Assembly: GCA_937899365.1 (NCBI GenBank)
Contig: CALBPH010000630.1
Coordinates: forward strand, 1 to 43,605
Reading direction: 5' to 3'
From: an uncultured Leptolyngbya sp.
Lineage (GTDB): Bacteria > Cyanobacteriota > Cyanobacteriia > Phormidesmidales > Phormidesmidaceae
Length of the DNA stretch: 43,605 bases
Below the pieces are notes generated by a model. It ran no database searches. It was not told the DNA's origin and saw nothing but the letters and a program-made list of their open reading frames with translations. The position numbers were made by a program, and so were the translations under genes. Positions 1-43,605 of the stretch are shown in pieces (positions within the stretch are counted from its first letter, which is position 1; every line of letters begins with the position of its first letter).

Positions 1-965
1 TGGGTTGTGCGTGATAGGGTTCCATTTTTTTTTTTATTGTTACGTTTTACTAGTTTATTTTCACGACGGTCCCAGGGATAGGTGCCATCGGGTAGGCCCA
101 GAGGTGCGAGGGCATCGCTGACTAGAAACAGACCGCTGCTGCCGTCCCCCTGGACCTGTCCGCGGTTAGCACGCAATAGCAGATCGAGCATGGTGGGGCA
201 CACATGCTGACCGTCCGCAATCAGCCCGACAAACACCTGGGGATGGGTCAGGGCCGCACCTAGCAACCCCGGCTGACGGTGATGCAACCCCGGCATCGCA
301 GTAAAGGCATGGGTCACCATGGACGCCCCTTGGGAAAATGCTTGCTGAGCCTGGGTAACCGTAGCGAGGGAATGGCCCAGACTGACGGTGATATTATGCG
401 ATCGCAACCACGGAATCACCACAGCAGCCGCTTCGATTTCTGGCGCCAGGGTCACAATTTTCACCACATCCACATATGGCTCCAACAGAGCCTGGACTCG
501 ATCAATCGATAGGGGTTGCAAATACTCTGGGGGATGCGCTCCTCCCTTCTCTGGGTTGAGAAATGGCCCCTCCAAATGAGCTCCCAGCACGGTGGCATGG
601 TGAGGTTTGTCATTAAAACCTTCGGCCTGATATGTCCGCATCACAGCCAGACTGCATTGAATCTTTTCAGGATCTGCCGTCACCAACGTCGGAGTAAACG
701 CATCAATACCCTGACTCCACAGAAAGCTGGCTATTTTTTGCAGCTCTAAAGGATCGCTCAAATCAGGAAAGGCGAGCCCTAAGGCCCCATTAATTTGCAA
801 ATCTACCCCACCGAGGGACACCCAATCTCCATTTAGATCATCTGCTTGCACCGCATTAGCAGACACCTTGGCCATCGGCATAATAGATCGCAGCTGATTG
901 CGCACCACCTCCAGACAGTAAAGCCCTGGCATATGAGGTAATCGCACATTGAGCAAAATTGACAT
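1..965 (-). CDS. nagA: N-acetylglucosamine-6-phosphate deacetylase (C-terminus truncated by window edge)
   Basis: Minus-strand frame open from ATG at 965 to the window edge; reads MSILLNVRLPHMPGLYCLE...GGVDLQINGALG...GAHLEGPFLNPEKGGAHP...SLGHSLAT...MVTHAFTAMPGLHHRQPG...GLIADGQHVCPTMLDLLLRA...LVSDALAPLGLPDGTYPWDRRE, typical NagA motifs. Not in the ORF track because it is incomplete. Confidence 0.9.
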   Translation of the reverse strand, partial: MSILLNVRLPHMPGLYCLEVVRNQLRSIMPMAKVSANAVQADDLNGDWVSLGGVDLQINGALGLAFPDLSDPLELQKIASFLWSQGIDAFTPTLVTADPEKIQCSLAVMRTYQAEGFNDKPHHATVLGAHLEGPFLNPEKGGAHPPEYLQPLSIDRVQALLEPYVDVVKIVTLAPEIEAAAVVIPWLRSHNITVSLGHSLATVTQAQQAFSQGASMVTHAFTAMPGLHHRQPGLLGAALTHPQVFVGLIADGQHVCPTMLDLLLRANRGQVQGDGSSGLFLVSDALAPLGLPDGTYPWDRRENKLVKRNNKKKNGTLSRTT

Positions 966-1070
966 GGACCCGTTACGTTCAAATATTTGTACAAATCATC
1001 CCATAGGAACCCGGTAGGCTAACAGCATCACCCTGGCAGCGCTAGGGATGCCGTTTTACCGTTCACACCT

Positions 1071-1619
1071 ATGACCTCTCCCCTTGTTGGCATCATCATG
1101 GGCAGCGATTCTGATCTGCCCACCATGGAAGCAGCCATTATCGTTTGCGAAGACTTTGGCATTCCCCACGAAGTTGCTATTATCTCCGCCCATCGCACCC
1201 CTAATCACATGGCAAATTATGCGCAAACCGCTGTTGAGCGCGGCCTCAAGGTCATCATTGCTGGCGCTGGGGGCGCGGCCCATCTACCGGGCATGGTGGC
1301 CGCCCTCACACCGCTACCGGTCATCGGTGTCCCCGTCAAAAGCCGTAGCCTACAGGGTATTGACTCTCTCTATTCCATCGTTCAAATGCCCGGTGGCATT
1401 CCCGTCGCCACCGTTGCCATCGGCAATGCTAAAAATGCGGGACTACTGGCAGCTCAGATATTAGCGATATCCGACCTCAAACTCCTAAAGCGGGTACAAG
1501 CCTATCGCCAGGAACTCGAAGAGAGCGTACTGCAAAAGCAAGAACGCCTAGATGCCCTGGGTCCCCATCCTTATCTAAAAACAATGTTTCCATCCCAAAG
1601 CGGTGAAACAGCTCACTAA
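1071..1619 (+). CDS. purE: N5-carboxyaminoimidazole ribonucleotide mutase
   Basis: [13 protein letters not shown]...SAHRTP...[28 protein letters not shown]...[15 protein letters not shown]. Confidence 0.97.
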
Positions 1620-2036
1620 ACGCCCTGTTTTTCCTGGCTTGAGGATATTAAATTTTGCAAAAAAACAAAAATTATCAGGCTTCAAACACCTAATATCCCA
1701 CTGACACGAATTAAGTGTGTTCTCTGATACAGAATGACTTGGCCGAAATTGGTGGAATCTATCTAATAGATATGCACAATGCATCCGCGCAATTAGGTCC
1801 ATGGTCTTGACCGTGTGTGTAAGGCCTTCATTTGTTAGTCGATGGAAGTTCTTAATATCTCTTTAAGTAATCTTCCCATTTTCTAGCGTGGCCATATCAG
1901 CACCCAAGCCCTTTGCCGGTCATTGATTATCTTGAACTGTCAAGGTCCCCTCACCCAAAGGCTTCACTGTCTAGGACTGGTGTCTGCGAAAGTGAGTCTT
2001 AGTTGATTGGATTGTGTTGTAGGAACGTCTGTTGAG

Positions 2037-3488
2037 ATGTCTAGTCTAAATTTCAGCCGCAAGGCGAAACGGCGTAAGTCGTCTGTCTGGGATAGCTATG
2101 CGCCCCCATTTGATCAAATGGCCAAGCGCTTTTTTGGCAGAAACTTTTCTTGGGCTTGGTTAGCTTGTATTCCCCTGGCACTAATCATTGTTGCCACCTG
2201 GGATACAGCAGCCCATGCACAGGATGAAGCCCTCACTCCTGGGGATGTGCAATTTGTCTTAGATAACATCTGGGTGCTGGTTGCAGCAGTCCTGGTGATT
2301 TTCATGAATGCGGGTTTCGGCATGTTAGAAACCGGCTTCTGTCGCCAGAAGAACGCTGTTAACATCCTTTCTAAAAACTTAATTGTCTTTGCCCTAGCCA
2401 CCCTGTCCTTCTGGGTACTTGGCTTTGGCCTCATGTTCAATGAAGCAACGCCGTTTATCGGTCTAGGCAACTTCTTCTTGTCTGGCTTCTCCACCGATGG
2501 ACCTGAGTTTGGCAATTTAACTGCTCCTGTTTTCTTCTTATTCCAGGCAGCTTTTGCTGGTACAGCGGCGACTATCGTCTCTGGTGCCGTTGCAGAACGA
2601 ATCAAGTTCACAGATTTTGTCATCTTTAGCATTTTGCTAACGGCAGTTTCTTACCCCATCACGGGTCACTGGGTTTGGACTGGTGCCGGTTGGTTAGGTG
2701 GCCTTGGTTTCTCTGACTTTGCTGGTTCTACCGTTGTTCACTCCGTTGGCGGTTGGGCGGCTCTATGTGGAGCAGCCATTTTAGGTCCTCGGATTGGCAA
2801 ATATCAGGATGGTCAAATCAACGCGATTCCTGGCCACAACATGAGCATTGCCACCCTAGGCTGTCTCATTCTTTGGATTGGCTGGTTTGGTTTCAACCCA
2901 GGTTCCCAGCTAGCCGCAGATGGCGCTGTCCCTTATATTGCAGTTACCACTAACCTTGCTGCTGCTGCTGGTGGTGTTGCGGCAACCTTCACTGCTTGGA
3001 TCATGAGCGGCAAGCCTGACTTGTCCATGATTATCAACGGTATCTTGGCTGGTCTAGTCGGTATCACTGCAGGTTGTGCTGGCGCTAGTTTCTTTGGCGC
3101 GGTCATCATCGGCTTGGTAGCCGGTGTATTAGTGGTCTTCTCCGTTGGCTTCTTTGACAGCATCAAGATTGACGATCCGGTAGGTGCTATCTCTGTACAC
3201 TTGGTGTGCGGCATGTGGGGCACGCTCGCAGTGGGTCTATTCGATACCTCTGCGGGTCTGTTCTACGGTGGCGGCATCGGCCAGCTAATCTCTCAGATTA
3301 TTGGTATTGTTGCCATTGGTCTGTTTACCGTCATCTTTAGCTCTGTTGTCTGGACCATTCTGAAGTCTGCTTCTGGTCTTCGCGTCTCCGCCGAGGAAGA
3401 GCTCAAGGGCTTGGATATTGGCGAGCACGGCATGGAAGCTTACAGTGGTTTCCTTAAGGACACTAGCGATATGGGTGGGGTTGCTTAG
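2037..3488 (+). CDS. amt: Ammonium transporter (Amt family), likely start at the internal ATG 2037 (ORF opens with TTG at 2007)
   Basis: [113 protein letters not shown]. Confidence 0.96.
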
Positions 3489-3550
3489 GTCACTAAGTAG
3501 CTTGCAACCTTGAAAGCCTTAGGGCTTGATAAAGTGCCTTTGTACTAAAA

Positions 3551-3584
3551 GTGGGTGGTTTCCGCAGGGGAGTCACCCATTTTT
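3551..3584 (+). terminator. Candidate intrinsic terminator downstream of amt
   Basis: tgggtg (3552-3557) / caccca (3574-3579) stem followed by a short T-run; stem is only 6 bp with a long loop. Confidence 0.5.
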
Positions 3585-3904
3585 AATGCGACGACATCTG
3601 ATGCGAAGACCTCCCCACAGTCGTTGTCACTCAAAATTTTTAGGGATTACATATGATGTGACCTATATGCGCTAAGCCTGAAAACCAAGACTGTTACATA
3701 AGTTATGACTACCGAGGATCATTTATCCATGGGTCCTCTTTTAGCCCAGGCCAGGAGCGGAGGTTCTACAAAGGCTCCTCCGCATCTGTACTTACTGATC
3801 CTTCCCCTAAGCTTAGTTACAATTCCCCTGCGGTCTGGATAGGCACTGATAAGGTTAGTCAGTTGATCAAGATGGTTCTAGCATCCATCACATCAGTAGG
3901 GTGA

Positions 3905-5944
3905 ATGGGCAATCCCGCTTCAGTTCTAGACGAGTTGCTTGAGGTCTTACCGACGTTAAGACCTCAAATGTATTTCAAAACATCGCTGACGGCCCTCTCC
4001 CATGCGATGGAGGATCAGGTATTGGCAGGAAACGACTGCCCCCTGATGATTGCCAGTTTTCAGCAAGAGCGTTTTTATCGTCAAGAAGCGCATCGGTATC
4101 TGCGCTTGGCGGAGATTACGCCTCAGCTATATGTATTAGCGGCGGCGGATACTAAGTTCGCGGATGGGGCTGCTAGCCATGAAACCATTCCCTTTGATAC
4201 TAAGGATGCCCTGGTAGATGAATGGCACCTGGTGGTTTTAGGTGAGCAATATACAGCCTGTTTAATCTGTCGCGAACATCGTCACGGTAGCCACAGCCCC
4301 AAACCTTCGGCAGGAGCACCCGCGCTAGATCAGAGCCGCCGCTTTGAGGGTATTTGGACGTTAGACCGTCATGTGTGCGAACAGGCTGCTCATATTTTGC
4401 TACAGCGTATTGCCCAGTATCGCCCAGACCTAGAGCGTAAAGTCACCCAGGCTCAGACTGATTTTTTACCCGATGATGTGCGTCAAGGACTGTCGAGGGG
4501 CACGGAAATTGCAGAGTCCTATCCCTTTGCCCAACGGCTGGTGACCTATGTGCAAGCTAGCCAGTATAAGCTGCTCAAAGCTTATAAAGCGATGGCAGCC
4601 CAGGAAAATCGAGAACGGCTGATCAACTCGATTACGGCAGCGATTCGCCAGTCGTTAAACCCGACTGAGGTGTTTGCGATCGCAACCCACGAACTCGGCC
4701 AGGAAATTGCTACCTGTCGCTGCATTATTTATCGCAGCAGTCACGCCACTAGCGTTGAAATTCAGCATGAATTTCGCAAGCCTGGCGTGCCATCCCTGAA
4801 AGGAAAATCTTGGCCCCTGTTAGATAATCCCCTCTTCCAAACGGTTAACCGCCAGCAAGAATCCCTAACCTACCTCTGTGGGCAAGATATCCCCGCCTCA
4901 GGCAGCCCCAACATAGAATCACCAGGCGACACGCTCGATAATGCCTCAATTATTCAAGCACTATTTGACGAATGGGATATTAGCAGCTGTTTACTGGTAC
5001 CCCTCATTTACCAAGAACGTCTGCTGGGCATGATCGAGCTGCACCAGTGCGCACCGACATCCCAATCCTGGAATCAACACGATATTCGCCTGGTAGAGTC
5101 AGTGGCGGCCCAGCTCAGTGTGGCCGTCATTCAAGCCGAAGCCTATGCCAATTTAGAAACCCTAAATCAGCAGTTAGAAGCCCTAGAACAAACCCGCAGC
5201 AATCTGATTGCCATCACTGGCCACGAGCTACGAACTCCCCTATCCACCATTCGGATTTGTTTGGAAAGCATTTTTACAGAACCCGATATGCCAGCGGACA
5301 TGCGGCAGGTGATGCTGCAAACCGCGATGGAAGATTCTGACCGTATGCAAAAATTGGTCCAGGACTTTCTCACCCTCTCCCGTTTAGAAAGTGGCCGCAT
5401 TGAATGGAATTTAGAATCCCTATCCCTCAATGAATGTGTGGCTCTGGCCCTGAGCAGTCGACGATCTAACAACAACTGCTCCAACCTCACCGTCAGTATC
5501 CCAGAAGAATTACCGCTAATTCGAGGCGATGGTGAATGGATTGTTGAGGTGCTGACAAAACTCTTGGACAACGCCTGTAAATTTACAGAGCCAACCGGCA
5601 CCATCTCTATCCAGGCAAGCGTTAAAGACAATTCCCAGATAGAAGTCTCGGTCAGCGATAGTGGGCGAGGTATTGAACCGGAGCGGCTAGAAACGGTTTT
5701 TGAACGGTTCTATCAAGAAGAAGGCGCGCTTCGTCGTTCAGTAGGTGGTACCGGTTTAGGATTGGCCATTTGTCGTCAAATTGTTGAAGCCCAGGGCGGT
5801 AAAATTTGGGCCATGTCAGCGGGTAAAAAGCAAGGCACGCAGATCTACTTCACCCTGCCTATCGCCTTACAACAATCCCACCAAAGACCCCAAAAGCGCC
5901 CAGGGAAAAAATCAGTCCGTACCAAAAAGATCCTGAGTAATTAA
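3905..5944 (+). CDS. Sensor histidine kinase with N-terminal DICT-like sensory domain, GAF domain, HisKA and HATPase_c
   Basis: HisKA motif TGHELRTPLSTIR; HATPase motifs LLDNACKFTEP, VSDSGRGIEPE, GGTGLGLAICRQIVEAQGGKIW; N-terminus resembles cyanobacterial DICT domains (FYRQEAHRYLRLAEITPQLYVLA). Confidence 0.92.
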   Translation: MGNPASVLDELLEVLPTLRPQMYFKTSLTALSHAMEDQVLAGNDCPLMIASFQQERFYRQEAHRYLRLAEITPQLYVLAAADTKFADGAASHETIPFDTKDALVDEWHLVVLGEQYTACLICREHRHGSHSPKPSAGAPALDQSRRFEGIWTLDRHVCEQAAHILLQRIAQYRPDLERKVTQAQTDFLPDDVRQGLSRGTEIAESYPFAQRLVTYVQASQYKLLKAYKAMAAQENRERLINSITAAIRQSLNPTEVFAIATHELGQEIATCRCIIYRSSHATSVEIQHEFRKPGVPSLKGKSWPLLDNPLFQTVNRQQESLTYLCGQDIPASGSPNIESPGDTLDNASIIQALFDEWDISSCLLVPLIYQERLLGMIELHQCAPTSQSWNQHDIRLVESVAAQLSVAVIQAEAYANLETLNQQLEALEQTRSNLIAITGHELRTPLSTIRICLESIFTEPDMPADMRQVMLQTAMEDSDRMQKLVQDFLTLSRLESGRIEWNLESLSLNECVALALSSRRSNNNCSNLTVSIPEELPLIRGDGEWIVEVLTKLLDNACKFTEPTGTISIQASVKDNSQIEVSVSDSGRGIEPERLETVFERFYQEEGALRRSVGGTGLGLAICRQIVEAQGGKIWAMSAGKKQGTQIYFTLPIALQQSHQRPQKRPGKKSVRTKKILSN

Positions 5945-5951
5945 CACGAAA

Positions 5952-7244
5952 CTAATTGGAGGTGGAGCTAGGTAACGGTTGACCAAACGTCAACGGCTCA
6001 GGTGGTTGAATTTGCACAATCGTCCGATTGCCAGCAGGCTGTTGGATAGTCTCCCACACTAGCTTCGAGGCTTCATCAGCCTGTTCAACGTCAGCCAGGG
6101 AAAGCTCGACCGGAGCGAGACCTTCCGTCAACGTTGCAGACGCAGGCAGATCCGGTATGGGCTCATCAGCCACAGACTCTTCTACTACGGGAGACACCTC
6201 TGCTGCAGGCACAGACACAGCAGCGACGACAGGAGCCTCTTCAATGACAGGAACGTCTTCAATCTCAGGAGTAATCTCAGGCTCAGGAACAGGCTCAAGG
6301 TCAGGGACAGCCTCAACAGCTACATCCACCGGCGCACTCTCTGGCAAAGCACTCTCTGGCAACTCGGTCACCTCAGAAATCTCAGGCTTGGGGTCACTGG
6401 CACCGCTAATGTCTGGCAAGCTAGGACGATTGCTTTCGGGAGCCGCAGCCACTGGCGTCACAGGAATGTTGATTTCAGACGTATCTAACTCAGATTGCTC
6501 AAGTTCTGGCACCGTCATCGGGGGTAGGTCTGGCACCGTTGCGATCGCAGCAGGGGATACAGCGTCCACCCCATCTACATCTACATCCACAGCAACCTCA
6601 TCCACAGCAACCTCATCCACAGCAGCAACCTCATCCACCAAACCCGAGTCTGTAGGTAGGTCCTCCAGCGGCGGCACACTCACCACCGCAGAAGACTCAG
6701 CATCGTAGGGGTCAATGGGTAACGCTGTCGTCGTTGTGGGTTTATCAGGCAGTTGCAGATTCGCCGCCGACAGACTCACATCCCCAGAAGCATTCGGCGC
6801 TGACACAGCAGGAGAAACCGCTACGGACGTATCACTATCGGCAATCAGAGGACGAAAACGCCAGTGACGCAGACCGTCACTATCATCAAATTGAATATCA
6901 GCCTGATCAGGCGCTAGGACAATGTCTGGGGCTAACTCAATAACCACCCTCACCTGGTCTGGAGTGTGCTGCGCCACCCGGATAGCCTGCACAGAACCGT
7001 TATAGATTTGCTCCGGCTCAATCGTACCGATTTCCGTATCCGGGATATCGAGCACCAAACGCGGAGGTTCCGACAGTAAAAAGAACTGGGGAAATACCGT
7101 ATCTGACAACGAAAATGTCAGTTCGCTCGTGGCCGTATCAAAGGCCCAATCATTTAGCCCTTCTGCCAAAGCTGGTGAGATCGCAAGTGCGAGGGTAGCC
7201 AGACTCCCCCCAAAACACTGGTAAAAACGGCGCTTGAACCCCAT
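5952..7244 (-). CDS. AMIN-domain-containing protein with long acidic/proline-rich C-terminal region; likely start MGFKRRFYQC at 7244
   Basis: Signal-peptide-like N-terminus, then TSELTFSLSDTVFPQFFLLSEPPRLVLDIPDTEIG...GSVQAIRVAQHTPDQVRVVIELAP, characteristic of AMIN domains; remainder low complexity (VDEVAAVDEVAVDEVAVDVDVDGVD). Confidence 0.85.
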   Translation of the reverse strand: MGFKRRFYQCFGGSLATLALAISPALAEGLNDWAFDTATSELTFSLSDTVFPQFFLLSEPPRLVLDIPDTEIGTIEPEQIYNGSVQAIRVAQHTPDQVRVVIELAPDIVLAPDQADIQFDDSDGLRHWRFRPLIADSDTSVAVSPAVSAPNASGDVSLSAANLQLPDKPTTTTALPIDPYDAESSAVVSVPPLEDLPTDSGLVDEVAAVDEVAVDEVAVDVDVDGVDAVSPAAIATVPDLPPMTVPELEQSELDTSEINIPVTPVAAAPESNRPSLPDISGASDPKPEISEVTELPESALPESAPVDVAVEAVPDLEPVPEPEITPEIEDVPVIEEAPVVAAVSVPAAEVSPVVEESVADEPIPDLPASATLTEGLAPVELSLADVEQADEASKLVWETIQQPAGNRTIVQIQPPEPLTFGQPLPSSTSN

Positions 7245-7420
7245 AGGCCTGATCCGCAGAACTCCAATAACACGATTAAAGGTTAAAGCATACGGCAATT
7301 TGTCAAGCATGACCCATATTTTTGATAAAAATTCCCCACGTATCGTAGATTCATCCGCCATGATAGTGAAGTCAATCAACTGACTCCTCCCAAATCCGCA
7401 AATCAAGGAACACACCCCCG

Positions 7421-7516
7421 ATGGAAATGCATGAACTGCTAACACTTATTTTGCTGTTGAGTCCTGGTTTATTACTCTCAGCCTTAGTCATGTCCGCCAT
7501 GGCATTTGGCGGTTAG
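7421..7516 (+). CDS. Putative 31-aa single-TM micro-protein
   Basis: MEMHELLTLILLLSPGLLLSALVMSAMAFGG*; not in ORF track because of length; aggaa about 12 nt upstream as a weak RBS candidate. Confidence 0.5.
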   Translation: MEMHELLTLILLLSPGLLLSALVMSAMAFGG

Positions 7517-7590
7517 ATTAGCGCTATTCGCTAGGTTTCTGGATTGGATTTATTTACAAACACAACAAGCAAACAGGTGAGGTATTTGCC

Positions 7591-8175
7591 ATGGTGATGG
7601 TCGAGTCCACAATGCTAGCGCTTGGAACCAAGGCTCCAGCATTTGCATTAGCAGATGTTGTGTCTGGAGACACGATTACCCTCGAGACATTCACAGACAG
7701 CAAGGCATTGTTAGTCATGTTTATGTGCGTGCACTGTCCCTTTGTGAAACACGTGGAGCAGGAACTCGCCAAAATCGGGCATGACTATGTGGATAAGAGC
7801 TTGGGGATAGTGGCCATTAGCTCTAACAGTGTTGCCACCCATCCCCAAGACGCGCCTGAACACATGAAAACCCAGGCAGCAACCCAAGGGTTCACGTTTC
7901 CCTATTGTTACGACGACACCCAAGCTGTCGCAAAAGCCTACCCCGCAGCCTGTACTCCCGATTTTTTCCTGTTTGATGCCGACTTCAAACTGGCCTATAG
8001 AGGACAGCTGGACGATAGCCGCCCTGGCAATGACAAACCGGTAACCGGTAAAGACTTGCGCGCGGCCATTGATGACGTTTTAGCAGGGCAGCCCCTGGGT
8101 AACCAACAGGTTCCCAGCATTGGTTGCAACATCAAGTGGGTGCCAGGACAGGCCCCAGATTATTTTGGCAATTAA
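7591..8175 (+). CDS. Thioredoxin-family / AhpC-TSA-like redoxin
   Basis: LGTKAPAFALADVVSGDTITLE...LLVMFMCVHCPFVKHVEQEL...CTPDFFLFDADFKLAYRGQLDDSRPGN...PSIGCNIKWVPG. Confidence 0.9.
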   Translation: MVMVESTMLALGTKAPAFALADVVSGDTITLETFTDSKALLVMFMCVHCPFVKHVEQELAKIGHDYVDKSLGIVAISSNSVATHPQDAPEHMKTQAATQGFTFPYCYDDTQAVAKAYPAACTPDFFLFDADFKLAYRGQLDDSRPGNDKPVTGKDLRAAIDDVLAGQPLGNQQVPSIGCNIKWVPGQAPDYFGN

Positions 8176-8183
8176 GCGCTGGG

Positions 8184-9059
8184 CTACGCCATCAAATCGA
8201 CCCTAGGGCTAAAGGATTCAATGGCGCGAAGTTTCTCATAGAGTTCAGATTCTTGATCACTGAGTCGTTGGGGCACAGCAACCTCTATTTCGACAATTTG
8301 ATCGCCACGCTCCTGCGCACCACGACCATAGCCCTTACCTGCCAACCGTAATTTTCGCCCAGACTGAATACCAGCTGGAATGGTCATTTGCACAGGGCCA
8401 TCCAGGGTTGGTATGGTCACCTGCCCCCCCAATACAGCTTCGCTAGGGGTAATCGGCAAATGACAGACAACGTCTCGCCCCTGCACCTGTAAAAAGCGAT
8501 GGGGCTCCACAACAATATTGAGGTAGAGATCGCCACCGTTGATGCCTTGCCCCCTCAGGCGAATACGCTGCCCTGTGACCATGCCAGGCGGCATATCGAC
8601 CTCTAACGCCCGCCCATCTTCCAGTCGTACCCGCTCAGCCCCACCTTGAAACGCCCGCTCTAAAGGAACCTGAAGCAACGCCTCCGCATCACGAGTCTGG
8701 GACTGCTTGGGAGATTTCTGAGGTTTCTGGACTTGTTTGGGTGGAGGCTTAGGCACCTCCTGGCGATTGAGGAGCTGATCGACAAAGTGGTTGAAGTCTT
8801 CTAAATCTCGGTAATCAGCCTCAGACTTTTGCTGTAGCCAGTAGCGTCGGTAGTCATCATACTGAGCCTTGCGATCGGCATCGGAAAGCATTTCATAGGC
8901 TTCATTCAAAGCCTTAAAGCGTTCCTCTGCCTCTTGATCACCAGGATTTAAGTCAGGATGAAACTGTCGAGCAAGTCTACGATAGGCCTGTTTAATCGCT
9001 TGAGCATCAGCACTCTGAACGATGCCGAGAATCTCATAGTAGTCTCGAAAATTTTGCAT
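8184..9059 (-). CDS. dnaJ: DnaJ-type co-chaperone lacking the zinc-finger domain (DnaJ3/CbpA-like), adjacent to dnaK
   Basis: J-domain DYYEILGIVQSADAQAIKQAYRRLARQFHPDLNPGD; C-terminal substrate-binding domain; no CxxCxGxG repeats; KPPPKQVQKPQKSPKQSQ linker. Confidence 0.93.
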   Translation of the reverse strand: MQNFRDYYEILGIVQSADAQAIKQAYRRLARQFHPDLNPGDQEAEERFKALNEAYEMLSDADRKAQYDDYRRYWLQQKSEADYRDLEDFNHFVDQLLNRQEVPKPPPKQVQKPQKSPKQSQTRDAEALLQVPLERAFQGGAERVRLEDGRALEVDMPPGMVTGQRIRLRGQGINGGDLYLNIVVEPHRFLQVQGRDVVCHLPITPSEAVLGGQVTIPTLDGPVQMTIPAGIQSGRKLRLAGKGYGRGAQERGDQIVEIEVAVPQRLSDQESELYEKLRAIESFSPRVDLMA

Positions 9060-9076
9060 AGTCTAGTGTGGCCGAC

Positions 9077-12000
9077 TTACAAGCGTTCGTCTTGGTCGCC
9101 CCAGTCATCGTCGTTGTAACGTGGCGAATTGTTATTGGGAGGTCGACCAGAATTGCCGGAATATCCTTGAGATGGCGCTTTGGAAACATCGCTGGGTTTA
9201 TCTGCCCAAGGGTCATCATCCACAGGGGTATCGGTATTCCAACGATTGCCGCCAGACGATGGATTAGTTGGATAGCCCCCGCCGGACGGCGCTGGGTAAC
9301 CAGAATTAGGTTGATACCGGCTTGAGTCGGAGTTTCCCCTGGCTGCATTCTCAGGTGCCACATCTGGCTGATAACGACCCGCATCATATCTCGCATCACC
9401 CGCATCATAGGATGGACGAGACGAATTAGCGCCTTGGTTATAACCCCTCTGCTGCTGACTGTAAGAATCTTGGGAATAGCCTGGCTGGCCATCTCGCTGA
9501 GCATAATCCTGGGATGACGAACGGTCACCATAGAACTGATCGGACTGGGAAGATGACGGCCAACTATCAGACGTATTTTGAGACGGCGGGGAAGATGCCC
9601 TGCCTAAGTTATTTCTAGAATCCGTTTCCCAGCCTGGATTGCGAGGGGTGCTATTGTCCCACCTGGATTCACCACCCGATGAGGTGTAATCACCCTGGCC
9701 ATAGCTTTCTTGACGATTAGAGCCCTGGTCATAACGGTTTTGACGATCTTGACCGTAACGGCTCTGGTCATAGGCTTGATTGCCATAGGTCTGGCTATCA
9801 TTTTTGCCGTAGCTGTCTCGACCGTAGCTGTCCCGAGTCGGCTGCCGGTCGTCATAGGCATCTGCACCATGACGACCCTGATCTATCTGGCCATAACCAC
9901 CCTGGTCGTAACCACCCTGGTCGTAACGACCTTGGCCATAACCACCCTGGTCGTAACGACCCGGCTCACTGCGAGGCTGATCATAGGCATCTTGACCATA
10001 GCGGCCCTGACCCTGACCATAGTTATCCCGTGGGGCAGCATCATAGCCAGAACCCTGGTTGCCGTTATAGCCACCGCGTGGAGAATCATACCGCTGATTT
10101 CCAGCCCCGCCTTGCCCAGCTGGCGCCCGGCTCCAGCTATCATCCCAATCATCCCAACCGCTACGGTTGTCACGGCGGCCCGCAGACCAGCTGGGGCTAT
10201 CCCACTGGCTTTGCTGCCCATTCCAGTCATAGTCACGACGATAGTAATCATCGTCATCTTCAAAGGCCTTCTTGATGGTGTCACCAATTTGGCTAAAGAT
10301 ATTGCCATCGTCGCTATCTGCGTCGTACAGATAGGCTTCGCGATTTAGTTCGTACAGTTCATCCTGCAATTCGGACTGAATCATGTCGATCATGCGCTCA
10401 TCTTCACGTTTGAGGGCATCGCGCAAATCTTGAATCAGATTGTCAATCCGGCGTTTGCGATCGCGCGCAAACTGCAAGCCAAAATCAATGGAAACACTCC
10501 GCATGGCCCTTTCCGCCTGAAATGTAAGCGTTTCAGACCGATTTCGTTTTTCAATGCGTTCTCGCTGCCCCCGGTCCACATCGGCAAATTCTTCCGCTTC
10601 CCGCAGCATCTGCTGAACATCGTCTTCAGACAAATTCGACGCTTCTTGCACCGTAATGCTCTGCTCACGGCCGGTGGTTTTATCCATGGCCGACACCTGC
10701 AAAATCCCGTTGGCATCAATATCAAACGACACCTGCACCTGGGGAATACCGCGCGGAGCGGGCGGAATACCCATCAGCTTAAAGCGACCCAGGGATTTAT
10801 TATCCACACCCATTTCCCGTTCGCCCTGGAGCACGTGAACTTCCACAACAGTTTGATTATTTTCAGAGGTGGAAAACACATCGGAGCGCCGCACCGGAAT
10901 AGTGGTGTTGCGGGGAATCACCTTTTTCATCACACCGCCAATGGTCTCTAAGCCTAAGGACAGGGGCGTGACATCCAGCAGCATGATGTCCTTGACTTCC
11001 TCAGTCAAGATACCGGCCTGAATCGCGGCCCCCACACCAACCGCCTCATCGGGGTTTACATTCTGGCTAGGTTCCTTGCTCAGCATGGAGCGCACCAGCT
11101 GCTGCACCATGGGCATCCGACTAGAGCCACCCACCAATACCACCTCATCAATCTGAGATGGGGATAGCCGAGCGTCATTCATCGCCTGCTGTACAGGGGC
11201 ACGCAAGCGACCCAGGAGATCGGCACAGAGGGTTTCAAAGTGCGATCGCGACAGTTTTTTCTCAATATGCTTTGGCCCATCGGCGGTCGCCGTAATAAAC
11301 GGCAGGTTAATCTCCACCGTCGGCAAGCCCGAAAGCTCCACTTTGGCTTTCTCAGCCGCTTCAGTCAGACGTTGCAGAGCTTGGCGATCTCGACGCAGAT
11401 CTACCCCTTCAACCTCTAAAAATTCATCGGCTAGCCAATCAACGATTTTTTTATCAAAATTGACACCTCCTAACTGGGTGTCACCGCTGGTGGATTTAAC
11501 CTCAAACACCCCGTTACGCACATCCAAAATGGACACATCAAAGGTGCCGCCACCCAGGTCAAATACCAAAATAGTTTGGTTGAACTGCTGCTCTAACCCA
11601 TAGGCAAGCGCCGCCGCCGTGGGCTCATTAATAATTCGCTTCACCTCTAAGCCAGCAATGCGTCCGGCATCTCGAGTAGCCTGACGTTGGGCATCGTTGA
11701 AATAGGCAGGTACGGTGATCACAGCACCCGTCACCGGTTGGCCCATGTAGCGACTGGCCTCTTCCGCCAGCTTACGCAGCACCATGGCCGATACTTCTTC
11801 GGGGGCAAAGTCCTTATCTAGACGAGGGCAGCGAATTTTAATATTGCCAGCATCATCCTTACGCACAGTGTAGGGAACGCGCTTTGAGTCGGAGCTCAGC
11901 TCCGTATACTTACGCCCCAGATAGCGTTTGACGTTATAAAACGTGTTTTGGGGATTAAGCACCGCCTGCCGACGGGCCATCTGCCCCACCAAGCGCTCAC

Positions 12001-12136
12001 CCTCTTTGCTAAACGCCACTACAGAAGGGGTGGTACGCATTCCCTCCATATTGGCAATGACCACCGGTTTGCCACCTTCGATGACTGAGACAACTGAGTT
12101 GGTAGTACCGAGGTCAATACCGACGACCTTTCCCAT
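9077..12136 (-). CDS. dnaK: Hsp70 chaperone DnaK (DnaK3-like) with exceptionally long low-complexity C-terminal extension
   Basis: [76 protein letters not shown]; tail after [11 protein letters not shown] rich in Y/G/Q/D/R/S/N. Confidence 0.97.
9888..9963 (-). repeat. Degenerate 15-nt coding tandem repeats ([15 protein letters not shown]) in the DnaK tail
   Basis: ...ccataaccaccctggtcgtaaccaccctggtcgtaacgaccttggccataaccaccctggtcgtaacgac...; encodes [25 protein letters not shown]. Confidence 0.85.
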
Positions 12137-12350
12137 CCGCTAGGTTTCTCCCACTGCGCCTGTAGAGGCGATAATCGCCGTCTACACAATTAAACATATA
12201 TATAGTAGTCACTTAGTAGTCTAAGCCACTATTGTGCTGTAGCTTAACCGCATGTACACACCATCATAATGGTCTGGTTAGGATAGAGTTGTCTATTCCA
12301 GAGAACCGTCTATATCTAGTTCGAAATCTCTGATAGTATGGAATTCGCAA

Positions 12351-12433
12351 GCGGATGTGGCGGAATTGGTAGACGCGCTAGGTTTAGGTTCTAGTGTCTT
12401 CGTGACGTGAAGGTTCAAGTCCTTTCATCCGCA
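12351..12433 (+). tRNA. tRNA-Leu (anticodon UAG), CCA not encoded
   Basis: gcggatg...catccgc acceptor stem; anticodon arm ctagg-ttTAGgt-tctag; long variable arm (gtcttcgtgac); T-arm aaggttcaagtccttt. Confidence 0.95.
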
Positions 12434-12437
12434 TCAT

Positions 12438-12471
12438 AGACCCCGGTTTTCAATGAAAGCCGGGGTCTTTC
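12438..12471 (+). terminator. Intrinsic terminator downstream of tRNA-Leu
   Basis: agaccccgg...ccggggtct 9-bp perfect stem followed by tttct. Confidence 0.85.
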
Positions 12472-12565
12472 TATAATCGGTTGCAAATTCTGTAACCTGG
12501 CTTAGCTATGGATAGTCTCCGCCCATACTGGGAGCAATCACCCAAGAGGAGCCGAAACAATAACC

Positions 12566-13489
12566 ATGGCAACGTCAATCAAAACGAGTCTAGCGATTCT
12601 TGTGGCAGTAGCTAGTGTGGCTAGCTGTGGTGCCGCCAGCGATTTGAGCTCCAAAGCAGGGGCTCCCATGGAGTCAAGAGCAGTCACCGAATCTGCAAGC
12701 ATTTTGGCAGACCAAGCAACAGGCCAAGAAGAATTAGCCCAAGCCGCTGCCACCGCAGAATCAGATGCCAGTAGACCTGATGAGCCCCCCAATGACGCCG
12801 ATGTCACCTCAGGGCAACCTCAATTAATCAAGCGGGCTCAGCTCAGCTTAGTGGTGGATTCGATAGATGACAGCCTGAAGAACGCCTCACAGCTGATTCG
12901 AGCTCAGCAGGGCGATATTTTAGACCTACAAGACAATCAGATAGAGGCCATCCAACGGACGGCCTATTTGCGCATTCGAGTGCCCCAGGCAAATTTGGAC
13001 CCCCTATTGGCAGCGTTAGGTGAGCTGGGTACGGTACAACAACAGGGGCTGAGCGCAGAAGACGTATCCACCCAAATTGTTGATGCCCAAGCTCGACTGC
13101 GCAACCTGCGTAAGTCGGAAGAGTCGTTGCTCAAAATTATGGAGCGCTCCGGTGAGATTTCCCATGTGTTAGAAGTCTCGCGAGAGCTGGGTCGCGTTCG
13201 CGAACAGATCGAGCAAATTGATGCTCGCGTACAAACCCTGCAAACCCAAGTGCGTTATTCCACGGTTGATTTGACCCTAGCAGCCGCTGTGGCTGCACAG
13301 CCAATTGGTCGGCCCCTGGGCGAAACCATTGGTACAACATGGCGTGACGCCACCCAGTCGGTAGGCGATCTGACGGTGGGGTTAATGCAGTTAGGGTTGT
13401 GGCTGCTGGCCTACAGTCCCTATGTGTTGATAGTAGCCATTGCCGCTGTCTTGGGTTATCGCACCATTCGGCGTAGACCGAGTGCTTGA
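12566..13489 (+). CDS. DUF4349-domain lipoprotein
   Basis: Lipobox-like VASVASCG; LIKRAQLSLVVDSIDDSL...LRIRVPQANLDPLLAALGELGTVQQQGLSAEDVSTQIVDAQARLRNLRKSEESLLKIMERSG...C-terminal TM, typical DUF4349 layout. Confidence 0.87.
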   Translation: MATSIKTSLAILVAVASVASCGAASDLSSKAGAPMESRAVTESASILADQATGQEELAQAAATAESDASRPDEPPNDADVTSGQPQLIKRAQLSLVVDSIDDSLKNASQLIRAQQGDILDLQDNQIEAIQRTAYLRIRVPQANLDPLLAALGELGTVQQQGLSAEDVSTQIVDAQARLRNLRKSEESLLKIMERSGEISHVLEVSRELGRVREQIEQIDARVQTLQTQVRYSTVDLTLAAAVAAQPIGRPLGETIGTTWRDATQSVGDLTVGLMQLGLWLLAYSPYVLIVAIAAVLGYRTIRRRPSA

Positions 13490-13558
13490 CCCTGAAGAAC
13501 GCCCTGGTTGTGTCAGACGCAGATGATCACTGCCGGTGATCCTATAAAACCGGGTTGC

Positions 13559-14551
13559 TTAAGCCAGCCCATAGTAGTCTTTGTACCAAGCGACAAATCG
13601 TTCAATGCCCACTTCTAAGGGAGTACTGGGGGCAAAGCCAACATCAGCGGATAGGTCGGCTACATCAGCGTAGGTAGCCGTTACGTCTCCTGGCTGCATT
13701 GGCATCATTTCTTTGACAGCCGTCTTACCCAGTACCTGCTCAATAATTTCGATAAACCGCATCAGCTCGACCGGGCTGTGATTGCCAATGTTATAGAGCT
13801 TGTAGGGCGCAGCTGTACTAAAGTCCTGATCTGAAATGGGTTTGGGTAAATGTCGCATTACCCGCACCACACCTTCGACAACATCATCAATATAGGTGAA
13901 GTCCCGCTGCATTTTGCCGTGGTTATAAACTTGGATGGGTCGGTCGTTTGCGATCGCATCCACAAACTTAAAGTACGCCATGTCCGGTCGTCCCCAAGGC
14001 CCATAGACCGTAAAAAACCGCAGCCCCGTCGTCGGTAAACCATATAAATGACTATAGGAATGGGCCATTAACTCATTTGCTTTTTTAGTCGCCGCATACA
14101 GCGACACCGGATGATCAACATTGTCAGTTGTAGCAAACGGCACCTGACGGTTCGCCCCATACACAGAGCTCGACGACGCATAGACCAAATGCTCCACACC
14201 ACCGTGGCGGCATCCTTCCAATACGTGAATAAAACCAGCCAAGTTACTATCCGCGTAGGCATAGGGATTCTTGAGCGAATAGCGCACTCCCGCCTGAGCC
14301 GCCAAATGAATCACCCGATCAAACGACTGCGCTCGAAACAAATCGTCTACCTTACCTCGATCGGCTAAATCCAAAGATACAAATGAAAAAGAAGGGTGAG
14401 GCAACAGCTGAGCCAGCCGGTCTTGCTTCAGAGACACATCGTAATAGTCATTGAAGTTATCAATGCCATGCACAACATATCCATCAGCCAACAGCCGTTG
14501 TGCCACAAAGTAACCAATAAAGCCGGCTACACCCGTTACTAAAACATTCAT
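13559..14551 (-). CDS. NAD-dependent epimerase/dehydratase (UDP-glucuronate 4-epimerase-like)
   Basis: MNVLVTGVAGFIGYFVAQRLLADGYVVHGIDNFNDYYDVSLKQ...HLAAQAGVRYSLKNPYAYADSNLAGF...YAATKKANELMAHSYSHLYGLPTTGLRFFTVYGPWGRPDMA. Confidence 0.93.
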   Translation of the reverse strand: MNVLVTGVAGFIGYFVAQRLLADGYVVHGIDNFNDYYDVSLKQDRLAQLLPHPSFSFVSLDLADRGKVDDLFRAQSFDRVIHLAAQAGVRYSLKNPYAYADSNLAGFIHVLEGCRHGGVEHLVYASSSSVYGANRQVPFATTDNVDHPVSLYAATKKANELMAHSYSHLYGLPTTGLRFFTVYGPWGRPDMAYFKFVDAIANDRPIQVYNHGKMQRDFTYIDDVVEGVVRVMRHLPKPISDQDFSTAAPYKLYNIGNHSPVELMRFIEIIEQVLGKTAVKEMMPMQPGDVTATYADVADLSADVGFAPSTPLEVGIERFVAWYKDYYGLA

Positions 14552-15033
14552 ATACAACCCAATTCCGTCAAACGTGCCTATTTACAGGGTATCTTTCCCC
14601 TGACCATACCCAAATGTGAAACGAATTTAGCCTACCGGCAAAATCATCCTCAAAATGTACAGCGAAGAGAGCGCCTCAACCTCTGAGACAAACTATAGAA
14701 TCACTTCAGAAACTTACCCAAAGATTTAGAATTCGTCCTTCAAAAGACACGCAGTAAAAATAAAACTATTCCTAATTTTTTGTATACACTTTATCCTGAT
14801 CAAGAATATAGTTTCAGCAGTGCATGTAGACCGACACAAAGCGCCATAGAGTGCTTTAAATAGTCAACGTCATACTCTCAATAAGGCCTGATAGACAGAC
14901 ATCATCCGCTTCATTTAAAAGTATCTCCATAAGGCTAGCAGCATCTTTTTTTGACGAGGAAACAACTGTTCTACATCAGTGCTAGGATTGCCAGAGAACA
15001 AATGTGAAAGAAGTAAGAAGGACGTAGTTGTAA

Positions 15034-17190
15034 ATGCAAGAAATTGACAAGTTAATATCCTTTGATGGGCGGGATATTCGACTTAAAGTGGGTCTTTTCG
15101 CACCCCAGGCAGGTGGTTCAGTCCTAATCGAGTCTGGAGAAACCGCTGTATTAGTGACCGCAACCCAATCCAACCCACGTGCCGGCATCGATTTTCTACC
15201 GTTGCTGGTAGATTACGAAGAGCGACTCTACGCAGCTGGTCGTATTCCGGGTGGATTTTTACGCCGAGAAGGACGTCCCCCTGAGCGGGCAACCCTAGTC
15301 AGTCGACTGATCGACCGCCCCATGCGTCCCCTCTTCCCATCCTGGATGCGGGACGATATCCAAATCGTGGCCACCACCCTCTCCATAGACCATGATGTTC
15401 CCCCGGATGTTCTAGCAGCAACAGGCGCATCCATCGCGACCCTACTAGCCCAGATTCCGTTTTACGGTCCCATGGCGACTGTTCGGGTCGGGTTAATCGG
15501 AGATGACTTCATCATCAACCCCACCTATAAAGAGAATGAAGATGGAGATTTAGACCTGATCGTCGCCGGGTCTCCTGATGGGGTGATCATGGTTGAAGCG
15601 GGCGCTAACCAGCTCCCTGAACAGGATGTGATTGAAGCCATTGACTTTGGCTATGAAGTTGTCCGCGACATCATCCAAGCTCAGAAAGACCTAATGGCTG
15701 AATTGGGGATTGAACCCGTTACCCTGCCACTGCCCGAAGCCGATCCTACCCTGGCAGACTTTTTGGCAAATAAAGCCACCGATGGCATTAAAGATGTTTT
15801 GAAACAGTTTGAGCTGGCAAAGCCCGAGCGGGATGAAAAGCTTGATGCCCTGAAAGCAGAAATTAGTGAGCAGATCGCTGAATTAGACGAAGATAACCCC
15901 ATCAGCGTTGCGGTATCTGAAAATAGCAAAGCCTTTGGTAATGCGTACAAGGCCTTAACCAAAAAGCTGATGCGGGCTCAAATTCTTGAAGAAAGTGTGC
16001 GCGTCGATGGGCGTAAGCTCGATGAAGTCAGACCCATTAGCTGTCGCACCCAGGTTTTACCCAATCGTGTCCATGGCACTGGTCTATTCCGTCGAGGGCT
16101 GACTCAGGTCATGTCGGTCGTCACTCTGGGCACCCCAGGCGATGCCCAGATGACCGATGATCTTCATCCCGATGATGAGAAGCGATATCTCCATCACTAC
16201 AACTTCCCTCCCTACTCGGTAGGGGAGACTCGACCCATGCGCTCGCCAGGACGCAGAGAAATTGGTCACGGTGCATTGGCTGAACGGGCACTCCTCCCCG
16301 TATTGCCACCCATGGCTGACTTTCCCTATGTCATCCGAGTCGTATCTGAGGTACTGTCCTCTAACGGTTCCACCTCCATGGGCTCAGTATGCGGCTCCAC
16401 ACTATCGTTGATGGATGCTGGTGTCCCCCTAAGCAAACCCGTCAGCGGTGCGGCCATGGGATTGATTAAAGAAGGCGATGAAGTCCGGATTCTAACCGAT
16501 ATCCAGGGCATTGAAGACTTCCTCGGAGACATGGACTTCAAGGTTGCCGGTACTGACACCGGCATTACAGCCCTACAGATGGATATGAAAATCACCGGGC
16601 TACCGATGGAGACCATTGCGGAAGCCATCAATCAGGCTAAGCCAGCACGGCTGCATATCCTGTCCAAAATGATGGAGGCCATCAACTCTCCTCGCACAGA
16701 GCTGTCCCCCTACGCGCCCAGATTACTCACCTTTAAGATCAACCCAGAGATGATCGGCATGGTGATTGGTCCTGGCGGTAAGCAAATCAAGAGCATTACC
16801 GAGGAAACCGGTGCCAAGGTTGATATTGCCGATGACGGCACTATCACTGTTTCGTCGATTGATGGAGCAGCGGCTGAGCGAGCCCAAGCGCTGATCGAAG
16901 CTATCACCTTCAAACCTTCAGCCGGGGATGTCTATGTGGGTAAGGTCACCCGGATTATTCCCATTGGCGCTTTTGTAGAATATCGCCCTGGTAAAGAAGG
17001 GATGATTCATATTTCCCAACTGGCCGACTACCGAGTCAATAAGGTTGAGGATGAGGTCAACGTGGGTGAAGAAGTGTTGATTAAAATCCGTGAAATTGAT
17101 GGCCGTGGCCGGGTCAATCTCACACGTCTCAACATTCACCCAGATGAAGCAGCCAAAGCCAGAGAAGCTGCAGGACTCGCTCCCGAATAA
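15034..17190 (+). CDS. pnp: Polyribonucleotide nucleotidyltransferase (PNPase)
   Basis: Two RNase PH-like domains, KH domain ([26 protein letters not shown]) and S1 domain ([34 protein letters not shown]). Confidence 0.98.
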
Positions 17191-17216
17191 GCGTTAACCG
17201 CTTAAGACGTGTTCGC

Positions 17217-17258
17217 AAGCAGACGCTGGAGGTCCTTCTCCAGCGTCTGCTTGTTTTT
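17217..17258 (+). terminator. Strong intrinsic terminator downstream of pnp
   Basis: aagcagacgctgga (17217-17230) / tccagcgtctgctt (17239-17252), 14-bp perfect stem, then gttttt. Confidence 0.92.
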
Positions 17259-17468
17259 ACTAGATCTGCCAGATCCGCTAGGCCAGTGGCCCCGCACGTC
17301 ATCAATTACAGCAGCTAACCCAATTCGCCATCGCCCTTGGCATATCACCTCATTGGAAACTATGCGTCCGTCAATGGCTACGGAGGTACTTTTAAGGGAA
17401 CATTTGCGCTGAGTTAAGGTTTCTCGGTACGATGCTGGATGCACTGTCGCGAGCGAAATGAAACATCC

Positions 17469-18194
17469 GTGCGAAGAATTGTTATCGCTGGTAATTGGAA
17501 AATGCATAAAACCCAAGCGGACAGCTTGGCGTTTTTGAACGGGTTTTTGCCCCAACTGGAGGCCACACCTGAGCATCGAGAAGTTATTCTATGTTCTCCC
17601 TTTACGGCCCTGACCTCACTATCTAAAACCCTCCATGGAGCACGGGTGATGGTTGGGGCTCAGAATGTGCACTGGGAGTCGTCTGGTGCCTACACAGGTG
17701 AGATTTCTGGGGAAATGCTCACAGAGATTGGAGTACGCTACGTTATCGTCGGCCATAGCGAACGACGCGAATATTTTGGGGATACGGATGAAACCGTAAA
17801 TCTGCGGCTAACAGCGGACCAAGCAGCCGGGCTCACACCGAGTTTGTGTGTTGGCGAAACCAAACAGCAGCGGGATGCAGGCGAAACTGAAACCCATGTC
17901 GTCAATCAGATCCAACGGGGCTTAGCGGGTATAGATCAAAGCAAGTTGATTATTGCCTACGAGCCGATCTGGGCTATTGGCAGCGGCGATACCTGCGCCT
18001 CGGAAGAAGCGAACCGAGTATGCTGGCTAATTCGTTCTCAGCTGGCTAACAAAGACGTACCCATTCAGTATGGTGGCTCCGTCAAACCTGGCAATGTGGA
18101 TGAAATCATGGCCCAGCCTGAGATTGATGGGGCACTGGTCGGGGGTGCGAGCCTAGAAGCCGATAACTTTGCCCGTATTGTTAATTACAAGTAG
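17469..18194 (+). CDS. tpiA: Triosephosphate isomerase (likely GTG start at 17469; ORF extends to ATG 17439)
   Basis: [14 protein letters not shown]...[18 protein letters not shown]...[18 protein letters not shown]...[11 protein letters not shown]...[11 protein letters not shown]...[18 protein letters not shown]. Confidence 0.97.
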
Positions 18195-18225
18195 GGTCAG
18201 GAGCAAGCAAGTTCAGAGGCTATCG

Positions 18226-19626
18226 TTAACGGTCTAGTAGGCTAGGCCGGATTGATTCTGGGCGTCTGGTGTCAGCAGGCTGATCGCTACTAACGCAGTA
18301 ATGGGCGTGAACGTAGATGCGATCGCGACCTTGCTGTTTAGCATGGTAAAGGGCTAAATCGGCAGCCTGCAACAGATCCTGGGAATCCAGATCATGATGA
18401 GGCACAACCGTGGCAATGCCCATGGTAAGGGTAACAGTCTCTCCTACACCAGACGTGCAATGGGGCAGAGCGGCTTGGGCCAACTGGTTCTGAATTGCCA
18501 AAGCTACATTGTGGCCACCTTCGGTATCTGTGTTGGGTAACACCACAGCAAATTCTTCCCCTCCGTAGCGGGCCACCAGATCCGCCGGTCGACGAATACA
18601 GCACATGAGCACGTCACTCACCTGGGATAAGCAGATATCCCCTGTCGGATGACCGTAGTAATCGTTGTAACGCTTGAAATAGTCGATGTCGCACAGGATT
18701 AGCGTCAGTGGTTGCCGCTCACGGGCTAAACGCTGCCACTCAGCCTCAAAATAGTGATCAAATCGTCGGCGATTGGCCAGGCCTGTCAGACTATCGGTCA
18801 GAGCTAGGGCTTGAAGTTCGTGCTTTTTCTGTTTTAGCGTTTCATGACGTAAACAATGATCCAGGGCAATCGCCACCTCATCTACCAATATCTTCACTTG
18901 CTCTTGCTGGGTCAATGACCATCGACTAGCCTCATCTTTACGTCCTATGGCCACTAACCCCCAAGGCTCATCAGCCGCAGCTCCCTGCAGCTGATGAGCG
19001 TGCATCAGGTGAATGGGGACCAAAAGCCATGCCCCCGGATACTGACTCAGCCATTCTTGACACATCGGCTGCTGCTGCAATGCTTGCTCATCCACAGCAA
19101 TCGGAAATGACTGTCCTTGCTGTGCTGCCGCAATTTCCAACCCCAGATATATGTTTAAGGCAGCAGCAGCATTATCATCCAGAATGGGGTGCTCGGCTGG
19201 ATTGACCGTGCTACAAACACCAGGTCCTTTCTCCAAAATAAAGACCCAATCAGCCTTAAAAAAATCCATGAGCTCCTGAACAGCAACTCGATGAACATGG
19301 TGAACGTCCAGGACTCGATGAATACGTTGAATGGTTTCCCGCAAGCAGATTTGTTGTTGCAATAGCTGCTGCAGCTGTTGGGTATGGCTCAAACTATGAT
19401 CAGAGTTGGGATAAGCGGCCATCCTTAGGGAAGGGACAAAGCGTTGACTAAATTGCTTGATACCAGGAGTCAAGGCACTCCTGCACTTAGACCATCCCTG
19501 CTCGACCAACACGGAAGGGCTTAAGAAAGCGAATAGGGTCTGTAGCTGGTTGATTGTGTGCCCCAAAGACGTGTCGTAATACATAAGAATGCCCAGGAAC
19601 AAAAGAAGTTCAAGCAACGACAACAT
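18226..19626 (-). CDS. GAF-GGDEF protein, probable diguanylate cyclase
   Basis: LTDSLTGLANRRRFDHYFEAEW, DIDYFKRYNDYYGH, RPADLVARYGGEEFAVVLP (active-site GGEEF with upstream RxxD I-site), N-terminal GAF-like region. Confidence 0.93.
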   Translation of the reverse strand: MLSLLELLLFLGILMYYDTSLGHTINQLQTLFAFLSPSVLVEQGWSKCRSALTPGIKQFSQRFVPSLRMAAYPNSDHSLSHTQQLQQLLQQQICLRETIQRIHRVLDVHHVHRVAVQELMDFFKADWVFILEKGPGVCSTVNPAEHPILDDNAAAALNIYLGLEIAAAQQGQSFPIAVDEQALQQQPMCQEWLSQYPGAWLLVPIHLMHAHQLQGAAADEPWGLVAIGRKDEASRWSLTQQEQVKILVDEVAIALDHCLRHETLKQKKHELQALALTDSLTGLANRRRFDHYFEAEWQRLARERQPLTLILCDIDYFKRYNDYYGHPTGDICLSQVSDVLMCCIRRPADLVARYGGEEFAVVLPNTDTEGGHNVALAIQNQLAQAALPHCTSGVGETVTLTMGIATVVPHHDLDSQDLLQAADLALYHAKQQGRDRIYVHAHYCVSSDQPADTRRPESIRPSLLDR

Positions 19627-20166
19627 CCATTAATTCGCACCAGCCTTGAGGGCCAATGCTTTAGGGTGATGTCTACATACAATCCCCACAACCTGAATGT
19701 GCTGAGCTAGGCATGGCTTTCACAAGGCCAATAATATCGACCAGTGCAAAAAGCAAATTACCTCAAGCCGCTTACCTCAAAGCATTTAACGACATACTAT
19801 TAGCTGACCTTAGAACCCAACAGGGCTGAAAAACAAGCCATTAGTAGAGTAGATACAGGGAAATGTTGCTATTTTTCGTATCCGCTGCTTAAGCAAAAGC
19901 GGTACCCACTGACGGTCCAACAGCAACATGATTGGACTATAAGTATTATTCTCAACTCTATGAACTTCTATCGTAGAAAGACTGAAATCAACGGGAGCTA
20001 CCGTACCAGGTGCTAGAGCCAAACCCGTCAAACGATTGCTATGACTAGCCTTCACAATTAGAAGCTGGGCCTTAGAGAATACTTGATAATTAAAGAAATT
20101 GTTAAAAATAATTAACTAATATTAACTTTTAGCGCTGTGTTCTCTTCTCTAGGTGAGTGCACACGG

Positions 20167-20946
20167 CTAAAGTTTCAAAAAGTGATCCAGACCCGCCACT
20201 AAAGACGGAGGCCAGCGACGTACATGCTGTACCCAGTCAAGGTCGGTGTAGCGTCGATCGAGGCCACGGGCAGCTGCCCACTGGCTTTCGGCTTCTCCAC
20301 GATTGCCCGTCTCCCATAGAACTGCGGTCAGGGCAGCGCGCACATCCGCATAGTTCGGGTATTTGCGCGCCAGGCTTTTGAGCACTTGGAGGGATTTACC
20401 ATGGTCACCGACCTCAAACAGCGCAATTCCATAGTTGGCATAGCCCAGGGAAAAACTTGGCTGAATGGTAATTGACTGCTCATAATCTTTGAGCGCAGCG
20501 TTCCAATCTCCTTGACCGCCTTTGGCATTACCGCGATTGTTATAGGCAGCAGGGTCATCGGGGGATAGCTTCAGCACTCGATTGTAATCATCAATAGCTG
20601 CCTGCCACTTGCCCACGGCTTCATAGGCAGCACCGCGATTGAGATAAGAGTCAGGCTGTAGTGGAGCGAGGGCAATGGCTTGATCGTAATCGCTGATGGC
20701 CGCTTCAATTTTATTTTGGCTGACTCGCACATTGCCCCGGTTGCTCCACAGTGCGGGCTCATCAGGTAATGCGTCGAGAAGCTGAGTCCAGACAACTTCA
20801 GCCAAGTCAAACTTACCTTTGCTGGTCAGTTCAAACGCCTGTTTACGCAAATCGCCCACAGTCGTCTGAGTGGCGGCTGTGGCTGGCAAAGAGATAGAGG
20901 TGAATCCTAGCCAGAGTCCAAGGGCAATCGCAAATAACCAGCGCAT
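20167..20946 (-). CDS. Secreted/periplasmic TPR-repeat protein (likely start MRWLFAIAL at 20946)
   Basis: Signal peptide MRWLFAIALGLWLGFTSISLPATAA followed by several TPR units (LWSNRGNVRVSQNKIEAAISDYDQAIALAP, SYLNRGAAYEAVGKWQAAIDDYNRVLKLSP). Confidence 0.88.
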   Translation of the reverse strand: MRWLFAIALGLWLGFTSISLPATAATQTTVGDLRKQAFELTSKGKFDLAEVVWTQLLDALPDEPALWSNRGNVRVSQNKIEAAISDYDQAIALAPLQPDSYLNRGAAYEAVGKWQAAIDDYNRVLKLSPDDPAAYNNRGNAKGGQGDWNAALKDYEQSITIQPSFSLGYANYGIALFEVGDHGKSLQVLKSLARKYPNYADVRAALTAVLWETGNRGEAESQWAAARGLDRRYTDLDWVQHVRRWPPSLVAGLDHFLKL

Positions 20947-21016
20947 AGTGTGCAAAGAAGTTTCCTTTAATAGCTTAAAACGGATTGATCTACCCTTGCA
21001 GCCACTGCCGCCATAT

Positions 21017-22000
21017 CTATGGGTGCAATAGGATTTGGTCATGGTCCACATGGGCCATCCAACCACCTGGAAACGGATCGGTCTGGGTGCGATTGGGTGC
21101 ATCGGCCAACGCTACCAGTTTCTCAATATGCTCAAAGTTGAGCTGCTTGGACAGCGCTACCTGTAACAATCGCCGCGCCACCCGCCGCTGCAACGCTAAC
21201 GGAGCTGCCCTAAAGAGTGGACGATGGATGCACCAACCACCTTCGTACGGTGCGACCACAGCAGCATAGAGTTGCTCGGTCTGGGTGTCTAGGTAGGTGA
21301 CCTCAGCGGTAAAAATTTCTGCCGTCTGGGCCAGGATGGTTTCTACATTAGGGTTAAAGTGCGATCGCAAATAGGGCATCAGCTCCTGACGAATGCGATT
21401 ACGACGATACTGCCAGTCATCATTAGAACTGTCATGCCAGACCGCCAGGTTCAGATCACGACAAAATTGTCCTGTCTCCTGGCGGGTCAGTTGCAAAAGG
21501 GGGCGAGTCACCAAAATATCTGCATGGTCTTGATCCAGAGGCCGCTGCCAGCTCAACGCCTGAATTCCATCGGCTCCGCTACCACGCAATAGGTTGTAAA
21601 GCACTGTCTCAGCTCGATCAGTCGCTGTATGGCCCGTAACTACCCAGTGATAGCCATGGGTCCGGGCTAGGTTTGCAAACACTCGATAACGCCAAGTACG
21701 GGCCGCTGCTTCAGTTTTTTCTAATGCTTGAGCTTTTTCAATAAAGCAAGCAATCTCCCAACCCTCTGCCAGTTTTAAAACATGGGCCGCATTCTCAGCA
21801 GAATCCTCCCGCCAGCCATGATCGCAATGGACTATCGCCAACTGCCAGCCCCACTGCGCCCTGAGGTCAAAAAGCAGCGTAGCCATACACAACGACTCCT
21901 GCCCCCCAGACACAGCCATCAAAATAGCGGTGTCTTTCGGGAGCAGGATCTTTGATTTCAGTAATGTATGGATTCGAGCGTGGGTAGGGGTCCAAGGCAT
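21017..22000 (-). CDS. tilS: tRNA(Ile)-lysidine synthetase
   Basis: PP-loop variant VSGGQESLCM, VHCDHGWREDSAENA, VTGHTATDRAETVLYNLLRGSGADG, RNRIRQELMPYL. Confidence 0.94.
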   Translation of the reverse strand: MPWTPTHARIHTLLKSKILLPKDTAILMAVSGGQESLCMATLLFDLRAQWGWQLAIVHCDHGWREDSAENAAHVLKLAEGWEIACFIEKAQALEKTEAAARTWRYRVFANLARTHGYHWVVTGHTATDRAETVLYNLLRGSGADGIQALSWQRPLDQDHADILVTRPLLQLTRQETGQFCRDLNLAVWHDSSNDDWQYRRNRIRQELMPYLRSHFNPNVETILAQTAEIFTAEVTYLDTQTEQLYAAVVAPYEGGWCIHRPLFRAAPLALQRRVARRLLQVALSKQLNFEHIEKLVALADAPNRTQTDPFPGGWMAHVDHDQILLHP

Positions 22001-22025
22001 ATTGACTCTCTACCCACTCCCTAAC

Positions 22026-23984
22026 CTACTTACCCATATCCTTTAGATCGTCAGCAACATCAGATGCCTTGTCTTTGAGGTTACCAGCTTGATTGCCAAC
22101 CTGATTCACACCGCTGCGCACACGCTGCCAGAGGGGTTGAGACCCTTCTTTAGCATCGTTAGCCACATTTTTTACAGTATTACTAGCAGCATCAGTCATA
22201 CCACTGAGCTTATCGGTGGCAGCACCTGCACCCCCTTGAAGCGTATTACCTACACTGTCAAAACCACCGTTGACACCATCGCCAAGACTACTGATACCAC
22301 CTTGTACGGCATTACCAGCACTTCCTAAGCCACCTTTGATGCCATCCACACCTTGCTGAGCAGCACCTTGCACGTTGTCCAAACTGCCTTGAGCGACATC
22401 ACCAACCTTGCCCAGGCCGCCTTTAGCAGCATCACCCATATGGCCTAAACCATCTTGAATGCTGCCAAAACCGCCTTTGGCAGCATCACTGACATTACCA
22501 AGACCGGCTTTCCCGCCACCTAAGCCACCTTTGGCAGCATCGCCGACATTATCAAGACCTCCCTTGAGATGATCTAGACCATCTTTAGCGGTAGCACCAA
22601 CATTGCCCAGGCCATCCTTAGCCACATTGCCACCCTGCTTAGCCGCAGCCCAAGCAGTGCCGCCAGCCGCTACAGCACCGGCTGCTGTGGCTGTTCCAAC
22701 ATTACCGACACTAGATAGAGCGCCATCGGTAGTTACAGATGCCATGTTGGCATCTTTGCGACGACGAGAGCCCCAAGCCACCAGACCTAAGCAAGCGGCC
22801 GGTACAACCATCAGCCACCAAAGATTGATTCGAGTTTGTGATTTAGGGTTGCGATCGCTAACCGGTTGTTCTGCCGCTGCCGTCGCCTGATTAGCAGCAT
22901 TACCAGCCACATCAGCGGCGCCCTCAATCGCATCACCAGCAACGTCAGCGGCACCTTCAACAGCCACACCAGCCGCATCAGTCGCGCCCTCCAGAGCATT
23001 ACCAGCAACGCCAGCGGCACTCTGAACAGCTCCACCAGCGGCATCGGTCACGCCCTCAAGGGCATTACCAGCAACGTCAGCAGCACCTTTTACCGTATTA
23101 CCAGCCGCACTGACTACACCAGCCAAAGGATTCACGGACGTCAGAGCAGATTGACCCGGTGCACCCGTCGCATAGCCCAAAAATGCCGCAACAGCCGGAG
23201 ACGGTTCGCCACTATAAATCAACGAAAAAGGCTGGGAGAAAGGATAGCGGGCATCGCTGGGCAATGTCTTGTGCATCGACAATGTACGCACGCCAGCCAG
23301 ATCATTTACTTGATCAACCAGGACATAGCCAATCCCATCGGTGCCAAGACCCTTAGCAATATCGGCTGCACTATCGGTCTCTAGTTGAGATGCAGTTTCG
23401 CCAGTAGCAAACTCAGCCGCCTTAAACACAGGGTAAGCGGCCAAGGCTAGGCGGGTCTCGCTGGTATCAGGCCGATCTATTAAACGAATAGGCGTATTGG
23501 GTCCACCAACTTCAGACCAATTCGTGATCTCACCCCGAAAAATTTTGGCAAACTGCTCACTGCTTAAACCACCAGTAAACGGGTTATCGGCACCCACAAT
23601 GACAGCAATTTTAATGCGCTGAACATCCACAGCGGCCAGACCTTGCTCAGTTTCAGCTGTGGTCAAAGGACGACTTATGGCAGCCAGGTCAGCATCACCA
23701 ACCAATAACGATTGGATAGCTCGATCGGCACCCATCGCATCGACGTTCACCTCAGCCCCGTCAAATTTACCCTCAAAACTTGTTTTGAGCGCCTCACTAA
23801 TCAGAGTCATGGCATCGGAACCACTGCTTACCAAAAGTTTCGTATCGCTAGACACGGTAATGGGGGCATCAAAAGTAGCGGGGGCAGCAATGGCCGTAAA
23901 ACTAAAAAGAGACGAGTAGGGCGCAACAACTGCCAACAACGCAACTGTCGCCGCCAGGGAAACGGTAGAGCGGGGCCTAAACAT
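22026..23984 (-). CDS. PstS-like substrate-binding protein with membrane anchor and amphipathic repeat regions on both sides of the TM helix
   Basis: Signal peptide; PBP-like DAMTLISEALKTSFEGKF...DADLAAISRPLTTAE...IAVIVGADNPFTGGLSSEQFAKIFRGEITNWSEVGG; 7x 11-mers; TM NLWWLMVVPAACLGLVAWGSRRRKD; glycine/alanine/lysine repeat C-terminus. Confidence 0.85.
   Translation of the reverse strand: MFRPRSTVSLAATVALLAVVAPYSSLFSFTAIAAPATFDAPITVSSDTKLLVSSGSDAMTLISEALKTSFEGKFDGAEVNVDAMGADRAIQSLLVGDADLAAISRPLTTAETEQGLAAVDVQRIKIAVIVGADNPFTGGLSSEQFAKIFRGEITNWSEVGGPNTPIRLIDRPDTSETRLALAAYPVFKAAEFATGETASQLETDSAADIAKGLGTDGIGYVLVDQVNDLAGVRTLSMHKTLPSDARYPFSQPFSLIYSGEPSPAVAAFLGYATGAPGQSALTSVNPLAGVVSAAGNTVKGAADVAGNALEGVTDAAGGAVQSAAGVAGNALEGATDAAGVAVEGAADVAGDAIEGAADVAGNAANQATAAAEQPVSDRNPKSQTRINLWWLMVVPAACLGLVAWGSRRRKDANMASVTTDGALSSVGNVGTATAAGAVAAGGTAWAAAKQGGNVAKDGLGNVGATAKDGLDHLKGGLDNVGDAAKGGLGGGKAGLGNVSDAAKGGFGSIQDGLGHMGDAAKGGLGKVGDVAQGSLDNVQGAAQQGVDGIKGGLGSAGNAVQGGISSLGDGVNGGFDSVGNTLQGGAGAATDKLSGMTDAASNTVKNVANDAKEGSQPLWQRVRSGVNQVGNQAGNLKDKASDVADDLKDMGK
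22200..22613 (-). repeat. Mixed 33-nt/21-nt coding repeats (11-aa and 7-aa units) in the predicted cytoplasmic tail
   Basis: GLGNVGATAKD/GLDHLKG/GLDNVGDAAKG/GLGGGKA/GLGNVSDAAKG/GFGSIQD/GLGHMGDAAKG/GLGKVGDVAQG/SLDNVQGAAQQ/GVDGIKG/GLGSAGNAVQG/GISSLGDGVNG/GFDSVGNTLQG/GAGAATDKLSG. Confidence 0.93.
22872..23102 (-). repeat. Seven tandem 33-nt coding repeats (11-aa units)
   Basis: GNTVKGAADVA/GNALEGVTDAA/GGAVQSAAGVA/GNALEGATDAA/GVAVEGAADVA/GDAIEGAADVA/GNAANQATAAA. Confidence 0.95.
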
Positions 23985-24575
23985 GTCTAAAAACCTCGTA
24001 TAAGAAACGCTGACTCAACCAGCGCTGATTAGAATCGATGGCAATCTTATCGTCGTAAGAAAATCAAAATCAATACTTGACGTCCGTAAATACTCACATC
24101 AACGCGTAAAGACCTCATCTTTGAGCAATAAAACCAATAATTTGCCCTAATTTAAGCCAATACAATCAAAATCAAAAAATCTATGCCAATGTACTGCTAC
24201 GTCTGGCATTACAGGAACCAGCCGTCACCATCAACGAAGGGTAGGATGAATCATCAAATTTCAGTTCTTTTGAGAAGCTTAATTCTTTTTGTAAATGCAG
24301 CGTTGTCTATAAGATTTGTCACTCAAGGAAACATCTTTCAAACGTTACGGCTTAACGTCTTCAAGACATCACGATTAAATATAGACCTGACACAGTGCTA
24401 TTTCCGTAGTTTTTATCAGCTCACGTATCAAAAAATCTAAAAATAGTTCAAACCATACCCTGCTTAGAAAGTGTGTCCGGCCCTATAGTGGTTTATGCTC
24501 TTCGGTGATGCACAGGTCAATGTTTTTGTCTGCAGTTGAGGGCAATCCAAAAGCACTCTTAGCAAGCTCAGATAT

Positions 24576-25610
24576 ATGGATAACGGCACAGGTAATAAAA
24601 CGACAGCTCCCAAGACCGCCAGTGGCGATTTCAGCTCCGATGAGCACACCATTAAAGGCTCAGAGCCGCCTTCAATGGCCGTTTCTGGTGAGGGTAGCCA
24701 GGCTGAGTCAGATGGCAACGCTGCTGCAGAGTCTCGTGCGGCTCTATCGGCACGCTTAAAAACATCAAAGAATGTAGAGCTATACGTATTTGAGTCCGAT
24801 GCCAATAGCGATCAACAAACGTCGCCCCTTGCAGATGTTGCCTCCCTCGAAATAGAGGTAGACCAGGAACAGGACGTCTCTAACGTCTCTAAACAGCAGC
24901 TGACATTCAAGAGTGAGCAGGGTCGGCTGTTACTGATACTGCCCCCGGCTGCTGAAAAAAGTTTTACCCCCGTTGAGTGGGAAGACCTGTGCCATCAGCT
25001 AACATTGCGGCTAAATTCTGGCGATCGGTTTTTAGAGCCCAACACAACGGTGCATTTAATTGCTCGGGATCGTCTGCTGGATAGTCGTCAACTCCAAGAA
25101 ATCGATCAGCTGCTGCAAACGGCTAAGCTGCGCATGAAGCGAATTTATACCCAGCGCCGACAGACCGCTGTGGCGGCCACAACGGCTGGATATTCGGTAG
25201 AGCAGCAAACTAAGTTAGAGCATCTGACCGGTGCATCTGACCAGGGGAAGGCGCTAGAAACACCCCTTTATGTGCAAATGACCGTACGCTCTGGCACAGA
25301 AATTCGCCATCCTGGTTCAATTGTGGTTTTAGGCGATGTGAATCCGGGTGGAGCCTTGATCGCGGCTGGGGATATTTTTGTTTGGGGTCGCCTGCGGGGG
25401 GTGGCCCATGCTGGCTCCGAGGGCAATGCCGCCTGCCGCATTATGGCCCTACATATGCAACCCACCCAGCTGCGTATCGCTGATCAGGTAGCTCGGGCAC
25501 CCGAGAACCCCCCCACACAGTATCAGCCGGAAGTGGCCTATGTGACTCAAGGCAGCATTCGAATTGCGATCGCATCTGAGTTTGCCCAAATCCACCTCAA
25601 CGCCCCGTAA
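24576..25610 (+). CDS. minC: Septum site-determining protein MinC with long disordered N-terminal region
   Basis: C-terminal beta-helix domain VRSGTEIRHPGSIVVLGDVNPGGALIAAGDIFVWGRLRGVAHAGSEGNAACRIMALHMQPTQLRIAD; upstream of minD. Confidence 0.95.
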   Translation: MDNGTGNKTTAPKTASGDFSSDEHTIKGSEPPSMAVSGEGSQAESDGNAAAESRAALSARLKTSKNVELYVFESDANSDQQTSPLADVASLEIEVDQEQDVSNVSKQQLTFKSEQGRLLLILPPAAEKSFTPVEWEDLCHQLTLRLNSGDRFLEPNTTVHLIARDRLLDSRQLQEIDQLLQTAKLRMKRIYTQRRQTAVAATTAGYSVEQQTKLEHLTGASDQGKALETPLYVQMTVRSGTEIRHPGSIVVLGDVNPGGALIAAGDIFVWGRLRGVAHAGSEGNAACRIMALHMQPTQLRIADQVARAPENPPTQYQPEVAYVTQGSIRIAIASEFAQIHLNAP

Positions 25611-25764
25611 TCACCGTTTGCCCAAAGGCACCGTTCTGGCCTATTCGCAAGCCTTCCCTAGAAATTCCCCAGGGAAATCCCAAAAAATTTGCCATAACGT
25701 GAGACTATTGCCCTACTTGAGCCCTGTGCCCTACCAACAACACCCTCAATCGCCCGTTTAATCC

Positions 25765-26565
25765 ATGGCTATGAACCGTATTATCGTCGTTACCTCCGGC
25801 AAGGGAGGCGTTGGGAAAACCACCTGCACCGCTAACCTGGGGATGGCCCTAGCCAAGGCAGGGAAACGCGTCGCCGTCATTGATGCTGACTTTGGATTAC
25901 GCAATTTAGACCTGCTTCTGGGTTTAGAAAACCGCATTGTCTACACAGCGCTAGATGTTTTAGCAGGGGAGTGTCGACTCGATCAGGCCCTGGTAAAAGA
26001 CAAGCGCCAACCCAACTTGGCTCTGTTACCTGCGGCTCAAAACCGCTCTAAGGAGTCGATTACACCAGAACAGATGAAAAAGCTGGTCAGAGCCCTGACC
26101 AAAGCCTATAACTTTGTCTTAATCGATAGCCCAGCAGGGATTGAAATGGGCTTTCGCAACGCCATTGTGGCGGCCCGCGAAGCCATTATTGTCACCACTC
26201 CCGAAATTTCTGCCGTCCGGGATGCTGACCGCGTTATTGGCCTATTAGAAGCCAATGATATTAAAGCCATGCGACTGATTATTAATCGTCTGAAGCCCGC
26301 CATGGTAGAAGCGCAACAGATGATGTCAGTCAAAGATGTGCAGGACATCTTAGCGGTTCCACTGCTAGGGGTCATTCCCGATGATGAACAGGTGGTAGTC
26401 TCCACCAATAATGGAGAACCCTTAATCCTAGATAAGGAACTTTCTAAAGCGGGTACCGCCGTATCTAATATTGCGCGTCGCTTGCAGGGGGAAAAGGTGC
26501 CGCTGATGGATTTGAGTGTGCCAAAAGATAGCTTTTTTAAGAAACTACGTCAGTTATTTAATTAG
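25765..26565 (+). CDS. minD: Septum site-determining ATPase MinD
   Basis: RIIVVTSGKGGVGKTTCTANLGMALAKAGKRVAVIDADFGLRNLDLLLGLENRIVYT; C-terminal amphipathic membrane-targeting end FFKKLRQLFN. Confidence 0.98.
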   Translation: MAMNRIIVVTSGKGGVGKTTCTANLGMALAKAGKRVAVIDADFGLRNLDLLLGLENRIVYTALDVLAGECRLDQALVKDKRQPNLALLPAAQNRSKESITPEQMKKLVRALTKAYNFVLIDSPAGIEMGFRNAIVAAREAIIVTTPEISAVRDADRVIGLLEANDIKAMRLIINRLKPAMVEAQQMMSVKDVQDILAVPLLGVIPDDEQVVVSTNNGEPLILDKELSKAGTAVSNIARRLQGEKVPLMDLSVPKDSFFKKLRQLFN

Positions 26566-26671
26566 GGTTACCGAGACGGTCGATAGGCGGCGACCGTTAT
26601 ATCGTTGCTGATTCATAAGGTGATCTGCAACGCCACTATTTTTAATGCTCCTCGCCTTATCGGAAATGACC

Positions 26672-27067
26672 ATGATTAGTGAATTATTTGAGAGACTCTT
26701 TGGCTCCCGTGAACCGGTAAGTCGTGATACGGCTAAGCAGCGGTTACAGTTTGTCTTAGCCCATGACCGCTCCGACATTTCACCCCAAAACTTAGAAAAG
26801 CTACGTCAAGAAATTTTGGAGGTAGTGTCGCGTTATGTTGAGCTCGACTTCGACAGCCTTGAATTTTCCCTCGAATCAGACAATCGCATGACCGCGCTGA
26901 TGGCCAATTTACCCATTCGGCGGGTGCGGTCCAATCCGTTAGAACCAGATAGCCCCGTGGTGGAAACAGAACAGGAACCACGGCTGGAGATAGAAGATGG
27001 TTCCATTGAAGGTCTAGAGGAAGTCGTTGAAGAAGCCTCGGAGACCGCGGATATTCCGGCAGAGTAA
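26672..27067 (+). CDS. minE: Cell division topological specificity factor MinE with acidic C-terminal extension (start MISELFERLFG; ORF opens at 26645)
   Basis: SRDTAKQRLQFVLAHDRSDISPQNLEKLRQEILEVVSRYVELDFDSLEFSLESDNRMTALMANLPIRRV. Confidence 0.96.
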   Translation: MISELFERLFGSREPVSRDTAKQRLQFVLAHDRSDISPQNLEKLRQEILEVVSRYVELDFDSLEFSLESDNRMTALMANLPIRRVRSNPLEPDSPVVETEQEPRLEIEDGSIEGLEEVVEEASETADIPAE

Positions 27068-27078
27068 TTTATTCATGT

Positions 27079-27130
27079 CCGATTTTTGATGCAGAGACGT
27101 TCCATGGAACGTCTCTGCATCAAAAATCGG
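27079..27130. repeat. Perfect 52-bp palindrome (26-bp arms, no loop) between convergent genes
   Basis: CCGATTTTTGATGCAGAGACGTTCCATGGAACGTCTCTGCATCAAAAATCGG reads identically on both strands. Confidence 0.97.
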
Positions 27131-27131
27131 G

Positions 27132-27596
27132 TTATCGCCATTGGCGGTTATATTCATAGATTGCGATCGCACCCGCCGTTTGCACATTTAGGGACTCCAC
27201 CCGACCATACTGGGGAATCGTTAGCGCCACGTCGCACAGGGCCAAGATATCGGTTGGAATACCCGTCAGTTCTCGCCCCAGCAGCAATAGGGTTTTAGGT
27301 GCAAAAGCATAGCCGCTGAGCGGCTGCGCCGATTTATGGACCGTCAGGGCCACTACTTGAAAGCCTACCTGCTGGCCTAGCCACGCTTTCAACTGGTCCG
27401 GTGGGCAGTAGTCCAACCGCTGCCACTGGTGGGCTGATGCCGCAATTTTACGAAACTCCCACGAATCATCTGATCTGGGCAACATTAGCTGCTCCACACC
27501 CAACACCTCACAGCTGCGGCAGAGAGCCGCCTGGTTAGTGATTTTCTCTAGCAAGGAAGCACAGACAATCAGATGGGCAGACTCCGTATGGCTCAC
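27132..27596 (-). CDS. TrmH/SpoU-family RNA 2'-O-methyltransferase
   Basis: LLLGRELTGIPTDILALCDVALTIPQYGRVESLNVQTAGAIAIYEY (SPOUT motifs 2 and 3). Confidence 0.9.
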   Translation of the reverse strand: MSHTESAHLIVCASLLEKITNQAALCRSCEVLGVEQLMLPRSDDSWEFRKIAASAHQWQRLDYCPPDQLKAWLGQQVGFQVVALTVHKSAQPLSGYAFAPKTLLLLGRELTGIPTDILALCDVALTIPQYGRVESLNVQTAGAIAIYEYNRQWR

Positions 27597-27642
27597 ACCG
27601 CTGCCCCCTTAGTAAGACCAAAACCCAATGCGCCTAAAGGCC

Positions 27643-28248
27643 CTAGTCCGCTGGCACCAGCTCCACATTCAGCTCATTCACCACCCGGCGACGTAGCGTC
27701 TCCGACTGATCACGGGGTAGCAGATCAAACACCTCGCGAAATACATCGTCGAGGTCTTCATAGCTTACGGCCCCAATGCGATCAAAGCGGACCTTGCCGC
27801 TACCGTCGATGATCAGCGTTTGGGGGACTGAGTCTTTATTAAAGTAGTAGCCTGGCTGGTCGGGCTCAAAAGCAGATTTTTCCTTTAAGGGCACAGCATC
27901 AGCAGCGATGGGCACAAAGTTTACAGCCCGACCGTAGGGAGCCTGTAGCTGAGAGATGGCAAATGAATATTCCTTACAATCGCTACTGTCATCCACATAG
28001 AAAAAGAGCAGCGCTGGTTTTTCTTTCTTGAGGGATTGGGCCAAGGTGGCGCGGGGCGGCACAATAGCTCCGTTACCGGCATAGAGGGCAAAAATATTGC
28101 CATCGTATCGGTCATCGTTAAGGCTGGCTAAGGCGGCGTCAGGAAAACACAAGGTGGGGAGCAGGAGAGTTGCGATCGCAGCCCCAACCATCAGCCAGCG
28201 ACCTAGCAATCGACGAAGTTTCAACTTTCCAAACTCAAAACTACCCAT
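27643..28248 (-). CDS. Thioredoxin-fold thylakoid/lumenal protein, possibly a photosystem I accumulation factor homologue
   Basis: Signal/TM N-terminus LMVGAAIATLLLPTLCFPDAALA; KPALLFFYVDDSSDCKEYSFAISQLQAPYGRAVNFVPIAADA...VPQTLIIDGSGKVRFDRIG. Confidence 0.7.
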   Translation of the reverse strand: MGSFEFGKLKLRRLLGRWLMVGAAIATLLLPTLCFPDAALASLNDDRYDGNIFALYAGNGAIVPPRATLAQSLKKEKPALLFFYVDDSSDCKEYSFAISQLQAPYGRAVNFVPIAADAVPLKEKSAFEPDQPGYYFNKDSVPQTLIIDGSGKVRFDRIGAVSYEDLDDVFREVFDLLPRDQSETLRRRVVNELNVELVPAD

Positions 28249-28333
28249 CCAACTCCTGACCCACAACATCACATCACTACTATTACGCCACACAACGGAC
28301 CGTCTCCCCACGGCAGCGCTAAAAAAACAGACG

Positions 28334-28945
28334 CTAGGTTCCCCGAAAACTCTGGATCACAGTCTGCAATTCATCCTTAGCCGCGCCGTAGTTTTCTACC
28401 GTGGTCCAAGCCACCACCTGGTAATAGTTAGTCTGACCCTCAACCGTTGTGTGCAGGTACATCACCGGCTGATTATCTATGCGTCCTTGGACTTCATACT
28501 GTAGGGCATTCATGCCATTTAAGGCGGTCATTGATGTGGGCACTTCAGTCTGCTCCTGGGTCAATCCCCGATCTAAGAAGCTTAGATACTGAGTTGCATT
28601 GTCAGAAAGACCCAGGGCACCAATGTCTGCCCCCTTGGGGTCTGCCAAAACCAGCACGTACATGGTTCTATCTTCCCGCGCAGCATACAGGTCAGCGTCA
28701 GGGCGCAAATTCTGCACATCGACCCACCCATTGGGTAGGGTTAGTTCCACATCCCTCTCTTCATTTCTTAGCTGGACCTGACCGTTAGACAAGTTTTGAA
28801 TCGAAATGGCATTGATGACATCTTTGGTGCGATCACCAAAGCGATCGCAACCCGTTGCCCCCAGCAGTAAAAACGCTGACAGCCCCAACAGAGCCGGTGT
28901 TCTCAAGAAATTCAGTTTTCCTCGATGCTCAAACGTACAATCCAT
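28334..28945 (-). CDS. Hypothetical lipoprotein, PsbP/Mog1-like fold suspected
   Basis: Lipobox LLLGATGC; VELTLPNGWVDVQNLRPDADLYAAREDRTMYVLVLADPK...YYQVVAWTTVENYGAAKDELQTVIQSFR. Confidence 0.7.
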   Translation of the reverse strand: MDCTFEHRGKLNFLRTPALLGLSAFLLLGATGCDRFGDRTKDVINAISIQNLSNGQVQLRNEERDVELTLPNGWVDVQNLRPDADLYAAREDRTMYVLVLADPKGADIGALGLSDNATQYLSFLDRGLTQEQTEVPTSMTALNGMNALQYEVQGRIDNQPVMYLHTTVEGQTNYYQVVAWTTVENYGAAKDELQTVIQSFRGT

Positions 28946-29201
28946 GGGTCTACCCCGACTTCAAAGCAATTGCTGGCATTCTATAGCGTTCGTCCCATTC
29001 TTAGAACAGCGAAGCCTAGGCCCAAGGCACAACGCCCTACTAGCCAAAGCATAAATCACATTTCCATAAAACCTTGGATTTTTGATGAGGCGAATACAGC
29101 ACCTGTGTGCGCAAAACTATAATTACCGTTTGCCAAGAACGCAAGGTTATCGCTTTGACCTATGCTGGACTATGGAAATTTCTTCATAAAAACTAGAGGC
29201 C

Positions 29202-30293
29202 ATGCTCAGAGCTGGAATCGTTGGACTCCCCAACGTAGGCAAATCCACACTATTTAATGCGCTGGTCGAAAATGCTAAAGCCCAGGCCGCTAACTTCCCC
29301 TTCTGCACCATTGAACCCAACGTTGGCGTAGTGGCCGTTCCCGGCCCCCGGCTTGCGGTGCTCGCCGAAATTTCCCAGTCCGATGATGTGGTCCCGGCCC
29401 GCGTTGAGTTTGTAGATATCGCCGGACTCGTCAAAGGGGCCAGCAAAGGAGAAGGACTGGGCAACCAGTTTTTAGCCAACATCCGCGAAGTCGATGCCAT
29501 TGTCCACGTGGTCCGCTGCTTTGAAAATGACGACATCATCCATGTTGACGGCTCTATTGACCCGCTACGGGATGCCGAAATCATTAATCTAGAGCTGGCC
29601 CTAGCAGATTTAGACCAAATTGAGCGTCGGATGGAGCGGGTGAGAAAGCAGGCTCGTCGCGATAAAGATGCCCAAGCAGAGCTCGAAGTCCTAGAAAAAA
29701 TTCAGCCCGTCCTAGCTGAGGGCAAGTCTGCCCGCATTGTTGAACTCGAGGACGAGGAAGAACTCCTGATTAAATCCCTAGGATTTTTAACTCGCAAACC
29801 CATCATCTATGCAGCCAACGTTTCAGAAGATGAGCTAGCGGACGGCAATGCTTGGGTTGAGCAAGTAAAAGGTCTTGCAGCCGAAGAAGACGCCCAGGTA
29901 GTCACCATTTCAGCCCAAGTAGAGGCAGAACTTCTAGAACTACCCGCCGATGAGCGCATCGACTTTCTAGAAGCCCTAGGTGTGCAAGAAGGCGGACTTA
30001 AGTCCTTGATTCGAGCCACCTACGATCTGCTGGGTCTGCGCACCTATTTCACCACCGGGCCCAAAGAAACCCGAGCTTGGACCATCATTACAGGCATGTC
30101 TGCACCCCAAGCGGCAGGCGTCATCCACACGGACTTTGAACGCGGCTTTATCCGAGCAGAAACCATCGCCTACCAGGACCTGGTGGACCACGGTTCCATG
30201 AACGCTGCCAAGGAGAAAGGCCTGCTGCGCAGTGAAGGTAAGGAGTATATCGTCCAAGAAGGCGACGTCATGCTGTTTAGGTTCAATGTCTAA
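29202..30293 (+). CDS. ychF: Redox-regulated ATPase/GTPase YchF
   Basis: [44 protein letters not shown]...[36 protein letters not shown]...[17 protein letters not shown]. Confidence 0.98.
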
Positions 30294-30300
30294 AGCAGCG

Positions 30301-30777
30301 ATGCAGACGAACAATAATGCCCCAGATGACAGCAGCCTGCACCTCAAGCGGCCCTGTCTGCTAGTGGCCGATTTGGAGCGATCCTTAACCCTGTACCGTG
30401 ACTGTTTAGGATTTCGGCTGGACTATGTGGGCAACGCCGATCCAGAGTCTTATCTGTACCCGGTATTTCAGCTACCGGCAAAGGCACAGCTACGATTCGC
30501 CGCCCTCAGTACCGAGCAAGAGCCCCGCGCTTTGGCCCTAACCGAGGTCAAGGGGATTACCCTACCCGCGCCCCCTAGCCCCTATCGGGGTGCCACCGTT
30601 ATTCGGGTGCCGACCTTAGCATCAGTCCTACCTCAGCTACGAGCGCTGGGCCTCTCACCGATTACCGCCAGCTCATTTTCCACGCCCCCTCGACTCACTT
30701 TTACTGAGCAGGCTGTTTGCGACTTTGACGGACACCTAATTGTGCTGTACGAGGTGCAACAAACAGCGGGTTCCTAG
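30301..30777 (+). CDS. VOC-family (glyoxalase/bleomycin-resistance-like) protein
   Basis: LHLKRPCLLVADLERSLTLYRDCLGFRLDYVG...FTEQAVCDFDGHLIVLYEV. Confidence 0.85.
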   Translation: MQTNNNAPDDSSLHLKRPCLLVADLERSLTLYRDCLGFRLDYVGNADPESYLYPVFQLPAKAQLRFAALSTEQEPRALALTEVKGITLPAPPSPYRGATVIRVPTLASVLPQLRALGLSPITASSFSTPPRLTFTEQAVCDFDGHLIVLYEVQQTAGS

Positions 30778-30882
30778 CCATGGGTGCAACGGTTCTAACA
30801 ACAATCTCTAAACTTACAGATTAAAATCTACGGGTAGAGACTATCTATCCTTGGCAGATCCGATTAGAATCTGTCCATCGCC

Positions 30883-31746
30883 TTGTACGCTGGCTCGGAT
30901 ACTGTGGCTAATCGGTTGCTGAAATCTCCGTTCACAATTCCCCCTTGGGCAGCCCTTTCACTGATGATGAATGGGGTTCTGTTTATTGCCCTTCTAGTGG
31001 TGTGGCAAGAAAAGTCCGATGGGGGTGATCCGACTGTGCTCCCCCAGGCCAATGCGGCCCATAGCACCAGTACCCTTGTGGAGCACAGCTCTCCCTTGTC
31101 CACACTGGGGACGAAACAGCGGCTCAACTATGAACAATGGGTCACCTTGCTGGGGGATGAAATATCCACCATGGCGGCCAAAAACCCAGACCATCTGACC
31201 ATTTTGCTGGGGGACTCACTGAGTCTGTGGTTTCCAACCGAGCTACTGCCCGGTCGACGGGTTTGGATGAACCAGGGCATTTCGGGTGAAAAAACCTATA
31301 GCCTGCTGGACAGGCTACATCTGCTTGATGTGGCCGATGTAGACACAATTTTCTTGATGATCGGCATTAATGATTTGATTTGGGGGCAAAGCGATCAGCA
31401 GGTGCTCGCAAACTATCGCGACATTATGGACTACCTGGCCACCCGTCATCCCAACACTCAGATTGTGGTCCAATCCATCCTGCCCCACGGAGCGGAGACA
31501 GCAACCTGGGAAAGCCGTTCACTCCTGCTTGAGCTGCCCAACGAACGGATTCGAGAGATGAATCGCTCCTTGGAAGACATTGCCCAGGATTATGGTGCCT
31601 ATTATTTAGAGCTGTACCCCATCTTCTCAACTGGAGAAGGCAAACTACGACCGGATTTGACCACCGACGGCCTCCATCTGAATCGCGAGGGATATTTGGT
31701 ATGGCGGGCTGCGATCTCACTTTACAGTCAGCTGGAGTTGCCCTAG
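30883..31746 (+). CDS. Membrane-anchored SGNH/GDSL-type esterase family protein
   Basis: LTILLGDSLSLWFPTELLPGRRVWMNQGISGEKTYSLLDRL...IFLMIGINDLIWG...DLTTDGLHLNREGYLVW. Confidence 0.9.
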   Translation: MYAGSDTVANRLLKSPFTIPPWAALSLMMNGVLFIALLVVWQEKSDGGDPTVLPQANAAHSTSTLVEHSSPLSTLGTKQRLNYEQWVTLLGDEISTMAAKNPDHLTILLGDSLSLWFPTELLPGRRVWMNQGISGEKTYSLLDRLHLLDVADVDTIFLMIGINDLIWGQSDQQVLANYRDIMDYLATRHPNTQIVVQSILPHGAETATWESRSLLLELPNERIREMNRSLEDIAQDYGAYYLELYPIFSTGEGKLRPDLTTDGLHLNREGYLVWRAAISLYSQLELP

Positions 31747-31821
31747 CCCCCCCTACCTCCGATAGGCTAGGTTTCGATGTTTCGATAGACTAGGTATATC
31801 TTCTGCCTCTTCATAAAACCA

Positions 31822-33042
31822 ATGGATACCAGAGCATTTCGCCGCAGCCTCAACAAATCCGATAACTACTATCGCAATCAAGGCTTTGGCGAAAAAGAGC
31901 AAATTGCAGCTCAAATGGGTGATGAGTACCAAAGCGATTTGGTCCAAACTATCCGCAATCAGGGATATTCCTACACCCAGGGTGATGTCACCATCAAGCT
32001 CGCCAAGGACTTTGGCTTTTGCTGGGGGGTGGAACGAGCCATCGCCATGGCCTATGAGGCTCGCCAGCATTTTCCCCATCAGCGCATTTGGATTACCAAC
32101 GAAATTATTCACAACCCCGGTGTCAACGAACGACTCCAGGAAATGAACGTGCAGTTTATTCAGGTGCACGATGATAACAAAGACTTTTCGGTCGTTGAAC
32201 CAGGGGACGTAGTGATTTTGCCTGCCTTTGGGGCCAGCGTCGATGAAATGAAGCTCCTCAGTGACAACGGCTGCACCATTGTCGATACCACCTGTCCTTG
32301 GGTATCAAAAGTCTGGACCACCGTCGAAAAGCATAAAAAACAGGCATTTACCTCGATTATCCACGGTAAGTACAAGCACGAGGAAACTGTGGCCACCAAG
32401 TCCTTTGCCGACACCTACTTGGTAGTGCTCAATCTAGACGAAGCCAAGTACGTCGCCAAGTACATTCTCAACGGTGGCGATCGCAACGAATTTTTGGCTA
32501 AATTTGCCAATGCCTATTCCGAAGGGTTTGACCCGGATCGAGATCTAAACGCCGTGGGCATTGCGAATCAAACCACCATGCTCAAGGGAGAAACAGAGCA
32601 GATCGGCAAGCTATTAGAACGCACCATGCTGAAAAAGTATGGCCCCCAAACCGTCAATGATCATTTTTCTAGCTTCAACACCATCTGTGATGCGACCCAA
32701 GAACGGCAAGATGCCATGTTTGAGCTAGTAGACATGAATATGGATCTGATGGTGGTGATCGGTGGATTTAACTCATCTAACACCACCCACCTACAAGAAA
32801 TTGCCATAGAACGAGGCATTCCGTCGTATCACATTGACAGTCCCCAACGCCTTGGCCCTGGCAACCAGATCGAACACCAACCACTACACCAAACCACCAC
32901 CGTCTCAGAGGACTGGCTACCTAAAGGCAAAATTGTGGTTGGCATTACCTCAGGTGCTTCCACCCCTGATCGATCGGTGGCCGAGGTCATTCAGCGTATC
33001 TTTCAACTCAAGGTAGAGTTACACACCCCTACAGCGGTTTAA
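31822..33042 (+). CDS. ispH: 4-hydroxy-3-methylbut-2-enyl diphosphate reductase
   Basis: [42 protein letters not shown]...[13 protein letters not shown]...[13 protein letters not shown]...[11 protein letters not shown]...[10 protein letters not shown]. Confidence 0.98.
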
Positions 33043-33438
33043 CCATACCTCTAGGGTCAAAATCCTTAGTCTGGGTGTCCTAAGTGGCGGCAGACAAGGG
33101 TTTTCCTTAGAATAGTGGGGATATAGGAAGAAACTTTACCTGTGCCTAATCCCTCGGAACGTAGGCAGCAGTTCTTTGTTTAATATCTGCCGTTTTTAAT
33201 TCCTTGATATTAAAATCTAATTTCTCAGCCGTCAGGTCTATCCGTAGCTTTTACGGTTTTTACTTAGACCTTCTACATAAGCGTTACAGCGGCTTACGTT
33301 TATGTCTCAGTTAGCTAGTTTAATAGGTCAGGCACCGCTTCAGTAGAGCCACGGGTGCCATGACATCCGAAAATCATTGATCCTTTTAAGTAGACCTAGC
33401 TGACAGTATGTAAGTTCCTGATTGAGTTCCTGGTAACT

Positions 33439-34809
33439 ATGGCGCGCACAGATATCCAGAACGCCCAACACGTTTTATATGACTTCTTTCTTTACAGCGT
33501 TCAAACAGAGCCTGTAGATGTAGTGTTGGCCACTTTTCGCCGTCTATTTGTGGACTATTCGGAATCGTCCACCGAGTCTGACCTGCCCGTTGCCCTATAT
33601 TCCATTGTCATTGCCAATAGTGAACAGCAGTTTCTCTTCACCCTCAAACGCGTTTGCTACATTTTGATCAACAACTGGGGAATTCAACGGCGCCCAGATG
33701 CGATCCAATCTTTGATCAAAATGTTTGATGATCGGATTCTGATGCGAGCAGGGGTTTCCTTGATTCTCAAACGACTGCGCAGTTGGATGCGTGACTTTGT
33801 TAAAAGTCAGGATTTTCAGGATCTCAAACTATTTGCCGCTCGCTACGAGCAACACGAACACTGGAGCAGTCGGTATACCTCCTATCTATTGGCACCCCAG
33901 TATCTCAATCTCAATAATCCCCAGGAACAGCGAGAAGCAGCTCGCAATCTATCGTCCCAGCTCAAGTCTAAATTCCGCTTTGACTTGGCGATGTACACCG
34001 CAAAATCGCAGATGCAATCGCCCAGTACTACGGTGGACAACCCAACGGTACTAGGAGAAGCGGCTATTAATTTGATCAAACTCCTACTGCTACAGCCGGG
34101 ACGATTTGGCTATGAAAATCTGGCTAATTTGCTGCACAAACAATGCGATCAGCTGAACTATTGGGACTTTAAGCGAGCCCTCTTGCACTACCTGGCCTAC
34201 GCTCTCCCTAGGGGGCCTATCACCCGTGCCCTCAAGGAGCAACTGCCTGATTCAGTTTTGACATTTTATCGTCATCACAATGACGAGCCCCTTACAGATG
34301 CCTTGGTTTTGCGCACCTGTAAACGCGTGGTAGATAGACTAACAACCGAAGAAGGCGAAAGTCCTTCCAATTTTATCAGTATGTTTCTGGCCCAAGGGAA
34401 CCCCTTGGTGCTGGTAATTTTATTGCTCAAAGTTGCTTTGTTTTGCCCCCATGTTCAGGCCCATTTAGAGCTACGCATTGCTAGCCTAATTCGATACTAT
34501 GAGGCCTATTCTGAAGAGGACTGTCGCTGGGTAATCAACTTTTTTGAAGTGTTTCGGGTCACCTTTACGGTCTATGCCAGCGGCACGCTGTATAACCTAG
34601 TGGAGGTTGCCAATAGCGATCCGACCGCCTCCACCCTCAGCACCTATCGCATTTTCTCGCAGCTACGCGACCAGCACATGGAGCTGAATCACGGTGCTGC
34701 AGACATGCAGCACAACCTAGTCGCTGAAGAGTCACTACAGCCATCACAGCTACGACCAGATATTGCCATCATTGCTCCCAACAATATGCCGAGTGCCATT
34801 GCCAGCTAA
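33439..34809 (+). CDS. Hypothetical protein (456 aa), probably conserved in cyanobacteria, no recognised domain
   Basis: Long intact ORF, helical composition, no catalytic motif recognised. Confidence 0.85.
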   Translation: MARTDIQNAQHVLYDFFLYSVQTEPVDVVLATFRRLFVDYSESSTESDLPVALYSIVIANSEQQFLFTLKRVCYILINNWGIQRRPDAIQSLIKMFDDRILMRAGVSLILKRLRSWMRDFVKSQDFQDLKLFAARYEQHEHWSSRYTSYLLAPQYLNLNNPQEQREAARNLSSQLKSKFRFDLAMYTAKSQMQSPSTTVDNPTVLGEAAINLIKLLLLQPGRFGYENLANLLHKQCDQLNYWDFKRALLHYLAYALPRGPITRALKEQLPDSVLTFYRHHNDEPLTDALVLRTCKRVVDRLTTEEGESPSNFISMFLAQGNPLVLVILLLKVALFCPHVQAHLELRIASLIRYYEAYSEEDCRWVINFFEVFRVTFTVYASGTLYNLVEVANSDPTASTLSTYRIFSQLRDQHMELNHGAADMQHNLVAEESLQPSQLRPDIAIIAPNNMPSAIAS

Positions 34810-34907
34810 CGGTTGGTCAGCTAACGGTTTATCAGATACCGATTGATTGGCCTGAAGGGCGAAAAGAAAGCCTCCACAGCTGTCATGCCAACTTTGCTAG
34901 CTCACCC

Positions 34908-35753
34908 TTAGTCCTGCTGACGGGCAAATTGGTAGGCGCCGGTAATGGACAGTGCGATCGCAACCACCAACAGCACAGGAATCGAATACCAAGGAAACTG
35001 AGACAGTGGTTGATAGGCCGCGGCCCGTAGCCCAACCGTCGTATAGGTCAATGGCAGCAGATAAACAATCCCCTTGAGCACCGCTGGCAGCGTCGACGGG
35101 TCAAAGAAGGTTGCACCCAAAAACGACATGGGCACAATCAAAAAGTTATTAAACAGACCGACACTTTCCAAGGACTTAACATTCAGCCCCACAATCACAC
35201 CCAGCCCCGCAAATACAGAGCAGTTCAGCACCAGCAATAGTAAAAACAGCGGGTTGATAAAGCTCCATAGATCGCGGGTAAACAGCACCGCCACCAAAAT
35301 CACTGACCCGGCTGTCAACACGCCGCGTACAATTCCCGCCAGCATTTTCCCCAAATGCATCGCCAGCGGATGAATTGGAAATAGCAACATTTCCTCAAAG
35401 TTTTTTGTAAAGAGTCGCTCCCCACAAATAGAAAATGTAGTACCCCCAAAGCTAATGACCATGGATGATAGGGCTACCATCCCCGGCAAAATAAACTCCA
35501 AATAGCTATCCCCAACGGGAGGGGGGGCCACCTGATCAAGGGAGCTACCCAGACCTAAGCCAAATGCCAAAATATAAATCAGCGGAGAAACCAGCCCAGA
35601 CGCAGCCACCTGGGGAATTCTCACCCGTAAATCTAGCCAGTCACCCCAGAAGATAGTCACACTATCTGCCAGTAGAGTTTGCAGCGTCTGGGCTCGTAGG
35701 AGTTTCACGGCGAGTTTTAAAAGACTTAAGTATATCTTTATTATCGGGGGCAA
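34908..35753 (-). CDS. ABC-2 type transporter permease
   Basis: SGLVSPLIYILAFGLGLG...YLEFILPGMVALSSMVISFGGTTFSICGERLFTKNFEEMLLFPIHPLAMHLGKMLAGIVRGVLTA; about six hydrophobic segments. Confidence 0.9.
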   Translation of the reverse strand: MPPIIKIYLSLLKLAVKLLRAQTLQTLLADSVTIFWGDWLDLRVRIPQVAASGLVSPLIYILAFGLGLGSSLDQVAPPPVGDSYLEFILPGMVALSSMVISFGGTTFSICGERLFTKNFEEMLLFPIHPLAMHLGKMLAGIVRGVLTAGSVILVAVLFTRDLWSFINPLFLLLLVLNCSVFAGLGVIVGLNVKSLESVGLFNNFLIVPMSFLGATFFDPSTLPAVLKGIVYLLPLTYTTVGLRAAAYQPLSQFPWYSIPVLLVVAIALSITGAYQFARQQD

Positions 35754-35909
35754 CGGCCCGGTTTGGCCGCCCTGATTTGTAACTACGGCAGCAACGGGTA
35801 AATTAGCCCAAAAACTCTGAAGAACTATTACGCTTCCTCACAAACAATGTAAACAAAGTCATGGGCAGTGATAGATTCAAGAATGACAAGGTTGAGAGAT
35901 AATATTTCT

Positions 35910-36338
35910 ATGTCTGAAGAAATTACTGGTAAAACTCCGATCTTTGGTGGCAGCACAGGTGGGCTTCTCTCCGCTGCCGAAAGAGAAGAAAAGTATGTCA
36001 TCACTTGGAGCAGTGCAAAGGAGCAAGCCTTTGAAATGCCCACAGGTGGTGTCGCTATCATGAATGAAGGCGAGAATATGCTTTACCTTGCTCGCAAAGA
36101 GCAGTGCTTAGCTCTCAGCCGCCAGCTAAAGACTAAGTTTAAGCCTAGAATTACGGACTATAAGATCTACCGCGTCCTGCCCACCGGGGAAACTACCTAC
36201 CTACACCCTGCTGATGGCGTCGTTCCTGAGAAGGTTAACGAAGGTCGTGACTATCACGGTAAGAAGGATCGCAGCATTGGTGAGAATCCTAATCCTGCAA
36301 CTATTAAGTTCAGTGGTAAGCAGCCCTGTGAAGTTTAG
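35910..36338 (+). CDS. psaD: Photosystem I reaction center subunit II
   Basis: [108 protein letters not shown]. Confidence 0.99.
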
Positions 36339-36379
36339 GGATAGCTGATTTTTTCAGCGTGACGCTTATTGCTCTGATT

Positions 36380-36415
36380 AAAGAGAGGCAGTCCATGGGC
36401 TGCCTCTCTTTATTG
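36380..36415 (+). terminator. Intrinsic terminator downstream of psaD
   Basis: aaagagaggcag / ctgcctctcttt 12-bp perfect stem, 8-nt loop, then tattgttta. Confidence 0.88.
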
Positions 36416-36560
36416 TTTATATCTACTAGAACGGCTTGCCAAGGGCTCAAACCATGAGGCAGGCTTATCTAACATCATCCACATCTAGCGCCGCCGTTTC
36501 TCTAAAAGAAACTCAAGGGTTTAAGTTGGATTGGATCTATGCCCACAGCCCCAACCCTCC

Positions 36561-38093
36561 ATGATTTTTCCAGACCTGTCCACATTCACCAGACTCGCGC
36601 AGCAGGGTAACTTTGTGCCGGTGTACCAAGAATGGGTTGCGGACCTCGATACCCCGGTGTCGGCTTGGTGCAAAGTGTGTGCAGGGCAGCCTTACAGCTT
36701 CTTACTAGAATCTGTTGAAGGGGGTGAAAATATTGGTCGCTATAGTCTGCTGGGCTGTGACCCACTATGGGTTTTAGAGTCCCGAGGGCAAACAACCAAA
36801 CAACGATTTCGAGATGGTACCGAACAGACGTTTACCGGCAATCCATTTGATATCCTGTCGGACTGTCTGGCGCCCTATGACCCCGTAAACTTACCGGAAC
36901 TGCCCCCGGGCATCGGGGGGCTCTTTGGCTTTTGGGGGTATGAGCTAATTACCTGGATTGAGCCCACCGTCACCACCTACCCACCCCAGGCGGGTGATTT
37001 GCCAGACGGTCTCTGGATGCAGGTGGATAGCTTGCTAATTTTTGACCAGGTGAAACGGAAAATTTGGGCCGTTAGCTACGCTGACCTGCGCGATCCGGAG
37101 GTAGATCTAGAGCAGGCTTATGGGGCGAGTTGCGATCGCATCGCTAAGCTCGTCAACAAACTCAATCTGCCCCTGGCCAGTCAAGACAGCCGGCTTGCCT
37201 GGACCCCACCCGGTAGTAACCAGGCTGCCGAACTCAGCTATACCAGCAACCGCAGCAAGGACGAATTTTGCCAGAGTGTAGAAACCGCTAAAGCCCACAT
37301 CAAAGCTGGCGATATCTTCCAGGTAGTCATCTCCCAACGACTCACCACCGACTACAGCGGCAACCCGTTTGATCTCTATCGCTCATTGCGACTGGTCAAT
37401 CCATCGCCATATATGGCCTATTTCAACTTCCAAGACTGGCAGATTATTGGCTCTAGCCCCGAGGTCATGGTCAAAGCCACCCATGAAGGAGCCGATAACA
37501 CACTCACTGCAGTGCTACGCCCCATTGCTGGCACCCGACCCCGAGGTAAAACCACAGTCGAAGACGACGCCTATGCAGCAGATTTATTAGCAGATCCCAA
37601 AGAAATTGCCGAGCACGTCATGCTGGTGGACCTGGGGCGCAACGACCTGGGCCGGGTATGCGCCAGCGGCACCGTCAGTGTAGATGAGCTGATGATTATC
37701 GAACGCTACTCCCACGTCATGCACATCGTCAGTAATGTGATCGGTCAGCTCGCCCCCGGTAAAACCGCCTGGGATTTACTCAAAGCCTGCTTTCCAGCTG
37801 GAACCGTCAGCGGCGCACCCAAGATTCGCGCTATGCAAATCATCAATGATCTAGAACCCTGCCGTCGAGGTCCCTATTCAGGCGTCTACGGCTATTACGA
37901 CTTCGAAGGTCAGCTTAATAGCGCCATTACTATCCGCACCATGGTGGTCGAAAGCCAAGAGGACGGTGGACACCGGATCAGCGTACAAGCAGGTGCTGGA
38001 CTAGTTGCCGATTCGGTGCCTGAAAACGAATACCAGGAGACGCTCAATAAGGCCCGAGGCATGTTGGAAGCGGTTCGATGTCTACAGCCATAA
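36561..38093 (+). CDS. trpE: Anthranilate synthase component I (ORF extends upstream to 36531)
   Basis: YSFLLESVEGGENIGRYSLLG...SPYMAYFNFQDWQIIGSSPEVMV...LRPIAGTRPRGKT...HVMLVDLGRNDLGRVC...FPAGTVSGAPKIRAMQIINDLEPCRRGPYSGVYGY. Confidence 0.97.
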   Translation: MIFPDLSTFTRLAQQGNFVPVYQEWVADLDTPVSAWCKVCAGQPYSFLLESVEGGENIGRYSLLGCDPLWVLESRGQTTKQRFRDGTEQTFTGNPFDILSDCLAPYDPVNLPELPPGIGGLFGFWGYELITWIEPTVTTYPPQAGDLPDGLWMQVDSLLIFDQVKRKIWAVSYADLRDPEVDLEQAYGASCDRIAKLVNKLNLPLASQDSRLAWTPPGSNQAAELSYTSNRSKDEFCQSVETAKAHIKAGDIFQVVISQRLTTDYSGNPFDLYRSLRLVNPSPYMAYFNFQDWQIIGSSPEVMVKATHEGADNTLTAVLRPIAGTRPRGKTTVEDDAYAADLLADPKEIAEHVMLVDLGRNDLGRVCASGTVSVDELMIIERYSHVMHIVSNVIGQLAPGKTAWDLLKACFPAGTVSGAPKIRAMQIINDLEPCRRGPYSGVYGYYDFEGQLNSAITIRTMVVESQEDGGHRISVQAGAGLVADSVPENEYQETLNKARGMLEAVRCLQP

Positions 38094-38121
38094 ACGCCAC
38101 AAACATCAAACTCATCTGCCT

Positions 38122-38799
38122 CTATGCACTGATCGGACTTGCATCTCCAGTATCGGAAGCACCCTGGCCTTTGAGCACCTTATAGACCATCAAAAACGAC
38201 ATCACTAGCAACGGGGTAATCGCCACACCAATCAGTCCAGTTACCCAGTCACCAAAGGCGGCATTCATAAACAGAACACTCAAGAGAATAACGGGTATGA
38301 GTAACAATAAAGCAATCGCAAACGTTGGCCAAAATACGCTCCACCATCGCCCTTCAGTCAAAGACCAGCTAGCTTTCAGCGCATCCATAGGGGATTGACG
38401 ATCGAGCATAACCTCATACTTTGAGGCAAATAGTCTGACTGCCAAATAATTCCCTGGCACTAGCAAAAGCGCAAGACTTGGAATTAAAATCACCATCAAC
38501 AGCAGCGACGTCAGAATCAGCTGACCTGCCCGCTGCCATGCCATACTCAAAGCAGCCCCCAAATCCACAGCCTCATTCGCCAAAGCTCGGTTGACCAACA
38601 CAATAGTGGCTCCCCCTAAAATGGGAGCCACTAAGATGGCAAATAAAATACTGAAAATCCCCCTTAAAGGCGCTGAGGGAATCAGCAGCGGCAGGATATT
38701 AGCAGGTAGAGCTAGCAGTGCAACCGGCACAAATACCGGTCCCACTCGACCGAATGCATCACGTAAAATGACTCCTGGGCTCAAAGACGTCTGTGTCAT
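38122..38799 (-). CDS. Hypothetical multi-pass membrane protein
   Basis: MTQTSLSPGVILRDAFGRVGPVFVPVALLALPANILPLL... with several TM segments; SPMDALKASWSLTEGRWWSVFW. Confidence 0.8.
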   Translation of the reverse strand: MTQTSLSPGVILRDAFGRVGPVFVPVALLALPANILPLLIPSAPLRGIFSILFAILVAPILGGATIVLVNRALANEAVDLGAALSMAWQRAGQLILTSLLLMVILIPSLALLLVPGNYLAVRLFASKYEVMLDRQSPMDALKASWSLTEGRWWSVFWPTFAIALLLLIPVILLSVLFMNAAFGDWVTGLIGVAITPLLVMSFLMVYKVLKGQGASDTGDASPISA

Positions 38800-39006
38800 G
38801 GTGTGTCTCAACAAGATTTTTGCTTGATAACACCTCCAAGGTTATCGTTTTGACCAGAAAGCCCTAGTCTGAGCGTTTAAAAACGAAACATAACCCCCAA
38901 AACAGCAACTATGCCGGTCCTGGAGGCTATGTTGTCAGGTCATATTTGATGAAATATGGCTCAGAGACTTAGACCACGGCCAGCAGAGCGCTACAACAAC
39001 AGTGAC

Positions 39007-40086
39007 TTACAGTAAGTGCAGGAACTTATCTTCTTTACCAAGGGCTTTAACGGCTTTTTTGATTTCCTGGGTACGGTCTTTTTTCACAATCAGAGTGGCA
39101 TTGCCATCCCGTACCACCACCACGTCTTCTAGACCGATGGTGACGACGACTTCCTCTTCATCAGAAGAATAGACAATGCAGCCATTGGTATCGTGGGCCT
39201 GATGCTCACACATATCCACATTGGCTTGGTCACCCTTCATCAGTCGCTCAATGGCATTCCAATCGCCGAGGTCATCCCAGCCAAAATTGGCGGGCATCAC
39301 ATAGGCTTTTTGGGTTTTTTCCATCACCGCATAGTCAATGCTGAGTTTTTCCAGTTCAGCATAGGCATCAACCCCTTTGGCCAGCAGTGGCCCCATCAGC
39401 TCTGGAGCATAGGTCTTGAGTTCGTCAATCATGATCCCAGCAGGGAAAATAAACATGCCGCTATTCCAGCTGTAGCGACCGCTAGCCAGAAATTCCTCAG
39501 CCACGCTGCGCTCGGGTTTTTCGGTAAAGCGGCTAACGCGATAGGCAGCTAAATCACCGTACTGCCCGGCATCGTCACCCTGCTCAATGTAGCCATATCC
39601 AGTGGAGGGGAAAGTGGGTTGAATACCCAGGGTGGCGATAGCACCTTGACTCTGGGCGAGGTCAGCTGCCGCACTGATCGTGGCGCGAAACTTGGGTTCA
39701 TCGGTGATGTAGTGATCGGCCGGGAAGAAACATGCGATCGCATCATCACCATGACGCTTAGCCACCTCTAACGTTGCCCAAGCCACAGCTGGTGCCGTAT
39801 CACGCCCCTGGGGTTCTACCAAAATATTCTCAACAGGCAGCTCGGGTAGCTGCTGCTTCACACCTTCAGCCAAATGAGATGCCGTAATCACCCAAATCGC
39901 ATCCCAGCCACCGGCCAAGGGCAACAAACGATCGGCCGTTGACTGCATCAAACTGCGACCACTGCCATCTAAACAGAGAAACTGCTTGGGGTTTTTCAGA
40001 CGACTGACAGGCCAAAAGCGCTCCCCCTTACCGCCAGCTAAAATAATCGGCACTAATCTGGGAGTTTGATTGGTAGGTTGTGTCAT
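39007..40086 (-). CDS. manC: Mannose-1-phosphate guanylyltransferase
   Basis: VPIILAGGKGERFWPVSRLKNPKQFLCL...ENILVEPQGRDTAPAVAWA...FPADHYI...FTEKPERSVAEEFLASGRYSWNSGMFIF...FGWDDLGDWNAI. Confidence 0.95.
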   Translation of the reverse strand: MTQPTNQTPRLVPIILAGGKGERFWPVSRLKNPKQFLCLDGSGRSLMQSTADRLLPLAGGWDAIWVITASHLAEGVKQQLPELPVENILVEPQGRDTAPAVAWATLEVAKRHGDDAIACFFPADHYITDEPKFRATISAAADLAQSQGAIATLGIQPTFPSTGYGYIEQGDDAGQYGDLAAYRVSRFTEKPERSVAEEFLASGRYSWNSGMFIFPAGIMIDELKTYAPELMGPLLAKGVDAYAELEKLSIDYAVMEKTQKAYVMPANFGWDDLGDWNAIERLMKGDQANVDMCEHQAHDTNGCIVYSSDEEEVVVTIGLEDVVVVRDGNATLIVKKDRTQEIKKAVKALGKEDKFLHLL

Positions 40087-40433
40087 TGTTTACTTAATAA
40101 AGTTAAATTACAGAGTTAAAATGCTTTGACCTTATAGATTTCTGAACAATATTAGCGATTCAGCAAAACACCCAGCACAGAAACAGCTTAATATTAGTTA
40201 ACTTCTCACCTATGTGTAGAACGCATCAAATCCCTCAAAAGGTGGTTGTGGCAAATAACCGTAGGCGTAACCATAAGAACATTCTTATTAGCCCCACTGC
40301 TTAGTAAGCCCTCAATAAATGTCAAATCCCATGCTGAACGCCTATTGGGAAAAGCGTAAATTAATTTGAGGCAGTCCATAAATTCTTTGCTCAACAGTCT
40401 GACCTTAGGCTGAGCATTCTTAATAAAGACCCT

Positions 40434-41780
40434 ATGCTTCCTTCGCCATCCTCCCAACCAGGTTCCACGGCTCAACCCGCTACGCCTAAGCGTCGTTCTT
40501 TCTTAGGCAACGTCGTTAGAATTTTTGCCTGGACTGGCATTTTTGGCACCACAGCGGTGGTTTCCGCCGCGGCAGGAGCGGCCTTTATCTTGACGGTGCC
40601 CTTGCCCAAAAGTCTAGGAGAGGCCACCGCTACCCCACCCCTCAGCGACCTATGGCAGTCTGGCTTTCGCTACCAGGTATCGCGCCCTGTGACGATTTTG
40701 CTCATGGGTCTTGATGAAGCCATGGATATAGAAGGCGCAGCTCGGACTGATTTAGTCGGTCGTACAGACACGATGCTGCTGGCACGGGTTGATCCAGAAA
40801 GTGAAGCAATCAATATCATGTCTATTCCACGGGACACCCGCGTGGAAATTCCAGGCTATGGTATCGACAAAATCAACCAGGCCAATGTAGAGGGTGGAGC
40901 AGAGCTAGCGGCCCAAACCGTCAGCTACAACTTTAACGAGGTTGAAATCGACCGCTACGTGCGGGTGAGCACGGCGGCTTTTCGCGAAATTGTCGATTTG
41001 ATTGGTGGCGTCGAGGTCTTTGTGCCCAAGGCCATGCAATATGAGGACAAAACCCAAGGCTTAGTGATTGATTTAGAACCCGGTTGGCAGACCCTGAGTG
41101 GAGAAGAAGCAGAGCAGTTTGCCCGATTCCGGCAGGATGACCTGGGCGATATTGGCCGCGTACAGAGACAGCAAGTTTTACTGAAGGCCCTGCGTGATCG
41201 CCTGCTAAATCCAACGGTGATTACTCAGCTGCCCCAGATCGTCCGCATCTTGCAAACCCATATCGATACCAATCTTTCGACTGAAGAAATCCTGGCCCTG
41301 GCCGGCTTTGGTCTCCAGCTGGATAGAGAAGCCCTGAGCATGGTTATGCTACCCGGTCGGTTTAGCAGTCCCCAAGAATATAGGGCCAGCTACTGGATTG
41401 CGGATACCAATGAAACTAACGACGTCATGGAGCAGTTCTTTGATATTGAACCGGCAGCCGTCTTAGCCAACAACAGCCCCCGACGCTCCATTAGCCGTCT
41501 ACGCATAGCGGTACAAAATGCCTCTAGAGACCCCGACATGGGTCAGGCCGTGGTTACCCACCTGCGCAATGAAGGCTTTCGCAATGTGTATCTAATTCAG
41601 GATTGGCCTGCCTTCCATCATCAGACAGCGGTGATTGCCCAGCGAGGTGATCTAAATGGCGCTGGTTTTCTAGAAGCCGTCTTGGGTACTGGCAAGGTGG
41701 TCGCTGACTCGACGGGCGATGTAGATTCAGATATCACCATTCGCGTTGGCGACGATTGGACTGAGCAAGATAGCAGATAA
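40434..41780 (+). CDS. LytR-CpsA-Psr (LCP) family protein with C-terminal LytR_C-like domain
   Basis: VTILLMGLDEAMD...GRTDTMLLARVDPESEAINIMSIPRDTRVEIPGYGIDKINQANVEGG...FARFRQDDLGDIGRVQRQQ; RLRIAVQNASRDPDMGQAVVTHLRNEGFRNVYL. Confidence 0.94.
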   Translation: MLPSPSSQPGSTAQPATPKRRSFLGNVVRIFAWTGIFGTTAVVSAAAGAAFILTVPLPKSLGEATATPPLSDLWQSGFRYQVSRPVTILLMGLDEAMDIEGAARTDLVGRTDTMLLARVDPESEAINIMSIPRDTRVEIPGYGIDKINQANVEGGAELAAQTVSYNFNEVEIDRYVRVSTAAFREIVDLIGGVEVFVPKAMQYEDKTQGLVIDLEPGWQTLSGEEAEQFARFRQDDLGDIGRVQRQQVLLKALRDRLLNPTVITQLPQIVRILQTHIDTNLSTEEILALAGFGLQLDREALSMVMLPGRFSSPQEYRASYWIADTNETNDVMEQFFDIEPAAVLANNSPRRSISRLRIAVQNASRDPDMGQAVVTHLRNEGFRNVYLIQDWPAFHHQTAVIAQRGDLNGAGFLEAVLGTGKVVADSTGDVDSDITIRVGDDWTEQDSR

Positions 41781-41802
41781 TCGACTAGGGGACTTTAAAA
41801 CA

Positions 41803-41877
41803 ATGCTAATCACCGTATCGATGGCAACTGCCTTAGCCTGTGTCTGGGTATTACTAGCTGCGCAACCGGTTCAATAA
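41803..41877 (+). CDS. Putative 24-aa hydrophobic micro-peptide
   Basis: MLITVSMATALACVWVLLAAQPVQ*; weak ribosome-binding context upstream. Confidence 0.25.
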   Translation: MLITVSMATALACVWVLLAAQPVQ

Positions 41878-41942
41878 ACCATCAACGGATCGAAACTAAC
41901 GGCAGCAATCCTGATGGAAAGCGTCTAAGCAAACAGACGGCT

Positions 41943-42635
41943 TCAGCTCAATGCCCGCATTAACGGCTCCCATGATGACACATCTGCCATCAGGGTCCGA
42001 TAACCCAACACGTTCGGATGCAAGCCATCGCCACATAAGCGCTCGTGGCACCAAGCTGCGCCCTGGGAGAGCCATCGCTGGTATAGGTCTAAATAGTCAA
42101 TGCTTCGTTCTGCACAGGCGTGCCGAATAATTTGGCTGTAGCGGACCTGGTCGGCATTGGAAAAGTGCAGGACATCTGCATAGGGCATTAGTGATTCATT
42201 GACAGGCACCATCCCCACAAAAAATGTGGGGCATAGCTGCGTCGCCCGATCCAATAAACCATCCAACTCTCTAATAAAAGTGGCTTCGTCAGTCATGGGC
42301 CGCCCGGTAGAGCGCCCTAAACGAGCACAGTCGTTTAATCCGACAGACAGCACCAAAATATCGGGCACTCGACGGCGCAATTCGCCCCGTAGTGAAAATT
42401 CCTGCTCTAGCCTGGCGGAAACTTGCTGAACGCCATCCCCACGCACACCCAAGTTATAAATAATGGGTCCGGGCTCTGCTGGGTCCATCCATTGACGACG
42501 CAAACGCTCAACCCAACCGCCACCTTCGGTATCTCCATAGCCATAAATCAAACTATCACCCACCATCACAACCTTCTTAGGATGGGTAGTCTGACATTGA
42601 GCGCTGGCAACAGAGCGAGCAATAAGAGCAGTCAT
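41943..42635 (-). CDS. SGNH/GDSL hydrolase-type esterase (second in window)
   Basis: VVMVGDSLIYGYGDTEGGGWVERLRRQW...IIYNLGVRGDGVQQV...ILVLSVGLNDCARLG...LCGDGLHPNVLGYRTLM. Confidence 0.9.
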   Translation of the reverse strand: MTALIARSVASAQCQTTHPKKVVMVGDSLIYGYGDTEGGGWVERLRRQWMDPAEPGPIIYNLGVRGDGVQQVSARLEQEFSLRGELRRRVPDILVLSVGLNDCARLGRSTGRPMTDEATFIRELDGLLDRATQLCPTFFVGMVPVNESLMPYADVLHFSNADQVRYSQIIRHACAERSIDYLDLYQRWLSQGAAWCHERLCGDGLHPNVLGYRTLMADVSSWEPLMRALS

Positions 42636-43041
42636 AGAAAAAATGAAACCTAGCAGGCGGAATAACGAGACTATCGACGTTAGCCCTAATGACTACGCCT
42701 GTAAGTCTAGACCCCTGCAAATTAACATTTTGTATGGCTTCTTTTCAAATCTTTACCACTGGTTGATGTGAAATCTATGGGCTGTTGAAGATAGCTTTCT
42801 AAAGAGAGTGGCATGGTTAGATAGACACAACCCACAAACATTATATAACAGATGAAAATACCTAGTAGGAATCAACGGTATAGAAGCTTTAGAGGTATCA
42901 GATGAAGCTTCAGAGGAAACTGAGGCAACAGAGGCAATAGGGCTATTGACGAAGTACTCTACTTCAAGGGTTAGATATTGAAATTATCTTTACCAGTTCT
43001 CGCCAGGCAAGCCTTTGATTTCTTTAAGTATTTCTTTCTTT

Positions 43042-43065
43042 CTATACTAGAGTTGACTAGTATAG
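43042..43065. repeat. Perfect 9-bp inverted repeat with 6-nt spacer in AT-rich intergenic DNA
   Basis: CTATACTAG-agttga-CTAGTATAG. Confidence 0.8.
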
Positions 43066-43461
43066 ACCTCTCGAGAGTTACTAGAGTGCATTTGGACTGA
43101 ACTGGTGAATTGTTGATGCTTAATTAGTTAATTGTAAAAGACAATTGTTGTATTAACTGGTTGAAACCCAAACCCTTATGATTAATTAGGAGGTACAGGT
43201 GGCATCATAATCATTAAAGGAAAATATAGCCAGCTTCCGAGCGGGAACACTACAAAACATCAGATATAAATATCAATATACCATAGCATCATACTAACTT
43301 CGAGACCATGACCCAAAACCCAAAACCCATTAGAGAGGATGCAATTTCTTCCAACAAATAAGTATCAATATGTAGAAATCAACCCTACAAGAGAGATAAA
43401 TGTTCTATCAAAAGAAGGCGTATAGTTCGAATCAGACTAAACAATTCAGAACAGAGTAAAC

Positions 43462-43605
43462 ATGCTGAAGATTAAAATATACCTTGAAGTGACTCAGCAC
43501 GAGTTTAAGGGAATGGTCTGTGGCAGAATCGACAGAACTGTGATCACTGCCCTAGGCATTTTCTTCACAAGTTCTCATTTCGGTGCCTCGTCATTTAGTC
43601 TTGAG
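43462..43605 (+). CDS. Possible ORF running off the right edge, unknown function
   Basis: MLKIKIYLEVTQHEFKGMVCGRIDRTVITALGIFFTSSHFGASSFSLE... open to window end; no homology recognised. Confidence 0.25.
   Translation, partial: MLKIKIYLEVTQHEFKGMVCGRIDRTVITALGIFFTSSHFGASSFSLE

Follow-up and report, generated by a model that had tools for sequence, protein, structure and literature searches.

A 652-aa protein encoded on the minus strand of the window (the whole analysed stretch of DNA, 43,605 nucleotides long) combines a signal peptide, a PBP domain of PstS-type fold and a single TM helix with two amphipathic repeat tracts, one on either side of that helix, and the same layout recurs in a second cyanobacterial family. 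The parts of this protein are ordinary; their assembly is both unusual and recurrent. The best explanation, to which we assign a probability of about 0.4 on sequence grounds, is that it would serve as a membrane-anchored tether to lipid surfaces. The protein and its neighborhood are laid out as follows:

22026-23984, minus strand: the whole ORF, in the order signal peptide, PBP, 11-mer tract, TM helix, RRRK, 11/7-mer tract, amphipathic tail (three same-genus orthologues)
23886-23984, minus strand: predicted signal peptide, residues 1-~33 (n-region RPR, hydrophobic core, AIAA; hydropathy peak)
23166-23849, minus strand: PBP domain, residues 46-273, PstS-type fold with altered anion loop S-E-T (PF12849, E=3e-34)
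22872-23102, minus strand: outer tract of seven 11-mers, residues 295-371, net charge -9 (periodicity, moment, wheel)
22767-22826, minus strand: single TM helix, residues ~387-406 (hydropathy; low-confidence AF2 helix 389-412; conserved residues)
22755-22766, minus strand: RRRK, residues 407-410, the positive-inside flank (sequence)
22134-22640, minus strand: inner tract of 11/7(18/29)-residue amphipathic repeats, residues ~449-617 (moment and wheel)
22032-22133, minus strand: conserved C-terminal amphipathic tail, residues 618-651 (homologue alignment; moment 0.47-0.50)
21017-22000, minus strand: tilS, the next downstream gene after a 25-bp gap, a conserved neighbor (PF01171, E=1e-43; synteny)
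24576-27067, plus strand: the divergent neighbors minC (24576-25610) and minD (25765-26565) (profile matches; synteny)
within 24576-27067, plus strand: a small ORF after minD, presumed to be minE (gene order only)

The ATG of the 652-aa ORF is preceded by GAGG, 9 nt upstream. The original prediction had read in it a signal peptide, a PBP domain, seven exact 11-mers, a TM helix, RRRK and inner repeats, all of which were borne out, and the topology that it drew from the signal peptide, TM helix and positive-inside flank is strengthened by the homologues: their alignment reveals conserved residues in the TM helix (W389, W390, P395, L401 and W404) and the retention of basic residues after it in most of them. 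The outer tract is Ala-rich and acidic, while the inner tract comprises 150-170 residues of Gly/Ala/Asp/Lys-type 11- and 7-residue units. The proposed AlphaFold check upheld one part of the architecture and left the other without structural support: in the full-length AF2 model the PBP alone is well modelled (pLDDT mostly 70-94), the TM segment and tail residues 618-651 are low-confidence helices, and the tracts have no modelled structure in this monomer prediction from a shallow alignment of 11 rows (pLDDT <50 in the inner tract).

The 11-residue amphipathic periodicity claimed for the repeats is well supported by spectral analysis. Autocorrelation of the outer tract gives z=10 at period 22 and z=7 at period 11, and that of the inner tract recovers periods 18, 11 and 29 (z=7.6, 6.2 and 5.1, respectively). 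Hydrophobic moments (Fauchere-Pliska scale, taken across each whole tract) are 0.29 at 98.4 degrees for the outer and 0.36-0.37 at ~99.2 degrees for the inner tract, in both cases above every shuffle, and across the hydrophobicity spectrum from 10 to 180 degrees the largest peaks lie at 98.5 degrees (outer) and 99.0 degrees (inner). These angles are those of the 3-11 helix and its 29-residue/8-turn mixture. On the helical wheel the inner tract of the window protein displays an L/V/I face with Lys at ~+110 and Asp at ~180 degrees. The angle of 98-99 degrees and the weak hydrophobicity place the tracts, from sequence alone, in the physical class of perilipin-like 3-11 amphipathic helices. The inner tracts have a hydrophobic fraction of.33-.36, an aromatic fraction of 0-.013, a charged fraction of.14-.18 and Pro at <=.005, with Gly at 27-36% and Thr at 1-3%.

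Hendecad coiled coils also have 3/11 and 5/18 periodicities. The main rival explanation is hence that the 11- and 18-residue repeats pack into straight or right-handed coiled coils or into Gly zippers, with a periplasmic stalk made by the outer tract and a self-assembling cytosolic scaffold by the inner one. Both observed periodicities would fit hendecads and the Ala-rich outer tract resembles close-packed helices, but the very high Gly content of the inner tract and the lack of a confident helix in the AF2 monomer speak against it, and we consider it unlikely. A membrane-anchored, LEA-group-3-like protectant against desiccation or freezing would likewise account for amphipathic, probably disordered 11-mer repeats. 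Group 3 LEA proteins are highly charged, whereas charged residues make up just 14-18% of the inner tracts, and the LEA group 3 profile (PF02987, LEA_4) gave no match at E<=1; the likeness to this group drawn in the original prediction is thus disfavored and a protectant role very improbable. YtxH and GvpQ, also tried in the profile search, gave no match or fell below cut-off.

The same-genus proteins preserve these properties. In all four of them, the window protein included, the inner tract (173-273 residues under one way of delimiting it) reaches 0.34-0.36 in moment at 99.2-99.4 degrees, and the outer tract 0.29-0.33 at 98.4-99.4 degrees. Orthologues carry DNA-level arrays with units of 33, 54, 66, 87, 120 and 174 bp, equivalent to 11, 18, 22, 29, 40 and 58 residues; all of these lie near whole turns at 99.3 degrees, so that the helical phase is kept, although they are not independent tests because all combine 11 and 18. 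In the window, TRF finds a 33/66-bp array in the outer tract and detected none in the inner tract, so the periodicity of the latter is not simply a product of recent DNA duplication. A comparison of the window inner tract with that of G001 yields a dN/dS of about 0.12, with dS near saturation. Three proteins of g13, the sister genus, lack 3-11 amphipathicity in the outer segment, which is a linker there, and show a weak or absent signal in the inner one; both positions hold non-repetitive, S/N/D/G-rich linkers, indicating that the tracts are dispensable to the locus. These linkers, together with the variable repeat number and the arrays in orthologues, would be expected if the tracts were flexible low-complexity spacers grown by replication slippage, with no specific function of their own, and only the TM helix and tail were functional. 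However, slippage alone would not hold one helical phase and one Lys/Asp/Asn wheel in both lineages along stretches of 200-340 residues, nor does it readily account for the array-free periodicity of the window inner tract. Its dN/dS, with dS near saturation, also speaks against this explanation, which appears quite unlikely.

The second lineage emerged from a scan of the retrieved ORFs for coherent amphipathicity over 130 residues (high-moment ORFs resembling antisense readings of the same repeats were discarded), which recovered, besides the orthologues, a protein of the PBP-TM type in G045, a genome of another family (f11). Its order is identical (PBP, outer tract, TM helix, inner tract, tail), and its relatives in G088 and G091 show the same layout. 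The architecture, for which a search across cyanobacteria had been proposed, is thus present in three genomes of a second family. Across seven proteins of the two families the amphipathicity of the inner tract is coherent at 98.8-99.4 degrees over 195-338 residues, with moments never reached by shuffles, and all seven share one wheel: counted from the inner tract's hydrophobic centre, Lys lies at +100 to +136, Asp at ~180 and Asn at about -150 degrees. The outer tracts are acidic in 7/7, that of G088 being marginal in amphipathicity (moment 0.250 versus a shuffle maximum of 0.245). The AU test rejects a single PBP clade uniting the window clade and the G045 protein (p=1.2e-4, an indicative value because the group was named after the proteins had been seen). 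The layout accordingly arose twice or moved by recombination; on the sequence evidence, independent origin and tract transfer by recombination would both fit. Its recurrence in two unrelated branches suggests that the predicted membrane-surface role may be real.

The PBP form is present in four of the eight species genomes of the genus, this one included, and in six of seven genomes of a second genus belonging to its family. This locus clade is monophyletic in the PBP tree (support 100/99), and in 9/10 of its members the gene lies between tilS and minC, the contig of the tenth (G001) ending beyond the gene. Such constant company might point to an accessory of Min-dependent cell division that acts at the membrane through its amphipathic tail. 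Yet tilS and minC are also adjacent in genomes that lack the gene, so that position alone is weak evidence for function and the linkage may be mere inheritance, and in G045 of family f11 the protein of identical architecture and minC are encoded on different contigs; we regard a Min role as extremely unlikely. At the same locus in G035 (L087:773-1912) the whole PBP is missing in frame between the signal peptide and the linker, while the signal peptide, linker, TM helix and tail are retained. The tail has a dN of 0.09 against a dS of 1.26 (G035 vs G087) and, by this sequence comparison, is under constraint. G011 has a shorter ORF with a signal peptide and TM helix at the same locus, possibly a derivative of the PBP-TM gene. 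Elsewhere in the window, positions 9077-12136 (minus strand) encode a 1019-aa DnaK-like protein whose C-terminal tail of ~400 residues is rich in G/Y/Q/S/D and apparently disordered.

The PBP region gave the expected match in a domain search (PF12849, PBP_like_2, residues 46-273; 119 bits versus a cut-off of 27), and its PstS-type fold matches phosphate-binding proteins in a fold search whose TM-scores are lowered by the disordered parts of the full-length model. The cut-off of the PstS subfamily profile TIGR02136 was not reached (95.0 bits versus 206.6). In the anion loop S-G-T has become S-E-T; S-[D/E]-T replaces S-G-T in nearly all of the ~80 PBP-TM family members sampled, whereas S-G-T is intact in Sll0540 and in the canonical PstS structures used for comparison. 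The window protein has also lost the Thr of the first motif and the serine of G-[S/T], while retaining the Arg of the S-R motif and the Arg/Ser/Thr of the second loop. As originally stated, no pst permease or ATPase (PstC/A/B) occurs among the window ORFs; a canonical pstS/pstC set resides elsewhere in the genome (contig C356). A Pho box search found nothing above shuffles, the pstS control being likewise weak. A receptor that binds phosphate through its PBP and signals across the membrane would be in keeping with the fold and the retained loop residues, but the altered loop throughout the family and the loss of the PBP in G035 leave the solute sensing proposed earlier unsupported; we dropped it and give such a receptor only a slim chance. 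The 'phosphate-binding' annotation is probably wrong in the PBP-TM-X family.

Sequence comparisons assign the window protein to this large, undescribed cyanobacterial PBP-TM-X family, in which the X partners include DUF4912, WD40 with TPR, TPR, DUF2382, acetyl-CoA synthetase and glycogen phosphorylase. A literature search covering DUF4912, Sll0540/9L8J, PBP-WD40 fusions and bacterial perilipin-like repeats returned no description of it. In G045 (L046:9230-13087) a PBP-TM module is fused in frame to a complete acetyl-CoA synthetase (ACAS_N, AMP-binding, AMP-binding_C); the junction is found in three genomes of family f11 (G045, G091 at L176 and G089 at L170), and in G045 and G091 the fusion comes right after the PBP-TM gene that bears the tracts. 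The single-contig genome G058 (L144:5265-9743) joins PBP-TM-TPR to a full-length glycogen phosphorylase (PF00343, E=5e-261). The proteins at L151:4783-9177, L139:2602-6318 and L143:2782-6669 run PBP, WD40 propeller repeats, TM helix and then TPR, with DUF4912 additionally in L139 and L151; from this order their beta-propellers apparently lie on the exported side. Finally, in the genome of the window itself, one ORF (L036:10140-12086, contig C695) combines a protein kinase domain (PF00069) with a PF12849 PBP domain after it.

The lipid-surface tether would thus be a single-pass anchor protein seated in the plasma membrane, with an exported PstS-fold ectodomain that lacks the standard phosphate loop and a neighboring transporter and that would stand on a short, acidic, Ala-rich stalk. 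In the cytosol, the tail would be a weakly amphipathic 3-11-helix tract of the perilipin-4 class, probably unfolded in solution, that would fold against lipid, be it the inner leaflet, a thylakoid or a droplet. Its hold would come from many weak contacts, with help from the short amphipathic helix conserved at the C-terminus, and the protein may act as a tether or coat whose occupancy could depend on the ectodomain. In favor of the tether are the shuffle-beating coherence, the one wheel in seven proteins, the Plin4-like composition, the helical phase preserved by the DNA repeat units of orthologues, the separate PBP clades and the survival of the TM helix and tail after PBP loss in G035. Against it stand the 27-36% Gly of the inner tract, unfavorable for a helix, the weak or non-amphipathic tracts of g13 and the lack of significant Pfam matches to perilipin (PF03036, E=0.26, 10.7 bits versus a cut-off of 33) or apolipoprotein (PF01442, E=0.07, 13.3 bits versus 90). 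The helix of perilipin 4 is unfolded in solution until it meets lipid (PMC5889406), and low AF2 confidence thus counts neither against nor for the tether. A bolder version, which we hold to be doubtful, would make the protein a membrane-spanning bacterial equivalent of perilipin. Its PBP-TM scaffold would have gained giant 3-11 amphipathic tails at least twice in cyanobacteria, always with a single charge wheel, and would tether or coat a lipid surface under ectodomain control, within a larger family in which enzymes and scaffolds are plugged onto a common receptor-like anchor. Through their recurrence and conserved wheel, the tracts offer a purely sequence-based way into membrane-surface coats of cyanobacteria, and they expose the widespread, unstudied PBP-TM-X family.

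To our knowledge no described bacterial protein has perilipin-like tracts flanking a TM helix on both sides, and none appeared in the papers searched. Among known systems, the PstS/SphX-type phosphate-binding protein Sll0540 of Synechocystis PCC 6803 is the best sequence and fold match to the PBP domain that it shares with the window protein (PDB 9l8j; 43% identity, E=3e-53); its structure shows a lone PBP domain of ~240 aa, and it retains S-G-T, unlike the PBP-TM family with S-[D/E]-T. The PBP-TM-DUF4912/WD40/TPR proteins (e.g. the paralogue L035:3990-7016) have the same scaffold of signal peptide, PBP, linker and TM helix and the altered phosphate loop, but carry globular modules where the window protein has amphipathic tracts. 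LEA group 3 proteins have 11-residue amphipathic repeats in common with it, from which its tracts differ in low charge, high Gly and the lack of a profile match. The amphipathic region of human perilipin 4, a helix that coats fat droplets in animals, differs from the window protein, whose tracts are joined to a TM helix and PBP without detectable homology to it, and whose inner tract has 27-36% Gly, 1-3% Thr and mixed 11/18/29 units versus 33-mers. Like the tracts, this region comprises hundreds of residues of 11-mer repeats with the periodicity of a 3-11 helix, and like the inner tract it is ~35% hydrophobic, almost devoid of aromatic residues and ~15% charged (Hdr.35, aromatic.002, charged.15, moment.257; PMC5889406), the comparison of moments being approximate since the published values are means over consecutive helices and ours cover whole tracts.
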